Shown here: piece after piece, positions 1-64,000 of the stretch
How the letters are laid out: the number at the start of each line of letters is the position of its first letter
Position numbering within the stretch: position 1 is the stretch's first letter
Assembly (NCBI GenBank): GCA_014055495.1
Contig: WIAG01000008.1
Coordinates: forward strand, 1 to 64,000
Length of the DNA: 64,000 bases
DNA from: Nitrospira sp. CR1.2
GTDB taxonomy: Bacteria > Nitrospirota > Nitrospiria > Nitrospirales > Nitrospiraceae
Direction of reading: 5' to 3'
Made by a program: the position numbers and the translations under genes
Notes under the pieces: generated by a model
Told to the model about the DNA's origin: nothing
What the model saw: only the letters and a program-made list of their open reading frames with translations
Database searches by the model: none

Positions 1-1432
1 TGTTCAAACCGTCCTTGGACATCCACTCCGCCACCACTCTGAAATGCGTATCCGGCTCCCACACCAGACCGATATTCCAGGTGCGGGATTGGCCGTCCGG
101 CGCCCCGTTGATCGATTTGAAGCCGCCATAGTATTCGCCGTAACGCACATACGGCGTCAACATGCCGACATCCGAGTAACGCCAAGTATAGTACCCTTGC
201 ACATATCCGCCGACGACGTTGCTCTCTTCGATGAAGTTGGTCTGCGCATTCCGTTTCGGTCCACGCCCCACGGTGAACTCGGCCAAGATACCCCAAGGTT
301 GCGGAGGGGTCCAGACATAGGCCGTGATTCGCTGATCCTTGATATCGCAGCCACTCTCCGAGGTTAATGGGCTGATACACTTCGCAGCCCCGGTACCCGT
401 CGGCGCGCTGGCTCCCTGCACGGAAAACACGCCATGGTAGCCGAGCACACCGGCTTCGAGCAGTCGACCGTTTCGGAATTGGAAGGGATAGGAGAGTTTG
501 GCGCCGATATGTTTATCCTTGTTCAACTCCAACCGGCTCCTGCCTTGTCCGTTGTAGACCATGACTCCGAAGACACCGTAGTCGCCGGGCCCGTTGTGAT
601 ACGCGGCCAGTTGAGTGAACCGCTCCTGTGCGACCTTCGGACTCCAGTAGTAGGCTACGCCCAGATCGCGTTCACCCGGCGCGCCGCTCTGGATGGATTC
701 GTGCCGGTCCATTTCCTGCCGGTTTGTGCTCGACCGATACGTATCGAACGCGTTGGGAACGCGTTGTAGACCGAAACGGAAGCGGTGCACCTTGTCCTTG
801 GTGAGGTAGTAATCCACCATGGCATCGATCATTTCATTGTTTGCCGGCGTCTGTTGCCCACCTTCGAGCGCGAATTGCATGAAGAAGGCCACCCGTTCCG
901 ACACTTGCCCCTGGAACACCAACCGCATCCGGCGGATGTAAAATTCATTGCCCTGCTGGTCGCCGAAGCTGTCGCCCAAAGGATTGTCGAACAGGCGATT
1001 CGTGGCCGCCATGTTGTACTTATATTGGATGTACCCGGTCATGCGGATCCGTTCATACCAGCGTGGATTGCCGGACATCTGTAATTCCGATGACTGTTCG
1101 AACACGCGGCGTTCTTCCTCGGCCTTGAGACGGATCCAGTCTTCCTGCGTGATCACGCCTTTCTCGAGCAACAGACTTTCGAGCGAGGTGCTCTCGATCG
1201 ACAGGCGCTGACCCGATGTTTCTCGGTCGGTACTGTTCGCAGTGGGTATCGCCTGTGGGACCGTCTCCATGGCGGAGAGGCCCTGGCTGGATTGAACAGG
1301 CCCCTGCGCGACTACCACCGGCGTGGTATCGTTTGCGCCTGCCGATGCCTGCAGCGGCAAGAACAGGAGCGCGCCGGCAATACCGAGCGTCGCCGCAGCC
1401 CGTTGTAATACACACATCCCCCCGTACTTCAT
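1..1432 (-). CDS. Phosphate-selective porin O/P family outer membrane protein (3' end beyond window)
   Basis: The minus-strand frame from 1432 is open to the window edge, giving 477 codons without a stop, so the C-terminus is missing. A signal peptide covers roughly residues 1-32 (hydrophobic stretch ending ALLFLPLQASAGA). A short helical segment with EDWIRLKAEEER lies near residues 85-110, followed by alternating aromatic strands such as GYIQYKYN and FYIRRMRLVFQGQ, typical of the 16-18-stranded Porin_O_P beta-barrel. The family forms trimeric outer-membrane channels for phosphate, polyphosphate or other anions. The start is supported by GAGGAGG just upstream. The gene is divergent from a PhoB-type regulator 260 bp away. 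Substrate is inferred; other porins of this fold are not anion-selective. Confidence 0.85.
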   Translation of the reverse strand, partial: MKYGGMCVLQRAAATLGIAGALLFLPLQASAGANDTTPVVVAQGPVQSSQGLSAMETVPQAIPTANSTDRETSGQRLSIESTSLESLLLEKGVITQEDWIRLKAEEERRVFEQSSELQMSGNPRWYERIRMTGYIQYKYNMAATNRLFDNPLGDSFGDQQGNEFYIRRMRLVFQGQVSERVAFFMQFALEGGQQTPANNEMIDAMVDYYLTKDKVHRFRFGLQRVPNAFDTYRSSTNRQEMDRHESIQSGAPGERDLGVAYYWSPKVAQERFTQLAAYHNGPGDYGVFGVMVYNGQGRSRLELNKDKHIGAKLSYPFQFRNGRLLEAGVLGYHGVFSVQGASAPTGTGAAKCISPLTSESGCDIKDQRITAYVWTPPQPWGILAEFTVGRGPKRNAQTNFIEESNVVGGYVQGYYTWRYSDVGMLTPYVRYGEYYGGFKSINGAPDGQSRTWNIGLVWEPDTHFRVVAEWMSKDGLN

Positions 1433-1692
1433 TCAAGCCTCCTCATAGTGTGATGCTTGTACCGATCGGCCCATGATCGCGGCCCACAGTACAGATGATA
1501 AAACCGGATGATTTCACGGGCGCACTATCGGTGCGCTTCGTGACGGCACCGTCACCGCCTGGTTAAGACTGTGTAAACAGCCGCCGGAGAGAGTAAGACC
1601 GTCTGAGAATTTACCCTCACGTAACATGTCGATTACCGTCGAACAATCTTTTGCCGCCATAGTCCGATCCGGACACAGGAGGATTCAGACGC

Positions 1693-2382
1693 ATGAGCGA
1701 CATGGAGAAAATGTTGCTGTTGGTGAGCGCCGACCACACGGCGACCGGTTTACTGGGGAAATTGCTCGAGATGAACGGCTATCGTACCTGCGTGGTGACG
1801 ACCGTCGCCTCCGCGCTCAGCGAGATTCGGGCGAGACCTCCGGTGCTGATTCTCCTGGATCGACAGCTGCTCGTGAAGGAGGGCGGCCGTCGAGATCAAT
1901 TTCCCGCTGCGATTCCCATTATCGTACTCCAACCGTTCGACAAGTCCTGCGGCCAAGATGAATGCCTTACCGAGTTGGAGGCCGGATTCGACCTCGTGTT
2001 CTGTTCTCCACACTCCCGCGAACTACTGGCCCATATCCGGGCGATTCTGCGTCGACAGCAGATGCCGGCGGCCGCTCCGTCTGTGCTTCGCGCCCAAGGC
2101 CTCGCGATGGATACCGCGCGCCATGAGGTAACGGTCGGAGGAACACTTGTCGAGCTCACGCCGAAAGAGTTTCGCATCCTCCATCAGTTTCTGCTCTCGC
2201 CTGGCGTTGTGCTGTCCCGGCAGGAATTGTTGAATCGCGTCTGGGGAGAAGATTACGCGCTCGAAGAACATGCGCTGGATGTCCACATTCACTCGCTGCG
2301 TCAGAAAATCGAGGCGGATCCTTCCAAGCCAAGATTCGTCGTCACGATCCGCGGCATCGGATACAAACTGCAAGCTTCCTAA
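1693..2382 (+). CDS. OmpR/PhoB-family winged-helix response regulator with degenerate receiver
   Basis: The C-terminal half (about residues 125-229) is a clear Trans_reg_C winged helix: LTPKEFRILHQFL, a DVHIHSLRQKIE recognition helix and the final RGIGYKL wing. The N-terminal receiver keeps a candidate phospho-acceptor Asp56 in LILLDRQLL. It lacks the usual acidic pair near the first strand (SADH instead of DDE), the switch Thr/Ser (IIVLQPF) and the conserved Lys-Pro (CSPHS). Phosphorylation may therefore be weak or absent. No histidine kinase gene is adjacent. An AGGAGG lies about 10 nt before the ATG. Divergence from the porin suggests it may control that gene, which is inference. Confidence 0.9.
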   Translation: MSDMEKMLLLVSADHTATGLLGKLLEMNGYRTCVVTTVASALSEIRARPPVLILLDRQLLVKEGGRRDQFPAAIPIIVLQPFDKSCGQDECLTELEAGFDLVFCSPHSRELLAHIRAILRRQQMPAAAPSVLRAQGLAMDTARHEVTVGGTLVELTPKEFRILHQFLLSPGVVLSRQELLNRVWGEDYALEEHALDVHIHSLRQKIEADPSKPRFVVTIRGIGYKLQAS

Positions 2383-2612
2383 CTTTCGCCGTTCCACCGC
2401 CATGTCGCCATACCGCCGAGCCTGCGGGTCGCCGTCGATTCACCACGCGGGGAGCGTACAAGGCGCCCGTAGGCTGTACCCGAACGGAAAGAACGGCGGG
2501 GAGTATGCCGCCAAGGCAGGGGAGAACCCGGGGGAGGGGATTGTACAGGGAAGAATCTATCCGGCTGGGACTCGGCCAGACGCCGATGACGAGGCCCCGA
2601 TGGGGTGGCGAG

Positions 2613-2996
2613 TTAGAACTCGTCCACCGACACCGGCTGGAGCAGATCGCGCACCGAGAGCACGCCGACGATCGCGCCGCTCTTCAACACACCCAGATGA
2701 CGGGTATGGTGATGTTGCATGAGGTCGGCCGCTTCCGTGATCGACCGGCGCTCGTCCAGGCTGATGACAGGGGTGCTCATGATCGATTCCACCGGCACGT
2801 AATGCACCGGCTTGTTCTCTCCGACGACTTTCCGGACGATGTCGGACTCCGTCACAATGCCGACCACGCGGTCGTCCTGCTCGATAAACACGCTGCCGAC
2901 ATGGCGCTCGTTCATAACTCGGGCGGCGTCCGCCGCTGACGTTCCGACCGGGACCGTCACCAGCTGTTTCGTCATCAATTGACTGACTGTGACCAT
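2613..2996 (-). CDS. Two-CBS-domain protein
   Basis: The 127-residue protein consists almost entirely of a tandem CBS pair (Bateman module), about residues 8-60 and 70-125. Characteristic stretches are GTSAADAARVMNERHVGS, VVGIVTESDIVRKV and IVGVLSVRDLL. Such stand-alone modules bind adenine nucleotides (ATP, AMP, S-adenosylmethionine) and regulate partner proteins; the partner is not identifiable here. Two ATGs occur in ggaggttATGcatATG. The second is chosen because it lies 8 nt from the GGAGG, while the first would leave only 2 nt. The next gene upstream on this strand begins 785 bp away, so the gene is probably transcribed alone. Confidence 0.85.
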   Translation of the reverse strand: MVTVSQLMTKQLVTVPVGTSAADAARVMNERHVGSVFIEQDDRVVGIVTESDIVRKVVGENKPVHYVPVESIMSTPVISLDERRSITEAADLMQHHHTRHLGVLKSGAIVGVLSVRDLLQPVSVDEF

Positions 2997-3205
2997 ATGC
3001 ATAACCTCCGTGATGTGTTTCCCACCCGGTCTGATGCCTCCGCATCCAGAACCGATGGTTGACGCAGTACGATACGCGCGCCGTGTTCCCGGACGATTAG
3101 ACGATGGTAAATTGTGTGTTACGTAGGCAAAGGGAGGAGCAGCGAACCGGCGGCATGACCGGATCGGCGCATGCCGCCATGGACGAACGACGTCCGGACG
3201 AGGGG

Positions 3206-3781
3206 CTACTCTTTCACGACGAAGTGGACGCTGCGATTTTTCTGCCAGCACACCGGGTTGTGCTGCAAACACAAAGGACGATCCTTGCCGTAGCTCGTGA
3301 CATCGACTTGGAGTTGGCTCATGCCCAACGATTCGAGGTACCGCTTGACCGAGAGGGCGCGCCGTTCACCCAACACCAAATTGTATTCCGAGGTGCCGAT
3401 TTCATCGCACCGGCCTTCCAGGAGCACCTTGGTGACATGATTGTCTCTCAACCGTTTGGCATTGTCCTCCACCGCAGTGAGGGCATCGTCGCGTAAGACG
3501 TATTGATCGAAATCGAACAGCACATCCGGAAAGGGAATATTCTGCTCCCCGGTCGCGTTGCGTGCGGCCATCTCCACCGATCGCAAGGGAACGGGCGTCG
3601 GCTCCGGTGGGGGCGGAATTTCTTGGACCGGTGCGGCGGCCACCTGTTCCTCGACACGCGGTTTGGACGGCGTCACCGTCTTTCCTCCGCTGGTTCCCGC
3701 TTTGCTCGCGCAGCCGTCAAGGAAGAGGAGGGAGGCGACGGCACAGAGTCCGAGCAGGGCAAACGGGCGCAAACATTTCAT
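3206..3781 (-). CDS. pal: OmpA/Pal-like peptidoglycan-associated lipoprotein
   Basis: Lipoprotein signal with lipobox LDGC (Cys24), a Pro-rich linker to about residue 85, then an OmpA-type peptidoglycan-binding domain with FDFDQYVLR, NLVLGERRALSVKRYL and SYGKDRPL. The 191-aa length fits Pal of the Tol-Pal system, which tethers outer membrane to cell wall. No tolB/tolA/ybgF genes are adjacent, so this could be another Pal-like lipoprotein. Two extra Cys in CLQHNPVCW near the C-terminus could form a disulfide. The start is chosen at the ATG six bases after GGAGG; an upstream in-frame ATG would bury the signal peptide. The preceding gene on this strand ends 75 bp upstream. Confidence 0.85.
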   Translation of the reverse strand: MKCLRPFALLGLCAVASLLFLDGCASKAGTSGGKTVTPSKPRVEEQVAAAPVQEIPPPPEPTPVPLRSVEMAARNATGEQNIPFPDVLFDFDQYVLRDDALTAVEDNAKRLRDNHVTKVLLEGRCDEIGTSEYNLVLGERRALSVKRYLESLGMSQLQVDVTSYGKDRPLCLQHNPVCWQKNRSVHFVVKE

Positions 3782-3856
3782 GGAAACCTCCGGCGCAGAA
3801 GTGAGTTCGTGGATTGAATGAGGCACAGAATAATCAAATCGCGCAAACGAGGCAAG

Positions 3857-6800
3857 TTACTTCTTTCCGGCGCAGGTCTCATACACAGGCTGCGGATGCG
3901 ACAAGGCGTCCCATCGCAGCATCTGGAGGGCATCGTCTACGTAGGCCGGTGAACGCATGCCGACAAGCACCGAGGTCACACCGGCAGTACTGCGTAGCAC
4001 CCACAAGCATTTTTGCGACAAGGTCGCCGCGCGCCGCGCCTCCGGAAGCAGGGGATTGAGGGTGCGATGCAAGTCCTCGGTACGCAGACGGCTGCGCTCC
4101 GCCGCTTCCCGTTGCAGACTTCTCAAGAGCGCGAGCAGTTCGGGCACATAGCGATCCCGCCAGGATTCCCATTGCTCCGCCACGGTGCCGGTGAACGCCT
4201 CCGCCAGCGCCCGCAGCACTTGGTTCACGTGCGGCGCGATCATGTGCTGTTCGATCTGTTCCCAATGCTCCAGTCCCTGGATCTGCGTCCGGATCCGGTT
4301 CAGTTCATCGGCCCATCGAAAGAAGTCACTCGGTACCATGCCCTGTCCACTGTGCGCCACCGCCGGCGCGAGACGCGTACGATACTCCTCTTCAAGCGTC
4401 GCAACTTTCTGGCGCTGTTCGTCGAAGGTTGCTTCTACTGCCGGCACCGACACATCGGCCAACCGGACGACTCCGCCGCGCTGAGCCGGCATCGCGTTCA
4501 AGGGGCGATTCACCAAGACGGCAATGCCTGCCCGCATCGCTTCCTCCAGCAATGTTCTGCCGTTGCCGGGGCCGGTGTTGGCGACCAGCGCCGCGCCGGA
4601 TTCGTAGAGATTCATCGGACACTGCAGGACGGTGAAATGATGCGACGAGATGCCGGCCTTGTGTGCAGCCAGGGTCGCCGCATCGATCATGCGGGACAGC
4701 GATGTCGCGCCTGGCTCGTCCGCTCCCGCGGTGGAGGTATTCGAGGAGACGCCGTAGCCACGCAGGCGACCGGCTTGGACTTGCCCTTCGAGATACTCGA
4801 ACGCCCGCTGCAACCGCCGATAGAATTCGACACGGAGTTCAGGCAGCGGACGCGATTCATTCCCGCCGAGCTTTGCGGCATGGGAGAGAAAGTATTCCGG
4901 ATTGTGCAGCAGGCAGACATCCAGCGTGGCCAGCCCCAACCGATCCAGCGACAATGTCAGTTGATCGGCAAGAAAGTCCGGATGGATGCAATGCCAGATG
5001 TCGTCGCCGTATTTCACCATCTCGGGATAGGGCTTTCCGGATTTCTCCCGCGCCTGCGCCTGCGTCAGATTCTGCCCCTGGACGTAGCCGATCTTCGACA
5101 CCACAACCACTGCTTCCCGGGCGAGGTCTCCGGCGCGGATCAACCCCTGCAAGACCGATCCGACCAGTTGCTCACTCTCTCCATCCATGTAGTTCGTGGA
5201 CGTGTCGATCAGATTGCAGCCAGAACGAATCGCCTTGATCAGCGCTTCACGCTGTTCCGCTTCGCGCAGGCCCACACGATAGGTGCCGAACCCCAGCCGG
5301 CTGACCGTCAGGCCCGTCGCACCGAACGGGCCGAATCCATGGGCCAAGGAGCCGGGGCCGGATGCCGCATGGATGTGTCGCGCGGCATAGGTTGCGGTGC
5401 CCTGGGCCGTGGCATGTCCTGGTTGCAACGAACCACTCAAGACCTTCTGGGCTGAGGTCGCCGCAGCGACTGGTTGCTGAGGATCGAGCAACGCAGGAAG
5501 TTCCGCCGGATCGGTGATCGGCCGACGGCAGGAGAAGTTCCGGCAGACATACAATGCCGGCTGACCGTCGACCAGGGTTTTGCCCTGCAGCAAGGGATGC
5601 GCGGCCGGAGCATCCGGGATGACCTGATGGGCCAGCACACGATTGGGGACGTAGATCCGATTCACGGCGGCGCGCAAGACCTGGGTGCCCGCCGCATCGG
5701 CCGCCCCCACGACGGCGATCTCCGCGGGGCCGTTGGTGAGTAAATCCACGACGATCAGGCTTTTGGCGAACGCTCGGGGATACCGCGCGATCTGTCGGCC
5801 GTAGGCCCGAACGGCGGCTGCGGCAGCTTGACGAAAGTCCTCCCGCGCGAAATGAAAGGACAGGCGCGCCAGCACGGAGGCGGCGACGGCATTCCCGCTC
5901 GGGGTGGCGCCATCCGGTCCTTCACGGCTGCGCAGAATCAACGCTTCATGCCCGATTGCCGTGGTGAAGAAACCTCCCTGTTGCTCGTCGGCGAAGTCGG
6001 CGAGGATGTACTCGGCCAGGCGGACCGCCGCAAGCAGGTACCGCTCCTGGCCGCCTGCTTCGTAGGTCTCGATCAGGCCTTCGGCAAAATAGGCGTAGTC
6101 TTCGAGGTAGGCGTCCAGGTGGGCGGTGCCCGCGCGGTAGGTCCGCAGGAGTCGGCCGTCCGGCTTGGAGAGCCTGGTCAACAAGAAATCGCAGGCCCGT
6201 TGCGCCGCCTCGCGATATCGTGCCACGTCGAATACTCGGCCTGCTTCCGCCATGGCCCTGATCATCATGCCGTTCCAGGCCGTGATGACCTTGTCATCGA
6301 GCCCGGGAGGGGTGCGGCGCCCGCGCGCGGCATAGAGTTTCGGTTTGGCCTGCTCGATCGTCTGCCGCAGTTCATCAGCGGACAATCCCAGGTCCTTCGC
6401 GACCGTCTCCAGGCTGTGTGCGGTATGGAGCACATTCGTGTGTTCCCAATTGCCGGCAGCGGAGACGTCATAGTAAGCGCAGACCCGGCGCGCCGCCTCG
6501 TCGTCCTGGAGGACGGCTCGCACGTCGTCCGGCGTCCACACGAAAAACTTTCCTTCGACCCCTTCGGAATCGGCGTCGGTGGCGGAATAGAAGCCCCCTT
6601 CGGACGAGGTCATTTCCTTGAGAATGTAGTCGAGCGTCTCGCAGGCCACCCGGCGATAGTGCTCGTGTCCCGTGACCTGGTAGGCCTCGACATAGACATG
6701 CGCCAGCAGCGCGTTGTCGTAGAGCATCTTTTCGAAATGCGGCACCAGCCAACGGTCATCGGTGGAATACCGGGCAAAGCCGCCGCCGATGTGATCGTAA

Positions 6801-7549
6801 ATCCCGCCGGCCGCCATCGCGTCGAGCGTGGTCCGCACCATGGTGAGCGTATGAGGATCTTTCGTGCGGTGATAACAACGGAGCAGCAGCGAGAGGCCCG
6901 TCGCCGGCGGAAATTTCGGTGCGCCGCCGAAGCCGCCGAGTGTGGCATCAAAATCTTCGGCAAACTGAGTCACGGCAAGATCGAGCTCGGCTTCGCCGAC
7001 CGTCGTCGGGGAGGGCGCCGTGATGCCGTCCCGCAACCGCGCGGTCAGATTCGCGGCCTGTGCCACCACACCGTCGCGATCCTTCTCCCAGTATTCGGCG
7101 AGTTTCTTCAGGAGGGTCGGGAACCCCGGTCGGCCATACCGGTCCGACGGAGGAAAGTAGGTGCCTGCGAAAAAGGGGGTTTGATCGGGCGTCAGGAACA
7201 CGGTCATGGGCCATCCGCCCTGATTCCGGTTCAACGCCAGCGTCGCCTGCATGTAGATTTCGTCCAGGTCCGGCCGTTCCTCACGGTCGACCTTGATGCA
7301 GACGAAATGACGGTTCATGAGCGCCGCCGTCGCCTCGTTCTCAAACGATTCCCGCTCCATGACATGGCACCAGTGGCAGGAGGAGTAGCCGATGGAGAGG
7401 AGGATGGGCCGGTTGAGTGTCGCCGCCTGCGCCAGGGCCTCCGGTCCCCAGGGATACCACTCCACCGGGTTGTACGCATGCTGGAGGAGATAGGGACTGG
7501 TTTCGTGAATGAGACGATTGGGGGCGCGAGACGTCGTGTGATCGGTCAT
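3857..7549 (-). CDS. Fusion of YyaL/DUF255 thioredoxin-like protein with an aldo/keto reductase
   Basis: A single uninterrupted 1230-aa frame. Residues 1-160 are the DUF255 thioredoxin fold with C58-H-W-C61 and [12 protein letters not shown]. Residues about 180-690 are the (alpha/alpha)6-barrel of the YyaL/SSP411 (spermatogenesis-associated 20) family, with [10 protein letters not shown] and [10 protein letters not shown]. After a Ser/Ala/Gly-rich linker, residues from about 737 form an aldo/keto reductase starting [15 protein letters not shown]. The AKR tetrad is visible: Asp and Tyr in LIDTSTNY, Lys in VVSKIGY, His in CLLHNPEYF. YyaL proteins normally end near 650-700 residues and AKRs near 300, so this is a genuine two-protein fusion or a lost intervening stop. 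The substrate is unknown. ATG start without a strong Shine-Dalgarno. Confidence 0.9.
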
Positions 7550-7623
7550 GCGCGAACCGTATCACGCACCGACGGAATGGGTCAATGAAGCGGAGCAGAG
7601 GATTGGCGCGGGGAGCTGCGGGC

Positions 7624-7667
7624 AAAAAAAATTGGCCCGCGCCGGCATCCGGAGTCGCGGGCCAATT
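7624..7667 (-). terminator. Rho-independent terminator of the repeat-protein gene
   Basis: Perfect 12-bp stem AATTGGCCCGCG / CGCGGGCCAATT (7630-7641 with 7656-7667) and a 14-nt loop. Read on the minus strand it is followed by a run of T (A7624-7630 on the plus strand). It lies about 30 bp past the stop of the 74-residue protein. Confidence 0.9.
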
Positions 7668-7697
7668 GTAGAATGCGAAAGAATCAGAAAGCGGGGC

Positions 7698-7922
7698 TCA
7701 GTGGCCGCCCTTCTTCTCGTCTTTCTTCTTGTCGTCGCCGAACACGGTCTGGGAGAGGTGACCACCCTTCTTTTCGTCCTTCTTCTTGTCGTCACCGAAG
7801 ACCGTCTGGGAGAAGTGGCCGCCCTTCTTCTCGTCCTTCTTCTTATCATCGCCCGCGAATGACGGAGCGGTGAACGCAACGAGAATGGCCGCCGCTACGA
7901 ATGCAAACAGTGCACGCTTCAT
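7698..7922 (-). CDS. Small secreted Lys/Asp-rich tandem-repeat protein, unknown function
   Basis: 74 residues: a signal peptide (about 1-23, ending APSFA) then a mature part made only of repeats of GDDKKKDEKKGGHxSQTVF. There are two full 19-residue units and a third truncated after GGH. The mature chain is highly charged, carries regularly spaced Gly-Gly-His and has no Cys. It is probably periplasmic or released and intrinsically disordered; metal, polyanion or surface binding are guesses only. The start is backed by AAGGAGG and the gene has its own strong terminator, so it is a real, probably well-expressed monocistronic unit. I do not recognise a named family. Confidence 0.8.
   Translation of the reverse strand: MKRALFAFVAAAILVAFTAPSFAGDDKKKDEKKGGHFSQTVFGDDKKKDEKKGGHLSQTVFGDDKKKDEKKGGH
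7701..7860 (-). repeat. 57-nt in-gene tandem repeat (2.8 units)
   Basis: Units at 7701-7757 and 7758-7814 and a partial unit from 7815 encode the 19-residue repeats of the small secreted protein. Differences between units fall mostly at third codon positions, so the amino-acid repeat appears to be maintained by selection. Confidence 0.85.
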
Positions 7923-8175
7923 GGGAACCCCCTCCTTGAAAGTTGAGAATTAAGTGCCCACCACAAGGGCGGGGCGAGGGTAGCCAACCTGTCGGAAAAA
8001 GTCAATGCACGTCTTTGGGCCTGTCCAGCCACTGTAGAAATGTCCGGTTCATGGCTTGGCCTCGCGGGGCCGGGCAGGGAGAAGCGCTCGCAACGCCGAT
8101 CTATCCCCGGTCCTGTTCCTCGGCCCGGCTGTGGTACACTCTTCACAAGCGCCGCACCTCATCGGGTCAACGAGC

Positions 8176-9618
8176 ATGACCACGGACGACATCGGTCCCT
8201 ACTCGAATTATCGTCTCACCGTCCGCCTCGCCCTCCTCAACAAACCGGGAATCTTCGCCAAAGTGGCTGCCCTGCTCGCCGAGGAGGGGGCCAATCTCGG
8301 CGCGGTGGACATCGTCTCGGCCAACGCCGAACGCATGATCAGAGACATCACCTTCGACGTGCAGAATGAAGCGCACGGGGAGCGGGTCCTCGAACGGCTG
8401 GAAGCGTTGCCGGAGGTGAACGTGCTCTCCGCCTCCGATCGGATTTTTCTCCTGCACCTGGGGGGCAAAATCAAAGTGCAGAGCAAGGTCCCGGTCACGA
8501 CGCGGAATGTGCTGTCGATGATTTACACCCCCGGTGTCGGGCGCGTCTGCAAGGCGATCGCGAAAGACCCCTCGAAGGCCTACGCGTTTACCAGCAAGAG
8601 CAACAGTGTGGCCGTCGTCACGGACGGCTCCGCCGTCTTGGGACTGGGCAACCTCGGCCCTGCGGCTGCGTTGCCGGTGATGGAAGGCAAGGTCATGCTC
8701 TTCAAAGAATTGGCCGGGATCGATGCCTGGCCGATCTGTCTCGGTACTCAGGACCCGGAAGAAATCGTCCGGGTCGTCCGCGGCATCGCGCCGGGCTTCG
8801 GCGGCATCAATCTCGAAGACATCAGTGCCCCGCGCTGTTTTGAGATCGAACGCGCCTTGAAACAATCACTCGATATTCCCGTGATGCACGACGACCAGCA
8901 CGGCACTGCCGTGGTCCTGCTCGCGGCGCTGACCAACGCGCTCACCGTCGTCGGCAAACGGATGGAGGAGGTCCGCATCGTCGTCAACGGCCTGGGCGCG
9001 GCAGGCACCGCGTGCTGTCGCATTCTCCTCGCTGCCGGGGCCTGCCACCTGGTCGGCTGCGACAAAGAAGGCATTGTCTTGATGGGGGAGGCGGAGGAGC
9101 TTCGGGCCTGCCGTACCGATCTACAAGCCTGTATTCGCCGCGATCGGCCCCGCGGCGCGGTCCACGACGCATTGAAGGGCGCCGACGTGTTCATCGGCCT
9201 CTCGGTGGGGAACGTCCTGACGAGAGACGATGTGGAGCGCATGAACCAGGATCGCATCGTCTTTGCCATGGCCAATCCCGATCCGGAGATCGATCCGAAA
9301 GTCGGGGACGAGGCCTCGCGCATTTTCGCCACCGGCCGCTCGGACTTCCCGAATCAAATCAACAACGCCCTGTCGTTTCCGGGCATCTTCCGTGGCGCAC
9401 TGGATGTCCAGGCCGACGAGATCAACGAACCGATGAAACTCGCGGCCGCTCAGGCCATCGCCGACTGTGTGCCGGCGGATGCCCTCTCTGAGGACTACAT
9501 TATCCCGAGCGTCTTCGACCGCGAGGTGGTGCCGCGCGTGGCCAAAGCCGTGGCTGCCGCCGCCCGTGCCTCCGGGGTCGCCCGGCGCCGCATCAAAATC
9601 GACGACGACGCGCGCTGA
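8176..9618 (+). CDS. NAD(P)-dependent malic enzyme with N-terminal ACT domain
   Basis: 480 residues. An ACT domain spans about residues 12-85 (RLTVRLALLNKPGIFAKVA). The catalytic malic domain follows, with YTPGVGRVC, VVTDGSAVLGLGNLGP and the metal-binding MHDDQHGTA, then the NAD-binding domain with VVNGLGAAGTA and AMANPDPEI. The enzyme oxidatively decarboxylates malate to pyruvate and CO2, or runs in reverse, linking the TCA cycle to pyruvate. ACT fusion to malic enzyme suggests allosteric control by a small ligand such as an amino acid, which is inferred. NAD versus NADP preference cannot be read reliably. The ATG at 8176 was chosen because the ACT fold begins soon after it; the Shine-Dalgarno is weak. 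Confidence 0.93.
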   Translation: MTTDDIGPYSNYRLTVRLALLNKPGIFAKVAALLAEEGANLGAVDIVSANAERMIRDITFDVQNEAHGERVLERLEALPEVNVLSASDRIFLLHLGGKIKVQSKVPVTTRNVLSMIYTPGVGRVCKAIAKDPSKAYAFTSKSNSVAVVTDGSAVLGLGNLGPAAALPVMEGKVMLFKELAGIDAWPICLGTQDPEEIVRVVRGIAPGFGGINLEDISAPRCFEIERALKQSLDIPVMHDDQHGTAVVLLAALTNALTVVGKRMEEVRIVVNGLGAAGTACCRILLAAGACHLVGCDKEGIVLMGEAEELRACRTDLQACIRRDRPRGAVHDALKGADVFIGLSVGNVLTRDDVERMNQDRIVFAMANPDPEIDPKVGDEASRIFATGRSDFPNQINNALSFPGIFRGALDVQADEINEPMKLAAAQAIADCVPADALSEDYIIPSVFDREVVPRVAKAVAAAARASGVARRRIKIDDDAR

Positions 9619-9768
9619 CCTGCCGTTTACACATTCGCCGTATTTGTTCTTCCTCATTGGCGTCAGCCGAGTAATCCAGGTAGAGTACGAGCAGCAGTCA
9701 TTGCCCCAAGCCGGTGCGTCCGTTCCACGACAGCCCCCCGGTGCGGTGATCTCAATCAGGAACGCGAC

Positions 9769-11028
9769 GTGACGCCGACGACCATCCAAGTGATCGGAAC
9801 CATCCTATTCGCCACGGCGATCACGCATACCTTTGCCACCTCCTTCTTCCAACACCTGGCCCATCGGCGTCCGGCCCATGCAGGGTTGTGGCATCTCCTG
9901 GGTGAGGTCGAAGTCGTCTTTGGTTTTTGGGCGGCGGTCCTCATGGCGGCGATGTTCATCACCGATGGCGCGACCGCTGCGTTGCGGTATATCGACGCCT
10001 ATCCGTTTATCGAGCCGATGTTCGTGTTTGCCATCATGGTCATCGCGGGATCCCGTCCGATCCTGCAAACGGCGCGGCGATCGACGCAGGTGCTCAGCCG
10101 CTTGTTGCCCCTTCCGTCGAACGTGGCGTTCTATGTCACGGTGATGGCGGTCGTTCCGCTGATGGGGTCGCTGCTGACCGAGGCCGCGGCCATGACCCTG
10201 GCTGCGCTGATCCTCCGCGATCGGTTTTTTCGCCATGGCCTTTCGTCGAATTTGCAATACGCCACGTTGGGCGTCTTGTTCGTCAACGTGTCGATCGGCG
10301 GTACCCTGACCCCGTTTGCCGCGCCCCCCATCCTCATGGTCGCGGCGACCTGGCAGTGGGATATGACCTTCATGGCCTCCACCTTCGGATGGAAGGCGGC
10401 GATTGCCGTCTTCGTGAACGCCGTCGTGTTGACGGTGTTGTTTCGACGAGAGTTGGCCGCGCTCCCGAGCGAAGAGCGCCAGAGCGACGGGGCCCCCACA
10501 CCCTTCCCCTTGGTGGCGATTCATCTGTTCATGCTGGCCGGGGTCGTCGTGTTCGCTCACCATCCGGCCATCTTCATGGGCCTCTTCCTCTTTTTCCTCG
10601 GCTTCGCCCATGCCTATGAGCGGTATCAAAACCGGCTGCTCCTCCGCGAGGGGCTGCTTGTGGCGTTTTTTCTGGCCGGGCTGGAAGTGCTGGGCGGACA
10701 ACAACAATGGTGGCTACAACCGATCCTCTCGCAATTAAGCGAGCACGCCGTGTTCTTCGGCACGACGTTCTTGACCGCCTTTACCGACAACGCCGCGTTG
10801 ACCTATCTGGGCTCCTTGGTCGATGGCCTCTCCGATGCCTTTAAGTATGCGCTGGTCGCAGGCGCAGTCACCGGTGGAGGCTTGACGGTCATTGCCAACG
10901 CGCCGAACCCGGCCGGTCTGGCGCTGCTCCGGAACCATTTTGAAGAAGAAAGCGTGAGTCCTGCCAAACTGGCCCTGGCAGCTCTGCCGCCGACCATCGT
11001 CGCGGCCGCCGCCTTTTTACTCCTGTGA
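9769..11028 (+). CDS. Putative Na+/H+ antiporter family membrane protein
   Basis: 419-residue polytopic inner-membrane protein with roughly 10-12 hydrophobic helices. Polar intramembrane signatures include SIGGTLTPFAAPPILMVA and TAFTDNAALTYLGSL, resembling the ion-transporter superfamily. The whole protein matches what I recall as the putative Na+/H+ antiporter family (Pfam PF07399), whose transport activity is poorly documented. It starts with GTG; no ATG lies near the first membrane helix. It is a single-gene unit between malic enzyme and the J-domain protein. Arsenite or citrate transporters of the same superfamily are the main alternatives. Confidence 0.8.
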   Translation: MTPTTIQVIGTILFATAITHTFATSFFQHLAHRRPAHAGLWHLLGEVEVVFGFWAAVLMAAMFITDGATAALRYIDAYPFIEPMFVFAIMVIAGSRPILQTARRSTQVLSRLLPLPSNVAFYVTVMAVVPLMGSLLTEAAAMTLAALILRDRFFRHGLSSNLQYATLGVLFVNVSIGGTLTPFAAPPILMVAATWQWDMTFMASTFGWKAAIAVFVNAVVLTVLFRRELAALPSEERQSDGAPTPFPLVAIHLFMLAGVVVFAHHPAIFMGLFLFFLGFAHAYERYQNRLLLREGLLVAFFLAGLEVLGGQQQWWLQPILSQLSEHAVFFGTTFLTAFTDNAALTYLGSLVDGLSDAFKYALVAGAVTGGGLTVIANAPNPAGLALLRNHFEEESVSPAKLALAALPPTIVAAAAFLLL

Positions 11029-11126
11029 GATTCTCCCGCCCTCGCCCCTTAACCATCCGGAAATCGTTGTGCTAAGATGCGGACGACCTTGCCCCACGCC
11101 CGCGAGGTCTCGCCGGACGAGGACCT

Positions 11127-11753
11127 GTGGCCTTCTCAACCAATCGCCTGTTTAAATATCAACGAGGCATGCGACGACGGATCGGCATGCTGCGCGCCAA
11201 GAATGTGGACAGCATGGAATTTGCGGTCGATTTCATGATGCAGGAGCGGGTGGACAGCTACTTTCGCATCGAACCGGCGCTTGAAGAAGTGGAACGGTCC
11301 TTGGGGCAAATCGAAGACGAATTGGACCGGGTGAGGGATGTCTCCGGCGCCTCGCGCTTGGAGTCGCGTTTGGAATTCGTCGAAGACCGCTGGGATGAAC
11401 TGGACAGCGAGATACGGGAACGCCCCCGTCGCCGTCGTCGCAAGATCAACCTGGCCGACTTTTTGAAGACCGCCGGAGGAGACGGCAGTCCCGCCGGTAC
11501 GAGCGGCGAGGTCAACAACGCCTACGACGCCTACCAGCTGCTGGGGCTGGAGTTCGGCACCCCGCTGACCGACGTCACCACCGCGTTCCGGCAACGCGCC
11601 AAGGAACTCCACCCCGATGCCCGCAACGGCGACCGGAGCTCCGAACCCGAACTCCGACGCATTCTCGAAGCCTATCAATTTCTCAAAGAGTACCTCAGCC
11701 TGAGCAACACCGAACCGCCCATTTCCCGCGGCGACTATCGTCCCACCGAGTAA
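11127..11753 (+). CDS. J-domain (DnaJ-like) protein with C-terminal J domain
   Basis: 208 residues. The first about 110 are strongly charged and helical, including a probable coiled coil around EEVERSLGQIEDELDRV and an Arg-rich patch. A J domain follows at about 130-192, with AYQLLGLEFGT and the essential HPD motif near residue 162 (ELHPDARN). J-proteins stimulate DnaK ATPase and target it to clients. No zinc finger or CTD is present, so this is a class III, specialised J-protein. GTG start. It is followed after only 3 nt by RNase D, so the two are probably co-transcribed. Confidence 0.85.
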   Translation: MAFSTNRLFKYQRGMRRRIGMLRAKNVDSMEFAVDFMMQERVDSYFRIEPALEEVERSLGQIEDELDRVRDVSGASRLESRLEFVEDRWDELDSEIRERPRRRRRKINLADFLKTAGGDGSPAGTSGEVNNAYDAYQLLGLEFGTPLTDVTTAFRQRAKELHPDARNGDRSSEPELRRILEAYQFLKEYLSLSNTEPPISRGDYRPTE

Positions 11754-11756
11754 CCC

Positions 11757-12962
11757 ATGGCCACATTACAACCGGACCAATCCTTCATCACCTCCGACGA
11801 CATGCTCGACGCCCTCTGCGACCGCCTGGCGGAAAGCCGCGTGATCGCGATCGACACCGAATTCATGGGAGAGGACCATTTCATTCCGCGACTGGAACTG
11901 ATTCAAGTCGCAGCAGAGGGCGTCGCGGCGGTCATCGATTTTCCCGCCGTTCAGGCCGGGGCGCCGATGGCTCGGTTCTGGGAACTCGTCTGCGAAGCCC
12001 GGATCGAAAAAGTCCTGCATGCCGGGCGGCAGGACCTTGAGCTGTTCGCGCACCATGCGGGCCGACTCCCGAAACCGTTCTTCGACACCCAGATCGCCGC
12101 CGCCATGGTCGGCTATGGGGCGCAGACCGCCTATGCCAACTTGGTGCAGCGGGTGCAGGGCGTCAAGCTCGACAAGGCGCATACGTTTACGAACTGGAGT
12201 CAGCGCCCGCTGAGTCAGGAGCAGTTGGTCTACGCGCTGGACGACGTGACGTTTCTGCTGCCCATTCACCGGCACCTGCGCCAGAAATTGTCCGTCATGG
12301 GTCGGCTCGAGTGGGTGGACGAAGAATTTTCCCGTTTGGAGGTCTCGCTGGGCGCACAGGCGCGCGACCCGCAAGAGCGGTATCAACGGATTCGGGGATG
12401 GGATAGTCTCAAACCGCGCGCCGCCGGAGTCCTCCGCGACCTCGCCGCCTGGCGTGAAGGCGAGGCGCGACGCCGCAACGTGCCCCGGGGACGCGTGATG
12501 CGCGATGAGGTGCTGGTTCAATTGGCGCGTCAAACCCCACGGACGCTGGAGCAACTCCGCAGCATGCGAGGCATGTATTCTTCGGAGGTCGAACGCAACG
12601 GGCAAGCGTTGCTGGCTACCATGCAGCAGGCGCTGGCGCGCCCCGAGTCCGAATGGCCGGACGTACCGCGTGATCGCAAGCCGGACCCGGAATCCACGGG
12701 CATACTGGAACTGCTGCAGGCCGTGCTCAAATCGCGTGCGGCGGTGGAAAACATCGCGCCGACCATGATCGCCACCTCCGGCGATCTCCAGGCTCTCGTC
12801 GAACGCGCGTCGCCGGTGGAAGAGTTGGATATTCCCGTGTTGCGCGGATGGCGACGTCAGTTGGTAGGGGAAACGCTCCTGAATGTCCTGTCCGGAGATC
12901 TCAAGGTGTGGATCGACCCGGCCGTCGGCAAACTGCGTTTCGGGCACCTCGACCGATCATAA
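11757..12962 (+). CDS. rnd: Ribonuclease D
   Basis: 401 residues. The DEDDy 3'-5' exonuclease domain (1-190) has Asp33 and Glu35 in IAIDTEF, Asp in HAGRQDLELFA and a final YALDDVTFLL with the Tyr/Asp pair. An HRDC domain follows (about 215-295), then a second helical HRDC-like part. RNase D trims 3' ends of tRNA precursors and other small structured RNAs. The length is close to the usual 370-400. ATG start 3 nt after the J-protein stop suggests an operon and possible translational coupling. Confidence 0.93.
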   Translation: MATLQPDQSFITSDDMLDALCDRLAESRVIAIDTEFMGEDHFIPRLELIQVAAEGVAAVIDFPAVQAGAPMARFWELVCEARIEKVLHAGRQDLELFAHHAGRLPKPFFDTQIAAAMVGYGAQTAYANLVQRVQGVKLDKAHTFTNWSQRPLSQEQLVYALDDVTFLLPIHRHLRQKLSVMGRLEWVDEEFSRLEVSLGAQARDPQERYQRIRGWDSLKPRAAGVLRDLAAWREGEARRRNVPRGRVMRDEVLVQLARQTPRTLEQLRSMRGMYSSEVERNGQALLATMQQALARPESEWPDVPRDRKPDPESTGILELLQAVLKSRAAVENIAPTMIATSGDLQALVERASPVEELDIPVLRGWRRQLVGETLLNVLSGDLKVWIDPAVGKLRFGHLDRS

Positions 12963-13044
12963 TCGCCCGGATTGGAACATCACGCCTCCAGCCCCCGTCG
13001 TCGCACCGGCTCCCGCCAGCGGTCACCCGACTCCCACGTCCCCA

Positions 13045-13284
13045 TCAACGGCCCGCACCCCCGGAGGCAGGGGAGCGCAGGACGCGGCGTTCCTTCCACA
13101 TGCCGAACAGCAACGTGAGCAGCGCAAGCCCGATTTCATCGGCCAAGGGAATGACGTCGGGCACGATGAAATCGGCCACCGTCAGGAGCGCGAACAACAG
13201 AAAGAGCGACGGAAACCGGAGATTGAGACGTTGAACCAGTCGCCCCAGTAACGACACACGATCCGCCGAGCCATACACAAACAT
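13045..13284 (-). CDS. Small inner-membrane protein, DUF6116-like
   Basis: 79 residues. A short polar N-terminus (RLVQRLNLRFPS) precedes two hydrophobic segments separated by the acidic turn VPDVIPLADEIG, followed by a basic tail. The LRFP...VPD.IP..DE pattern resembles the small family I recall as DUF6116; function unknown. The start at 13284 follows GGAGAGGAGG. It is convergent with RNase D (82 bp between stops) and 64 bp downstream of the ArsC-like gene, so probably co-transcribed with it. Confidence 0.65.
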   Translation of the reverse strand: MFVYGSADRVSLLGRLVQRLNLRFPSLFLLFALLTVADFIVPDVIPLADEIGLALLTLLFGMWKERRVLRSPASGGAGR

Positions 13285-13348
13285 CTGTGCCCTCCTCTCC
13301 GACGCGAATTCCGTCACGGGCTGTCGCAATGCCTGACGGCGCTCTTCC

Positions 13349-13699
13349 TTACAACAGCTTGCTGATCGTGTCGGCCGGGCGCGCCAACAGGACCTTGTCC
13401 CCCTTTTCCACGATCGGCCGCTGGATCAGATCAGGATGAGCGATCATGTGATCCAACAGCTGGTCCTCGCTTAAGGAGGGATCGGAGAGCTTCATCGACT
13501 TGTAGAGATCTTCCTTCGTCCGCAGGACGTCCCGAGCCGAAAGACCGGCCTTCTTCAACAGTGCCTTGAGCTGACTCTTGGTAAACGGTTGCTCGTAATA
13601 GTTGATCGCGGTAAACGGCTGCCCGCTCTCGCGCGCTATTCGCACCGCCTCGCGGCACGTCGAACAGGTGGGTTTCTGATAAATCATGATCTCCGCCAT
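13349..13699 (-). CDS. ArsC/Spx-family thioredoxin-fold protein (arsenate reductase-like)
   Basis: 116 residues covering a complete ArsC-family fold. The motif QKPTCSTCREAVRIA near the N-terminus gives C12-S-T-C15. A RPIVEKGDKVLLARP loop near residues 93-107 matches the family RPI motif. Members include glutaredoxin-dependent arsenate reductases, Spx regulators and the uncharacterised YfgD/YffB types. No arsenical resistance genes (arsB, arsR) are nearby, so arsenate reduction in vivo is doubtful and a general thiol role is possible. The CxxC dyad resembles the Spx redox switch, but the DNA-partner region of Spx is not evident. Confidence 0.8.
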   Translation of the reverse strand: MAEIMIYQKPTCSTCREAVRIARESGQPFTAINYYEQPFTKSQLKALLKKAGLSARDVLRTKEDLYKSMKLSDPSLSEDQLLDHMIAHPDLIQRPIVEKGDKVLLARPADTISKLL

Positions 13700-13732
13700 A
13701 CGCTTCTTTTTACTCCTTCCCTCAGGGTTCCC

Positions 13733-13761
13733 TTGACGCTAATTTTTCACCTGTGTTACAT
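13733..13761 (+). promoter_or_regulatory. Candidate sigma-70 promoter for the zinc-ribbon gene
   Basis: TTGACG (13733-13738), 17-bp spacer, TTACAT (13756-13761). It lies about 40 bp before the ATG at 13801. The -35 is close to consensus but the -10 matches only 3 of 6 bases. Confidence 0.45.
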
Positions 13762-13800
13762 GGACGCAGGCCATTAACCTCGGAGCACTCCGCATCACCC

Positions 13801-14175
13801 ATGCCAATCTTCGGAACAGACGCGAGCGACCAAACCGGCAAGTTCTCTTGTGCCACCGCCACGCAACGCACCTTGAAAGATCTGCGAACCAAACGCAAAG
13901 GCCAGCCGGTCTTTGTGGTCGGACACCGGCTGGAACGGAAAGGCTCCGAAGCCGCCTTCGAAGTCTTCAACGACCGGTTGGCGGTGATTCGCTTCGAGGA
14001 TGATGCCCGCCTGGGATACGACCCGCTGGAGTTGCTCCTACCCACCGAAATCGACGAGCAGGGCGTGGCCTATTTTGAAATCCGCCCATGCCGGGTCTGT
14101 GAGCAGTTATTCCCGCTCACCGCCGAGGAATGCGATGCGGAGGAAGAGCCGACGACCTGCCCGGACTGCCGCTAA
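13801..14175 (+). CDS. Small protein with C-terminal zinc ribbon, unknown function
   Basis: 124 residues. The C-terminus holds CRVC and CPDC pairs about 20 residues apart, with a further Cys in EECDAEEE between them, forming a probable zinc ribbon. The N-terminal two thirds look like a small mixed alpha/beta domain with no motif I recognise. An upstream in-frame GTG at 13753 exists, but the ATG at 13801 is preferred because the candidate promoter overlaps the GTG. It is convergent with the secreted protein gene, with only 3 bp between the stops. Confidence 0.7.
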   Translation: MPIFGTDASDQTGKFSCATATQRTLKDLRTKRKGQPVFVVGHRLERKGSEAAFEVFNDRLAVIRFEDDARLGYDPLELLLPTEIDEQGVAYFEIRPCRVCEQLFPLTAEECDAEEEPTTCPDCR

Positions 14176-14178
14176 TAT

Positions 14179-14565
14179 TCAATCCGCCATCGGGGCGATC
14201 TCAAGCGCCTTCTTGATCAGGCAATCTCCCGCGTAGCCCTGCAGCGCCATCGGCAACATACTGGCATCGAGAACACGAGCCGAGAGCACCTTCACCCCGT
14301 CTGCGATTTTGACCCCCTCGATCTTCAACGCGTGACAGACCTCCAGCGTCCGCCAGACCGGATTCCCGGCGACCGCATCCCCGGGAATGAGCTTCAGATC
14401 GGAGACCGTTCCGTCCGCCAGCACCTTCGCGGAAATCGACATCTTGTCTTTCGGCACTGCACTGACGACGGCAAAAAATACCGGTTCGTCATCGCCCCAC
14501 ACGGGGGCGACCGAACTACTCAGCAGAACCAACAGCACCAACGGCAGCCAGGACGACCGGCTCAT
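14179..14565 (-). CDS. Secreted hypothetical protein
   Basis: 128 residues with a clear signal peptide (about 1-24: Arg, hydrophobic core LPLVLLVLLSSSVAPVWG). The mature part has two Cys (EVCHALKI and AGDCLIKK) that could pair in the periplasm. No recognised domain. It starts 3 nt after the stop of the upstream 84-residue gene, suggesting a two-gene unit of envelope proteins. Confidence 0.65.
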   Translation of the reverse strand: MSRSSWLPLVLLVLLSSSVAPVWGDDEPVFFAVVSAVPKDKMSISAKVLADGTVSDLKLIPGDAVAGNPVWRTLEVCHALKIEGVKIADGVKVLSARVLDASMLPMALQGYAGDCLIKKALEIAPMAD

Positions 14566-14568
14566 GCC

Positions 14569-14823
14569 TCACCTCGTTGTGGCCTCGGAGTGGGAATCGG
14601 ACCGAACATCACGCCCAGTTTGCGGGGAACGCCCGGATTGCGTGGACGAGGGATCGGCTGCTGGGCCTCCGTGACTCAGCGCGCTGCGGCCGACCCGCTG
14701 CGAACCCGGCGAAAACGTCGAGCCTCTTTGCTCGGTGGGCCGTTCGCCGCTGCCCACCCACAGGGCTGCCGCACCGGCGCCCAACAGCCCGAGTCCCACC
14801 AAGTTGCGCGCCAACCTCGTCAC
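14569..14823 (-). CDS. Small membrane-anchored hypothetical protein
   Basis: 84 residues. One short hydrophobic helix near the N-terminus (about 7-23, LVGLGLLGAGAAALWVG) is followed by a low-complexity Ser/Gly/Arg-rich tail. GTG start with GAGGTGAG upstream. Its best support is tight coupling (3 nt) to the secreted protein downstream and a candidate promoter further upstream (TTGAAT, 17 bp, CATACT on the minus strand). The low-complexity tail leaves open a spurious frame. Confidence 0.4.
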   Translation of the reverse strand: MTRLARNLVGLGLLGAGAAALWVGSGERPTEQRGSTFSPGSQRVGRSALSHGGPAADPSSTQSGRSPQTGRDVRSDSHSEATTR

Positions 14824-15040
14824 GTCTCACCTCTGATTCGAACGTCACGACCGTTTCGCGGTAGTATGCCAAGCGAGTCCCATCAATTCAAGGTGACCGC
14901 TGGGTCGATCGACTCGATCATGGTAAGCTGATGTTGGTCGACTCACATGTTCGAGCCGGGACGGATGCGGACTCCCCGGAACCGTCTATCGCACCGCTCA
15001 GACCGCGCCACCTGTTCTCTTGAGAGAGGAGAGAGAGTTT

Positions 15041-16174
15041 ATGCCGCACGATTTCATGCCGGGCCTTGCCGGCGTTCCCGCTGCCAAATCCGCCATCAGC
15101 GATGTGGACGGGACGCGAGGCATCCTTGAATACCGTGGCATCCGCGTCGAGGAACTCTGCCAGCACTCGTCATTTCTCGAAACCAGCTACCTCTTGTTGT
15201 TCGGCCGCCTGCCGAACGCCACGGAGCTGACACAGTGGGTGAACGACGTCACCCACCATCGCCGGATCAAGTTTCGCATTGTGGATCTATTGAAGGTGAT
15301 GCCTGAACACGGCCATCCCATGGATGCCTTGCAGGCGGCCGTCGCGGCACTCGGCATGTTTTACCCCGGCCGCAACGTGAAAGATGTCGAGAATAACTAT
15401 TGGTCGGCCGTGCGCCTGATCGCCAAACTGCCCACCATCGTGGCCGCATGGGCCAGACTGCGACGCGGGGACGAATACATTCCGCCGCGGGACGACCTGC
15501 CGTTTGCCGACAACTTTCTCTACATGCTGACGGAGAATACGCCCCATCCGCTCTGGAGTGAAGTCTTCGACGACTGTTTGATTCTCCATGCGGAACATAC
15601 GATGAACGCCTCGACCTTTGCCGGCATGGTCACCGCCTCGACCCTGGCTGACCCGTACACCATGGTGGCCTCGTCGATCGGCGCCTTGAAAGGCCCGCTC
15701 CATGGCGGCGCCAACGAAGAAGTGGTCATGATGTTGCGGGAGATCGGCACCCCGGCCCAAGCCAAGCCGGCGGTCGAGGCGCGGCTCCAAGGCAAGAACA
15801 AACTCATGGGGTTCGGGCATCGGGTCTACAAGGTGAAAGATCCGCGCGCGACGGTGCTGCAGGAACTCTGCATGCGGCTGTTCAATGTCTGCGGCACCTC
15901 TCCGCTCTATGAGGTGGCGGTGGCGGTGGAGCAGTTGGCCGGGGAACGCCTGAAGGACAAAGGCATCTACCCCAACGTCGACTTCTACTCAGGCATTATC
16001 TACGACAAGATGGGCATTGAGGTGGATCTCTTCACGCCCTTGTTCGCCATGGCGCGGGTCAGCGGGTGGCTGGCGCATTGGTTGGAGCAGTTGCGGGAGA
16101 ACAAGCTGTATCGGCCTGACCAGATCTACTCCGGCGAACACAACCGGCAGTATGTGCCGATCGACCGCCGGTAG
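15041..16174 (+). CDS. gltA: Citrate synthase
   Basis: 377 residues, the short type-I-like form without the E. coli N-terminal extension. Catalytic His residues are in GPLHGGANEE and GFGHRVYK, and the family signature runs through that region; Asp in NVDFYSGI completes the site. It condenses oxaloacetate and acetyl-CoA to citrate, the entry step of the oxidative TCA cycle. 2-Methylcitrate synthase is an alternative, but no prp genes are nearby. The ATG at 15041 follows a GAGAGAGGAGAG tract. The stop codon lies inside a hairpin shared with the convergent 29-residue gene. Confidence 0.93.
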   Translation: MPHDFMPGLAGVPAAKSAISDVDGTRGILEYRGIRVEELCQHSSFLETSYLLLFGRLPNATELTQWVNDVTHHRRIKFRIVDLLKVMPEHGHPMDALQAAVAALGMFYPGRNVKDVENNYWSAVRLIAKLPTIVAAWARLRRGDEYIPPRDDLPFADNFLYMLTENTPHPLWSEVFDDCLILHAEHTMNASTFAGMVTASTLADPYTMVASSIGALKGPLHGGANEEVVMMLREIGTPAQAKPAVEARLQGKNKLMGFGHRVYKVKDPRATVLQELCMRLFNVCGTSPLYEVAVAVEQLAGERLKDKGIYPNVDFYSGIIYDKMGIEVDLFTPLFAMARVSGWLAHWLEQLRENKLYRPDQIYSGEHNRQYVPIDRR

Positions 16175-16190
16175 GCCGACGGGGGCCTAC
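16171..16190. terminator. Shared convergent hairpin containing both stop codons
   Basis: GTAGGCC-GACGGG-GGCCTAC: a perfect 7-bp stem with a 6-nt loop. The left arm holds the TAG of the citrate synthase gene and the right arm, on the minus strand, the TAG of the 29-residue gene. There is no T-run, so it is more likely an mRNA end-stabiliser or a weak bidirectional terminator. Confidence 0.5.
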
Positions 16191-16276
16191 TCGGTGCGCC
16201 CGATGAACCACCAGAGTACGACCGAGGTCACGAACATGATGCCGCCCAGCAACGCGTAGGATATGAATTCCAGCAT
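16187..16276 (-). CDS. 29-residue single-span membrane micro-protein
   Basis: The minus-strand ATG at 16276 opens a 29-codon frame. It begins MLEFISYALL, runs as one continuous hydrophobic helix and ends WWFIGRTE. AGGGAGG sits 8 nt upstream of the start, an excellent ribosome binding site. Such proteins often act as small subunits or regulators of membrane complexes, for example terminal-oxidase micro-subunits; none is encoded beside it. It is too short for most gene callers. Confidence 0.6.
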   Translation of the reverse strand: MLEFISYALLGGIMFVTSVVLWWFIGRTE

Positions 16277-16462
16277 GGCGATCGCCTCCCTGTATGAAGG
16301 GGGCTACTAAATAATGACGGGCCCCCTAATGTCAAGGCCCGGCGGTGAACATTCTCCTGGCCTCGACGCTCTTGACTTCAGCAGACAGGAGATTACCTCC
16401 AGACTAGTAAGTAGGATGTCGCAGGGACAAACGACAGTCTACACACACAAGGAGGTTTCAGC

Positions 16463-16918
16463 ATGGCGATCGTACGATGGGATCCATTTCGGGAATTGCA
16501 GGACATGTCCGACCGTTTGAATCGCATGATTGCAAACCCCGCGTCCGGCGGAAGCGTCGGGCAGGGAAAAGAAGTCATGACGGTGGCCGATTGGACGCCA
16601 ACCGTGGATATCAGTGAGACCGAGGCCGAATATGCCATCAAGGCAGAGCTTCCCGAGGTCAAGCGGGAAGACGTTAAGGTGACGGTCGAGGACGGCGTGC
16701 TGACCATCCAGGGCGAGCGCAAGCAGGAGAAGGAAGAGAAGGGCAAGAAATATCATCGGGTCGAGCGGTCCTATGGCCGGTTCGTCCGAACCTTCACACT
16801 GCCGGATACGGTTGATGAGGGTAAGGTCAGGGCGGAATACGCCGACGGCGTGTTGCACCTGCATCTGCCGAAATCGGAAAAAGCCAAGCCCAAGCAGATC
16901 GAGGTGAAAGTCGCCTGA
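16463..16918 (+). CDS. Hsp20/alpha-crystallin small heat-shock protein
   Basis: 151 residues. An N-terminal arm beginning AIVRWDPFRELQDM precedes an alpha-crystallin domain (about 45-140) with VDISETEAEYAIKAELPEV, GERKQEKEE and the A-DGVLHLHLPK segment. The C-terminal tail PKQIEVKVA carries the I-x-V anchor used for oligomerisation. It is an ATP-independent holdase in the cytoplasm. AAGGAGG lies at proper spacing. No CIRCE or sigma-32 motif was found upstream. A strong terminator follows, so the gene is monocistronic. Confidence 0.95.
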   Translation: MAIVRWDPFRELQDMSDRLNRMIANPASGGSVGQGKEVMTVADWTPTVDISETEAEYAIKAELPEVKREDVKVTVEDGVLTIQGERKQEKEEKGKKYHRVERSYGRFVRTFTLPDTVDEGKVRAEYADGVLHLHLPKSEKAKPKQIEVKVA

Positions 16919-16942
16919 TCCGGCGACGCTGGTTATCGAACC

Positions 16943-16974
16943 AAGGCCCGCGCATGCGCGGGCCTTTTCTTGTT
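16943..16974 (+). terminator. Rho-independent terminator of hsp20
   Basis: Perfect 10-bp stem AAGGCCCGCG / CGCGGGCCTT (16943-16952 with 16957-16966), CATG loop, then TTCTTGTT. Confidence 0.9.
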
Positions 16975-17125
16975 GACCTACCGCTTCCCCATCCTCAACA
17001 GATCACCGCACCGACTCAGCCCCTTGGCACACCGACGACAGCCGATGCTTGTGCTTCCCGAGGGGGAGCGTTTAATATGCGCCGTTCCAGCACGTTAACC
17101 GCCAGCCATTCGAGGAGAGCCGACG

Positions 17126-18580
17126 ATGAAGAACGCTTCACGCCCGTCCGACCGCACCACATCCCTGACGACCGCCACGCGCATGGAGCGCGACACGATG
17201 GGGGAGCTGCCGGTTCCATCCAATGCCTATTACGGCGTGCAGACGGCCCGCGCGATTGAAAATTTCCCAATCAGCTCCCTGCGCATTCCGCGCTCCATGA
17301 TTCGAGCCATGGGCCTGATCAAACGCGCCGCTGCGTCAGTGAACCACTCGCTCAAACTGCTCGACAACAAACCGGCCGACGCCATCGTGCGTGCCGCGAC
17401 CGAGGTCATCGACGGCAGGCTCGATGGAGAATTCCCGGTCGACATCTTCCAGACCGGTTCCGGCACATCCACGAACATGAATACAAACGAAGTCATCTCC
17501 AATCGGGCCACGGAATTGCTCGGCGGGGCCCGAGGGAGCAAGCTCGTCCACCCGAACGACCACGTCAACCTGGGGCAATCGAGCAACGACGTGATTCCCA
17601 CGGCCATCCACATTGCCGCTTCTGAAACCATCCAGCAACAACTGATCCCGGCCTTGACCGAACTCCATAAGACGCTGAAGGGGAAGGCGCGCGAGTTCGA
17701 CAAGATCGTGAAGATCGGACGAACCCATTTGCAGGATGCCACGCCGGTTCGACTGGGCCAGGAATTCGGAGGGTATGCCAGACAGATTGAACTGGGGATC
17801 GCGCGGATGAAACGGGCGCAGGCCGCCCTCAGCGAAGTCGCGCTCGGGGGGACTGCAGTCGGTACCGGTCTGAACTGTCATCCGAAATTCGCCGCAAAAG
17901 TCATGGCCATCATTTCCAAGGAAACCGGTTCCAGCTTCAAAGAGGCGGTCAACCATTTCGAGGGGCAGTCGGCGCAGGACTCCTTAGTGGAAGCGAGCGG
18001 GGAGTTGCGCACCCTGGCCGTCAGCCTCATGAAGATCGCCAACGACATTCGCTGGCTGGGCTCAGGCCCCCGCTGCGGACTCGGCGAAATCAACCTGCCT
18101 GAGACTCAACCCGGCTCGTCCATCATGCCGGGCAAGGTGAATCCGGTCATCGCGGAATCCGTCACCATGGTCTGTGCGCAGGTGATCGGCAACGACGTCA
18201 CGATCACGGTCGGCGGCCAAGCCGCCAACTTCGAATTGATCGTCATGTTGCCGGTGATGGCGTACAACCTGCTGCAGTCCATCGAACTGCTCGCGACGGC
18301 CTCGACGAACTTCGCGGTGAAATGCATCGCGGGCATCAAGGCAAACGAAGCACGCTGTAAGAGCCTGATCGAGGAAAGCCTGGCGATGTGCACGGCCCTC
18401 GCCCCGGTCATCGGGTACGAGGCAGCCGCAAAGTTGGCCAAGGATGCGTACAAGTCCGGGAAAACCGTGCGCGAGGTGGCACGCGAGCAGAACGTGTTGC
18501 CGGAGAAGCGACTCTCCCAACTGCTCGACCCGTGGCGGATGACTCAGGCCGGTGGGCCGGTCGGCAGCGCCGGCGGGTAG
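17126..18580 (+). CDS. fumC: Class II fumarate hydratase
   Basis: 484 residues. The superfamily signature GSSIMPGKVNP is at about 331-341. GTGLNCHPKFA and GRTHLQDATPVRLGQE are the fumarase forms of the conserved loops. It reversibly hydrates fumarate to malate without iron-sulfur, in the TCA cycle in either direction. Aspartate ammonia-lyase is the close alternative; the Thr/His loop favours fumarase. ATG preceded by GAGGAGAG. About 20 residues precede the usual family start (MERDTMGE), and an internal ATG there is possible. Confidence 0.92.
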   Translation: MKNASRPSDRTTSLTTATRMERDTMGELPVPSNAYYGVQTARAIENFPISSLRIPRSMIRAMGLIKRAAASVNHSLKLLDNKPADAIVRAATEVIDGRLDGEFPVDIFQTGSGTSTNMNTNEVISNRATELLGGARGSKLVHPNDHVNLGQSSNDVIPTAIHIAASETIQQQLIPALTELHKTLKGKAREFDKIVKIGRTHLQDATPVRLGQEFGGYARQIELGIARMKRAQAALSEVALGGTAVGTGLNCHPKFAAKVMAIISKETGSSFKEAVNHFEGQSAQDSLVEASGELRTLAVSLMKIANDIRWLGSGPRCGLGEINLPETQPGSSIMPGKVNPVIAESVTMVCAQVIGNDVTITVGGQAANFELIVMLPVMAYNLLQSIELLATASTNFAVKCIAGIKANEARCKSLIEESLAMCTALAPVIGYEAAAKLAKDAYKSGKTVREVAREQNVLPEKRLSQLLDPWRMTQAGGPVGSAGG

Positions 18581-18760
18581 AGGCCCTGACACCCCGGCAC
18601 AGCGGCAGCCACGCGAATCGGTGCCGGGCGTTCGGAAGCCCTCGCTGCTTTTGACAGCCCGTCAACCCCTATGCTAACGTGCCCAAAACTTTGGGTTGTT
18701 TGGCCATCGATGGTCGAAGATCACCCCGATTCACTTTAGATATACATTGAAGGGTAGATA

Positions 18761-20131
18761 ATGAGCGTAACCGGTGCCGAGACAAACGGACATGTGGTAA
18801 TCGTCGTGGGCGCAGGCCCTGCCGGAATGGCCCTGGCCAAGAATATGGCGGATGCGGGTCATGAGGTCATCATCCTCAATCGCGACATCAAGTTCGGCGG
18901 GTTGGCCGAATATGGGATCTTCCCCAGCAAACTTAAACTTCGTGGCGGATTGAAGAAGCAATATTGGGACATGCTCGAACAACCCAACGTGCACTACTTC
19001 GGCAACGTCTCCGTCGGACAGGGGAAAGACCTTTCGGTGGAGGACTTGCAGGCATTGGGCGCCAGCGCCATCGCCTTTTCGATCGGAGCGCAGGGCACGA
19101 AAGCCATCGGTGTCGAGGGCGATTCCGCCAGCGGAGTCTTCCACGCGAAAGACGTCGTCTACCACTTTAATCGCCTACCCGGTTTCGGCGACCGTCCGTT
19201 CGACATGGGCAAACATGTCGCGATCATCGGCGTCGGCGACGTGATGGTCGATATCGCCCACTGGTTGATTCGTTATAAGAAAGTCGAACGCGTGACGGCA
19301 ATCGCTCGCCGGGGCCCCGTCGAACGCAAATACAATCCAAAAGAAATTCGGGCCGTCTGCTCGAACATGGATCAGGAAGGCATCGCCAAGGAATTCGCCC
19401 GCATCAAGGATCGCCTTGCCGCCGTCGGTCAAAACGCCGACGAGGTGCTCACGAACCTGACCGCGGAATTCACCAAATGCGAACAAACCGACAGCCCTTC
19501 GAAAATGGGCTTCCGTTTTCTCGCTTCACCCAAGCGAGTGCTGGTCGACAGCAACAACCGCGTGCGGGCGTTGGAGATGGAAGAAAACAAGCTGGAGCCA
19601 AAGGGCGATGATACGGCGGCCGTCGGCCTCAAGCAGTACTACGAATTCCCCGTCGATAGCGTGGTCTTCGCGGTCGGTGACCGGGTCGATGACACCGTAG
19701 GACTGCCGTACAAGAACGGCGTCTATGTCACGAATCCAACCAAGACCGGCAATGATCCGGACGATGCTCTGTTCCAAGCGTATGACGAGAAGTCCGGTCA
19801 GGTGGTCGATGGCGTGTTTCTGGCCGGATGGGCCCGAAAGGCGAGCGAAGGACTTGTCGGAATCGCCAAGCGTGATGGAGACTGGTGTGCGGAGGTGATC
19901 GCGCGGTATCTGGGTACCAAGGGCGGGCAGCCACGAACCGGAGCAGGGGACGTGCTGGCGAAGTTGCAGGCATTGCTGAAGGAACGGAAGAGCAAGCCCG
20001 TTGACCTCGAGGGACTGAAAATCCTGGATGCCGTGGAGAAGGCGCATGCCGGTGCACCGGATGCCATCGGAGAATTCAAGTTCGCCTCGAACGCGGACAT
20101 GTTGGCCCACATCGAACGCGGGCGCGCCTAG
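18761..20131 (+). CDS. FAD-dependent pyridine nucleotide-disulfide-type oxidoreductase (ferredoxin-NADP reductase/GltD-like)
   Basis: 456 residues. The FAD-binding GAGPAG is at 17-22 with FGGLAEYGIFPSKLK following. A second Rossmann motif for NAD(P), AIIGVGDVMVDIAHWL, lies near residue 155, and the C-terminal FAD contact is VFLAGWARKASEG. The arrangement is that of adrenodoxin reductase-like ferredoxin-NADP+ reductases and the flavoprotein half of glutamate synthase. No N-terminal ferredoxin domain and no gltB are present, so a stand-alone reductase feeding or draining low-potential ferredoxin is likely. That would suit reductive-TCA carbon fixation in a Nitrospira-like organism (inference). 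The stop codon lies within the terminator stem. Confidence 0.8.
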   Translation: MSVTGAETNGHVVIVVGAGPAGMALAKNMADAGHEVIILNRDIKFGGLAEYGIFPSKLKLRGGLKKQYWDMLEQPNVHYFGNVSVGQGKDLSVEDLQALGASAIAFSIGAQGTKAIGVEGDSASGVFHAKDVVYHFNRLPGFGDRPFDMGKHVAIIGVGDVMVDIAHWLIRYKKVERVTAIARRGPVERKYNPKEIRAVCSNMDQEGIAKEFARIKDRLAAVGQNADEVLTNLTAEFTKCEQTDSPSKMGFRFLASPKRVLVDSNNRVRALEMEENKLEPKGDDTAAVGLKQYYEFPVDSVVFAVGDRVDDTVGLPYKNGVYVTNPTKTGNDPDDALFQAYDEKSGQVVDGVFLAGWARKASEGLVGIAKRDGDWCAEVIARYLGTKGGQPRTGAGDVLAKLQALLKERKSKPVDLEGLKILDAVEKAHAGAPDAIGEFKFASNADMLAHIERGRA

Positions 20132-20147
20132 CGCGCCCGCCGTTTCT
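20118..20147 (+). terminator. GC-rich terminator hairpin overlapping a stop codon
   Basis: GCGGGCGCGC (20118-20127), CTA loop, GCGCGCCCGC (20131-20140): a perfect 10-bp stem over the TAG stop (20129-20131), followed by the T-rich CGTTTCTTC. It lies directly before the convergent NAD kinase stop. Confidence 0.75.
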
Positions 20148-21008
20148 TCACCCATCTCCCCACTTCAGTTTTTCCCGCAACACTTCGTAGTAGCTGCTCT
20201 CCGGAAACCGAATCAGTCTCGTCAGGTGTTCGGACGCGTGAATCTCGACGGTATCCCCCTGTGACAGTGCCACGCCGACCTGGCCGTCGAGGGTGGCCAT
20301 CGCTCCGTCGTCCTTGCTGGTCAACATCACTTCAATCTGGGCGCTGGCCGGCACGATCAGGGGGCGATGCGTCAAGGTGTGGGGGCACACCGGCGTGAGA
20401 ATCAAGGACGGGACTGCCGGATTGATAATGGGTCCACCGGCGGAAAGCGAATAGGCGGTAGACCCTGTCGGCGTACTCACGATCAACCCGTCACCGCGTA
20501 GATTTGTCACGAACTGCCCTTGGATGGCAATTTTCAGTTCGATCATTCGGGCAAGGGTGCCCTTGCTGACGACCACATCGTTCAGCATGACCCCGCGCGC
20601 CACCGTTTCTCCATGTCGATGGACATGCGTTTTCAGCATCAACCGCTCATCGAGCACAAAATCATTCGCGAAGACCCGCTCAAGGGACGGATACAAATTC
20701 TCCAGGCGCACCTCGGTCAGGAAGCCGAGTCCGCCCATATTCACCCCGAGAATCGGAATTCCACGCTCGCCGGCCAGCCGCGCCGCATTTAACATGGTGC
20801 CGTCGCCGCCCAACACCAGCAGCACATCGGCTTTGCTTGCCAATTGGGTTTTTTGAAAGCCCCCCGGTTCACCGAGCAGGGTGGTCGCGGTCGTGTCCAA
20901 CAGCACATCGATGTTCCGGGAACGCAGCCAGCTGACCACAGCCTGGACGGTCGCCTTCACTTCCGGAAATTTTGGTTTTGTCAGGATGCCGATGCTTTTA
21001 CTTTTCAT
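20148..21008 (-). CDS. nadK: NAD kinase
   Basis: 286 residues. GGDG at 67-70 (LVLGGDGTMLNAAR), the GVNMGGLGFLTEV loop, the NE/D-like motif LNDVVVSKG, and the hallmark STPTGSTAYSLSAGGPI. It phosphorylates NAD to NADP using ATP, in the cytoplasm, and is the only route to NADP. Full length for the family (about 290). It has its own near-consensus promoter and about 45 nt of leader. It is convergent with the flavoprotein gene, with 16 bp between stops. Confidence 0.96.
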   Translation of the reverse strand: MKSKSIGILTKPKFPEVKATVQAVVSWLRSRNIDVLLDTTATTLLGEPGGFQKTQLASKADVLLVLGGDGTMLNAARLAGERGIPILGVNMGGLGFLTEVRLENLYPSLERVFANDFVLDERLMLKTHVHRHGETVARGVMLNDVVVSKGTLARMIELKIAIQGQFVTNLRGDGLIVSTPTGSTAYSLSAGGPIINPAVPSLILTPVCPHTLTHRPLIVPASAQIEVMLTSKDDGAMATLDGQVGVALSQGDTVEIHASEHLTRLIRFPESSYYEVLREKLKWGDG

Positions 21009-21057
21009 GCGTGAGACCAGGAGACACCGAGGTGAGGAGCCGGTTGAAAGGTGCGGG

Positions 21058-21087
21058 ATTGTATCGAGATGATTCTTTGACTGTCAA
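21058..21087 (-). promoter_or_regulatory. Sigma-70 promoter of nadK
   Basis: On the minus strand: TTGACA (21087-21082), 18-bp spacer, TACAAT (21063-21058). Transcription should start near 21051, about 43 nt before the nadK ATG. The -35 sits in a small palindrome, TTTGAC-T-GTCAAA (21076-21088). Confidence 0.8.
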
Positions 21088-21176
21088 ACACGGACGCGGT
21101 GATGACGCCTTTTTCACAATCACCTGCGCGTGCGATTCGACAGTCGTAGTGCGCCTTTCGCGATTCGCTCAATACC

Positions 21177-21205
21177 TTGACACCCCATATTGCGGTAGTT
21201 AGAAT
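21177..21205 (+). promoter_or_regulatory. Sigma-70 promoter of clpC
   Basis: TTGACA (21177-21182), exactly 17 bp, TAGAAT (21200-21205). The predicted start near 21212 leaves an 84-nt leader. No CtsR heptad operator or CIRCE inverted repeat is recognisable around it. Confidence 0.85.
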
Positions 21206-21295
21206 CACAACATTACGAGTATGTGAGTGTTGAATCTGCATCACATCACTCAGCTAAGGCTTCTCATACAGACCCCATCACCATAAGGAGGCGGG

Positions 21296-23725
21296 ATGTT
21301 CGAACGGTTCACGGACAAGGGTCGCAAGATCATCATCCTGGCACGTGAAGAAGCCGAGCGCCATCAGAACGATTACCTGGGCACTGAGCACCTGGTGTTG
21401 GCCATCCTTCGCGAGACGGATGGGATTGCGCTGATGATTCTCAAGAAAATGGGGCTCTCCACCGAACAGATCCGGCTCGAGATCGAGCGGAACCTGCCCG
21501 GCGGGGGAACCACCATGACCTTCGGCGAAATTCCCTTCAGCCCGAGGGTCAAGAAAGTCATCGAGTACGGCGTGGAAGAAGCCCGGTTGCTTGGGCACAA
21601 TCATATCGGTAGTGAACATCTCCTGCTGGGCCTCCTGCGCGAAGAGGAAGGCATCGGCGGAAAAATCCTCAGAAGTCTGGGCGCCAACCTGCTGACCGCC
21701 CGGCAGTTGACGGTCACCTTCCTCCGAAAGTCGGCCCCTCGTGAACGGGACCGCAAGAGCAACACCCCGGCGCTCGACGAATTCGGGCGTGACCTGACCC
21801 AACTTGCCCAGGAGGGGCAGTTGGATCCCGTCATCGGGCGTGCGGATGAAATCGAGCGTGTGCTGCAGATCCTGAGCCGCCGATCGAAGAACAACCCCGT
21901 GCTCATCGGGGAGTCCGGCGTCGGCAAAACCGCCATCGTCGAAGGCTTGGCGCAACGGATCATCGCATCTGAAGTACCGGACAACCTGTTGTCACGCCGC
22001 GTCATCGCGCTCGACCTTGGCTCGCTCGTGGCCGGCACGAAGTACCGCGGCCAGTTTGAAGAACGTCTCAAGGTGGTGATGAAGGAGATCGTGCAGGCGG
22101 GCAATATCATTATTTTCATCGACGAATTGCACACGCTGGTCGGTGCAGGTGCCGCTGAAGGCTCAATCGATGCCTCCAACATGCTCAAGCCGGCGCTCTC
22201 GCGCGGGGAAATCCAGTGCATCGGGGCGACGACGCTCGACGAATACCGCAAACACATTGAGAAGGACGGCGCGCTCAAACGGCGTTTTCAGCCGATTCAT
22301 GTCCAACCGCCGAGCACCGATGAGACCGTCCGAATCATCCAGGGCCTGCGCGATCGGTATGAAGAACACCATGGCGTGGAAATTACGGAAGATGCCATCG
22401 TGGAAGCGGTCAAATTGGCGGATCGATACATCACCGACCGGTTCCTGCCGGATAAGGCCATCGATTTGATCGATGAAACCGGTTCGCGCGCCAAGCTGCA
22501 GACCTATGCGCTACCGTCGGAACTCAAGGCGCTGGAGCAGGAACTGAAGAAAATCTCCCGAGAAAAGGAGTTGGCCATCTCGATGCAAAACTTCGAGGAA
22601 GCCGTCCGGCACCGGGAAGAAGAAGAGCGCTTGAGAAAATTGCTCGATGAGTCCAAGCGGGAATGGAAAAAGAACCAGGAAAAACACAAGCCGACCATCG
22701 GCAAGGAAGAAGTCGCGTATGTCGTGTCCAAAATGACCGGCATTCCGCTCTTCAAATTGGAAGAGGAAGAGTCCAACAAATTGCTTCGCATGGAGGAATT
22801 CCTCCACAAGCGGGTCATTGGGCAAAATGAAGCCATTTCGGCGGTGGCCCGCGCGATCCGTCGGTCACGGGCCGGCCTCAAGGAAGCGAAGAAACCCATC
22901 GGGTCGTTCATTTTCCTCGGCCCGACCGGTGTCGGCAAAACGGAGTTGGCCCGCACCCTGGCTGAATTCCTCTTTAACAGTGAAGATGCACTGATTCGCA
23001 TCGACATGTCGGAATACCAGGAGAAGTTCACCAGCTCACGGCTCTTTGGAGCACCTCCGGGATACGTGGGTTACGAGGAAGGCGGGCAGCTGACCGAAAA
23101 GGTTCGCCGCCGCCCATACTCCGTGGTGCTGTTCGACGAAATCGAAAAAGCCCATCCGGATGTGTTCAACGTGCTCCTCCAAGTCCTGGACGATGGTGTG
23201 CTCACGGACAGCCTGGGGAGGAAGGTCGATTTCAAGAACACGGTCGTCATCATGACGTCTAACATCGGAACCAAACTGATCCAGAAGGGTGTCTCGCTCG
23301 GATTCCAGAATGATGAAAAGAGCGGGCAGGAAGGACGCAGGAAGGATGAAGTGATGGGCGAGCTGCGCCGATCCTTCAGCCCGGAATTCCTGAACCGGAT
23401 CGACGAAATCGTCGTGTTCCACCCGTTGGAAAAGGATCACTTGATCCACATCCTGGATATTCTGCTGCGGGAGTTGAATCTCCGCCTCATCGACAAAAGT
23501 GTCAGCATCGAGGTGGACGACGAGGTCAAGCAGTGGCTCATCAAGGAAGGGTACGAGCCGCTGTATGGTGCGCGGCCGATGCGTCGCATCATCCAGCGAG
23601 CCATCGGCGACCCATTGTCCGAAGAACTCATCAAGGGTCGTTTCAAGGACAACCGGAAGATTAAGGTCGTCTTGCGAGACGGCGCACCGGCGTTTATCGA
23701 ACAGGAGGCCATGGCGGGCGTCTAG
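21296..23725 (+). CDS. clpC: ATP-dependent Clp protease ATP-binding subunit ClpC
   Basis: 809 residues. An N-terminal double Clp repeat (1-145) precedes AAA-1 with Walker A GESGVGKT at 205-212. A middle UVR-type coiled region ([17 protein letters not shown]) near 430 marks ClpC rather than ClpA, and AAA-2 has GPTGVGKT at 542-549. The loop after IMTSNIG contains SLGF, the likely ClpP-docking tripeptide. It unfolds substrates and feeds them to ClpP, usually with adaptor McsB or MecA; none is nearby. AGGAGG precedes the ATG. Strong promoter and terminator make it a single-gene unit. Confidence 0.96.
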
Positions 23726-23785
23726 CTCCACGGCCATCCATCAGGGTAGGATCAACGCGTACTTGAGATCCTGTAGTACTACCGG

Positions 23786-23829
23786 CAACCCCCGCGGTCC
23801 TCAATCGGATCCGGGGGTTGTCGTTTTTT
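23786..23829 (+). terminator. Rho-independent terminator of clpC
   Basis: CAACCCCCG (23786-23794) pairs with CGGGGGTTG (23812-23820) across a 17-nt loop; T6 follows at 23824-23829. Confidence 0.85.
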
Positions 23830-23971
23830 CGACGCGCAGTCCGTTGGTGGTAGGATGTCGGCTCATCCTGTCTCAACTCCCACCCAGGGCTCGTGTGACT
23901 CGAACGCTCTTGTTCATCCCGCATAGGGACGTGCCGCCGACCGCACGAACGGTCTGGCACCTGTCTCCAGT

Positions 23972-25057
23972 ATGACCACCCCCCGCGCAACCACCGTCCT
24001 CGGTCCCATCCTGGGCATTGAGACCTCCTGCGATGAAACGGCTGCAGCCGTGCTCGATGGTACCGGGCGTGTCTTGGCCAATGTCATTTCCTCACAACAG
24101 GCGGTGCATGAACGATTCGGCGGGGTCGTGCCGGAGCTGGCGTCGCGCGCGCATATTCAAAATGTGGATCCTGTCGTTCGCCTCGCCCTGGAGGACGCAG
24201 GACTCGGATGGCAGGACCTCAAGACCATCGCTGTGACCCAAGGGCCAGGTCTAGCCGGTGCCCTTTTGGTCGGACTGAGTTACGCGAAGTCCCTCGCCTA
24301 TGCGCTGGGAATTCCGTTGGTCGGCGTCAGTCACCTGGAAGGCCATATCGCTTCAGCCTGGATCGATCGCCCGACGTTTCCTCGAACCTGCGTGGTGTTG
24401 ATCGCCTCAGGCGGCCATACCCATCTGTTTCATGCGGACGATGCCGGAGGTTTCCGGCTCATGGGACGTACGATCGACGACGCCGCCGGAGAAGCGTTCG
24501 ACAAAGGCGCGCAGATGCTGGGCCTGGGCTATCCCGGCGGGCCTCTGATCGACGCCGCCGCTCGCAAGGGCCGCTCGACGGCAGTACGATTCCCTCGCTC
24601 TCGTGTGAGGACCGGAGAGTTGGATTTCAGCTTCAGCGGTCTGAAAACCGCGTTGCTCTATCACATCCAAAATATGACCCCAACGGCAATCACCGAACAA
24701 CAGGCTGACCTGGCAGCTGCATATCAGGAGGCCATTGTAGACGTCTTGGTGAGGCAGTCGTTTGCTGCGGTCGAGCGGGCAGGAGTGTCCGCTCTCGCGG
24801 TCGTCGGAGGGGTGTCCGCAAATTCCCGACTGCGAACTAAATTGACGGAGCGGGCCGCCAAAGAGGGGATAGAGTTGGGGCTCCCGGCCCTCTCCTATTG
24901 CACCGACAATGCGGCGATGATCGCCGCCGCAGGACAACGGGCACTGCTCCTCGGCCAGGTGACGGCTCTGGACTGCGAAGCCCTGCCGGATTGCGCGTTG
25001 CCGTCCGCCGCACGTAGCGGAACCAACAATCGAAGGCGACACGCCCCACGCACCTAG
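23972..25057 (+). CDS. tsaD: tRNA N6-adenosine threonylcarbamoyltransferase
   Basis: 361 residues, ASKHA fold. ETSCDETAAAV near the start, the metal-binding HLEGH (His121, His125), ASGGHTHLF, GEAFDKGAQMLGLGYPGGP and the C-terminal VVGGVSANSRLR. With TsaB/E and TsaC it makes t6A37 in ANN-decoding tRNAs, in the cytoplasm. It is followed closely by hflX, suggesting co-transcription. The C-terminal about 25 residues (SGTNNRRRHAPRT) are a basic extension of doubtful function. Confidence 0.96.
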   Translation: MTTPRATTVLGPILGIETSCDETAAAVLDGTGRVLANVISSQQAVHERFGGVVPELASRAHIQNVDPVVRLALEDAGLGWQDLKTIAVTQGPGLAGALLVGLSYAKSLAYALGIPLVGVSHLEGHIASAWIDRPTFPRTCVVLIASGGHTHLFHADDAGGFRLMGRTIDDAAGEAFDKGAQMLGLGYPGGPLIDAAARKGRSTAVRFPRSRVRTGELDFSFSGLKTALLYHIQNMTPTAITEQQADLAAAYQEAIVDVLVRQSFAAVERAGVSALAVVGGVSANSRLRTKLTERAAKEGIELGLPALSYCTDNAAMIAAAGQRALLLGQVTALDCEALPDCALPSAARSGTNNRRRHAPRT

Positions 25058-25121
25058 GAGTCGTACCATCGCGACCATTCACGGACAAATCAGCGGCCTG
25101 AAAGCCAGTCACCTTGCGGCC

Positions 25122-26762
25122 TTGGAGCGGTTGTACCGTCGACGCATTCCGGCCTCCGTCGTGATCACGCCGGAACTGGCGCGCACCGCGAGCCAGCTCT
25201 CGCGCGAGATGCGCCGTCCGATCGGACTGCTCATCACGCGCCGCGGAATCGTCGAACAGGTATTGGTCGGCCAGGGGTGCGCCCCCACCTTCGAGTCGTT
25301 AGCAAAATTCAGGGTCGGCGCACATTCCCTGCGAGGACTCCGGCTGATCCGCACCCATCTGCACGACGAGCCGCTCAGCCAGGAAGACGTCACCCACCTC
25401 GCGATGCTGCGCCTGGATTTGATCGGCGTGCTCGGCGTCACCCAGACAGGAGAACCCAGCCTGCTGCATTTGGCCCATCTGCTGCCGCCTAACCCGGAAA
25501 GCGAGGTCTGCCGTCTGCTCAAACCGGTCCCATTCCACGAACTCGACCTCCAGTTGGATACGTTTCTGCATGCACTCGAAAGCGACCTCCAGCGTTCAGC
25601 GACTCACCATACGGTTTCCGCCGGCACGGAATCCGCGATTCTGGTGAGCGCGTCACCCCGCAGTCGCGCCGAGCAGGAGGAGCACCTGGAAGAACTCAGG
25701 GAGTTGGCCGAGTCGGCCGGCGTTCGCATCCTCGACCGTGTCGTCCAGCGCACCCAGGAGGGCTACGAACGGTACGTGCTCGGTAAAGGGAAGTTGAAAG
25801 AGCTGGTGATGCGCGCGCTCCAAAAGGGCGCCGACCTGATCATTTTCGATCAGGATCTTGCCCCCGCACAGGCTCGCGCGATCTCCGAGGTGACGGATAT
25901 CAAAGTCATCGATCGGACCCAGCTCATTCTGGATATTTTTGCCCGCCGCGCTCACACGCGGGAGGGAAAGGTACAGGTCGAGTTGGCCCAGCTTCGTTAC
26001 CTGCTCCCGCGGCTCCTGGGGCACGGCACCTCGCTGTCACGTCTGGGAGGGGGCATCGGCTCCCGAGGACCGGGGGAAACAAAACTGGAAACCGATCGCC
26101 GCCGCATCCGCGATCGCATTGCGCACCTGGAGCGGGACATTGCGAATGTCGCCCGCCATCAGGATCAGCGTCGAGCGAGGCGTATCCGGCAGGGGCTGCC
26201 TATTCTCTCCATCGTCGGCTATACGAACGCCGGAAAATCCACGCTGCTCAATACCCTGACCCTCAGCGAAATCCCCGCGCAGGACCGGCTGTTTGAAACA
26301 CTCGACACCACCAGCCGCCGCCTGCGTTTTCCCCACGACCGGGAAGTCATCGTCACCGATACCGTCGGGTTTATTCGGGACCTGCCCAAGGACTTGGTCG
26401 GCGCCTTTCGCACGACTCTGGAGGAACTCCGTGATGCCGACCTGCTGCTCCATGTCGTGGATGCCTCCGCCGCCGATATCGATCAGCAGATCAAGGCGGT
26501 CGACGGTATCCTTCAATCGCTGAACATGGACACCATTCCTCGCGTGATGGTTTTCAATAAGTGCGACCGTCTTTCCCCCCAGGAAACTCACGCGCTCTGT
26601 GAGCGTTATCATGCCATCGGCGTCTCGGCCTTGGATCGAGAAAGTCTGCGCCCGCTGATGGCTCGCCTTGATACCCTCCTCCCTGCGGGGCCTTCCCCCT
26701 CGGCGCCTGCGGAGCATCCAGGCTTGCCGCCGCAGGATCTGGCACTTGCATCTCGCTCGTGA
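25122..26762 (+). CDS. hflX: Ribosome-associated GTPase HflX (start uncertain; probably 25068)
   Basis: 546 residues from the first canonical in-frame start (TTG). Order: N-terminal extension of the long HflX type, the HflX nucleotide-binding domain (VQRTQEGYERYVLGKGKLKE), glycine-rich linker SRLGGGIGSRGPGETKLE, then the G domain with GYTNAGKST, DTVGFIRDLP and NKCD. HflX splits stalled or hibernating 70S ribosomes. Homologues, as I recall them, begin about 18 residues earlier, and the frame upstream reads ATIHGQISGLKASHL. At the expected position the codon is ATC (25068), seven bases after GGAG, 10 nt past the tsaD stop. No canonical start lies between it and 25122. Confidence 0.93.
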   Translation: MERLYRRRIPASVVITPELARTASQLSREMRRPIGLLITRRGIVEQVLVGQGCAPTFESLAKFRVGAHSLRGLRLIRTHLHDEPLSQEDVTHLAMLRLDLIGVLGVTQTGEPSLLHLAHLLPPNPESEVCRLLKPVPFHELDLQLDTFLHALESDLQRSATHHTVSAGTESAILVSASPRSRAEQEEHLEELRELAESAGVRILDRVVQRTQEGYERYVLGKGKLKELVMRALQKGADLIIFDQDLAPAQARAISEVTDIKVIDRTQLILDIFARRAHTREGKVQVELAQLRYLLPRLLGHGTSLSRLGGGIGSRGPGETKLETDRRRIRDRIAHLERDIANVARHQDQRRARRIRQGLPILSIVGYTNAGKSTLLNTLTLSEIPAQDRLFETLDTTSRRLRFPHDREVIVTDTVGFIRDLPKDLVGAFRTTLEELRDADLLLHVVDASAADIDQQIKAVDGILQSLNMDTIPRVMVFNKCDRLSPQETHALCERYHAIGVSALDRESLRPLMARLDTLLPAGPSPSAPAEHPGLPPQDLALASRS

Positions 26763-26796
26763 CCACTGCACAATTGGCCCCCATGACCAAGGCATC

Positions 26797-27468
26797 ATGA
26801 CATCCTCCCCGACACCGACATCTTCCGCCTCCGCGGAACGCCGCCGTCTCCAGCGAATACTCACCACGTTACGAGAAACCGCACCCGCCATAAAGGTGGA
26901 GTTGGACCACCGAACCCCCTGGGAACTGCTGGTGGCGACAATTCTGTCGGCCCAATGCACCGATCAGCGTGTCAACCAGGTCACTCCGAATCTATTCCGC
27001 CGATATCATCGCCCGCGCGACTATGCTGAGGCTGACCCGGCCGAGCTGGAAGCCCTGATTCGCCCGACCGGCTTCTTCAAGACCAAAGCTAAACATCTGA
27101 TGCAGTGCGCAAAGGTGGTCACCGAGCAATTTCACGGCGAGGTGCCGGATACAATGGATGCCCTGACAACCCTGCCGGGAGTCGGACGCAAAACGGCGAA
27201 TGTGCTCCTGGGTAATGTGTTCGACAAGCCGGCTGTCGTGGTCGACACCCATGTCAAACGTGTCTCCGGACGCCTGCACTTGACCCGCCATACGGATCCG
27301 GAGAAGGTTGAAGCCGACCTGCAATCGTTGTTGCCCACGCGCCAGTGGACGGAAGGATCACAACGGCTCCTTCTACACGGCCGGTACGTGTGCCTCGCGC
27401 GCGCACCGAAATGCCGACACTGTGCCATCGCTTCAGACTGCCGTTGGGAGGGGAAAGCCGTACGATGA
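26797..27468 (+). CDS. nth: Endonuclease III
   Basis: 223 residues. The helix-hairpin-helix LPGVGRKTANVLL has the catalytic Lys, and VVVDTHVKRVSGR the catalytic Asp. A [4Fe-4S] loop of the form C-x6-C-x2-C-x5-C (CLARAPKCRHC...C) closes the protein. It is a bifunctional DNA glycosylase/AP lyase removing oxidised pyrimidines. An ATG at 26797 avoids a long overlap with hflX. Its TGA overlaps the yicC ATG (ATGA), indicating coupling. Confidence 0.95.
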   Translation: MTSSPTPTSSASAERRRLQRILTTLRETAPAIKVELDHRTPWELLVATILSAQCTDQRVNQVTPNLFRRYHRPRDYAEADPAELEALIRPTGFFKTKAKHLMQCAKVVTEQFHGEVPDTMDALTTLPGVGRKTANVLLGNVFDKPAVVVDTHVKRVSGRLHLTRHTDPEKVEADLQSLLPTRQWTEGSQRLLLHGRYVCLARAPKCRHCAIASDCRWEGKAVR

Positions 27469-28343
27469 TCCGAAGCATGACGGGATACGGGAAAAGGGAC
27501 GTCATCACGCAGAACGCGGGCGTCACCGTAGAAATCCGTTCAGTCAATCACCGGTTCCTGGAAGTAGCCGTGCGAGTACCTCGCTCCCTCGCACCACTGG
27601 AGGACCAGATTCGCAAGACCGTGCAGCAACGCTGCCTGCGAGGTCGGGTCGATGTGTCGGTCTCCGTCCATGCCGCCGGCGGCAGCCTCAAAACCGTCCA
27701 AATCGATCAGGCTCTCGCCAAGCAATATCAGACGGCACTCAAAAAACTGCAAAAAAGTCTGGGGCTGAAAGGTACCGTGGACATTTCCCTGTTGGCCGGA
27801 TTTCGGGACATCGTCTCGATTTCCGATGAACCGGTGGACACCGAACAAGTGGGCAAAACGGTCCTGCGAGCCCTCGGTGGCGCCTTGACGGATCTGGAAA
27901 AGATGCGCCGGCGGGAGGGGGACGCACTGGTGAAGGATCTGAATGCGCACCTGGACGAAATCCGCCGCGCCAAGTCCGTCGTGGCACAAAAGGCTCCGGA
28001 CCTGGCCACGAGCGCATTCGGTCGCATGAAAGGACGCATTGAAGCCCTCCTGCAGACCGAACTTCCGGACCCTGCCAGACTCCAGCAGGAGCTCGCCCTC
28101 TATGCCGACCGGTCGGACATCTCGGAAGAATTGGTCAGACTCGAGTCACATATGCTACAGTTCGACCAGACGCTCCACAGCAAAGAGTCCGTAGGGAAGA
28201 CGTTGGAGTTTCTGCTCCAAGAAATGGGGCGAGAAGTGAACACGATCGGCTCGAAAGCCAATGACGCCGACATTGCCGCGCTGGTCGTCCGCATGAAGGC
28301 CGAGCTGGAAAAATTGCGAGAACAAGTTCAAAATGTTGAATAA
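27465..28343 (+). CDS. yicC: YicC/YloC-family endoribonuclease
   Basis: 292 residues. The family's invariant start IRSMTGYGKR, then VEIRSVNHRFLEV. The C-terminal YicC domain has ADRSDISEELVRLESHMLQF and the near-terminal GREVNTIGSKAND motif. The family has been reported to be endoribonucleolytic and affects sRNA levels in E. coli. The gene order yicC-gmk-rpoZ-coaBC is widely conserved; the small remA-like gene often found between yicC and gmk is absent here. Translation is coupled to nth by an ATGA overlap. Confidence 0.95.
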   Translation: MIRSMTGYGKRDVITQNAGVTVEIRSVNHRFLEVAVRVPRSLAPLEDQIRKTVQQRCLRGRVDVSVSVHAAGGSLKTVQIDQALAKQYQTALKKLQKSLGLKGTVDISLLAGFRDIVSISDEPVDTEQVGKTVLRALGGALTDLEKMRRREGDALVKDLNAHLDEIRRAKSVVAQKAPDLATSAFGRMKGRIEALLQTELPDPARLQQELALYADRSDISEELVRLESHMLQFDQTLHSKESVGKTLEFLLQEMGREVNTIGSKANDADIAALVVRMKAELEKLREQVQNVE

Positions 28344-28373
28344 TGCTGGTCCCGCCGACGGCAGCACGACTCT

Positions 28374-29090
28374 ATGAGCACCGAGCCCGCTCCATCCAAC
28401 GAGAAACCGGCACAAGTACGACGGGGCATTCTCTTTATTATTTCCGCTCCATCGGGAAGCGGGAAGACGACGCTGTGCAAGCAGATCACGGCCAATGTCC
28501 CCGGTCTGTGGCATTCGGTGTCGTACACAACCCGTAAGCCGCGGCCCGGGGAGGTGAACGGGAAGGATTATCATTTCCTCGAGGAGGCGGCATTCCGGCA
28601 GATGATCGACCGGAACGAATTCGTGGAATGGGCCCATGTCTACGGCAACTTGTATGGAACCCCGCGCAAGGAATTGACGGAGAAGATGGAGCAGGGCATC
28701 GACGTGCTCCTCGAAATCGACGTGCAGGGCGCCCGTTCGGTGAAGAAAAAGTTCGAAGACGGCGTGTATATCTTCATTCTTCCACCCTCGTTCGACACCC
28801 TGCGCACGCGATTGCAGAACCGGGCCGGGGACTCCCCGGAGGAAATACAGCGCCGCTTGCAGAAGGCCAAAGAAGAGGTGTGGAGTTACCGCGAGTATTA
28901 TTACATCGTCCGGAACGACGATTTGAAGCAATCGTTGAAGGAACTGGAGAGCATTTTTCTGGCGGAACGGACTAAAACGAAACGCCTGAACATGACCTGG
29001 TTGGAAGAAAAATTCATTCTCGACAAAGAGGGGAAGTCGGGCAATACTGCTCCGGCCCCCGCATCAAAGGAGCAAGTGAATCATGGGTGA
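28374..29090 (+). CDS. gmk: Guanylate kinase
   Basis: 238 residues, about 30 longer than usual because of N- and C-terminal tails. P-loop APSGSGKT at 25-32, the GMP-binding SYTTRKPRPGEVNGKDYHF, EIDVQGARSVKK, and the LID region with RLQNRAGDSPEEIQRRL. It converts GMP to GDP with ATP. It overlaps rpoZ by 8 nt, as in many genomes where gmk and rpoZ are paired. Confidence 0.96.
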   Translation: MSTEPAPSNEKPAQVRRGILFIISAPSGSGKTTLCKQITANVPGLWHSVSYTTRKPRPGEVNGKDYHFLEEAAFRQMIDRNEFVEWAHVYGNLYGTPRKELTEKMEQGIDVLLEIDVQGARSVKKKFEDGVYIFILPPSFDTLRTRLQNRAGDSPEEIQRRLQKAKEEVWSYREYYYIVRNDDLKQSLKELESIFLAERTKTKRLNMTWLEEKFILDKEGKSGNTAPAPASKEQVNHG

Positions 29091-29445
29091 AATGTTGACG
29101 TTATTGCCGGAATACTCCAGCGACGAATTCGATTCCCGACACCGGTTGGTGATCGTTGCCGCACAACGGGCCAAGCAGTTGGTTCAGGGGGCGCGCATGA
29201 CCGCCTCGTCGAAGTTCACCAAAGAAACCAGCATCGCCCTCGATGAAGTCTTGCGCCACAAGGTGAAATTCCTTGTCGGGAAGGAAGCCCGAGAGGCCAT
29301 CAAGGAATCCAAGCGCGTGAAAGAAGGCGAAACCGAACGGCTCGCCATGATGACCGGCGAGGACGCGAAGGAAATCAAGAAAGAACTGAGCGTGTACGTC
29401 GACGATACCGCGAAACCGGCCGCCGCCCCGGAGGGCGAGGAGTAG
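29083..29445 (+). CDS. rpoZ: RNA polymerase omega subunit
   Basis: 120 residues. The conserved core DSRHRLVIVAAQRAKQLVQGA is at about 17-37, followed by KETSIALDEVLRHKV. The acidic tail ending PEGEE is variable in the family. Omega wraps the beta' C-terminus and helps form the ppGpp site. The ATG lies within the last codons of gmk; the AAGGAG that precedes it is inside gmk. Confidence 0.93.
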   Translation: MGEMLTLLPEYSSDEFDSRHRLVIVAAQRAKQLVQGARMTASSKFTKETSIALDEVLRHKVKFLVGKEAREAIKESKRVKEGETERLAMMTGEDAKEIKKELSVYVDDTAKPAAAPEGEE

Positions 29446-29454
29446 TCTTCCTTC

Positions 29455-30702
29455 GTGCAAAACACCGGCCCCTCACTCCCGGGTGTCCGCCTTGTGCTCG
29501 CCGTGACGGGGAGTATCGCCGCCTATAAGGCGGTGAGTCTGTTGCGTCTCCTGCGGCGCGAAGGCGCCACGGTACACGTGGTCATGACGGCCGGCGCCTG
29601 CCGGTTCGTGACGCCCCTGACCTTTGAAGTTCTGTCCGGATCACACGTCGCGACGGATCTCTTCGAAGCCCACCAGGAGATGCTCCATCTCTCGCTGCCG
29701 GAGCAGGCCCAGGCCATCGTCATAGCGCCGGCCACGGCCAATAGCCTCGCCAAGGCCGCGCTCGGACTCGCCGATGACCTCCTCTCGACGATGCTCCTCA
29801 CGACCCAGTGTCCCGTAATGTTCGCCCCCGCCATGGACGGGGACATGTGGCAACACCCCACGGTGGTGGAACACGTCGCCATGCTTCGTGCTCGGGGAGC
29901 AGTGATCGTGGATCCTGAGGAAGGGCCGCTCGCGTCAGGCCGCTCCGGCCGGGGACGTTTGGCCGATGAACAGCGAATCCTCGCGGCTCTTCAGACGACG
30001 CTCTTCCCACGGAGAGACTGGTCCGGGCGTCGGGTGCTCATTTCGGCGGGCCCGACACACGAGGCCATCGACCCGGTGCGGTTCATTTCCAACCGGTCGT
30101 CGGGAAAGATGGGGTACGCGCTCGCCGAGGCTGCCAGAACGCGCGGGGCGGAGGTGGTACTGGTGTCAGGCCCCACGGCAGTTCCTGCGCCGGCCGGCGT
30201 CGACTATTGTCCCGTGACCACTGCTGAAGAGATGCGGAAGGCCCTGCTCGATCGGTTCACCTGGAGCGACACCGTCATCATGGCCGCCGCGGTGGCGGAT
30301 TTTCGTCCGACACAGCCATCTCAGCAGAAACTGAAGAAGCGGCACCGCCCGATCACTCGCTTAGATCTCACCCCGACGGACGACATTCTTCAGGAATTGG
30401 GCGAACGCCGCAGCACGCAGGTGCTGGTCGGGTTTGCGGCTGAAACCGAAGATCTCCTTGCCCACGCGAGGGAAAAGCTGCATGCTAAACACGTCGACCT
30501 GCTCGTCGCCAACGACGTGTCGGCGCCAGGCTCCGGGTTTGGGTCGGACACCAACCGGGTGGTCTTGCTGACCGCAGAGGGCGAGGCCGAGGAGCTCCCC
30601 CTTCTGCCCAAACACGACGTCGCAGACCGGATTCTCGACCGAATCCTGACAGTGCCGACCGGCCGTCGGACGACGAAAGCGGCTGGGCGTACCCGTCGTT
30701 AA
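29455..30702 (+). CDS. coaBC: Bifunctional phosphopantothenoylcysteine decarboxylase/phosphopantothenate-cysteine ligase
   Basis: 415 residues. CoaC half (1-190): GSIAAYKAV, the catalytic His in LHLSLPEQA, the PATANSLAK FMN loop and APAMDGDMW. CoaB half: LISAGPTHEAIDPVRFISNRSSG, MAAAVADFRP, Lys in KLKKRH, and a dimerisation strand near VGFAAET. It performs two consecutive steps of coenzyme A synthesis. GTG start 9 nt after rpoZ. The family length is about 400. Confidence 0.96.
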   Translation: MQNTGPSLPGVRLVLAVTGSIAAYKAVSLLRLLRREGATVHVVMTAGACRFVTPLTFEVLSGSHVATDLFEAHQEMLHLSLPEQAQAIVIAPATANSLAKAALGLADDLLSTMLLTTQCPVMFAPAMDGDMWQHPTVVEHVAMLRARGAVIVDPEEGPLASGRSGRGRLADEQRILAALQTTLFPRRDWSGRRVLISAGPTHEAIDPVRFISNRSSGKMGYALAEAARTRGAEVVLVSGPTAVPAPAGVDYCPVTTAEEMRKALLDRFTWSDTVIMAAAVADFRPTQPSQQKLKKRHRPITRLDLTPTDDILQELGERRSTQVLVGFAAETEDLLAHAREKLHAKHVDLLVANDVSAPGSGFGSDTNRVVLLTAEGEAEELPLLPKHDVADRILDRILTVPTGRRTTKAAGRTRR

Positions 30703-30712
30703 GGAGTACCAC

Positions 30713-31390
30713 GTGGCACCATCTCCGCGTATCGATCCAGCCATTGCCGCGGAAATTGATCGATTGGCGACAGCCGTGGCCAAAGATCCTCGCTCCAAAG
30801 AGTTTCTTCCCCTCGCGGATGAATACATTAAGGCCGGCATGTGGCAGGAAGCCGCCGGTGTCCTCGAAGATGGCCTCACGGCTTATCCTGGTTTTGTGAC
30901 CGCCATGGCCGCTCTCGGACGGGTCTACGACCAACTGGGTCAGACGGCGAAGGCGAAGGCCATTCTCGAAGACGTCGTGAAGCAGCGGCCTGATAATTTG
31001 CGCGCACATCGCATTCTGACCAAGCTCTACCACAGCGAAGGGCACACGGAACTGGCCTTGAGTTCGTGCACGGTCATCCTTGATGCCAATCCCTTCGACG
31101 AGGAGGCGCTCTCCCTGAAGCGGGCCATGACCGGCGCACCGCTCGACGCGCCGCCGGCGAAACGCGAGAAAAAACGTCTCGTGGCTGAGGCCAAATCCGA
31201 GAAGCACAAGATCGAGAGCCCTGCGGCCGTCGGTTCGGACTCGATCCGATCGTCGACGCCGCCAACAGAGGCGGCAACGGTTCTACCCGTAGGGTCGTCG
31301 CTACCGGAGCCGCCCTTCGCGAAACATGCGGCGACGATCGCCCGCCTCGAAGCGTGGCTGGGAACCATTCAATCCAGACGCCGCCCGTAA
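30713..31390 (+). CDS. Tetratricopeptide-repeat protein
   Basis: 225 residues. At least three TPR-like helix pairs cover about 20-135, with AGVLEDGLTAYPGFVTAMAAL, AKAILEDVVKQRPDNLRAH and LALSSCTVILDANPFDEEA. A charged, Ser/Pro-rich unstructured stretch follows, then a short C-terminal helix (HAATIARLEAWLGTI). No signal peptide, so cytoplasmic. GTG start 10 nt after coaBC, preceded by AAGGAG. Probably a scaffolding protein; the partner is unknown. Confidence 0.85.
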   Translation: MAPSPRIDPAIAAEIDRLATAVAKDPRSKEFLPLADEYIKAGMWQEAAGVLEDGLTAYPGFVTAMAALGRVYDQLGQTAKAKAILEDVVKQRPDNLRAHRILTKLYHSEGHTELALSSCTVILDANPFDEEALSLKRAMTGAPLDAPPAKREKKRLVAEAKSEKHKIESPAAVGSDSIRSSTPPTEAATVLPVGSSLPEPPFAKHAATIARLEAWLGTIQSRRRP

Positions 31391-31532
31391 CCAATCCACG
31401 CTACCCCCCTATCCTCTCCGTGCCACTCTGTGATCAGCGTTTGACCCACTCCCGGCAGCCTGTTAGAATGCCGCCGCTGCTGGCATCCCTATCCAGTGCA
31501 GCCTACTGACAACCGGGGCGCGCGACAGACAG

Positions 31533-32030
31533 ATGCTGCGGCTGCTTGTGCTTCATGGTCCCAATCTCAATCTCCTGGGCACGCGAGAACCGTCCGTCTA
31601 CGGGCAGATGTCGTTACTCGACATCAACAAGTCCATCGCCCGCCGCGCCGACGAGTTGGAGATTGCGGTACAAACCAGGCAAAGCAATACGGAAGGGGAG
31701 CTGGTCACCTGGATTCAGGACGCCCGAGGGCATTTCGACGGCATCATCATCAATCCGGCTGCGTATACCCATACCAGCATTGCGATTCGTGATGCGATCA
31801 CCGCCGTCGCGCTGCCCACGGTGGAAGTCCACTTGTCGAATATTCATCAGCGAGAGGAGTTTCGCCACCACTCCTTCATCGCGGCGGTCGCCATGGGCCA
31901 GATTACCGGATTCGGTCCGACCGGATATCTGCTGGCCTTGGAAGCATTGACCGCCCATCTCAACGCAGGTGGCACCCCGTCGCGCCCACGGGCGAACGTG
32001 AAAAAGAACCGTACGGCGTCGCGCCGTTGA
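31533..32030 (+). CDS. aroQ: Type II 3-dehydroquinate dehydratase
   Basis: 165 residues. [17 protein letters not shown] at 8-24 includes the active-site Tyr23 and neighbouring Arg. [12 protein letters not shown] and [18 protein letters not shown] carry the substrate-binding and catalytic His. It is a dodecameric enzyme of the shikimate pathway. A short basic tail ([13 protein letters not shown]) extends the usual 145-150 residues. efp follows after 25 nt, a frequent aroQ-efp-accBC arrangement. Confidence 0.95.
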
Positions 32031-32055
32031 ATTTGTCGCACCAAGGAGTGTTGTT

Positions 32056-32616
32056 GTGATTTCGACCGCAGAGTTTCGGAACGGCAGCCAGTTGATGGTA
32101 GAAGGACAGCCTTTTTATATCGTCGAGTTCCAGCACGTGAAGCCCGGAAAGGGCGGAGCGTTCGTGCGGACGAAGCTGAAGAGTTATCTGTCGGGCAACG
32201 TGCTCGACCGCACCTTCCGCTCCGGCGAAAAGTTCGACACACCACAGATCGAAGAATGCGACATGCAGTTTCTCTATGCCACGAACGACTCCTACACGTT
32301 CATGGATACGGAGACCTTCGAACAGTCGACCTACGAAAAAAGCCAGTTGGGCAGCAATGCCGACCTGCTCAAAGAAAACATGATCGCGAAGATCCTCATC
32401 TACGAACACAAGCCGATTACGGTCGTGCTGCCGAACTTCATCGAACTCAAGGTGGTGGACGGCGAACCGGGCGTTCGTGGTGATACGGCCTCCGGCGGAA
32501 GCAAACCGGTGACGGTTGAAACCGGCGCCACGATCAAGGTGCCGCTGTACCTGGAAATCGGAGAAACCATCCGTATCGACACCAGAACCCGTGAATTTGT
32601 GGAGCGCGTGCGTTGA
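32056..32616 (+). CDS. efp: Elongation factor P
   Basis: 186 residues, three beta-barrel domains (KOW-like, OB, OB). The loop [10 protein letters not shown] presents Lys32, the site modified by EpmA-type enzymes in some bacteria. The C-terminal signature [20 protein letters not shown] is intact. It relieves ribosome stalling at polyproline. GTG start preceded by AAGGAG. The stop overlaps the accB start (TTGA). Confidence 0.96.
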
Positions 32617-33191
32617 GTCCTTCACGAAAAAAGGCCGGAAAAAGCCGGAACGCCGGCAAACCGATTGTCCTCCCGAGCGCCTTTGCCCCTCGCGCGCCGG
32701 GAGCCGACCAGATGCTGTTGCAGCCGGAACATGCGGCGCAAATACAGCAACTGGCAGACCTGTTGAAGCGCAACCACCTGACGGAATTGGAAATCGAGCG
32801 TAGCGGCCTGCGCATTCGTCTTCGCCATGAACCGGCCGTCCGCGCAACCACCACCCACACGGTCGAAGCGGTGCAACATCCCTCGGCATCGGGGGGTGCG
32901 ATGCCGGTGGCGCAAACCGGCCAGCCCGCGGACACCGATGGCTTAGTCACGATTACCTCGCCGATCGTCGGCACCTTCTATCGATCGCCGTCTCCCGATG
33001 CCGATCCCTATGTCGAGGAGGGGGATTACGTCAGGAAGGGCCAGGTTCTCTGCATCGTCGAAGCGATGAAGCTGATGAACGAGATCGAATCCGAGGCCGA
33101 CGGAAGGATCACCAAAATATTAGCGGAAAGCACCAAACCCGTCGAGTATGGACAACCGCTTTTCCTGATCGACCCCAGTGCCACGCCCTAG
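32613..33191 (+). CDS. accB: Biotin carboxyl carrier protein of acetyl-CoA carboxylase
   Basis: 192 residues from a TTG overlapping the efp stop. Helical region LQQ-like ([23 protein letters not shown]), flexible Ala/Pro linker, then the biotinyl domain (about 110-190) with the AMKLMNE motif; Lys153 is the biotinylated residue. It carries carboxybiotin between AccC and AccAD for malonyl-CoA synthesis. The first 33 residues are a basic extension unlike most AccB; an ATG at 32712 is an alternative start. Confidence 0.94.
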
Positions 33192-33364
33192 CCCCTCACG
33201 CTCGTGGGAATTCGTTATGGAATCGGGACCTGCCTGCCTGATGCATTTCAACTCCCTGCACGGGCGATCGGTGGTCCAGGCGGCGGACCTTGGGCGAGTC
33301 GTCGCCCCGACAACGCCGTGGAGCACGAAACAGAGACCTAGCATGACGCGCAGCGGAGTATTTC

Positions 33365-34714
33365 GTGTTTAAGAAAGTGCTGGTTGCCAATCGCGGAGAA
33401 ATCGCGCTCCGGGTCATCCGGGCGTGCAAGGAACTCGGCGTGAAGACCGTTGCGATTCACTCCGAAGCCGACGCCGCGAGTCTGCACGTGCGGGCAGCGG
33501 ACGAACATGTCTGTGTCGGCCCTCCGGAAGCCGCCCTCAGCTATCGCAACATTCCGAATGTGCTCAGTGCCGCGGAGGTTACCGGCGCGGATGCCATCCA
33601 TCCGGGCTACGGATTCCTCTCCGAGAACGCACACTTCGCCGAAGTCTGCGAGTCGATCGGGGTCAAGTTCATCGGCCCGACATCGGAAAACATCGCCTTG
33701 ATGGGTGACAAATCCAAAGCCCGCGAAGTCGTCGCCAAGAAGGGCCTCCCGGTCACCCCAGGCAGTCCCGGCGAACTCCGGAGCGAGCAGGACGCGCAAG
33801 AAGCCGCCAAAACGATCGGATTTCCCGTCATCATCAAAGCCTCGGCGGGCGGAGGCGGGCGCGGGATGCGCGTCGTGAACAAGCCGGAGGAACTGACCCG
33901 AGCGTTTCAGGCGGCCCAAGCCGAAGCCAAATCCACCTTCGGGCACGACGGCGTCTATCTCGAGCGGTACTTCCTCGAACCCCGACATATCGAGGTGCAG
34001 ATCGTAGCCGATAACCGCGGCCATGTCGTCCACCTCGGCGAGCGTGACTGCTCGATCCAGCGACGCCACCAGAAGCTGGTAGAGGAAACCCCGTCTCCGG
34101 CCATCGATGAACGGTTGCGGCGCGAGATCGGCCGAACCGCAGTCGAAGCGGTCAAAGCCATCCGCTATTGCAACGTCGGCACGGTGGAATTTCTCCTCGA
34201 CAAGGACCGCAACTTTTTCTTCATGGAAGTGAACACGCGCATCCAGGTCGAACATCCTATTACGGAAATGGTGACCGGCATCGATTTGGTCAAGGAGCAG
34301 ATCCGCATTGCCTCGGGCATGCCGCTCTCGTTCAAACAACCGGACATCAAACTGAACGGGCACAGTTTCGAATGCCGGATCAACGCCGAAGATCCGGAAA
34401 AATTTACGCCCTGCCCGGGGCAGATCACGAAATATTCCGCTCCCGGCGGATTGGGCATCAGGGTCGATTCCGCCATGGAACCCAATGCCACGGTCGTGCC
34501 CTATTACGATTCGCTCATTGCCAAACTCATCACCCACGGTCGTGACCGGCAGGAAGCCATGGCTCGGATGCGCCGGGCCTTGGATGAGTTCGTCATCGAG
34601 GGGATCAAGACGACGATTCCGCTGCATCGGAAGATCTTCAACGATCCCGATTTCCAAAAGGGGCATGTCTCCACGACATTCCTCGACCGCTTCCTCGCCG
34701 GTCAGTCGTCGTAG
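33365..34714 (+). CDS. accC: Biotin carboxylase subunit of acetyl-CoA carboxylase
   Basis: 449 residues, full length. N-terminal [23 protein letters not shown]-grasp domain with [24 protein letters not shown], and the catalytic [15 protein letters not shown]. The C-terminal domain has [10 protein letters not shown] and the usual end. It carboxylates AccB-biotin using ATP and bicarbonate. GTG start. The 173 bp separating it from accB is unusually long; I saw no gene or clear terminator there. Confidence 0.96.
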
Positions 34715-34742
34715 TCGAATCGTCGGGACCAGGGAGCACGCC

Positions 34743-35402
34743 ACGTCTCACGCCGCTAGGAAGCACCTTCTCACAGGACTGTATCTCGTGTTGGACCCGA
34801 GCGTCCGGCCTGATCGTCCACTGGTCGACGTACTGCGCAGCGCTGCGGCATTGGGCGTTCGCCTCTTTCAATATCGTGACAAACAGGCCTCGATGAACAC
34901 CGCATATGCCCAGACTCTCGCGCTGCGCCAAGCCGCAACGGAGGTCGGGGGCTGCTTGATCATCAACGATCGATGCGACTTGGCCTTGGCCGTACAGGCA
35001 GATGGAGTGCATCTGGGCCAGGACGATCTGCCCATCGCCGATGCGCGTCGACTCTTGGGACCAGACCGACTCATCGGGCTGTCGACCCATGGACCGGCAC
35101 AGGTTCTGGAAGCAACAGCGCTGAAACCGGACTACATCGGGTTCGGGCCGATCTTCAGCACATCCACCAAGGCCGACCACGATCCAGTCGTAGGCCTCGA
35201 GGGCTTACGCGCCGCTCGAGCATTGACCACCATACCCATATTTGCCATCGGCGGCATCACGGCGGACCGGGTGGGAGACATCCTCGCGGCAGGAGCGAAT
35301 GGCGTCGCGGTCATCTCGGCGATTCTCAAGGCCGAGAATCTCGAGCAGGCCATCAAGGCCTTCCAGCAACCATCCGCACCACCATCTCGCTCAAATGACT
35401 GA
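34743..35402 (+). CDS. thiE: Thiamine-phosphate synthase (apparent ACG start)
   Basis: About 219 residues of TIM barrel: LYLVLDP, RLFQYRDKQ, CLIINDRCDLALAVQADGVHLGQDDLP, YIGFGPIFSTSTK and FAIGGITADRV all match ThiE. It joins hydroxymethylpyrimidine diphosphate and thiazole phosphate. No ATG, GTG or TTG exists between the accC stop and the first core strand. An ACG at 34743 lies six bases after AGGGAG and matches the expected position; the nearest ATG (34665) is 50 nt inside accC. The 3' end overlaps the convergent bioD by 50 nt. It may be translated from a non-AUG codon or be a start mutant. Confidence 0.9.
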   Translation, partial: TSHAARKHLLTGLYLVLDPSVRPDRPLVDVLRSAAALGVRLFQYRDKQASMNTAYAQTLALRQAATEVGGCLIINDRCDLALAVQADGVHLGQDDLPIADARRLLGPDRLIGLSTHGPAQVLEATALKPDYIGFGPIFSTSTKADHDPVVGLEGLRAARALTTIPIFAIGGITADRVGDILAAGANGVAVISAILKAENLEQAIKAFQQPSAPPSRSND

Positions 35403-36090
35403 TCGCAGGGCTATCGGCGGCCTCCTTGACGGCTTCGGGCCAGGCACCATCGGCACATGTCTGGTACAACAGCGGTCCAAGCACAGGCACCGACACCCGC
35501 TCGCGCAACAAGGCCATCGTGGAGGCCTGCTGCTCCTGTTGAACAACACCGCAGTGAGCCTGTGTTTCATTTAAGACCAGGGCCACGACCGGAATGTTCC
35601 GACGGTCGAGCGCCTCCAAGGCGAGCAGTGCATGGTTGATCCCGCCAAGTCCGACTCGTCCGACGAGAACGACCGGAAGCCGGAGGCGGGAGATCAAATC
35701 ACGCAGGTCCCAATCCCGGCCCATCGGCACGAGTAAGCCACCGGCGCCTTCTACGACCAGACAGGCATGCCGTGCAGCCAGCTGCTTGTAACGATCCACG
35801 ATGATGTCCTGATCGATCTCCTGCCCCTCGGCGGAGGCAGCCGACAGCGGAGCCAGCGGCAGATGAAATCGATAAGGAGACACCAGGTCGAGCGAATCGT
35901 CCACCTGAGCAGCCGCGAGTAAGCGTACCGCATCGCTCTGGTCCGGCAAAGCCGCATCCACGCCGGTTTCGACCGGCTTCATCACTCCGACTGAACGACC
36001 GGATCGCACGAGCCTCCGAACCAGCGCGGCAGACACGAGTGTCTTCCCAACCCCCGTATCCGTCCCCGCGACAAACACACTGTTCCCCAT
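35353..36090 (-). CDS. bioD: ATP-dependent dethiobiotin synthetase
   Basis: 245 residues. P-loop GTDTGVGKT at 9-17, MKPVETGVD (carboxylation-site Lys), VEGAGGLLVPMG and LNETQAH follow the family order. It closes the ureido ring of dethiobiotin, the penultimate biotin step. Biotin is the cofactor of the AccB just upstream on the other strand, although no other bio gene is in the window. Convergent 50-nt overlap with thiE. Confidence 0.94.
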   Translation of the reverse strand: MGNSVFVAGTDTGVGKTLVSAALVRRLVRSGRSVGVMKPVETGVDAALPDQSDAVRLLAAAQVDDSLDLVSPYRFHLPLAPLSAASAEGQEIDQDIIVDRYKQLAARHACLVVEGAGGLLVPMGRDWDLRDLISRLRLPVVLVGRVGLGGINHALLALEALDRRNIPVVALVLNETQAHCGVVQQEQQASTMALLRERVSVPVLGPLLYQTCADGAWPEAVKEAADSPAISHLSEMVVRMVAGRP

Positions 36091-36159
36091 TCTCTGTTCT
36101 TCCCATCCACCACACGTGAAACACAGGGTATCGTCCTGTCACATCGGCGACTCAATTCC

Positions 36160-36186
36160 CAGCAGGCTGCTAAAAAATTCGGCTGT
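36160..36186. repeat. Half copy of the GGCTGCT-A5 hairpin repeat family
   Basis: CAGCAGGCTGCTAAAAAATT matches one arm of the larger elements at 53393 and 47107. No matching second arm is present. It overlaps the last codons and stop of the SDR gene, so its C-terminus has been rewritten by the repeat. Confidence 0.5.
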
Positions 36187-36925
36187 CCAAATTCCACACT
36201 TGCCCGGACACGTCCCGCAACTGTGCCAACAGGCAGATCGTCGCGCTCACCTCATCCAGGTCGGAGACTCGTCCCAGCACATGATCCTGCAACCTGTCGA
36301 CGGAAGGATACAACTCGCCGGCCAAACCGGTCGGGTGCCAACCGGGGCAGACGAGGTTGACCCTGATATTGTGCGGTCCCCATTCGCGCGCCGCAGCCTG
36401 CACCAGGCCGATGAGTCCGGCTTTCGAAGCAGCATAGGCGCCTTGCCCGCTCGTTCCATACAGTCCGGCATACGAGCCGATTACCAGGATGGACCCGCCT
36501 CCGGTCATCATCGCGGCGGCCGCCGCTGTCATGCTGCGATAGGTGCCACTCAGGTTGGTGTCGATGATCCGCTGCCAGGCTTCCTCCGGGCACCGCACGA
36601 CCAAATGGCCGGCCGCGATCCCCGCATTGCAGACCAGCACATCCAACCGGCCACGCCTCCGCTGCAGGTCGTCGACCATCGCCTGCACGTCATCCCGGGA
36701 CCGGATGTCCGCCTGGAACAAGGCGCCCTGTCCACCCGCCGCCGTCAATTCAGCCAGGGTGTCGTCCGCCGCGTCTCGTCGACTGAAATAGTGGACGCCC
36801 ACCCAAAATCCGTCGCGTGCGAATGCGAGGCAGAGTCGGCGACCGATCCCGCCTGAGGCGCCGGTCACCAGCACCGTACGAGTTCCTGAAGAAGCAACAG
36901 ATAATGGGTAGGCGTCCGGCGTCAC
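36170..36925 (-). CDS. Short-chain dehydrogenase/reductase (FabG-like)
   Basis: 251 residues. Cofactor motif VTGASGGIGRR near 18-28, VCNAGIA, active-site Asn in IIDTNLSGTY, Ser in VIGSYAG and the YAASK Tyr/Lys pair. The classical SDR fold is complete. Members reduce 3-oxoacyl-ACP or many other ketones with NADPH. Tandem placement 79 bp upstream of bioD may reflect co-transcription, but a role in biotin precursor synthesis is only a guess. The final residues derive from a truncated repeat element. Confidence 0.85.
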   Translation of the reverse strand: MTPDAYPLSVASSGTRTVLVTGASGGIGRRLCLAFARDGFWVGVHYFSRRDAADDTLAELTAAGGQGALFQADIRSRDDVQAMVDDLQRRRGRLDVLVCNAGIAAGHLVVRCPEEAWQRIIDTNLSGTYRSMTAAAAAMMTGGGSILVIGSYAGLYGTSGQGAYAASKAGLIGLVQAAAREWGPHNIRVNLVCPGWHPTGLAGELYPSVDRLQDHVLGRVSDLDEVSATICLLAQLRDVSGQVWNLDSRIF

Positions 36926-37040
36926 GGCTGGCGATTATGCGAGCCGGACGGGGAGAAGGCAAGACACCGCCGCAGAGTGGGGCGTCTTGCTGCGGCACAT
37001 CGGGTATGGTACCGTAATTTTTTTTGACTGGAGGACAACC

Positions 37041-37946
37041 GTGACCGTTCAGCTTCTGCTTCGTTCCACTGTGATCGCCGCGGGTCTTCTCGGCTCCGCG
37101 CCCCTCTCCTCGGGACCGGCTCCGACACAGGCAGCCGAGGGCGGGCAGACTATCGCGCAGTCTGCGGATTATTTTCCCGACACCATCGGCACCCGCTGGC
37201 AATATCGCGGGCAGGTCTCGGAAGGACCGTTGCAGACCATCGAGAATAAGTACTTCAGCAACGTGTCCACCGTAACGGGCACCCGTACGCTCAAAGGCGG
37301 GCTCGTCGTCACCGTGTTCCACGACACCAATCCCGGCAACCACGGCCCCTCCGACAGTTTCTACCGGCGCGACGCGGCCGGCGTGGTCTACTACGGTTCC
37401 GAGCCCGGCACCCCACTGGAGAGGCAATTGACGCCCTACCAGATCATCCGCTTCCCGATGAAAGTGTCGCAGTCGTTCCAGCAGTTCAATCGCACCGACA
37501 TCGACTTCGGCAGCGACATCGATGGAGACGGCACCAACGAACACGTAGACGTGGAAGGGCTGTCGACGGTGATGGGTCAGGAATCGATCACGGTGCCAGC
37601 CGGCACCTATCCCGACGCGGTTCGTGTGGAAGCCCGCATGTCGCTCAAGATCCGCCTCTCCTCGGTCGATCGGACCGCGGTCGGCACCGATGTGATGACC
37701 GCCTGGTTTGCCAAAGGTGTGGGGCTGGTCAAGTACATCGAACGGCAGGAATTGGCCGCCCTCAAGGACGACCGCGGAAATATCACGGACATTACGGAAG
37801 AGCTGGAAGAAGTCAGCGTGAAATCCACACTCGGCCTACAGGGTCGGGACGAAACCGCGCCGGAGGGTCTGCTCGCTGACGACACGCGCAACCAGAAACT
37901 GCTTCACGTAGTCTTCGCCCCCGGCCTTGGCCCCGACGCCCGATAA
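37041..37946 (+). CDS. Secreted hypothetical protein
   Basis: 301 residues from a GTG preceded by GGAGGAC. Signal peptide about 1-30, ending PAPTQA. The mature protein has beta-rich segments such as FPDTIGTRWQYRG, SVDRTAVGTDVMTAWFAKGVGLVKY and GQESITVPAGTYPDAVRVE. This resembles bacterial periplasmic beta-barrel-like proteins with a T-P-A-G-T-Y/F hairpin. I cannot name a family. The last 37 codons overlap the 3' end of putA in convergent orientation, and the true C-terminus may once have been shorter. Confidence 0.75.
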   Translation: MTVQLLLRSTVIAAGLLGSAPLSSGPAPTQAAEGGQTIAQSADYFPDTIGTRWQYRGQVSEGPLQTIENKYFSNVSTVTGTRTLKGGLVVTVFHDTNPGNHGPSDSFYRRDAAGVVYYGSEPGTPLERQLTPYQIIRFPMKVSQSFQQFNRTDIDFGSDIDGDGTNEHVDVEGLSTVMGQESITVPAGTYPDAVRVEARMSLKIRLSSVDRTAVGTDVMTAWFAKGVGLVKYIERQELAALKDDRGNITDITEELEEVSVKSTLGLQGRDETAPEGLLADDTRNQKLLHVVFAPGLGPDAR

Positions 37947-40814
37947 CCGGTGCCCGCCGAAGGGCTGACGACCGACCAGCGCGCCGGTGATCGCGCGGTT
38001 GATGTAGAGATTCCCGACATCGAACTGGTGACGCGCCCGTTCAATATGTCGGGGACTACGCGAGTAGAGTCCTCCGGTCAGCGCATAGGCGGTGCCGTTG
38101 GCCAGGTGCAGCGCCTGCTCGAACGACGAAGCTCGCATCACGGCCAGCACAGGACCGAAAATCTCCTCTTGGGCCAGCCGGTGCATCGGTTCGATGTCCG
38201 CGATCACGACTGGTCCGACCGTATGTCCAGGCCCCTCCGTCGACCGGTCCACCAACACGCGTCCCTCGCGCCTCCCGATCTCGATATATTCCAAGATGCG
38301 CCGTTTGGCGCGCGCGTCGATCACCGGCCCGACCTGCGTCGCGGGATCGTCAGCCATACCGATACGTAGACTCATCACGGCATCGCCCAGACGGCTGAGA
38401 AACGCATCGTAATTCTGCTCCGAGACAATCACCCGTGAGCAAGCGGAACATTTCTGTCCCGCATAGCCGGTAAACGACTGCACCACGCCCGTGACCGCTT
38501 CGTCGAGGTCCGCCGTTTCATCGACGATGATGGCGTTTTTCCCACCCATCTCCGCGATGACCCGCTTCACAACGTGTTGTCCCGGCTGTGGCACCGCCGA
38601 CGATTGGATGATGCCCACCCCCACGTCCTTCGATCCTGTAAAGGCAATTGTCCGCACAGCAGCCGCGGCCACCAGTTCACGCCCGAGTGCCGGTCCGCCG
38701 GGCACATACTGCAGCACACCCCCGGGCACTCCCGCGTCCTGCAGAATCCGCACGAGCTGATACCCGATGGCCGACGCGCGCTCCGAGGGCTTGAATAACA
38801 CCGGATTACCTGCCACCAATGCCGCCGCCACCATGCCGGTCGGAATCGCCAGCGGGAAGTTCCAGGGGGCAATCACCGCCGTGACACCACGCGCCGTCCA
38901 GTGCATTTCATTAAGTTCGCCGGGATAGCGGCCTAACCGGGGCGGAGGGTCGAGCCGTTCCATGTCCTTTGCGTAGTACTCCAAAAAATCGACGGCCTCG
39001 GCTATGTCGGCATCAGCCTCCCGCCAGGGTTTTCCCTCCTCAAACACTTCCCAGGCCGCGAGCTCCCAACGTTGCACCCGCATCAGGGAAGCGGCATGCC
39101 GCATTATGGCCACCCGCTCCGCGACCGTCCGTTCCTTCCATGCATCGCCATGGGTTTCGGCCACCTTCACCAGAGACGCGACATCGGCAGGTCGATAACT
39201 CGACACGACCGCCACGAGTTGATCCGGTCGGCTGGGATCGAAGGAGGACAGCTCCGGGCCGGTCGGCGGATGCAGGGCCAATTTCATCACATCGAGACGC
39301 TGCCCAAGCAGGGCGCGTCGGTGATCGAGAGCCTCGACCATCGCCTGCCGAACCGGAGCGCGAGAGAAATCGGCGACAGGTTCATTGATGAACTCGTCTT
39401 CGGTGGGGTGGGCCCCATCACGACCGGTCGGCCCAACAGCGGTAGCGTGATTCGGAACGACGGCGGGGGGAGACAATAACAGGGGCAAGGGCTGTGACTC
39501 GACATACTCCTTCCGCAGGAACGACTCGTTCGACGTGTTCTCCAACAACCGGCGGACAAGGTAGGCCATGCCGGGGAGCAATTCCCCGACAGGCGCATAG
39601 AGTCTGAGGCGGCGGCCGCGGTCACTCATTGCCTGCTGAAAAGGCTCGGCCATGCCGTAGATCATCTGACATTCCCAGGCGGCCGTCGGCAATGTGAGCG
39701 CCTCCGCCACCGCTTCAACGACCGCCAAGCTTCGCAGATTGTGCGTCCCGAACGCCGGCCTGATCAGGTGCGCCTGTTCGAGCAATACACGAATGAGCGT
39801 TTCATAGTTCACGTCGGTCTCAGCCTTCTGCTCGAACAGAGGCATCGGCCATCCACGCTGGCGATAGCGGGTGGCATCAGAATCCCAGTAGGCCCCCTTC
39901 ACCAGGCGAATCGTGATGGGAACCTGGCGCTCCTTCGTCCAAGCGATCAACCTCCGCACATCCTCCTGCGTGTCGGTGCGATAGGCCTGGAGCGCGATCC
40001 CCGCATGGGGAAACGTCCGGTACGGCTCCTCGTCGAAGAGCCGCATGAAGATACCGAGAATCAGCTCCTTCATCTCCGCCTGTTCCATATCGAAGATGAT
40101 GGAGGCGGGAAGCGTGCACGCCTGGTTTAACAGCGGCCTCAATCGCGCAGCCACCGCCCGATAACTGCTTTCGAAATCGATCGGATCGAGCTGCGAATAG
40201 AGCGCGGAAACCTTGATCGAGAGTTGGATGCGCGGAAGCGGGCCGAGATGGTCCCTCTCCAGCAACCGAGACGAGGTCCAGGCAGGACAGACGTCACCGA
40301 GGCGTCGTACCGCCGCCAGGCAACGGTCGCGATAGGCATCCGCCTCCCGTTCATTCACGCTGGCCTCTCCCAAGAGATCCACCGAGAATGCACGGCCTTG
40401 CCCCCAAAGTTTCTGGAGAGTGGGAACGGCGTGATCGACGGACGCTCCAGCAATGAAACTGGCCGCCATCTGTTCCACCTGTCGCCGGATGGCCTTGCCG
40501 CTGAGCGTCGCACCAAGCGTCGTGGCGGCGAGAGCCTTCAGCCCCCACTGCGCGCCGAATAGGTGTCCGCTCATCTCGCCGAAATATTCCTCGGCCAGCC
40601 GCACGACCTGCGCATCGTCCTGGAGCGACGGCAGCACATCGATAAAGCGAAACAGCTGGGCCTTGAAGGCCGGGTCCTTCATCGCCAGGTTGATCGCCGC
40701 CTGCGACCACCAGCGGGAATCGAACAGACCGGGCGACAATCCGCCGGAACGGCGGGCCAAGTCCTCACCGATCGCGCGAATGCGAGGTTCAAGCAGAGCA
40801 GGGTCGAGAGTCAT
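37836..40814 (-). CDS. putA: Bifunctional proline dehydrogenase/L-glutamate gamma-semialdehyde dehydrogenase
   Basis: 992 residues, the minimal PutA type without the DNA-binding ribbon-helix-helix. The FAD barrel (about 70-440) has SIKVSALYSQLDP, LVKGAYWDSD, GTHN and ENTSNESFLRKEY. The aldehyde dehydrogenase half (about 530-990) has APWNFPLAIPTGM, EMGGKNAIIVDE and catalytic Cys in GQKCSACSR. The C-terminal signature SGVGAKAGGEDYVKQFL is present, so the 3' overlap with the convergent gene is real. It oxidises proline to glutamate, passing electrons to quinone, at the membrane. Confidence 0.96.
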   Translation of the reverse strand: MTLDPALLEPRIRAIGEDLARRSGGLSPGLFDSRWWSQAAINLAMKDPAFKAQLFRFIDVLPSLQDDAQVVRLAEEYFGEMSGHLFGAQWGLKALAATTLGATLSGKAIRRQVEQMAASFIAGASVDHAVPTLQKLWGQGRAFSVDLLGEASVNEREADAYRDRCLAAVRRLGDVCPAWTSSRLLERDHLGPLPRIQLSIKVSALYSQLDPIDFESSYRAVAARLRPLLNQACTLPASIIFDMEQAEMKELILGIFMRLFDEEPYRTFPHAGIALQAYRTDTQEDVRRLIAWTKERQVPITIRLVKGAYWDSDATRYRQRGWPMPLFEQKAETDVNYETLIRVLLEQAHLIRPAFGTHNLRSLAVVEAVAEALTLPTAAWECQMIYGMAEPFQQAMSDRGRRLRLYAPVGELLPGMAYLVRRLLENTSNESFLRKEYVESQPLPLLLSPPAVVPNHATAVGPTGRDGAHPTEDEFINEPVADFSRAPVRQAMVEALDHRRALLGQRLDVMKLALHPPTGPELSSFDPSRPDQLVAVVSSYRPADVASLVKVAETHGDAWKERTVAERVAIMRHAASLMRVQRWELAAWEVFEEGKPWREADADIAEAVDFLEYYAKDMERLDPPPRLGRYPGELNEMHWTARGVTAVIAPWNFPLAIPTGMVAAALVAGNPVLFKPSERASAIGYQLVRILQDAGVPGGVLQYVPGGPALGRELVAAAAVRTIAFTGSKDVGVGIIQSSAVPQPGQHVVKRVIAEMGGKNAIIVDETADLDEAVTGVVQSFTGYAGQKCSACSRVIVSEQNYDAFLSRLGDAVMSLRIGMADDPATQVGPVIDARAKRRILEYIEIGRREGRVLVDRSTEGPGHTVGPVVIADIEPMHRLAQEEIFGPVLAVMRASSFEQALHLANGTAYALTGGLYSRSPRHIERARHQFDVGNLYINRAITGALVGRQPFGGHRLSGVGAKAGGEDYVKQFLVARVVSEQTLRRGFVPTL

Positions 40815-40922
40815 ACGGTCCTCCCGGACGGCGTGAAGAGTCCTTTCCTGCAGTATACACCGCCCCGACTGCAGTGAATATTTGGAGGGCTGATCATGCG
40901 GTGCCGTACACCATGTCTTTGC

Positions 40923-40952
40923 TTGAAAAATCGCCGTCGGCTCCGGTACAGT
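40923..40952 (+). promoter_or_regulatory. Candidate promoter of the desaturase gene
   Basis: TTGAAA (40923-40928), 18-bp spacer, TACAGT (40947-40952), about 80 bp upstream of the ATG at 41033. Confidence 0.5.
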
Positions 40953-41032
40953 GCGCCGTTTGCTTTCACCAGCATCTTAACCATGACGGTGCACTGTGGC
41001 GATGAGTGGCGCACAGGTTCCGAAGGAGTACG

Positions 41033-41896
41033 ATGGCCGGCTCATCCACACAATCCGTTTGCTGGGGTACGGTGGCCCTCTTCGCCGGGCTCACGATTCT
41101 GGCCTTTGTCGGGGTTCCGCTCTTCGCCTATTTTTATGACTATACCGTTCTGGATTGGACCCTGCTCGCCGTCCTCTATGTGGTGACCGGCATGGGGATC
41201 ACGGTAGGATACCACCGTATGATCACCCATCGCAGCTTCGAGAGCCATCCCTGGGTCAAGGCCTGCCTGTTGGTGATGGGCGGGTGGGCGGTCCAGAATT
41301 CCGCGCTGCTCTGGTGCGCGGACCACATTCGCCACCACGCGCATACAGACGAGGACGCAGATCCGTACAACGCACGCAAGGGGTTCTGGCACAGCCATGT
41401 CGGCTGGTTGTTTAAGGATACGCCCTATCGGGAGGAACGGTTCGCCGCCAAGCTGCGTACCGACTCCATGGTGATGTGGCAACACCGATACTACTGGCCG
41501 ATCGTTGCCTCCGGGCTTCTCTTGCCTTTTATCGCCGGATACCTGAACGGCGGCTTCACCGGCGGCCTTGGTTGTTTCCTCCTCGCCGGAGTGCTGCGCA
41601 CGGTACTTGTACTCAATTCCACCTTCACCATCAACTCGCTCTGTCACATGGTCGGCACGCAGCCGCACGGCACGCAGGACAGCAGCCGCGACAGCTGGCT
41701 CATCTCCTTCATCAGTTTCGGCGAGGGCTACCACAACTATCACCATACGTACTCACACGACTACCGGAATGGATCGAAATGGTACAACTTCGACCCATCC
41801 AAATGGTTGATTTACTCACTCTCGTTGCTGGGGCTGACCTATAATCTCCACAGGGAACGCACCTCGCCGTCGTGCAACGCCCTATCTGAGACGTGA
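41033..41896 (+). CDS. Acyl-CoA/acyl-lipid Delta-9-type fatty acid desaturase
   Basis: 287 residues, integral membrane di-iron enzyme. The three histidine boxes are HRMITH, HIRHHAHTDEDADP and EGYHNYHHTYSHDY, in the stearoyl-CoA desaturase pattern, with hydrophobic pairs between them. It introduces a double bond in fatty acyl chains with O2 and reductant. The electron donor is not fused and no cytochrome b5 is adjacent; the Rieske protein at 43051 is a possible but unproven partner. The ATG at 41033 follows AAGGAG. Confidence 0.92.
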   Translation: MAGSSTQSVCWGTVALFAGLTILAFVGVPLFAYFYDYTVLDWTLLAVLYVVTGMGITVGYHRMITHRSFESHPWVKACLLVMGGWAVQNSALLWCADHIRHHAHTDEDADPYNARKGFWHSHVGWLFKDTPYREERFAAKLRTDSMVMWQHRYYWPIVASGLLLPFIAGYLNGGFTGGLGCFLLAGVLRTVLVLNSTFTINSLCHMVGTQPHGTQDSSRDSWLISFISFGEGYHNYHHTYSHDYRNGSKWYNFDPSKWLIYSLSLLGLTYNLHRERTSPSCNALSET

Positions 41897-42118
41897 ACGG
41901 TGACACGGCTTGCTTTTCGTTCACCGCGACCCACCTCAGCCGTGAGCAGTGCTCACTGAACATTTCCGAAACCGTTCGTCCCGCTCTTTCTTCCCTCCCC
42001 CTTCTTGCCTAGCTACGCTCTGCGTCTACAGGCCCATTTCTTTTCATCGCGACGATAGCTTAATATGCAACCAAGCCCCGCGTTCCGACCGGAACCGCAG
42101 GGGGGAGGAGGCATCACC

Positions 42119-43006
42119 ATGGCAGAGGAACAGTCAGGCGCACCGCCTCAAGATGAGCCGGCCGCCAAGCAAAATATTATCCCCGGCGTCAAACACGTCG
42201 TCGCCGTCAGCAGCGGCAAGGGCGGCGTGGGTAAGTCGACCGTGTCGGTCAATCTGGCGGTCGCGCTCGCGCTGACCGGCGCGAAGGTCGGTTTGTTGGA
42301 TGCCGATATCTACGGGCCCAACATCCCGATGATGATGGGCGTGGAGAAAACCCCTGAGCAGAAAGACGGCAAGATCGCCCCGGCAGAAAGCCACGGTGTC
42401 AAACTGATTTCCATGGGATTTTTCGTCCCGGAAGACACGGCTGTCGTGTGGCGCGGTCCGATGGTGCACACGGCGATCCAGCAACTCTTCCGCGATGTGC
42501 TATGGGGCGAGTTGGACTATTTACTCATCGACTTGCCGCCCGGCACAGGAGACGCCCAACTCACGCTGACGCAACTGGTGCCCCTCTCGGGCGCCGTCAC
42601 AGTCACGACCCCGCAGGAAGTGGCGCTGCACGATGTGCGCAAGGGCATGATGATGTTCCAGAAGGTCAACGTCCCGTTACTGGGCATCGTGGAGAACATG
42701 AGCTTTTTCGTCTGCGGCCATTGCGGAGAACGCACGGAAATTTTCTCCCACGGAGGCGGGGAGCGGGCGGCCGAGAAACTGAGCATTCCCTTCCTCGGGC
42801 GGGTACCGATCGATCCCGTCATCCGCGCAGGCGGCGACACCGGCAACCCGATCGTCGTCGCCAAACCGGACTCGCCGCAGGCACAGGCCTTTCGCGAGAT
42901 TGCGGCCAAACTCGCCGCAGCCTTGCAAACAGGCGGCGTGGCGGCGACCAAAAGTCGGATCGCAAGTTTATTGGACAAGATCAAACGACCCGCAACCGGG
43001 CACTGA
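42119..43006 (+). CDS. Mrp/NBP35-family iron-sulfur carrier ATPase
   Basis: 295 residues. Deviant Walker [10 protein letters not shown] near 39-47, [29 protein letters not shown], and the cluster-ligand pair CGHC late in the chain. It binds and transfers [4Fe-4S] clusters in an ATP-dependent way. It lacks the N-terminal FSCA (DUF59) domain of many bacterial Mrp proteins. The ATG at 42119 is favoured by GGAGGAGG over one 54 bp upstream. It is followed after 44 nt by a Rieske protein. Confidence 0.93.
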
Positions 43007-43050
43007 CCGAGGGCGGGATCGGAGAAGACAGACGTACGCAGGGAGGACCT

Positions 43051-43356
43051 ATGGGCGAGTTGATCAGAATCGCAGGAACCGCCGACGTCAAGCCGGGAGC
43101 CGGCATGGTCGCGGAAGTCAACGGAAAGGCCATCGCCGTGTTCAACGTGGACGGCGCGTTTTATGCCATCGACAATACCTGTGTCCACCGCGGCGGGCCG
43201 CTGGGCGAAGGCGACGTAGAAGGTGATGTGGTGTCCTGCCCATGGCACAACTGGCAATTCAACGTGAAAACCGGCAGCTGTCTGAATAATCCCTCGGCCA
43301 AGGTGACCGCCTACGAGGTCACGGTCGAAGGCACCGATATTAAAGTCAGGCTCTGA
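43051..43356 (+). CDS. Rieske [2Fe-2S] ferredoxin
   Basis: 101 residues, a soluble single Rieske domain with ligands C-V-H at about 46-48 and C-P-W-H about 17 residues later. It resembles the ferredoxin components of dioxygenases and the NirD-like small proteins. Good Shine-Dalgarno (GGGAGGACCT). Position between an Fe-S carrier and unknown small genes suggests a general electron carrier, with Mrp perhaps aiding its maturation (inference). Confidence 0.92.
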   Translation: MGELIRIAGTADVKPGAGMVAEVNGKAIAVFNVDGAFYAIDNTCVHRGGPLGEGDVEGDVVSCPWHNWQFNVKTGSCLNNPSAKVTAYEVTVEGTDIKVRL

Positions 43357-43428
43357 AGCAGGGCCGGACTCCCGCGCCCACGCACGTTCGCGTTACGACC
43401 ATTCCGAGACCAGTGATGGGAGGATCTC

Positions 43429-43797
43429 ATGGCGGATAACCAGCTCACTCCGAAACATATCGAGATCGCCGAAACGTTTGTGCGGCTCTATGTCTTTCTG
43501 ACCCAATACATCGACCGCTGCGAAGACGAAGCGGCGCGGAAGGAATACCCGGAAGCGGAACTGCAAAAACACCTGTCCGACACCCGCGCCAAAATGATGG
43601 ACATCCTGAAGGTGAATCCTGTGGTGAAGGGCAAGGTCGAGAAGGAATGCGAACGGGTCCTCGCGTTGGGGAGCAAGTGCCTCATGGGCGGAACGGAAAA
43701 GGTCGCCGCGTTGGACGTGCTGGGAGCGGAACGGGTGATTCTCAAGAACAAGACCATCGCGCTCAGCGATCTGTTGGCCGTCTATCGCGCGTTATAA
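43429..43797 (+). CDS. Hypothetical cytoplasmic protein
   Basis: 122 residues, mostly helical and charged, with two Cys (RCEDEA and KECERV) and a third in SKCLMGG. No signal peptide or membrane span. ATG preceded by GGGAGG. I do not recognise a family. It sits downstream of the Rieske gene and 6 nt before another small gene, so the three may be one unit. Confidence 0.7.
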   Translation: MADNQLTPKHIEIAETFVRLYVFLTQYIDRCEDEAARKEYPEAELQKHLSDTRAKMMDILKVNPVVKGKVEKECERVLALGSKCLMGGTEKVAALDVLGAERVILKNKTIALSDLLAVYRAL

Positions 43798-43803
43798 GGT
43801 GAA

Positions 43804-44157
43804 ATGCCGGAGCCGGCTGGAGAGAAACATCAGCTCGCCGGGTTCGATGCCAGGGAGCGAGGGTTCAATCGCCCCGTGGAATTCCTGCGAACCGCGTCCG
43901 GCTTCCAGGCGAGCTTGCGATATGAAGCCGTCCATCTGCTCACCCCCGACGCCGCCAGTACGGCCGATGCCCTGCAACAGCTGATCCGACTGTTACAGGA
44001 GCAGGGGTACACGCAACTCCGCAGTCAACAAAGTTACCGCGACGGCGTCTACCTGGGGACCCAGGAACCCTGGATTGAATATCCTGACCGGCAGCCGGAG
44101 CCGGAAGTCGGACTCCTCGGCCTTTTCAAGAAATGGCTCGGGCGCACGAACACATAG
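43804..44157 (+). CDS. Hypothetical protein
   Basis: 117 residues, no membrane segment or signal peptide. A compact alpha/beta core is suggested by YEAVHLLTPDAASTADALQ and a GYTQLRSQQSYRDGVYLG strand pair, with a final amphipathic LLGLFKKWLG helix that might touch the membrane. The ATG is 6 nt after the preceding stop. No family recognised. Confidence 0.65.
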   Translation: MPEPAGEKHQLAGFDARERGFNRPVEFLRTASGFQASLRYEAVHLLTPDAASTADALQQLIRLLQEQGYTQLRSQQSYRDGVYLGTQEPWIEYPDRQPEPEVGLLGLFKKWLGRTNT

Positions 44158-44294
44158 ACGGCGCATGACCGGCACTGTACCGTCCTCGACGCATTGACTC
44201 TCCCCCCGGTCACGCCTATAGTCTTCAAGACTTCGTTACACGTCACCGACCTATACAAACCATCTCAGGTCGCGTCATACCGAAAAGATCACCC

Positions 44295-44753
44295 ATGATG
44301 TGGGGACACCTCCTGCGACTCACCCTCGTGGCCCTGCTTGCGCCAAGCGCGGCCCTGGCGAGGATCTACACGTGTGACGCGCCGAACGGCGGCACGATGC
44401 TGACGGATCAACCGAAGGGTAAGCAAGGCTGCAAACCCGTCAGCACACAGTCACCCTCTCCTCCAGGCGGGTACACGCCCCCGGTCGACAGTCCTCCGAC
44501 GCCAGAAGCGGAATCGCTGCCCACGCCACCCCCCAATGCCTTCGTGCCTTCGTTACCGATGACGGCACCGGGACAACGACCACCAGGCCCACTGGATCAA
44601 CCGAAGCCGTCAACCGGCCCGCACGCGGCGGGGGAGCAAGCGGCGCCGGAACTGCAACGCTGTGCACCGCGAGTGAACCCGCTCAATCCCTTCGCCGGAA
44701 TCAACTGCCCGCCGGCGTCCGGGAATAACCCCGATGAGACGACCAAGCCCTAG
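44295..44753 (+). CDS. Secreted proline-rich protein with DUF4124-like N-terminus
   Basis: 152 residues. Signal peptide about 1-22 (ending SAALA). The mature N-terminus RIYTCDAPNGGTMLTDQP resembles the DUF4124 start (YKWVD..G.V.YSD-P). A long Pro/Ser/Thr-rich region follows, then a terminal Cys pair (QRCAPRVNP and GINCPPAS). Four Cys in the mature part could form disulfides. Probably periplasmic; function unknown. Confidence 0.7.
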   Translation: MMWGHLLRLTLVALLAPSAALARIYTCDAPNGGTMLTDQPKGKQGCKPVSTQSPSPPGGYTPPVDSPPTPEAESLPTPPPNAFVPSLPMTAPGQRPPGPLDQPKPSTGPHAAGEQAAPELQRCAPRVNPLNPFAGINCPPASGNNPDETTKP

Positions 44754-44787
44754 CTCGACGCGCGCAGGCAGTGGCGGTACCGATTGA

Positions 44788-44816
44788 TTGACTCTCTCTC
44801 GGCCCCTTCATATAAT
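44788..44816 (+). promoter_or_regulatory. Near-consensus sigma-70 promoter heading the MutL-like/DUF6754 operon
   Basis: TTGACT (44788-44793), exactly 17 bp, TATAAT (44811-44816). Predicted start near 44823, about 30 nt before the ATG at 44854. This is the best -10 seen in the window. Confidence 0.85.
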
Positions 44817-44853
44817 GCCGAACCAATCGTTTAAGCTGATCTGACAAGCACTT

Positions 44854-45228
44854 ATGGCTGTCTTCTCATCCGGGTTGTTCTCCCGTCGCACCCAAGATCT
44901 TCGAGCCGGCCTCCGGCACGCCTTTGCCCTGCGTTCCGACCAGTCGGCCTTCACCACCGATGATCTCGCGCTGCTCGAACGGATTGCCGACGCGATCGTG
45001 ACGCGCCGCATGGCGGCACCGGCCATGCTGTTTCTCGAGTCGATGGGCCCCATGAATTTTCTCGGCAGCCAGGCACTGTACTTTCTGGCGCCTCTCGTCG
45101 AATGTGTCTTCAGCAGCAGCGAACTTGCGCAGATCGCCCGCCTGCTGGAGCGACGAGACTCTCTGCAACGCCTGACCGCGCTCATTGAGGCCAAGGCCGC
45201 AGCTTCCAAAGGAGCGCCGGCTCGATGA
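44854..45228 (+). CDS. Small helical protein, first gene of the MutL-like operon
   Basis: 124 residues, predicted mostly alpha-helical. A hydrophobic patch FLGSQALYFLAPLVECVF near the middle may be a buried helix or a membrane-associated segment. A C-terminal charged helix follows (ARLLERRDSLQRLTALIEAKAA). No recognised domain. Its TGA overlaps the ATG of the ATPase gene (ATGA), so the two are translationally coupled and the proteins probably act together in fixed ratio. It is the first gene after a near-consensus promoter. Confidence 0.75.
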   Translation: MAVFSSGLFSRRTQDLRAGLRHAFALRSDQSAFTTDDLALLERIADAIVTRRMAAPAMLFLESMGPMNFLGSQALYFLAPLVECVFSSSELAQIARLLERRDSLQRLTALIEAKAAASKGAPAR

Positions 45229-47075
45229 CAGCGGCGCAGCAGTCTCCCGCGACATCGAACCCCACCCGTCCCTTGAACGTCATCGTCGCGACCGACTGCG
45301 GCAGCACCACCACCAAAGCCATCCTGATCGAGAAGATCGGCAACGAATATCGTCAGACCTACCGTGGCGAAGCTCCCACGACTGTGGAAGCTCCCTTCGA
45401 GGACGTGACACGCGGCGTGCTCAACGCCATTGCGGAAATCGAAGAACTCTCCGGTCGGACCATCCTCGACGGCGACCGCATCATCACGCCCAATCAGGCG
45501 GCGCAAGGCGACCTGAAGCGAGGTGTGGATATTTATGTGTCCACCAGCAGCGCCGGCGGCGGCTTGCAAATGATGGTCACGGGCGTGGTGCAGAATATGA
45601 CGGGAGAAAGTGCCCAACGCGCCGCACTGGGTGCAGGCGCCATCGTCATCGACGTGTTGGCGTCCAACGACGGACGGTTACCCTACGAAAAAATCGAACG
45701 GATTCGCACCATGCGGCCCGATATGATTCTCATGTCCGGAGGCACAGACGGCGGCGCCGTGACCCACGTGGTCGAGATGGCCGAATACATCGCTGCTGCC
45801 GAACCTCGTCCGCGCTTCGGCAGCACCTATCGCCTGCCGCTGGTGTATGCGGGCAACAAAGATGCGCAGCCGCAGGTCAACACGATTCTCGGGGAGAAGA
45901 CGGCGCTGGAATTCGCCGACAATATCCGGCCCGTCCTGGAGCGGGAAAATCTCGCACCGGCCCGCAATAAGATCCATGACCTGTTTCTCGAACACGTCAT
46001 GCAGCAGGCCCCGGGCTATAAGAAACTCATTGAGATGGCCGGCGCGCCCATTATGCCGACACCGGCAGCCGTCGGCGTCATCATGGAGACCATCGCCAAG
46101 CGCGAAGGCATCAACCTGATCGGCGTGGATATCGGCGGCGCCACGACCGACGTCTTCTCGGTGTTCGGCGGTCTCTTCAACCGGACGGTCAGCGCGAACC
46201 TCGGCATGTCGTACAGCATCTCGAATGTGCTGGCCGAGGCGGGCCTTGAGAACATCATGCGGTGGGTACCGTTTACCATCGATGAACAGACCCTCAGGAA
46301 TCGCATTAAGAATAAAATGGTGCGCCCCACCACCATCCCGCAATCGCTCGATGAGCTGCAGATTGAACATGCCATCGCGCGCGAGGCGCTGCGGCTGGCA
46401 CTGATCCATCATAAGTCGCTGGCGACCGGGTTGAAGGGTGTCCAACAGGAACGCACCATCTCCGATGTCTTCGAGCAACGCACCTCCGGCAAGACGCTCA
46501 TCGATTTGTTGAAGTTGGATTTGATTGTCGGCAGCGGCGGCATCCTGTCACACGCGCCGCGCCGCATCCAGTCCATGTTGATGATGGTCGATGCCTACGA
46601 ACCGCTCGGCGTCACGACGCTCTCGGTGGACAGCATTTTCATGATGCCGCATCTCGGCGTGCTCTCCACCGTCAACGAACAGGCGGCCACCGATGTCTTC
46701 GTGCGCGATTGCATGGTGTATCTCGGCACCTGCATTGCGCCGATCGGGCAGGGCAAGGACGGGGAGCGCTGCGCCGACTACGAGGTCGCGCTGCCGGACG
46801 GACGCATCGAAAAGGGCACGCTGGCGTTCGGCGATCTCAAATTATTCAGTCTGACCCGCGATCAACAGGCGACCGTGACGCTGCAGCCGTCGAAACAAGT
46901 GGATCTCGGCGAGGGGCCTGGGCAATCGTTCACGCGAACCGTGAAGGGCGGGGTCGTCGGTCTGATGCTGGACGGCCGTGGCCGTCCCTTACAGCTGCCC
47001 ACGGAGCAAGCCGCGCGGGTCGCCCTGCTGACACGCTGGTATCAGGCGGTGGGATTGTACCCAACAGGGAGCTGA
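45225..47075 (+). CDS. MutL (glutamate mutase-type) family ASKHA ATPase
   Basis: 616 residues. ASKHA phosphate-1 motif DCGSTTTK at 24-31, phosphate-2 motif DIGGATTD near 301-308 and an adenosine-type motif VGSGGILSHAPRR near 435. The whole matches the MutL protein family named for glutamate mutase clusters, where the protein is thought to reactivate the B12 enzyme. It is longer than typical MutL (about 460), with an extra C-terminal beta domain (CADYEVALPDGRIEKGTL). No mutS/mutE or other B12 enzyme lies nearby; the neighbours are membrane proteins, so a different ATP-driven role is likely. Nucleotide binding is well supported; function is not. Confidence 0.85.
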   Translation: MTAAQQSPATSNPTRPLNVIVATDCGSTTTKAILIEKIGNEYRQTYRGEAPTTVEAPFEDVTRGVLNAIAEIEELSGRTILDGDRIITPNQAAQGDLKRGVDIYVSTSSAGGGLQMMVTGVVQNMTGESAQRAALGAGAIVIDVLASNDGRLPYEKIERIRTMRPDMILMSGGTDGGAVTHVVEMAEYIAAAEPRPRFGSTYRLPLVYAGNKDAQPQVNTILGEKTALEFADNIRPVLERENLAPARNKIHDLFLEHVMQQAPGYKKLIEMAGAPIMPTPAAVGVIMETIAKREGINLIGVDIGGATTDVFSVFGGLFNRTVSANLGMSYSISNVLAEAGLENIMRWVPFTIDEQTLRNRIKNKMVRPTTIPQSLDELQIEHAIAREALRLALIHHKSLATGLKGVQQERTISDVFEQRTSGKTLIDLLKLDLIVGSGGILSHAPRRIQSMLMMVDAYEPLGVTTLSVDSIFMMPHLGVLSTVNEQAATDVFVRDCMVYLGTCIAPIGQGKDGERCADYEVALPDGRIEKGTLAFGDLKLFSLTRDQQATVTLQPSKQVDLGEGPGQSFTRTVKGGVVGLMLDGRGRPLQLPTEQAARVALLTRWYQAVGLYPTGS

Positions 47076-47106
47076 TGGCGAGTAGCGAATGGCTGATGGC
47101 AAGAAA

Positions 47107-47226
47107 GGTTGCTCAAAACGCCCTGCAGCGAGCCCGCAGGGCGCGAGAGTCCCGAGTCGTACTCTTGGTAGTACGGCGAGGGGAATGAGCAACTGAGAAC
47201 GACGCTGCAGGGCGTTTTCAGCAACC
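47107..47226. repeat. 120-bp hairpin repeat element between the MutL-like and KOW-like genes
   Basis: Near-perfect terminal arms of 24 bp (one mismatch) begin GGTTGCTCAAAACG. An inner hairpin GTACT-N6-AGTAC (47159-47163 with 47170-47174) is followed by GGCGAGGGG. It shares its plan with the elements at 53393 and 54644. It ends 4 bp before the next start codon. Confidence 0.8.
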
Positions 47227-47230
47227 GACT

Positions 47231-48358
47231 ATGGCACACAGTTACACACCAGGCCTCACCGTCACCGAACGAACGACCGTTCGCCGTCGGCGTATTCTCC
47301 CATTACCCGGCAGCGTCCTGGTTACGGTGGGAGACGCTGTACATGCCGACACCGCAGTGGCCCGCGCAGAGTTGCCGGGAAAGGTCGTGCCGCTCAACCT
47401 GGCCAATCAGCTCGGCATCGCGCCGGATGAGATCAACGACTACCTGGTCAAGAAAGAAAAGGACTCCGTCCGGAAAGACGACGTCCTCGCCGAAAATAAA
47501 CCCTTCATCAAATGGTTCAAAACCGAAATTCGCTCGCCGATCACCGGCAAGGTGGAATCCGTCTCGACGATCACGGGACAGATCCTGCTGCGCGAGCCGC
47601 CGCGAGTGCTGGAGTTGCATGGGTACATCGACGGCGTCGTCGCCGAGGTGCATTCCGACCAAGGTGTGACAGTGGAAAGCACCTGCAGTCTCGTGCAAGG
47701 TATCTTCGGCATCGGGGGAGAGGCCAGTGGCGAACTGGTCATGGGCGTGAAGGCGCCTGATCAACCCCTCTTGCCGGAACAGCTCACCCCCTCCATGAAG
47801 GGCAAGGTCGTAGTGGGTGGCGCGTTTCTTTCGGCGGCCACGATGGCGCGCGCGAAAGAACTCGGGATCGTCGGCCTGGTTGTCGGCGGCATTCATGATA
47901 AGGATCTGCGGGCGCTGCTCGGCTATGATTTGGGCGTCGCGATCACCGGCACGGAGCAGGTCGGCTTCACGCTGATCCTGACGGAAGGGTTCGGCACGAT
48001 TCCCATGGCACCGAAGACGTTTGCGTTGCTCTCCGCCCATGCGGGACAAAAGGCGTCGATCTCGGGAGCTACGCAGATCCGCGCCGGCGTGATCCGCCCC
48101 GAAATTATTATTCCGCACAGCGGCCCAGCTGCAGTCACGAAAGTGGCGCAGGCCGAACGAGAAGGCATTCAACTCGGCGATCCGGTGCGGGTTATCCGCG
48201 ATCCACTGTTCGGGAAAATCGGCGCCGTCTCAGGGCTTCCGTCGGAGTTGCGCGCCATTCCAACGGAAAGCGAAGTCCGGGTGCTCGAAGTCCGATTCCC
48301 GGACGGGACCACAACCGTGGTCCCGCGCGCCAACATCGAAGTGATCGAAGGAGCCTGA
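47231..48358 (+). CDS. Barrel-sandwich/KOW-like protein of the MutL-like operon
   Basis: 375 residues, soluble. The N-terminus (about 20-160) has two lipoyl/RnfC-like hairpins: LPGSVLVTVGDAVHADTA and RSPITGKVESVSTITGQIL. A middle alpha/beta domain follows (KGKVVVGGAFLSAATMARAK, VGLVVGGIHDKDLRALLGYD). The last 70 residues resemble a KOW/SH3-like barrel (IQLGDPVRVIRDPLFGKIGAV). No catalytic motif seen. Barrel-sandwich domains often act as adaptors or flexible linkers. There is no Shine-Dalgarno; a repeat element occupies the leader and ends 4 nt before the ATG. Confidence 0.7.
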   Translation: MAHSYTPGLTVTERTTVRRRRILPLPGSVLVTVGDAVHADTAVARAELPGKVVPLNLANQLGIAPDEINDYLVKKEKDSVRKDDVLAENKPFIKWFKTEIRSPITGKVESVSTITGQILLREPPRVLELHGYIDGVVAEVHSDQGVTVESTCSLVQGIFGIGGEASGELVMGVKAPDQPLLPEQLTPSMKGKVVVGGAFLSAATMARAKELGIVGLVVGGIHDKDLRALLGYDLGVAITGTEQVGFTLILTEGFGTIPMAPKTFALLSAHAGQKASISGATQIRAGVIRPEIIIPHSGPAAVTKVAQAEREGIQLGDPVRVIRDPLFGKIGAVSGLPSELRAIPTESEVRVLEVRFPDGTTTVVPRANIEVIEGA

Positions 48359-48363
48359 CCCGC

Positions 48364-49602
48364 GTGCTGCATCGACTCCTCATCTTGGCCGTTGTGATCT
48401 GCCTGCCGGCGCTGCTGCCGCCGATGACTGCAGCGCAGACGATGCCGCAACGGCTTCGCGTGATCGACACGCCTAGCGACGGAGGCGGGAGCCTCACGGT
48501 GCTCTGGGCACCTTCGGCGACCGACAGCCCCACCGCACAATATCAAATTCTGGTCCACGAAGGCGGTCTTCCCCAAGACCCCACCGCGTGGAAGGTGGTC
48601 GCGGAATTCCCCGCCAATACGCGCTACGTGCGCGAAGGGAAGTCGGCCTGGTGGACGAGATCCGGTGATCCGAACGATCACCTCTTCCTGATCAAGAACG
48701 GAAAAGGCCTCGAGGTCAAGTCCGGCCAGCTCTATGCCGTCACCGTCGCGTCGGTCAGCGGGCGGGAACGATTGATCGCGCCGCCGATCGTCGCCTCGGC
48801 GGAACCGAACTGGATGAACTGGAACCAGGTGAACAACCTGGTGCTGGCGCTGATGTTCGGCATGATCGTGTTTTATGCCATCAACCTGGCCAAGCGAAAA
48901 GACATCTTTCTCCGCCGCATTCCCGGTTTGGATGCCGTCGATGAAGCGATCGGGCGAGCCACGGAATTGGGGAAGCCGGTGCTGTACATGACCGGCGCGC
49001 ATGACATGAACGATCCCTCCACGATTGCCGCCGCCGTCATCCTGGGGCGCGTCGCCAAGAAAGCCGCCTCTTACGAAACGGAATTGCTGGTGCCGCATCG
49101 GGAGCCGATCACGATGGCGGTCTGCCAGGAAATCACCAAGCAGGCCTACATGGAAGCGGGGAAGCCGGACCTGTTCAAGGACGACGCGAACTTTTTCATC
49201 ACCAGCGACCAGTTCAGTTACACGGCAGCAGTGGACGGGATCATGCTCCGGCGGAAACCGGCGGCAAACTTTTTCATGGGTTCGTACTTTGCTGAATCGC
49301 TCTTGCTGACGGAAACGGGCGCAAGCACGGGAGCCATTCAAATCGCCGGCACCGACTCGGATCACCAATTGCCGTTCTTCGTGACCACTTGTGACTACAC
49401 CCTGATCGGGGAGGAACTCTACGCCGCCAGCGCCTACCTCTCGAAGGAACCGATTCAGATCGGCACATTGCGCGGGCAGGATCTCGGCAAGGCGTTCATT
49501 CTGAGCGTCATCGGGATCGGGACGTTGCTGGCCACAGCCGCCGTCCTCACGGGCAATGGCTGGGCCCAACCGCTGCTGGACCTGTTTAAGGATCTGAAAT
49601 GA
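48364..49602 (+). CDS. DUF6754-like membrane protein with fibronectin-like N-terminus
   Basis: 412 residues. Signal peptide about 1-25. A periplasmic beta domain (about 30-140) resembles fibronectin type III (GGGSLTVLWAPSATDSPTAQY). A transmembrane helix near 160-178 (LVLALMFGMIVFYAINL) leads to a cytoplasmic domain with RATELGKPVLYMTGAHDMND, VPHREPITMAVCQEI and MGSYFAESLLLTETG. A C-terminal hydrophobic helix follows (AFILSVIGIGTLLATAAVL). I recall this as the DUF6754 family, of unknown function. GTG start; its TGA overlaps the next ATG. Confidence 0.75.
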   Translation: MLHRLLILAVVICLPALLPPMTAAQTMPQRLRVIDTPSDGGGSLTVLWAPSATDSPTAQYQILVHEGGLPQDPTAWKVVAEFPANTRYVREGKSAWWTRSGDPNDHLFLIKNGKGLEVKSGQLYAVTVASVSGRERLIAPPIVASAEPNWMNWNQVNNLVLALMFGMIVFYAINLAKRKDIFLRRIPGLDAVDEAIGRATELGKPVLYMTGAHDMNDPSTIAAAVILGRVAKKAASYETELLVPHREPITMAVCQEITKQAYMEAGKPDLFKDDANFFITSDQFSYTAAVDGIMLRRKPAANFFMGSYFAESLLLTETGASTGAIQIAGTDSDHQLPFFVTTCDYTLIGEELYAASAYLSKEPIQIGTLRGQDLGKAFILSVIGIGTLLATAAVLTGNGWAQPLLDLFKDLK

Positions 49603-50249
49603 TTTTCCTTCGCCGACAACTGCCGCTGCTCATCACGATGATCACGGGACTGGTCATGGCGGCTCAATATTACGTGCCGCATCCGGCCTCCGAGCAACTA
49701 CTCACCACGGTCACCAAATGGCTGCAGATCATCGGCGGCTTCGCGCTCGTGCTCGGCATCACCAGCCTCTTCCATGTCCATGCGTCCAAGATCCGCCGGA
49801 AGGAAGCGGGATGGGCCTACAGTCTGGTGCTCTACGTCGGCATGCTCGGCACGATTATCGTGGGACTCTGGAATAACGGCAAGGAAAGCCTCGACGGCGC
49901 GCTGACCTCGTTCGGTTGGGTCTACTCCTACACCCTCGTACCGCTGCAAGGGACCATGTTCGCCATCCTGGCCTTCTTCATCGCCTCCGCCGCGTACCGC
50001 TCGTTCCGTGCGCGGAGTCGCGAGGCCGCCGTGTTGTTGGTGGCCGCCGTCGTCGTGATGATGGGACGTGTGCCGCTGGGTGAATACATCCTGCCGCTCA
50101 GTGGCGACCTGTCGAGTTGGATTCTGAATGTCCTCAACGCGTCCGTGCGGCGAGCCATTCTCATCGGCGTGAGCTTAGGCGCTGTCGCGCTCTCGTTCAA
50201 AATTATCTTCGGCGTGGAACGTTCGTACCTGGGCGGGGGCAAAGAATAG
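49599..50249 (+). CDS. Polytopic membrane protein of the DUF6754 operon
   Basis: 216 residues with about six hydrophobic helices, including LLITMITGLVMAAQYYV, IIGGFALVLGITSLFHV, SLVLYVGMLGTIIVGLW and EAAVLLVAAVVVMMG. A charged cytoplasmic loop HASKIRRKEAGW sits after the second helix. No transporter signature recognised. ATG overlaps the previous stop (ATGA), so translation is coupled to the DUF6754-like gene. Confidence 0.75.
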   Translation: MIFLRRQLPLLITMITGLVMAAQYYVPHPASEQLLTTVTKWLQIIGGFALVLGITSLFHVHASKIRRKEAGWAYSLVLYVGMLGTIIVGLWNNGKESLDGALTSFGWVYSYTLVPLQGTMFAILAFFIASAAYRSFRARSREAAVLLVAAVVVMMGRVPLGEYILPLSGDLSSWILNVLNASVRRAILIGVSLGAVALSFKIIFGVERSYLGGGKE

Positions 50250-50250
50250 C

Positions 50251-50279
50251 GTGAAGCGTCGTTCGTATCTCGTGAAGCG
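50251..50279. repeat. CTTCACGAGATACGAA-type dispersed intergenic repeat
   Basis: On the minus strand it reads CGCTTCACGAGATACGAACG and then CGCTTCAC again. An 18-nt core is shared exactly with the copy at 52027. It fills the 83-bp spacer between two operon genes. Confidence 0.6.
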
Positions 50280-50332
50280 CACACATTTCGGACGAGAGAC
50301 CCGTCACGTTTTACGCTTTGCGAGGGAACGAA

Positions 50333-51178
50333 ATGACCTTCGCTGAGCGCATGTTGCGCATCGACCGTCGGATCATCTTTCTGGTGATCGGCCTCTGCAC
50401 ACTCGTGCCGCTGCTGTTCCCGGTCGGGTTGCCCATCAAAATTTCATCTGAGGTGCGCGGGGTCTACGACTATATTGAAGGCCTGCCGGAAGGATCGGTC
50501 TTTCTGCTGTCGCTGGACTTCGACCCCGCGTCCAAGCCAGAACTCTATCCGCAAGCCATCGCGATTCTGCGTCATGCGTTCAAGAAAAACCTCCGCGTCG
50601 TGGCCATGACGCTTTGGGTGTCCGGCACCGGCCTCGCCGACCAAATCCTGACGCAAACGGCCAAGGAAGCGGGCAAGGAAAACGGAAGGGACTACGTCTT
50701 TCTCGGCTGGAGTCCCGGCGGCAGCGCCGTCATTCTGAACATGGGGCAGGACCTCTACAACGCCTTTCCCGCAGACTACGGCGGCAAAGCCACCAAGGGC
50801 CTACCGGTATTGGCGGGAGTCCAGAACCTCCGCGATGTGACCTATGCCGTCAGCCTGGGTGCGGGCAATCCCGGCGTCGAAGCCTGGTACGTCTTCGGCA
50901 AGGACAAATACAAGTTCGAACTCGGCGGCGGCTGCACCGGCGTGATCGCACCCGGTCTGTATCCGCTGTTGCGCAGCGGCCAAATCAACGGCTTGATCGG
51001 GGGCCTGCGTGGCGCGGCGGAATACGAAACGCTGATCGGCCAGAAGGGCAAGGCGGTCGCGGGCATGGACGCCCAATCTGCCACACACCTAGCCATTATC
51101 GTGCTGGTGGCCATCTGCAACATCTTTTACTTCTCCCTGCGGCGGCAGCAGCGACGGCAGGACGGAATAGGATCCTAA
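50333..51178 (+). CDS. Bitopic membrane protein of the DUF6754 operon
   Basis: 281 residues. One N-terminal helix (about 15-35, IIFLVIGLCTLVPLLFPVG), a large extracytoplasmic alpha/beta domain and one C-terminal helix (about 255-272, LAIIVLVAICNIFYFSL) with a basic cytoplasmic end. The soluble domain starts VFLLSLDFDPASKPE and has two-layer segments NLRVVAMTLWVSG and DYVFLGWSPGGSAVILNMG, looking Rossmann-like. No family recognised. The ATG at 50333 follows GAGGGAACG. Confidence 0.7.
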   Translation: MTFAERMLRIDRRIIFLVIGLCTLVPLLFPVGLPIKISSEVRGVYDYIEGLPEGSVFLLSLDFDPASKPELYPQAIAILRHAFKKNLRVVAMTLWVSGTGLADQILTQTAKEAGKENGRDYVFLGWSPGGSAVILNMGQDLYNAFPADYGGKATKGLPVLAGVQNLRDVTYAVSLGAGNPGVEAWYVFGKDKYKFELGGGCTGVIAPGLYPLLRSGQINGLIGGLRGAAEYETLIGQKGKAVAGMDAQSATHLAIIVLVAICNIFYFSLRRQQRRQDGIGS

Positions 51179-51183
51179 CTCCT

Positions 51184-51939
51184 ATGGAACTGTCTTTCGG
51201 TGTCATACTGGGTGCCTGGATCGCCACAGGACTGACCCTGTTCATCCTCTCGTTTCTTTATGAGGACAATCCGCTGTTCAAGCTGGCGGAACATCTCTAT
51301 GTCGGCGTCTCGCTCGGCTACACCATCGTCAAGACCTACGACACCGTCGTGATGACGCTGATCGTCCGACCGATCCTCGATAAGGGGGAATGGTCGCTGC
51401 TGATTCCGGTCGGCATCGGGATGCTCATGCTCACCCGGTATGTGCCGAAGGCGGCCTGGCTGTCGCGCTATGCCTTTGCCTTCATCGTCGGCGTGGGAGC
51501 CGGGTTGGCGATTCCGCGGACCATTTCCTCGTTCATCCTGAAGCAGATCGAAGACACCGTGCGTCCGCTCCTCAGCCCCGCGCCAGGCGGCGGGATCACG
51601 TTCGACTATTCGCTGCTCAACCCCTCCAGCCACCTGAACGGCGTCATCATTTTGATCGGCGTGGTGTCGGTGCTCTTCTACTTCTTCTTCTCCGTGGAAC
51701 ACTCCGGCCCTGGTAAAGCCGTCGCCCGTGCCGGTATCCTGTTCCTGATGATCTCCTTCGGCGCCGCCTTCGGCTATACGGTCATGGCCCGTATGTCGCT
51801 GCTGATCGGCCGCTTGACTGACCTCATTGAATTCTCCGACGCCTCGTACGGACGCCCCACACTGTGGCTTCTGCTCCTGACCGTCGCCACCCTGATTGTC
51901 CTCCGTCGCCGCGGCAGCACCCATCCCCCGAATCAGTAG
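51184..51939 (+). CDS. Polytopic membrane protein of the DUF6754 operon
   Basis: 251 residues with about seven hydrophobic helices, among them GVILGAWIATGLTLFILSFL, LIPVGIGMLMLTRYV, YAFAFIVGVGAGLAIP, GVIILIGVVSVLFYFFFSV and LWLLLLTVATLIVL. A loop of about 35 residues with LKQIEDTVRPLLSPAPGGG lies in the middle. No transporter signature seen. It begins 5 nt after the previous stop. With the two preceding genes it likely forms a membrane complex. Confidence 0.75.
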   Translation: MELSFGVILGAWIATGLTLFILSFLYEDNPLFKLAEHLYVGVSLGYTIVKTYDTVVMTLIVRPILDKGEWSLLIPVGIGMLMLTRYVPKAAWLSRYAFAFIVGVGAGLAIPRTISSFILKQIEDTVRPLLSPAPGGGITFDYSLLNPSSHLNGVIILIGVVSVLFYFFFSVEHSGPGKAVARAGILFLMISFGAAFGYTVMARMSLLIGRLTDLIEFSDASYGRPTLWLLLLTVATLIVLRRRGSTHPPNQ

Positions 51940-52026
51940 GCGCCCGGTGCCGTCGTCCGTCACTCGTCTCTCGTCGTTCGCAAGAGCAGCTCGGCGACGA
52001 CCCTGCGCGTCATTTCTTCCCCACGA

Positions 52027-52089
52027 GACGCTTCACGAGATACGAAATACGGTCTCCTGGAGATTGGCTTCACGCTTCACGAACGACGG
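52027..52089. repeat. CTTCACGAGATACGAA-type dispersed intergenic repeat
   Basis: Contains CGCTTCACGAGATACGAAAT and, 40 bp on, CTTCACGCTTCACGAACG. Related to 50251 and 60265. It lies between the last membrane gene and the Memo gene. Confidence 0.6.
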
Positions 52090-52140
52090 TCCTCAAGGCT
52101 GTTGCGCCTGAGAAGTTTGCTCCGTTACAATGCCGCCACT

Positions 52141-53391
52141 ATGGAATCCACACCGACCATGACTGCCAAAGATCCCAAGCAGTACCCGCTGCTGCGCAAT
52201 CTGCAATTTTCGCCGATCAAGGAAGGGGAGGAGCAGTTCATCGTGCTCTGGGACCCCACCGGATTGAGCAAGGAGCGCCTCGTTCTGCCGTTGAATTATT
52301 TCTTCATCGTGCAGCACCTCGACGGAGAGCACAGCGTGCAGGACATCGGGGCCATTTATCTGAAGCGCTTCGGCGAATTCCTGATGCCGAATAAGGTCGA
52401 GCAGTTATTGGCCGATCTGGACACCAAACTCTTTCTCGAAGGGGAGCGCACCGAGCAAGCCAAGCAGCAGGCGCTGGCTGCCTATCGCATGGCCCCTTCC
52501 CGCTCAGCGCAGTTCGCCGGCCGCAGCTATGAAGCCGATCCCGCCAAGTTGCGCGCGCAGATCAACAGCTTTTTCGTGTCTAAAGAAGGGCCAGAGGTGA
52601 AGGCCTCCGAGCACAAGGGCAAACTCATCAAGGCCCTCGTCGCGCCCACCTACGAGATGAAACAAGCCGGACCGATCTATGCCTGGGCCTATAAGGAATT
52701 GCAGGACGCCCAGAAGCCGGATCTGTACGTGCTGATCGGCACCGCCCATTCCGGACTGGAACACCCGGTGGCCGTGACCGACAAGGATTTTGAGACACCA
52801 TTGGGGCTTGTGAAAGTCGAACGCGCGGTCACCGACCGGCTACGCGCGCAGCTCCCCGCCTCTTTCACCGACGAATTGGCACATCAGAATGAACATGCAT
52901 TGGAATTTCAGCTGCCGTTCCTGCAAGAGACTCTCGGCCAAGACCAGGCATATACGATTGTCCCGATCCTCACGGCGTTTTCAGCGGACAGCTTGCGCGA
53001 TCCGCAAATCCGGGAGCAGGTCGAGACGTTTCTTCAGACCTTGAAGGATGCCCTCGCCGCCACCGGCAAGTCATACTGCGTCGTGGTCGGCGCGGAACTG
53101 GCCCACATCGGCATGCGCTACGGCGATTCGGCCCCGCCGACGGACTTCTCCTTCCACCGCTGCATGCAGACCGATCTCGAAATGCTCAAACATGTCGAGA
53201 ACCGCGATCCGGAAGAATTCGCGAAGTTTATTCAAAAGGAAAACGACCAGCGCCGCATCTCCGGCTTCTCGCCGATCTACTCGATGCTGCGGTTGATCCA
53301 GGCTGAAACGGGGCAGGTGCTACGATACGATCGCGGCATCACGGATCAGTATAATTCGACCGTGACGTATGCCAGCATGGCCTTCTTCTAG
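52141..53391 (+). CDS. Memo-family protein (AmmeMemoRadiSam protein B-like) with extra N-terminal domain
   Basis: 416 residues. The C-terminal 270 match the Memo fold: PDLYVLIGTAHSG, HQNEHALEFQLPFLQ and VVGAELAHIGMRYGD carry the usual metal-site His/Glu/Asp. The first family motif, normally PHAGY, is replaced by VAPTYEMKQAG, so one ligand is missing. About 130 N-terminal residues (LVLPLNYFFIVQHLDGEHS, QDIGAIYLKRFGEF) form a PqqD-like helical domain. Memo proteins are linked with AMMECR1 and radical-SAM partners, absent here. The gene follows the DUF6754 operon, with a weak promoter (TTGCGC, 18 bp, TACAAT) just upstream. A second ATG at 52159 is possible. Confidence 0.85.
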   Translation: MESTPTMTAKDPKQYPLLRNLQFSPIKEGEEQFIVLWDPTGLSKERLVLPLNYFFIVQHLDGEHSVQDIGAIYLKRFGEFLMPNKVEQLLADLDTKLFLEGERTEQAKQQALAAYRMAPSRSAQFAGRSYEADPAKLRAQINSFFVSKEGPEVKASEHKGKLIKALVAPTYEMKQAGPIYAWAYKELQDAQKPDLYVLIGTAHSGLEHPVAVTDKDFETPLGLVKVERAVTDRLRAQLPASFTDELAHQNEHALEFQLPFLQETLGQDQAYTIVPILTAFSADSLRDPQIREQVETFLQTLKDALAATGKSYCVVVGAELAHIGMRYGDSAPPTDFSFHRCMQTDLEMLKHVENRDPEEFAKFIQKENDQRRISGFSPIYSMLRLIQAETGQVLRYDRGITDQYNSTVTYASMAFF

Positions 53392-53392
53392 C

Positions 53393-53518
53393 GCAGGCTG
53401 CTGAAAAAACCGCCTCCCTTCGTTCTCAGCTCGACAAAATCCTCAACGTACCCCTAAGGGTACGCCTCCGGTTTTCTCTCGCCTGCGGCCTCGGCAGACG
53501 GCTTTTTGAGCAGCCTGC
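53393..53518. repeat. 126-bp hairpin repeat element, copy A
   Basis: Terminal arms GCAGGCTGCTGAAAAAACCG and its near-complement at the far end differ at two positions. The centre is CGTACCC-CTAA-GGGTACG (53447-53464). It starts 2 bp after the Memo stop codon and could act as its terminator. Confidence 0.8.
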
Positions 53519-53523
53519 TTGGG

Positions 53524-53637
53524 AAAACGAGCCGTCGTTCTCACGTCACTCAGTTCGCTCAACGTAGCGCAAGGCTACGCCTCGCTCCTTCGCTAGCTGC
53601 GGCCTCGATGGACAGTCGTTTTGACCGTTCTGCGGCA
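53524..53637. repeat. Hairpin repeat element, copy B
   Basis: AAAACGAGCCGTC near the left end pairs with GACAGTCGTTTT on the right. The centre is CGTAGC-GCAAG-GCTACG. It ends GACCGTTCTGCGG, like copy C. It shares TTCGTTCTC and CTCAACGTA with copy A. Confidence 0.65.
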
Positions 53638-53640
53638 AAC

Positions 53641-53755
53641 TTCCTGAAACAGGTCCCCAGCTTCGTTCTCTCCTCGAAACCATCCTCAACGAAGCCAGTG
53701 GCTACGCCTCGTCTCTTCGTGAGCCGAGCCCTACATTTTGATCGTTCTGCGGAAG
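53641..53755. repeat. Hairpin repeat element, copy C (degenerate)
   Basis: Shares CAGCTTCGTTCTC, TCCTCAACG and CTACGCCTC with copies A and B, with a short centre GCC-AGT-GGC, and ends GATCGTTCTGCGG. The arms are mostly lost. Together copies A-C fill the 396-bp gap between Memo and vapC, where no gene is present. Confidence 0.55.
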
Positions 53756-53787
53756 GAATGCATCTCGGAAACTTACGGGGGAAAGAG

Positions 53788-54159
53788 CTACTTCACGTAG
53801 ACTACTCCAGGTAGATCTTTCAAATCGGCATCGCCCGTAATGACCTCTGCTTGCTGATCTTGGGCCGTGGCGTAGACGATCGCGTCGGCCATCGCCAAAC
53901 CATGACGAAGACTGATATCCGCAGCCAAGTAGGCGATGGATTCCGTGAGCGGCACCACTCGGGTTGCGTGAAGTCGTCCGGAGAAGAGGAGGGCTGTTTC
54001 CTCGCCACGCTCGCGTTTGATCTTCTTGTAGACTTCATACAACACAATCGTTGGGGTAATGAGTTCGTATCGGGAAGCAAGATATGCGGCGTAGCGATCG
54101 GCCAGTGGCCCGCCCGTAAAGAACTCGATCCATCCGCTGGAATCCAACACAACCTTCAC
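53788..54159 (-). CDS. vapC: VapC-type PIN-domain toxin
   Basis: 123 residues. The PIN acidic residues are visible: Asp6 in VVLDSSGWIE, Glu in IVLYEVYKKIK, Asp in LAMADAIVYA and Asp in VITGDADLKDL. VapC toxins are Mg-dependent ribonucleases cutting tRNA or rRNA. GTG start overlaps the antitoxin TGA (GTGA) and follows GAAGGA, the usual coupled toxin-antitoxin arrangement. It lies next to repeat-rich DNA, as toxin-antitoxin pairs often do. Confidence 0.9.
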   Translation of the reverse strand: MKVVLDSSGWIEFFTGGPLADRYAAYLASRYELITPTIVLYEVYKKIKRERGEETALLFSGRLHATRVVPLTESIAYLAADISLRHGLAMADAIVYATAQDQQAEVITGDADLKDLPGVVYVK

Positions 54160-54365
54160 AGACGATCCTTCTTTTCTCGAATCCCCGTTGTGGACATACC
54201 CTTGAGCGCACCCTTCAGGGACTTGTGCGGCACTTCCGGAACGAGCGTGATGACTCCACCTTTTTCCAGCACCTGTAACCGTTGCTGGGGAGCCAAGTGA
54301 AGTTTTTCCCTCACATCTTTCGGGATGACGATTTGAAACTTCGGCGAAATGGTGGTCATGGACAT
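54156..54365 (-). CDS. vapB: VapB-type AbrB/SpoVT antitoxin
   Basis: 69 residues. The N-terminal swapped-hairpin AbrB domain (TTISPKFQIVIPKDVREKLHL, then RLQVLEKGGVITLVP) binds DNA. The C-terminal tail (SLKGALKGMSTTGIREKK) should wrap the toxin. AAGGAGG precedes the first of two close ATGs. The promoter and a palindrome lie just upstream, consistent with autoregulation. Confidence 0.9.
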   Translation of the reverse strand: MSMTTISPKFQIVIPKDVREKLHLAPQQRLQVLEKGGVITLVPEVPHKSLKGALKGMSTTGIREKKDRL

Positions 54366-54388
54366 GATGCGACCTCCTTACCAATCAC

Positions 54389-54426
54389 TGATCGATCATC
54401 GTATCGTCATACCTCTTAGTCGTCAA
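54389..54426 (-). promoter_or_regulatory. vapBC promoter with operator candidate
   Basis: Minus strand: TTGACG (54426-54421), 17 bp, TACGAT (54403-54398). The palindrome TGATCGATCA (54389-54398) abuts and overlaps the -10 by one base, a plausible VapBC binding site. Confidence 0.6.
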
Positions 54427-54514
54427 GCAGGACGACCATGCCCCACCATGGATGCCGCAGGAGGCTTCATGGAAGACGGCATGGCTTTACATCTACCGCT
54501 TGACAAGGTTGGGC

Positions 54515-54645
54515 CACAGGCTGTTCTGAACGGCCGACCGGCAAAACCACAGGGAGCAAGGCGAATGAGGCATACGCTCCGGATAGGTCGCAGGGAGACA
54601 AGGGACCGAGAACGCCGCTGGGCGGCCTTTGCGAACGGGCTGCTA
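54515..54645. repeat. Degenerate hairpin repeat element
   Basis: Imperfect arms: ACAGGCTGTTCTGAACGGCC on the left and GGCGGCCTTTGCGAACGGGCTGCT-like sequence (reverse complement) on the right. The centre hairpin is decayed. The 469-bp gap between vapB and the lipoprotein gene holds this and the next element; I see no gene in it. Confidence 0.35.
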
Positions 54646-54837
54646 GCCCGCATGATTCATGACAGTTCGTCGCGAAATCACGGAACCGCGTCGTGAGACC
54701 GGCGCGCGTAGTCCGGAGGGCCTGAGGCGTACTCGTGCAGTACGTCGAAGGGCCGAGGGGCGAGCTCGCCGGGCGTAGGCTTGTCGGAACAGCGGATCGG
54801 CGATTGCAGCAGAAGTGTTCATGAATCATGCGGGCTA
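54644..54837. repeat. 194-bp element with perfect 19-bp terminal inverted repeats (MITE-like)
   Basis: TAGCCCGCATGATTCATGA at 54644-54662 is exactly inverted at 54819-54837. The interior holds CGTACT-CGTGC-AGTACG (54728-54744), then GAAGGGCCGAGGGG, the same centre plan as the other repeats. No open frame inside. No clear target-site duplication: flanks are GGGCTGC and ATAGGCG. Confidence 0.8.
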
Positions 54838-55245
54838 ATAGGCGGGTAGGCCTCCGGCCGGGTCGGTATATCGGGTGGGGATCTTGAAGTGGTCCCAGGT
54901 TGTCACGGCACCCTGCTCGAAGTAGACGCGAAAGTCGCTGGTCACGCAGGCATCGCGACCGATGGGCGGGTAGAGCCAGACGGTCACGGACCGGCCCTCA
55001 TCGTCCACGTTCTTCTTGCACACCGGTGAACCCAGCGCCAGGTACACCTGATCTTCGCTCATGCCGCGAAGAATGTTTCCCCTATCGATCGACCGACGCA
55101 CGCTGTCCGGATACGAAGGATACTGTTCCGTCATCAGGCGCTGGCGCTCGCCGTCGCAGGCCGGCAGGAGAAATGTGAGCAGAAGCAGGCATGTACCGAG
55201 GCTGTGGGGCAGGAGCCTACCGGGCGGGAAAAGGAGTATCGTCAC
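54835..55245 (-). CDS. BamE/SmpA-like lipoprotein
   Basis: 136 residues from a GTG. Hydrophobic signal with lipobox LPAC (Cys30) and Asp at +2, which in Gammaproteobacteria would retain it in the inner membrane. The mature part has NILRGMSEDQVYLALGSP, the helix-turn typical of SmpA/OmlA folds, then a beta pair with VTVWLYPP and RVYFEQGAVTTW and two Cys (SPVCKK and DACVTS). It lacks the strict BamE sequence, so a role in outer-membrane assembly is not assured. The stop codon is the last three bases of a repeat element. Confidence 0.65.
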   Translation of the reverse strand: MTILLFPPGRLLPHSLGTCLLLLTFLLPACDGERQRLMTEQYPSYPDSVRRSIDRGNILRGMSEDQVYLALGSPVCKKNVDDEGRSVTVWLYPPIGRDACVTSDFRVYFEQGAVTTWDHFKIPTRYTDPAGGLPAY

Positions 55246-55307
55246 AGTGGACCACACCGGTTGACAGATTCGGCGACGAGCAGGCGCGCACCTGCTTCCA
55301 AGCACGG

Positions 55308-55829
55308 CTACTCCTTTACCGTCACCTTCATGCGAATCGGCTCCAGCGGATTGTCGCGCTCGTCGCGCGGCAACTTGGCGATCATGTCGATGACTTCAAT
55401 GCCCCGGATGATCTCGCCGAAAATGGAATAGCGCCGGTCGAGGCCGCTGTTGTCCTGCAGGGAAATGAAGAACTGGGAGCCGTTGTCGTTGAAGTCGCGC
55501 GTACTGCTGCCGTCGCGGGGCATCTTCGCCATCGAGATGGCTCCGCGTTTATGGGGCCGATCGTTCGGTTCGGGATTGAGAAAGTAGCCGGGGCCGCCGG
55601 TGCCGTGCAGCTGGCGATCGGGCGTCTTGCTCAACGGGTCGCCGCCCTGAATGATGAAGCCCGGCACCACGCGATGAAAGGTCGTGTCGTCGTAAAAACC
55701 CATCTTCGCCAGGTTGATAAAGTTCTCGACGTGGCGCGGCGCATCGTCCGGGTAAAAACGAATCCGGATTTCGCCGAAGGGGGTACTGATCGTGGCACGC
55801 GGATCTTTTTTCTGAAATTGCATAGTCAT
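55308..55829 (-). CDS. Cyclophilin-type peptidyl-prolyl cis-trans isomerase
   Basis: 173 residues, no signal peptide, cytoplasmic. Cyclophilin motifs FHRVVPGFIIQGGDP, NGSQFFISLQDNSGLDRRYSIFG and GIEVIDMIAKLP. The catalytic Arg is in FHRVV; the usual Trp of the cyclosporin site is replaced (LDRRYSIFG). It accelerates prolyl bond isomerisation. There is no Shine-Dalgarno before the ATG at 55829, and the predicted transcription start falls at the same base. Confidence 0.94.
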   Translation of the reverse strand: MTMQFQKKDPRATISTPFGEIRIRFYPDDAPRHVENFINLAKMGFYDDTTFHRVVPGFIIQGGDPLSKTPDRQLHGTGGPGYFLNPEPNDRPHKRGAISMAKMPRDGSSTRDFNDNGSQFFISLQDNSGLDRRYSIFGEIIRGIEVIDMIAKLPRDERDNPLEPIRMKVTVKE

Positions 55830-55835
55830 GGGCCA

Positions 55836-55865
55836 AATGTAGCAGGCCGGTGATTGCATCGGCAA
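55836..55865 (-). promoter_or_regulatory. Candidate cyclophilin promoter (leaderless transcript)
   Basis: Minus strand: TTGCCG (55865-55860), 18 bp, TACATT (55841-55836). Initiation about seven bases on would be at or next to the ATG at 55829. Confidence 0.5.
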
Positions 55866-56034
55866 GAGGGTGGAGCGCGTGATTTCTCCAGAGGAACGGC
55901 GTATTCTGTCGCCGACGTCATCAGACCGCCGCAAGGCGCCGGACAGGACGGCAGCTTACGGTACGTCACAGGAAGACGAGTGATCGAGAATGCCGCCGGA
56001 CCGTCATTCCGACCAGTCCTCGAGGGGAGATGCC

Positions 56035-57564
56035 ATGCCTGAACAAGCCGTGCTCAATGTCGATCTGGCGGATGTGTGGAAAGAGCGGGGCCGCAAAGCG
56101 TACCTCCGCACCATCGGCTGGGGCGATGAAATTACCGTGGTCAAACAGGCCGCGACCTACCTCGAAGCCAGCATCACGGTCTTTCGCGAAAAGCCTGACG
56201 GCAGCATCCTTCCCGAATCCATCACCGGCTACATTGAACCGACAAAAACCTCTCGCATCACGATCGCCGACCTGACCAGGCCCGTCGCAGACAATCGGGT
56301 CCTGAAGGTCAATTTTGTCGATGTGCAACAGGGCGACGGGATGGTCGTTGAATCGCCGGACGGTAAAATCATCCTCATCGACGGCGGCGACAACCAGATG
56401 TTCGCGCGCTACCTGGCCGGACGGTTTCGCAACACCAGCCTCCAAGAGCCGAAGGAGATCGACTGCCTCGTCATCACGCACGGCGACGCCGACCACTTCT
56501 CCGGCCTCAACGAGATCCTCAAGTCCGAAACCAACAAGGTCAAACGAAAACGGCTCTTCATGCAACCGCAGCGCATCTACCACAACGGCATCGTGAAACG
56601 CCCGAGCACCAAGAACAATAGATCCGTGCCCGACAGCAAACTCCTCGGCCCGACGAAGTCGGTGGACGGCCGCCTCTTCCTCACGGGACTGGAAGAGAAC
56701 CTGCTCGAGGTGGACGACAAGGAGATGAATCAACCGTTCAAGAAGTGGAAGCAGACCCTCACCACGTACAACGGACGCGGCCCGCTCAGCTTCCGGCGCC
56801 TGCAACTCGGCGACAATCAGGCTTTCGAGTTCTTCAATCGAGACGACCTGCGCATCGACGTATTGGGTCCGATCACCACCGACGTCGGAGGCACACCGGC
56901 GCTGCGCTTTCTCGGGGAACCACCCACGGGACCGCGCATCGGCCATGATTCGCTCAACGACAGCGATGAAGGCTTCACCGGCCATTCCGCCTCCCACACC
57001 ATCAACGGCCACTCCATCGTGCTGCGCCTGAGTTACGGAGGATTCAGCTTCCTGTTTTCAGGCGACCTGAACGACGAGGCCAGCCGCTTCCTCGCGCACG
57101 AACACAACAAGGGCACCCTCAATCTCCGATCGGAAGTCTTCAAGGTCCCGCACCACGGCTCGGCCGATTTTTCCGGCGCGTTCATGCAGGCCGTGTCGCC
57201 CATCGTGAGCGTCGTGTCAAGCGGCGACGAAAACGCGCGCAAAGAATACATCCATCCGCGCGCCACGCTCATGGGCGCCCTGGGCAAATGGTCGCGTGTG
57301 CAGGAGCCGCTCATTTTCGCCACCGAGTTGGTCGCGTTCTTTGAAGAAGAAGGCCTCTCCCGCCTGCAGGACGACACGAAGGCAAGGAAGCGCGGCCCCT
57401 TCTACGGCTTCAGTCGCACAGCCTATGGCCTCGTCAAAACCCGCACCGACGGCCGGCGCCTGTTCGTCTACACCGACAGCGGCAACGTACAGATGAAAGA
57501 AGCTTACGCCTACCAGTTGGATAGCTCAGGCGTCCCGCAACCGGTCAAAGTCACCCGCGTCTGA
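56035..57564 (+). CDS. Stand-alone ComEC-like metallo-beta-lactamase-fold protein
   Basis: 509 residues, no signal peptide or membrane helices. After about 90 residues of a beta-rich N-terminal domain, the MBL fold starts with VNFVDVQQGDG (95-102 region). Its metal motif is THGDADH (His149, Asp151, Asp153, His154) and HHGS follows at His373-His374. This H-x-D-x-D-H form is that of the ComEC/Rec2 C-terminal domain, which degrades one DNA strand during uptake. Here no channel is attached, and a long insert (about 165-300) and a C-terminal tail (SRTAYGLVKTRTDG) are added. It may be a soluble nuclease or phosphodiesterase. GGGGAGA supports the ATG. Confidence 0.85.
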   Translation: MPEQAVLNVDLADVWKERGRKAYLRTIGWGDEITVVKQAATYLEASITVFREKPDGSILPESITGYIEPTKTSRITIADLTRPVADNRVLKVNFVDVQQGDGMVVESPDGKIILIDGGDNQMFARYLAGRFRNTSLQEPKEIDCLVITHGDADHFSGLNEILKSETNKVKRKRLFMQPQRIYHNGIVKRPSTKNNRSVPDSKLLGPTKSVDGRLFLTGLEENLLEVDDKEMNQPFKKWKQTLTTYNGRGPLSFRRLQLGDNQAFEFFNRDDLRIDVLGPITTDVGGTPALRFLGEPPTGPRIGHDSLNDSDEGFTGHSASHTINGHSIVLRLSYGGFSFLFSGDLNDEASRFLAHEHNKGTLNLRSEVFKVPHHGSADFSGAFMQAVSPIVSVVSSGDENARKEYIHPRATLMGALGKWSRVQEPLIFATELVAFFEEEGLSRLQDDTKARKRGPFYGFSRTAYGLVKTRTDGRRLFVYTDSGNVQMKEAYAYQLDSSGVPQPVKVTRV

Positions 57565-57674
57565 GCGTCAGTAGTTGTTCAAGCGACTGTGCCCTGATCA
57601 GCCGTTCGTATGGTCCGTACGGTTTCTTACTGCACGAGTCGCCTATTGCACCGGTGGGTTGAAAGGAGGCATCA

Positions 57675-57902
57675 GCGGAGAACATCTTTAAAGACGCACA
57701 ACAACTTCCGGATCCCCTCGCGCAAGAAGTGCTGGATTTCATCGGATGCATCGAACTGAAACATGGTCTCAGGGATCGTCTCACCGAAGAGTTGGACCAG
57801 GCACAAGAGCCGGCCATGCGCCATATATGGGACAACCAGGACGACGAGGCCTGGAATGGCGTGTACGCTCTGGCGACGGGCTGTTGGCGCACTCGCGCAT
57901 GA
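57675..57902 (+). pseudogene. Orphan antitoxin-like relic without a start codon
   Basis: An open frame reads AENIFKDAQQLPDPLAQEV, then LDFIGCIELKHGLRD, RHIWDNQDDEAWNGV and a read-through tail to TGA. The LP-PLA-EVLDF and IWDN-DDE-WN pattern is that of small DUF2281-type antitoxins. AAAGGAGG lies just upstream, but the frame has no ATG, GTG or TTG before the motif and is closed by TGA directly behind. No toxin is adjacent. It is the only gene-like item in the 469-bp gap between 57564 and 58034. Confidence 0.5.
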
Positions 57903-58033
57903 CCTGAAAAGTCTAGGCATGGACAGAGGCGAAGGCGAGACAGGACGTCGTACCTCCCACCGCCGCCCGACGATGAACCTAGCTCGCATCATTCCGCCTT
58001 CCATCCCGAGTGCATCGGGGCTATGATCGCCAC

Positions 58034-58762
58034 ATGCCCTCCATGGTCCCCCCATTTACCGCCACCCAGGCTGCCGTCCTGCAGAACTTTCTTGCATCGC
58101 CCCAACGTCCGACCGGCACACTGACATATCCACAGCTGGCAGGATTTCTGTTCAGCCTCGCGAACGGTCCGGAATTGATCCCGCCGTCGGAGTGGATCCC
58201 GATGGTATTTGATGATCATGACGCCGGCTACGACACGCAGGCCGAGGCAGAGCAGGTGCTTCAGGCCATGATGGCACTCCATAACGACTGTGTTCGGCAG
58301 CATTCTGCTGATCGTCCTACGCTTCCACCTGGGTGCGACATCAGACCGGACCCCCTCGATAATCTGGAGCGCGATGCGCCGCTGAGCCACTGGGCACAGG
58401 GGTTCGGCATGGGCCATGACTACCTGGTGGAATACTGGGACGAATACACCCCGGAGGAACTCGATGAAGCGCTGGGAGCCGCGCTGATGACGTTGACCTT
58501 TTTTTCCTCTGCCACCCTGGCCAGGGCCTACCACGAAGAAGGCAAGGCAGGCAGAAGCCTCGCACAGTTGGCCGGAACCGTCATCGACATCTTTTACGAT
58601 GCCCTCGGTGAGTATGCGCACCTCGGTCGCGCAATCTATCAGGCACGGTATGAAGCAGGCGATCTCAGCCCTGCACCGGCAACCGGCCGGAAAGTCGGGC
58701 GCAACGATCCCTGTCCATGCGGGAGCGGCAGCAAGTTCAAGAAATGCTGCGGGGCAACATGA
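58034..58762 (+). CDS. YecA/UPF0149-type protein with C-terminal SEC-C zinc motif
   Basis: 242 residues. The helical UPF0149 part has [25 protein letters not shown] and a second helical half [12 protein letters not shown]. The C-terminus is a SEC-C metal-binding motif, [19 protein letters not shown], with the C-x-C...C-C/H pattern. The same motif in SecA and YecA binds zinc or iron and touches ribosomes. The role is inferred to be ribosome- or protein-quality-related. Start at ATG 58034 with a poor Shine-Dalgarno; an earlier in-frame start at 58010 is possible. Confidence 0.85.
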
Positions 58763-58872
58763 CTGAGTGCCGGAACGTTTCCTCGGGCGCGGAAACACCA
58801 CCGAGACATCTCGTGGACCGAGGCCTCCTCACAGCGATACTCCGCGAGCCTGCACCCGGCCTTGATTTCCCC

Positions 58873-60135
58873 TTACTCCCTCAGCCCCTCGGTCGGATCG
58901 ACCTTCATCCACATGAGCCCGCCGCAGAGGGCGATACCGGCGGCGACGAGAAGCGATGCCGTCCAGCCGCAGTGATCGGCCAGCCAGGGCGTGAGACTCG
59001 GCGAAATCACGCCGCCCACGTTGGCTCCCGTATTCATCACGCCCGATAGGGTCCCCGCGTGGGTCTTGGAGAGATCCGTGGTCACACTCCAATAGGCACC
59101 CACGGTAAAGTAGAGCCACCCGGCCCCGAGCGACAGACAGACAATCGCCATGGTCTGCGATTCCACCCAAGCCCCGACGGCGATCAACCCGCCGGCCAAC
59201 GCCATGCCGAGCATGCCGATCGAAAGCCGGGCCTTGCGCAGGCCGAGCGTTGGCACGAGCTTGTCCGTCATCCATCCTCCGAGCGGGCAGAAGAGCAGAA
59301 TGGCGAGAAAGGGGCCCGCCGCCAACCAACCGCCGCGCAACAGGTCGATCCCGCGCACGTTCACCAGGTAGAGATAGAACCAGCTCATATAGATGTAGGC
59401 TACGTAACCCAGGCAGGCATAACTTGCGACAAGCCACCAGAGCGACCGGGAACGTAGGATCTGCCGCCATGGGATCGGACCCGAGATCGTCTGGGCCGTC
59501 GTCATTCCGCCGCGCCGCCGATCTTGCGAACAGAGCACCCAGAGCAGCGCGACCACCAGGCCGATCAGGGCAGAGAGATAAAACACCGATTGCCAGCGAT
59601 AGTTCACCATGACCCAGGAGGCGAGGGGAGGGGTGATGGCCGCGCCGATCCCGATACCACCGATGGCAATGCCGATGCCGAGCCCACGCCGTCCCGGCGG
59701 CATCCAGTCGGCCACGGCGCGATTGAAATTCGGCAAGGCGACCGATTCGCCCACACCGAGCAGGAACCGTACGATCACGAGCGCGCCCACGGTGCCGACC
59801 AGGCCGGCCAGCGGCAGTGTGGCGACCACCGCGGTCAACACCGTGCAGAGCGACCACCAGACCAGGGCGCAGGCCAAGACCATGCGCGCACCCCAACGAT
59901 CCCCCAGGCGGCCGCCGGGAATTTGGCAGAGCGCGTAGCCGAAGACGAAGGCCGAAAAGACATAGCCCATATCCTGATCGGTGAGGCCGTAGGCAGGCAT
60001 CATCTGCCGGGCCGTGACGGAAATGTTGACCCGGTCCATATAGGTGACCGCGCTGATCGCGAACAACAGGGCGAGAATGCCCCAACGCGGTCGTGTCGTC
60101 GATGTGTCAGACTCCACTCGTGATTCTCCCAGCAT
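58873..60135 (-). CDS. MFS transporter (anion:cation symporter-like)
   Basis: 420 residues, about 12 hydrophobic helices. The MFS loop 2-3 motif appears as GGRLGDRWGARMVL and its second-half counterpart as GGWMTDKLVPTLG. The first helix carries YMDRVNISVTA, a hallmark of the ACS family (hexuronate, glucarate and phosphate/organic anion symporters), and RFLLGVGESVALPNFNRAVADW also fits. It probably imports an organic anion with H+ or Na+; the substrate is unknown. The ATG at 60135 is preceded by GGAGG. Confidence 0.9.
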   Translation of the reverse strand: MLGESRVESDTSTTRPRWGILALLFAISAVTYMDRVNISVTARQMMPAYGLTDQDMGYVFSAFVFGYALCQIPGGRLGDRWGARMVLACALVWWSLCTVLTAVVATLPLAGLVGTVGALVIVRFLLGVGESVALPNFNRAVADWMPPGRRGLGIGIAIGGIGIGAAITPPLASWVMVNYRWQSVFYLSALIGLVVALLWVLCSQDRRRGGMTTAQTISGPIPWRQILRSRSLWWLVASYACLGYVAYIYMSWFYLYLVNVRGIDLLRGGWLAAGPFLAILLFCPLGGWMTDKLVPTLGLRKARLSIGMLGMALAGGLIAVGAWVESQTMAIVCLSLGAGWLYFTVGAYWSVTTDLSKTHAGTLSGVMNTGANVGGVISPSLTPWLADHCGWTASLLVAAGIALCGGLMWMKVDPTEGLRE

Positions 60136-60264
60136 CCCGCCCTCCGGCGGCCGGCGCATTATAGACCAGCGAACCTCAACCGACGAACGGTATTTGCGAG
60201 GCCTGCCGGACGTCGTTCGACTTTCGTCGTTCGTCCGGAGGCTATCAGCTCTGCTCCAAAACGA

Positions 60265-60294
60265 GATACGCTTCACGAGCGACGAGATACGATC
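60265..60294. repeat. CTTCACGAG-type dispersed intergenic repeat
   Basis: GATACGCTTCACGAGCGACG followed by AGATACG. It shares the CGCTTCACGAG core with the copies at 50251 and 52027 and lies in the divergent spacer between the MFS and AsmA-like genes. ACGTCGTTCG and CGTCGTTCGTCC upstream may be further partial units. Confidence 0.5.
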
Positions 60295-60396
60295 TTCCTC
60301 CGTTCCACCTTTCACGCCCTTGAGCCACGCACCGTATGGATTTCGCTCCAGCGCATCCAGTACACTGCCCTATTGAGCTACGTACCTGGAGGTGGA

Positions 60397-63300
60397 GTGA
60401 GGGTTCGTCCCCGCACGGTGGTGTTGTCGCTGCTCGGTCTGGTGGTGGTGGGTGTGCTCCTCCTCCTCTATTCGCGCGAGCTGTTCGGCGTCGACATCCT
60501 CAAGAACTTCTTTCTCCAGCAACTCGAAACCAGCCTCCGCCGTAAGATCGAAGTCGATCGCGTCAAGCTGGTGGTGCTCCCTAGCCTCCGCCTCGAACTC
60601 AGCAACGTCGGCGTCTACGGCCACGACGATCCAAGCCATGTCGTGTTCACCGCCAAGGAAATCGACATCGTGCTCCGCCTGCTGCCGCTCCTGAAGAAGC
60701 AAGTGGTGGCCAAACGCATCTTTCTCGACGAGCCGACCGTGACGTTGATCCGTAACCGGTCAGGCCATTGGAACGTGTTGGCCGGGTTGCCCTCGGCGGC
60801 CAAAGATCAATCGGCCTATCAGATGTTCAGCCGCCTGCTGCAAATCCGCGAAGCCGCCATTCAAAAGGGACACATTACCGTCACCGACGAGGCGCGACCG
60901 GACGGCGTCCGCACCACGAAGCTGGAATCCGTCGAAATGGCGCTCAAGGTCTATCCGAGCAAGGCCCAAGGCGATTTGCATATTTCCGCCGCGCTGCCGG
61001 CAACCGACGCGCCTTCGTCGTTTTCCCTGACCGGCACGATCAGCCTGAGCGAATCCTCGTCGTCGCTCGCGGCTGAGGAGCCCTACTCGGTGCATCCGGC
61101 GTTTCAGTTCGAGGGCGAGATCGACACGACCAATCTGCGCCTGCGCGAGGCCGCCGACTTCTTCGGCCCCCGGCCGGTCCCCCCGCAACTCCAAGGTGGC
61201 GCGAGCCTGCAAAGCCGCATTCGTGTGGCTCCCGGTGTGGCCGGGTACGACGTGGTGCTCACGGACATCGCCGCCAACGTCGATGAATTGACCGTCACCG
61301 GCAAGGCCAACATGGCCGGGCTGCTGACCACGCAACCGACGTTCTCCATCACCTTCGCCGCGCCCTCGATCGACCTTCGCCAACTCTTTGCGCGGATCCC
61401 GGCCCAGTGGGTCCACCCGCAACTGCCGGCGCTGGTCGAACGACGCCAACTGGGCGGCACGGTGGAGATCCTGTCCGCCACCTTGACCGGCGCAACCGCG
61501 CCCAGCCCCCAACTCTCCCTGACGGGGGATTTCCAGATCGAAAAGGGAACAGCGTTAATTGGAAACGACCTCGTGCCGACCCAGGATCTGTCGGCTATCG
61601 TGTCGGTGGAACCGGGACGCATCCGTGTCGGCAAATTGAGCGGTGCGTACGGCAACCTGAAAATTACCGACGGAAAGGCCGTAGTCTCGTTCTTGGATGA
61701 GGGGCCCTGGATGGAATTGGACATCGGCGGCGACATGTCGGCGGCCGATCTGGTGAAATTTCTCACCAAGACCATCCGCGCTGACAAACTCACCTCGCTG
61801 CTTGCGCAATCGCGCGAGATCGAAGGGCAGACTCATCCGACGTTCCGCCTCGTCGGCCCGCTGGACAAACCGGACGGCATCACCTTCGCGGGCGGAGAGG
61901 TCCTGACCGAGCAAGTCAGCCTCCTGAATCCCTCGCTGCCGCAACGGCTGACGGCTATGCAAGGGCGGATCATCTTTTCACAAACCGGCGGCGCGCAGTT
62001 CGATCAGGTCACGGCCAATGTGGGAGAGGCGCAACTCCAATTCAACGGGATGATCGGCGGCGGCACACCCAGCGTCTTCCAGGATTTTGTGATTCGCGCA
62101 AAAGGAAACGCCACTCAACTGCGCCAGATGCTCTCGGCCGGCACCTTTCCCGACGACCTGCTCTACGGCACGGTCAGCGCCAAGATGCAGCTGTCCGGCC
62201 CGTCAGGCGCCCCGCATCTGCGAGGGGAGATCGGCCTGAACGACGCGAAGCTCGTGCTCCCGACGCTGGGTGAAAAGCCTTATGGCTCACCGGCCTCCCT
62301 GGAGCTCGACGCCGACGCCGTCAAAGGCATCGGTTTGGTGATCTCACGGCTCGAACTCGTGGTCCCGCCGTTGCGATTGCCATTGAAGGGCCGCATCATT
62401 CTGGGCGACCAGTTTTCCATCGACGCGTCGTTGGCCACGGGCACCGTGTCGGTGTCCAGCCTGCCGGAATGGGTGTACCGCAGCGGCTTTGAAGCCGGCA
62501 ACCTCGAAGTGTCCATGGATGTGAAGGGGTCGGATGCCCAGTGGAGGAATTGGCGCACATCCGGCTGGTTGGCCCTGACCAACGGCTTGATGACATTGAA
62601 GGGTGTGGATGGCTCGGTCGAAGACCTCTATCTACGCTTGAAGTTCTCGAAAAACATCGCCGACATCAAACAGTTGTCGTTCCGCATCAAGGACAGCGAC
62701 GTGAGTCTGTCCGGCGCATTAAAAAACTGGACGACGAAGCCGGTCATTGCGGTGAAGATCGAGTCGGCCCAGATGGATCTCGACCTGCTCATCCCGAAGG
62801 GCCACCGATCGCCGATCCGGGAATTTTTGGAGGCGCTGGCCTCGACCAGCCAGGTGAGCGCCACTGCCACGATTGAAAAGGGCCTGTATAAACATCTCCG
62901 GTTCGGCGGACTTTCAGGGCGGCTCACCATTCAAGACGGCATGTTGGACCTGGATCGGATTGTCACACAATCGGGCACGGGCCATGCGGCAGGGCGAATG
63001 GTGGTGCGTCTGCCGAAGGGTGAGCCTGCAGAAACGGAAGCCTCGGTACGCATGACCGGCATTCCCGTCGAGGCCTTGCTCCCGCTCCTCGGCGCCAACG
63101 ATCAGCCGGTGACCGGCGACATGAAACTCACCGGCGCGCTGCGCGGGCACGGACGCAATCCACACGGCCTGCTGCCCACACTGAATGGAAAGGTTGAACT
63201 CGTACTGCAGGACGGGCGCATCCTCAAGACTGAGAAACGCGCGATCTGGAAGATTCTCTCCATCCTGAACCTGCCGGCCGTGTTGCAAGGGAAAGTCGAT

Positions 63301-63816
63301 CTGGAGAAGGAAGGTTTGCAGTACAACCGGGCCAGCGCCACCCTGACGGTGCAGAACGGCCTGGTGAAAACACAGAACATCATCCTGGACAGCCCGGTGC
63401 TGAAGATCTCCGCGGTCGGCAGTTATGACATGCCCACCGACCAGCTCGACATGATCTGGGCCGTGAGTCCGTTCGGCTCCTATTCGCAGTTCTTGAAATC
63501 CATTCCGCTCTTCGGGCGCCTGATGGCCGGGGACCGAAAAGGGCTGGCCACGGCCCTGTTCCAGGTCAAGGGGTCCATCGACGATCCGGAGGTGACCTAC
63601 CTGCCGATGAAGTCCTTCACCACCGGACTCACCGGCGTCGCCCAACTCGCGTTCGACCTGTTGAAGAACACGGTCATGCTGCCGATCGACATTCTCTCGC
63701 CGCAGGAAGAAAAAGAACCGCTCTTCGACCCGGCGTTAGAAATTCAAACACCGCCCGCCGTGCCGCCGCCGGTCGACGTGCCGCAACCTCCGGCGCGGGG
63801 ACTCGTCACGCCTTGA
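60397..63816 (+). CDS. Large AsmA-like envelope protein
   Basis: 1139 residues. One N-terminal membrane helix (about 7-25, VVLSLLGLVVVGVLLLLY) and then a periplasmic chain of repeating beta segments. The AsmA start is FLQQLETSLRRKIEVDRVKL and LSNVGVYG. The AsmA_2-type C-terminus has LTVQNGLVKTQNIILDSPVL and GSYDMPTDQLDMIWAVSPFG. These proteins form long hydrophobic grooves and are thought to carry phospholipids to the outer membrane. The GTG at 60397 follows GGAGG; a TTG at 60373 is an alternative. A Pro-rich tail ends the protein. Confidence 0.88.
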   Translation: MRVRPRTVVLSLLGLVVVGVLLLLYSRELFGVDILKNFFLQQLETSLRRKIEVDRVKLVVLPSLRLELSNVGVYGHDDPSHVVFTAKEIDIVLRLLPLLKKQVVAKRIFLDEPTVTLIRNRSGHWNVLAGLPSAAKDQSAYQMFSRLLQIREAAIQKGHITVTDEARPDGVRTTKLESVEMALKVYPSKAQGDLHISAALPATDAPSSFSLTGTISLSESSSSLAAEEPYSVHPAFQFEGEIDTTNLRLREAADFFGPRPVPPQLQGGASLQSRIRVAPGVAGYDVVLTDIAANVDELTVTGKANMAGLLTTQPTFSITFAAPSIDLRQLFARIPAQWVHPQLPALVERRQLGGTVEILSATLTGATAPSPQLSLTGDFQIEKGTALIGNDLVPTQDLSAIVSVEPGRIRVGKLSGAYGNLKITDGKAVVSFLDEGPWMELDIGGDMSAADLVKFLTKTIRADKLTSLLAQSREIEGQTHPTFRLVGPLDKPDGITFAGGEVLTEQVSLLNPSLPQRLTAMQGRIIFSQTGGAQFDQVTANVGEAQLQFNGMIGGGTPSVFQDFVIRAKGNATQLRQMLSAGTFPDDLLYGTVSAKMQLSGPSGAPHLRGEIGLNDAKLVLPTLGEKPYGSPASLELDADAVKGIGLVISRLELVVPPLRLPLKGRIILGDQFSIDASLATGTVSVSSLPEWVYRSGFEAGNLEVSMDVKGSDAQWRNWRTSGWLALTNGLMTLKGVDGSVEDLYLRLKFSKNIADIKQLSFRIKDSDVSLSGALKNWTTKPVIAVKIESAQMDLDLLIPKGHRSPIREFLEALASTSQVSATATIEKGLYKHLRFGGLSGRLTIQDGMLDLDRIVTQSGTGHAAGRMVVRLPKGEPAETEASVRMTGIPVEALLPLLGANDQPVTGDMKLTGALRGHGRNPHGLLPTLNGKVELVLQDGRILKTEKRAIWKILSILNLPAVLQGKVDLEKEGLQYNRASATLTVQNGLVKTQNIILDSPVLKISAVGSYDMPTDQLDMIWAVSPFGSYSQFLKSIPLFGRLMAGDRKGLATALFQVKGSIDDPEVTYLPMKSFTTGLTGVAQLAFDLLKNTVMLPIDILSPQEEKEPLFDPALEIQTPPAVPPPVDVPQPPARGLVTP

Positions 63817-63867
63817 CCACCTCCGGACCGCGTGTTAGCATCCCACTGATATCATCGTCTCGACCTC

Positions 63868-64000
63868 ATGAGCCAATCCACCGAGCACAACCAGACTCCA
63901 GGCCCTAGCGCGACTCTCTTCATCGCCGCCAGCGAAACGGACTCGAATCTCTATTATGCGACCAAGTTCATCGCGCCCGATCCATTCATCTATCTGGAGG
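63868..64000 (+). CDS. Xaa-Pro aminopeptidase-like protein (5' part only)
   Basis: 44 codons are visible before the window ends. After a polar lead the sequence TLFIAASETDSNLYYATKF, then IAPDPFIYLE, resembles the creatinase-like N-terminal domain of Xaa-Pro peptidases (SNLYYAT and PFIYLE-like). The metal-binding peptidase half lies beyond the window, so the identification is tentative. Confidence 0.55.
   Translation, partial: MSQSTEHNQTPGPSATLFIAASETDSNLYYATKFIAPDPFIYLE

Follow-up and report, generated by a model that had tools for sequence, protein, structure and literature searches.

The repeat protein gene and its transcription unit

At positions 7698..7922 of the window (the entire 64,000-nucleotide stretch of Nitrospira DNA analysed here), the minus strand carries a gene of 74 codons plus a stop for a small repeat protein that is predicted to be exported. 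Members of the same family are found in 28 of the 29 genomes of the genus, the sole miss being a MAG that is 66% complete. The predicted signal peptide (7854..7922, minus strand), MKRALFAFVAAAILVAFTAPSFA, is 23 residues long, and we read in it an n-region, a hydrophobic core, and an A-x-A-type cleavage site, with the cut predicted after SFA. It is followed by a mature part of 51 residues (7701..7853, minus strand) made of three units and two joints in the order GDDKKKDEKKGGH-FSQTVF-GDDKKKDEKKGGH-LSQTVF-GDDKKKDEKKGGH, which leaves no mature residue outside the repeat.

The repeat has a period of 19, with 31 of 32 positions in the mature part equal to the residue 19 positions further on (maximum of 14 in 20,000 shuffles), and Tandem Repeats Finder reports a 57-bp array of 2.5 copies with 86% matches. 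At the DNA level there are 9 differences in 57 bases between units 1 and 2, 5 in 39 between units 2 and 3, and 3 in 39 between units 1 and 3; the three comparisons yield a single amino-acid change, between units 1 and 2, and every other change is silent. The preliminary description of a small exported protein consisting of repeats alone, with mainly silent differences between its DNA units, thus agrees with the analysis, export being predicted from the signal peptide. In the AlphaFold model (mean pLDDT 56.1), a helix spans residues 2-18 of the signal peptide and no confident structure appears outside it; the mature part is predicted to be disordered. The window holds one further tandem array and no others, at 14611-14646, with a period of 18 and two copies.

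A Shine-Dalgarno sequence, AAGGAGG (7931..7937, minus strand), lies 8 nt before the ATG and is conserved in upstream sequences of the genus (g1). About 30 bases past the stop codon, a GC-rich hairpin and T run (7624..7667, minus strand; -29.5 kcal/mol, z -3.4) form a putative Rho-independent terminator, and the same hairpin occurs in the five g1 downstream sequences shown. A simple terminator scan returned no entry for the 7624..7667 hairpin, presumably because its stem contains a bulge. The ribosome binding site of its own and the strong terminator that had been ascribed to the gene are therefore both present. With a sigma70-like pattern, TTGACT-N17-TACCCT, further upstream (7977..8005, minus strand), these signals make the window gene look like a single-gene transcription unit.

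Two loci with matched mature parts

The preliminary description had reserved the case of a gene with neither homologues nor a transcript; because homologues occur in related genomes, that case does not arise. Within the taxonomic family, which comprises Nitrospira and its kin, 152 of 175 genomes have a match at E <= 0.01, these and all later genome counts covering related species and the p-values ignoring that relatedness. In a survey of the phylum with a hand-made consensus query (E 0.001), 99 of 395 genomes match, all from the same taxonomic family; the 285 genomes outside it gave no match, nor did 11 further members of it. The organisms of 27 loci are Nitrospira or Nitrospiraceae MAGs (one record is titled Nitrosospira) and Candidatus Nitrospira defluvii FP929003.1.

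Searches of Pfam, NCBIfam, PDB sequences, and plasmids returned no relative of the repeat protein. Among known structures the only match was EssD (E 0.065), leaving no sequence relative with a solved structure, and residues 1-40 scored 13.7 bits against the WGxxGxxG family (NF041742), below its curated cut-off of 35. The literature searched for this family contained no description of it, several searches giving largely unrelated papers. Judged by these matches, the family is unnamed and conserved across the lineage.

The genome to which the window belongs (G000) contains a second copy on another contig (C15:8432-8653). The two whole proteins are 86% identical; their signal peptides differ, and their mature parts are identical residue for residue. 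We sorted the neighbours of 87 family loci by similarity, naming neighbouring genes by reading their sequences without a family search, and found an A-type neighbour at 26 loci, a B-type neighbour at 55, both at none, and neither at six. At locus A, to which the window gene belongs, a malic enzyme gene lies divergently upstream and a 1230-aa thioredoxin-domain/aldo-keto reductase gene downstream. At locus B, a mug-type DNA glycosylase gene lies divergently upstream, and NUDIX, gcvT, and FKBP genes lie convergently downstream. The 1230-aa protein of the window (3857-7549, minus strand) combines a thioredoxin/YyaL-like part with an aldo-keto reductase part, and a relative of it adjoins 26 of the 87 loci, all of them A.

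Since both gene orders recur in several genera, the A/B pair seems to be older than the genera. Within the genus, G001, G004, G006, and G024, three of them single-contig genomes, show the B copy alone, which makes A appear the more dispensable copy. We reject an assembly artefact as the source of the second copy, since some single-contig genomes, G008 and G023 (Ca. N. defluvii FP929003.1) among them, contain both. Contigs of the MAGs G002, G026, and G009 stop inside or at family genes (L047, L048, L060, L061), probably because near-identical copies break short-read assembly.

Repeat number had been expected to vary between strains, and in the genus it hardly does: three units are found in 20 of 22 complete copies with an A-type signal peptide and in all 28 complete copies with a B-type one. 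The A-type exceptions are G015, with two units, and G011, with two and a scar; G001, G006, and G016 have an altered last unit in their B copy. In other genera the number ranges from two to four. Given this near-constancy within the genus, we reject contingency-type variation of repeat number.

We compared the two copies across the 20 genomes of the genus in which both are full length, having dropped single-copy genomes, copies cut by contig ends (G002, G026), and genomes with a shortened A copy (G015, G011). In this set, A and B share 62.5% of their DNA in the signal peptide and 92.6% in the mature part. Pairing A with B of the same genome gave higher mature-part identity than random pairing, a value that no permutation out of 10,000 reached; for the signal peptide, within-genome pairing was no better than random (p 0.98). 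The result for the mature part extends to 39 genomes of five genera, a set that includes G015, where none of 5,000 within-genus permutations reached the within-genome A-B identity of the mature DNA. A-B identities within and between genomes were 91.1 versus 88.8% in g1, 85.9 versus 82.9% in g6, and 84.3 versus 75.9% in g30, and the order was reversed in g2 (81.5 versus 82.9%, two genomes only). In this wider set, own-genome pairs also stand out in the signal peptide (p 0.008 at the DNA level, 0.0008 at the protein level), because the signal peptides of A and B are alike outside g1 as well.

From these patterns we infer gene conversion between the copies, and its confinement, in this genus, to the mature-coding part is supported by the comparison. 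Strong protein constraint and codon bias could instead account for the likeness of the mature parts with no conversion at all: the protein is nearly fixed, lysine is encoded almost exclusively by AAG, and the within-genome excess is reversed in the two genomes of g2. Identical codons in A and B are barely more frequent within genomes of the genus (83.4%) than between them (81.3%), and because this synonymous excess is small, some of the likeness is attributable to constraint and codon bias. As the full explanation we consider them improbable, since they leave unexplained why own-genome pairs surpass random pairs in the mature part and, in this genus, not in the signal peptide. Rare forms common to both copies also speak for conversion: GEGKKKDEKK occurs in both copies of G003 and of G020, and KKPKEEKK in both copies of G102, each in no other sequence of the set. 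Finally, the mature DNA of A is closer to B of its own genome than to any A from another genus in 32 of 39 genomes, although the pair seemingly predates the genera; for the signal peptide this holds in 4 of 39.

The arrangement recalls tufA and tufB of enteric bacteria, an unlinked gene pair homogenised by gene conversion, in that two unlinked copies of one product would be kept alike in the same way. It differs in that, in this genus, the mature-coding part alone is matched, the signal peptides and promoters are distinct, and the product is small and exported. Conversion between A and B would make the pair a candidate natural case of bacterial gene conversion that seemingly respects a domain border, and the maintenance of matched mature parts by two genes suggests that the product matters to the cell.

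Promoter patterns of the two loci and the relation to nxrA

The two loci carry different promoter-like sequences. All 39 A loci examined have TTGAC-N17-19-TAnnnT, the pattern to which the window promoter belongs, 82-104 nt upstream of the start codon, and GGCA-N6-TTGC is missing upstream of all 39; genus members whose neighbours had not been read were assigned to these A loci by signal peptide alone. The situation is the opposite at locus B, where GGCA-N6-TTGC (GG-N10-GC) lies 67-83 nt before the start codon in 50 of 50 testable loci and the sigma70-like pattern is absent from all 50; at least 100 nt of upstream DNA was required, for which three of 53 B loci were too short. Both patterns were drawn up after the sequences had been viewed. 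As background, the window contains 11 sigma70-like sites and two sigma54-like ones in 128 kb of sequence, with 2.7 of the latter expected from shuffles, and a consensus promoter scan requiring 9 of 12 matches found no promoter before the window gene. The sigma54 consensus is GG-N10-GC at -24/-12, with GGCA and TTGC, and the pattern at all 50 testable B loci is sigma54-like by this criterion.

Four extra copies listed from other genera (the L077 pair, L079, and L080) have the sigma54-like pattern in three cases and lack it in one, in L077. This locus (G085:C56:131636-132181) is a tandem pair of family copies away from loci A and B, with the near-consensus sigma54-type promoter TGGCACTACCCTTGCT before one copy and none before the other.

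Near the predicted 5′ end of the window message, a possible hairpin, GCCC-N7-GGGC (7956..7970, minus strand), was noted in leader folding; it is weak in this genus and stronger in several genomes of other genera. The mean folding z is -1.04 over 39 A leaders and +0.06 over 37 B leaders. The hairpin sequence varies between genera, while many A leaders of g6, g30, and g2 retain the pairing. The result is not family-wide, being suggestive for A leaders of other genera and not for the B leaders of the genus.

Farther upstream of locus B, about 160-190 nt before the start codon, is a conserved element with inverted half-sites, GAGGCGGTTTAGT-N-ATTCTGCCACAG, found at G000:C15:8239-8275 (L182) and at one site each in G023, G008, G018, and G082. 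This element may serve B as an activator site, or it may belong to the divergent mug gene. It occurs once per genome in five of five genomes, which gives no indication of a regulon under a general activator.

We read up to 450 nt upstream of nine nxrA (nitrite oxidoreductase) genes, two in G000, two in G023, and five in G082. GGCA-N6-TTG[CT], a pattern widened to its final C or T after a first look, occurs in six of the nine regions, with 0.01 expected in each: one has TTGC as at locus B, five have TTGT, and three have neither, among them the nxrA copy 13 kb from locus B in N. moscoviensis. According to PMC6606698, the nxrAB paralogues are presumed to be under different sigma54-dependent regulators.

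The family gene also lies near nxrA in many genomes. Outside the genus, among the matches listed, the start-to-start distance is 12.2-23.8 kb in 29 of 69 genomes (35 kb allowed, 2.5 genomes expected); the two genes are farther apart on one contig in six of 69 and never on one contig in 34 of 69. Within the genus, likewise among the matches listed, a family gene lies near nxrA in none of 20 genomes. For 11 of the 29 linked genomes we read the neighbours of the linked gene, and these fit locus B, in G158 only partly. In the three genomes read across the interval, some ten or more apparently unrelated genes separate the family gene from nxrA, so that the linkage reflects conserved gene order and not an operon. 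By presence, 124 genomes have both the family and nxrA, 28 the family only, 13 nxrA only, and 10 neither (Fisher p 0.012, a test that ignores relatedness and gaps in MAGs and for which three genomes were placed by elimination). G034, counted as nxrA-only, has a weak family match (E 0.018). Family and nxrA presence are thus loosely associated.

Composition and proposed role of the product

Nitrospira rank among the main oxidisers of nitrite, and some of them oxidise ammonia completely; parts of their most expressed inventory are without known function. For a missing part of the nitrite-oxidising periplasm, this family is a concrete candidate, put forward on sequence evidence: its conservation across the lineage, the two copies with matched mature parts, the split between sigma70- and sigma54-like promoters, and the proximity to nxr in many genomes. 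Members of the lineage often appear to encode this small, very hydrophilic, exported protein in two separate genes.

Composition was assessed in 82 distinct sequences whose signal peptide is complete (L047 ends at a contig edge). Their mature parts contain no Cys, no Trp, and practically no Arg; Lys makes up 32%, Gly 17%, and charged residues 58%. Hydrophilins are defined by Gly above 6% and a hydrophilicity index above 1, and all 82 mature parts pass both thresholds (mean Hopp-Woods value for the second), the window protein with 18% Gly and a Hopp-Woods mean of 1.32. The absence of a lipobox Cys from the 82 mature parts, and a Pfam LPAM_1 score of 12.5 against a cut-off of 20, lead us to reject a lipoprotein. 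With a net charge of 0 to +5 (mean +2.8), the mature part is a near-balanced polyampholyte and not a polycation. The earlier suggestion that the protein binds polyanions is weakened by this balance, and we reject such binding as its main role.

The product would be an abundant, disordered, very hydrophilic protein in the periplasm or at the cell surface of nitrite-oxidising Nitrospira and their relatives. Locus A would provide a basal supply from its sigma70-type promoter, and locus B an added, regulated supply from a sigma54-type promoter of which looser forms may also precede several nxrA genes. Conversion limited, in this genus, to the mature-coding part would keep a single product from both sources, leaving signal peptides, leaders, and promoters separate. 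Its most likely job would be that of a periplasmic hydrophilin whose short charged segments are held by GG and by brief hydrophobic joints, and which shields periplasmic enzymes such as NXR and loosely binds divalent metals through the His after each GG. Taken whole, from paired genes with two promoter types to an abundant, conversion-matched hydrophilin-like export, this account has in our judgement an even chance of being right. The sequences themselves establish the gene structure, the family, the two loci, the promoter patterns, the matched mature parts, the composition, and the disorder prediction; conversion as the cause, high abundance, cellular location, the tie to nitrite oxidation, and a shielding or metal role are proposals built on them. 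High Gly, very high hydrophilicity, predicted disorder, and a repeat build are also features of hydrophilins and LEA-like proteins, from which the family differs in being exported and in having a conserved GGH and aromatic joints; searches of Pfam and NCBIfam gave no match to a known hydrophilin.

Metal binding through GGH, raised in the preliminary description, is possible, and the protein could be a metal-binding protein proper in which each KKGGH unit forms a Cu, Ni, Zn, or Fe site that stores or buffers metal for periplasmic enzymes. Two features favour this: GGH is regularly spaced, and 139 of 153 internal units retain the His that follows GG. We nevertheless think it unlikely, as Cys is absent, each unit offers roughly one His, 13 of the 153 internal units carry Lys or Tyr in place of His, and four of the 82 sequences lack His entirely although they look complete. 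Moreover, strong Cu/Ni binding by GGH requires a free N-terminus, and the neighbouring genes that were read include none recognisable as a metal gene.

A matrix or surface protein is a further alternative, in which the charged stretches and the hydrophobic or aromatic joints (FSQTVF, HVVVYG) self-assemble or tie polysaccharide or DNA in Nitrospira microcolonies. Most joints are indeed short and beta-prone with an aromatic residue (LSQTVF, FSQTLF, VVF, VLVY), and the protein is predicted to be exported and probably abundant. We regard this role as decidedly unlikely, given that the neighbours read include no recognisable curli-type nucleator or export gene and that the net charge, noted above, averages only +2.8; the model contains no strands, although a low-depth model is a poor guide to repeats of this kind.

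A Gly-Gly-His N-terminus is the classic copper- and nickel-binding sequence (ATCUN, Xaa-Xaa-His), and the protein could in principle be a precursor from which a periplasmic protease, cutting after the Lys-Lys of each unit, frees peptides that start with Gly-Gly-His. The family has Gly-Gly-His in common with ATCUN copper peptides but places it internally or at the C-terminus, so that only cleavage after Lys-Lys would create an ATCUN site; the predicted mature N-terminus is GDD, with no His at position 3. We consider this very improbable. Were it true, the sigma54-type copy would release copper-binding peptides at the onset of nitrite oxidation, and nitrifiers would have a peptide-type metal carrier whose synthesis needs no peptide-modifying enzyme.

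The abundance assumed for the hydrophilin-like protein is consistent with codon usage, Lys being AAG in 29 of the 30 codons of the two mature parts, whose repeat units are not independent, and in 362 of 632 in the window genes. We relied on raw codon counts because the codon adaptation index is unreliable here (the reference contig has three ORFs, one of them probably spurious). A family member is also probably among the top transcripts of N. moscoviensis, which we take to be represented by G082 on the basis of its five nxrA copies and ferritin positions. This genome has a third type of family member, and NITMOv2_2496 is somewhat more probably this gene than another, an identity that comes from gene counting only: gene calls anchored on the ferritin NITMOv2_2541 give it number 2498, linear interpolation between ferritin anchors gives about 2482, and the next small exported protein found by eye is number 2494. 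The putative third-type member is not an orthologue of the window gene, and in the genus of the window the search matched A and B copies only. By eye, the 200 nt upstream of the third-type member (L169, before 2324290 of G082, minus strand) contain no GGCA-N6-TTGC; a long inverted repeat, TGGACAAAT ... ATTTGTCCA, lies upstream of the gene.
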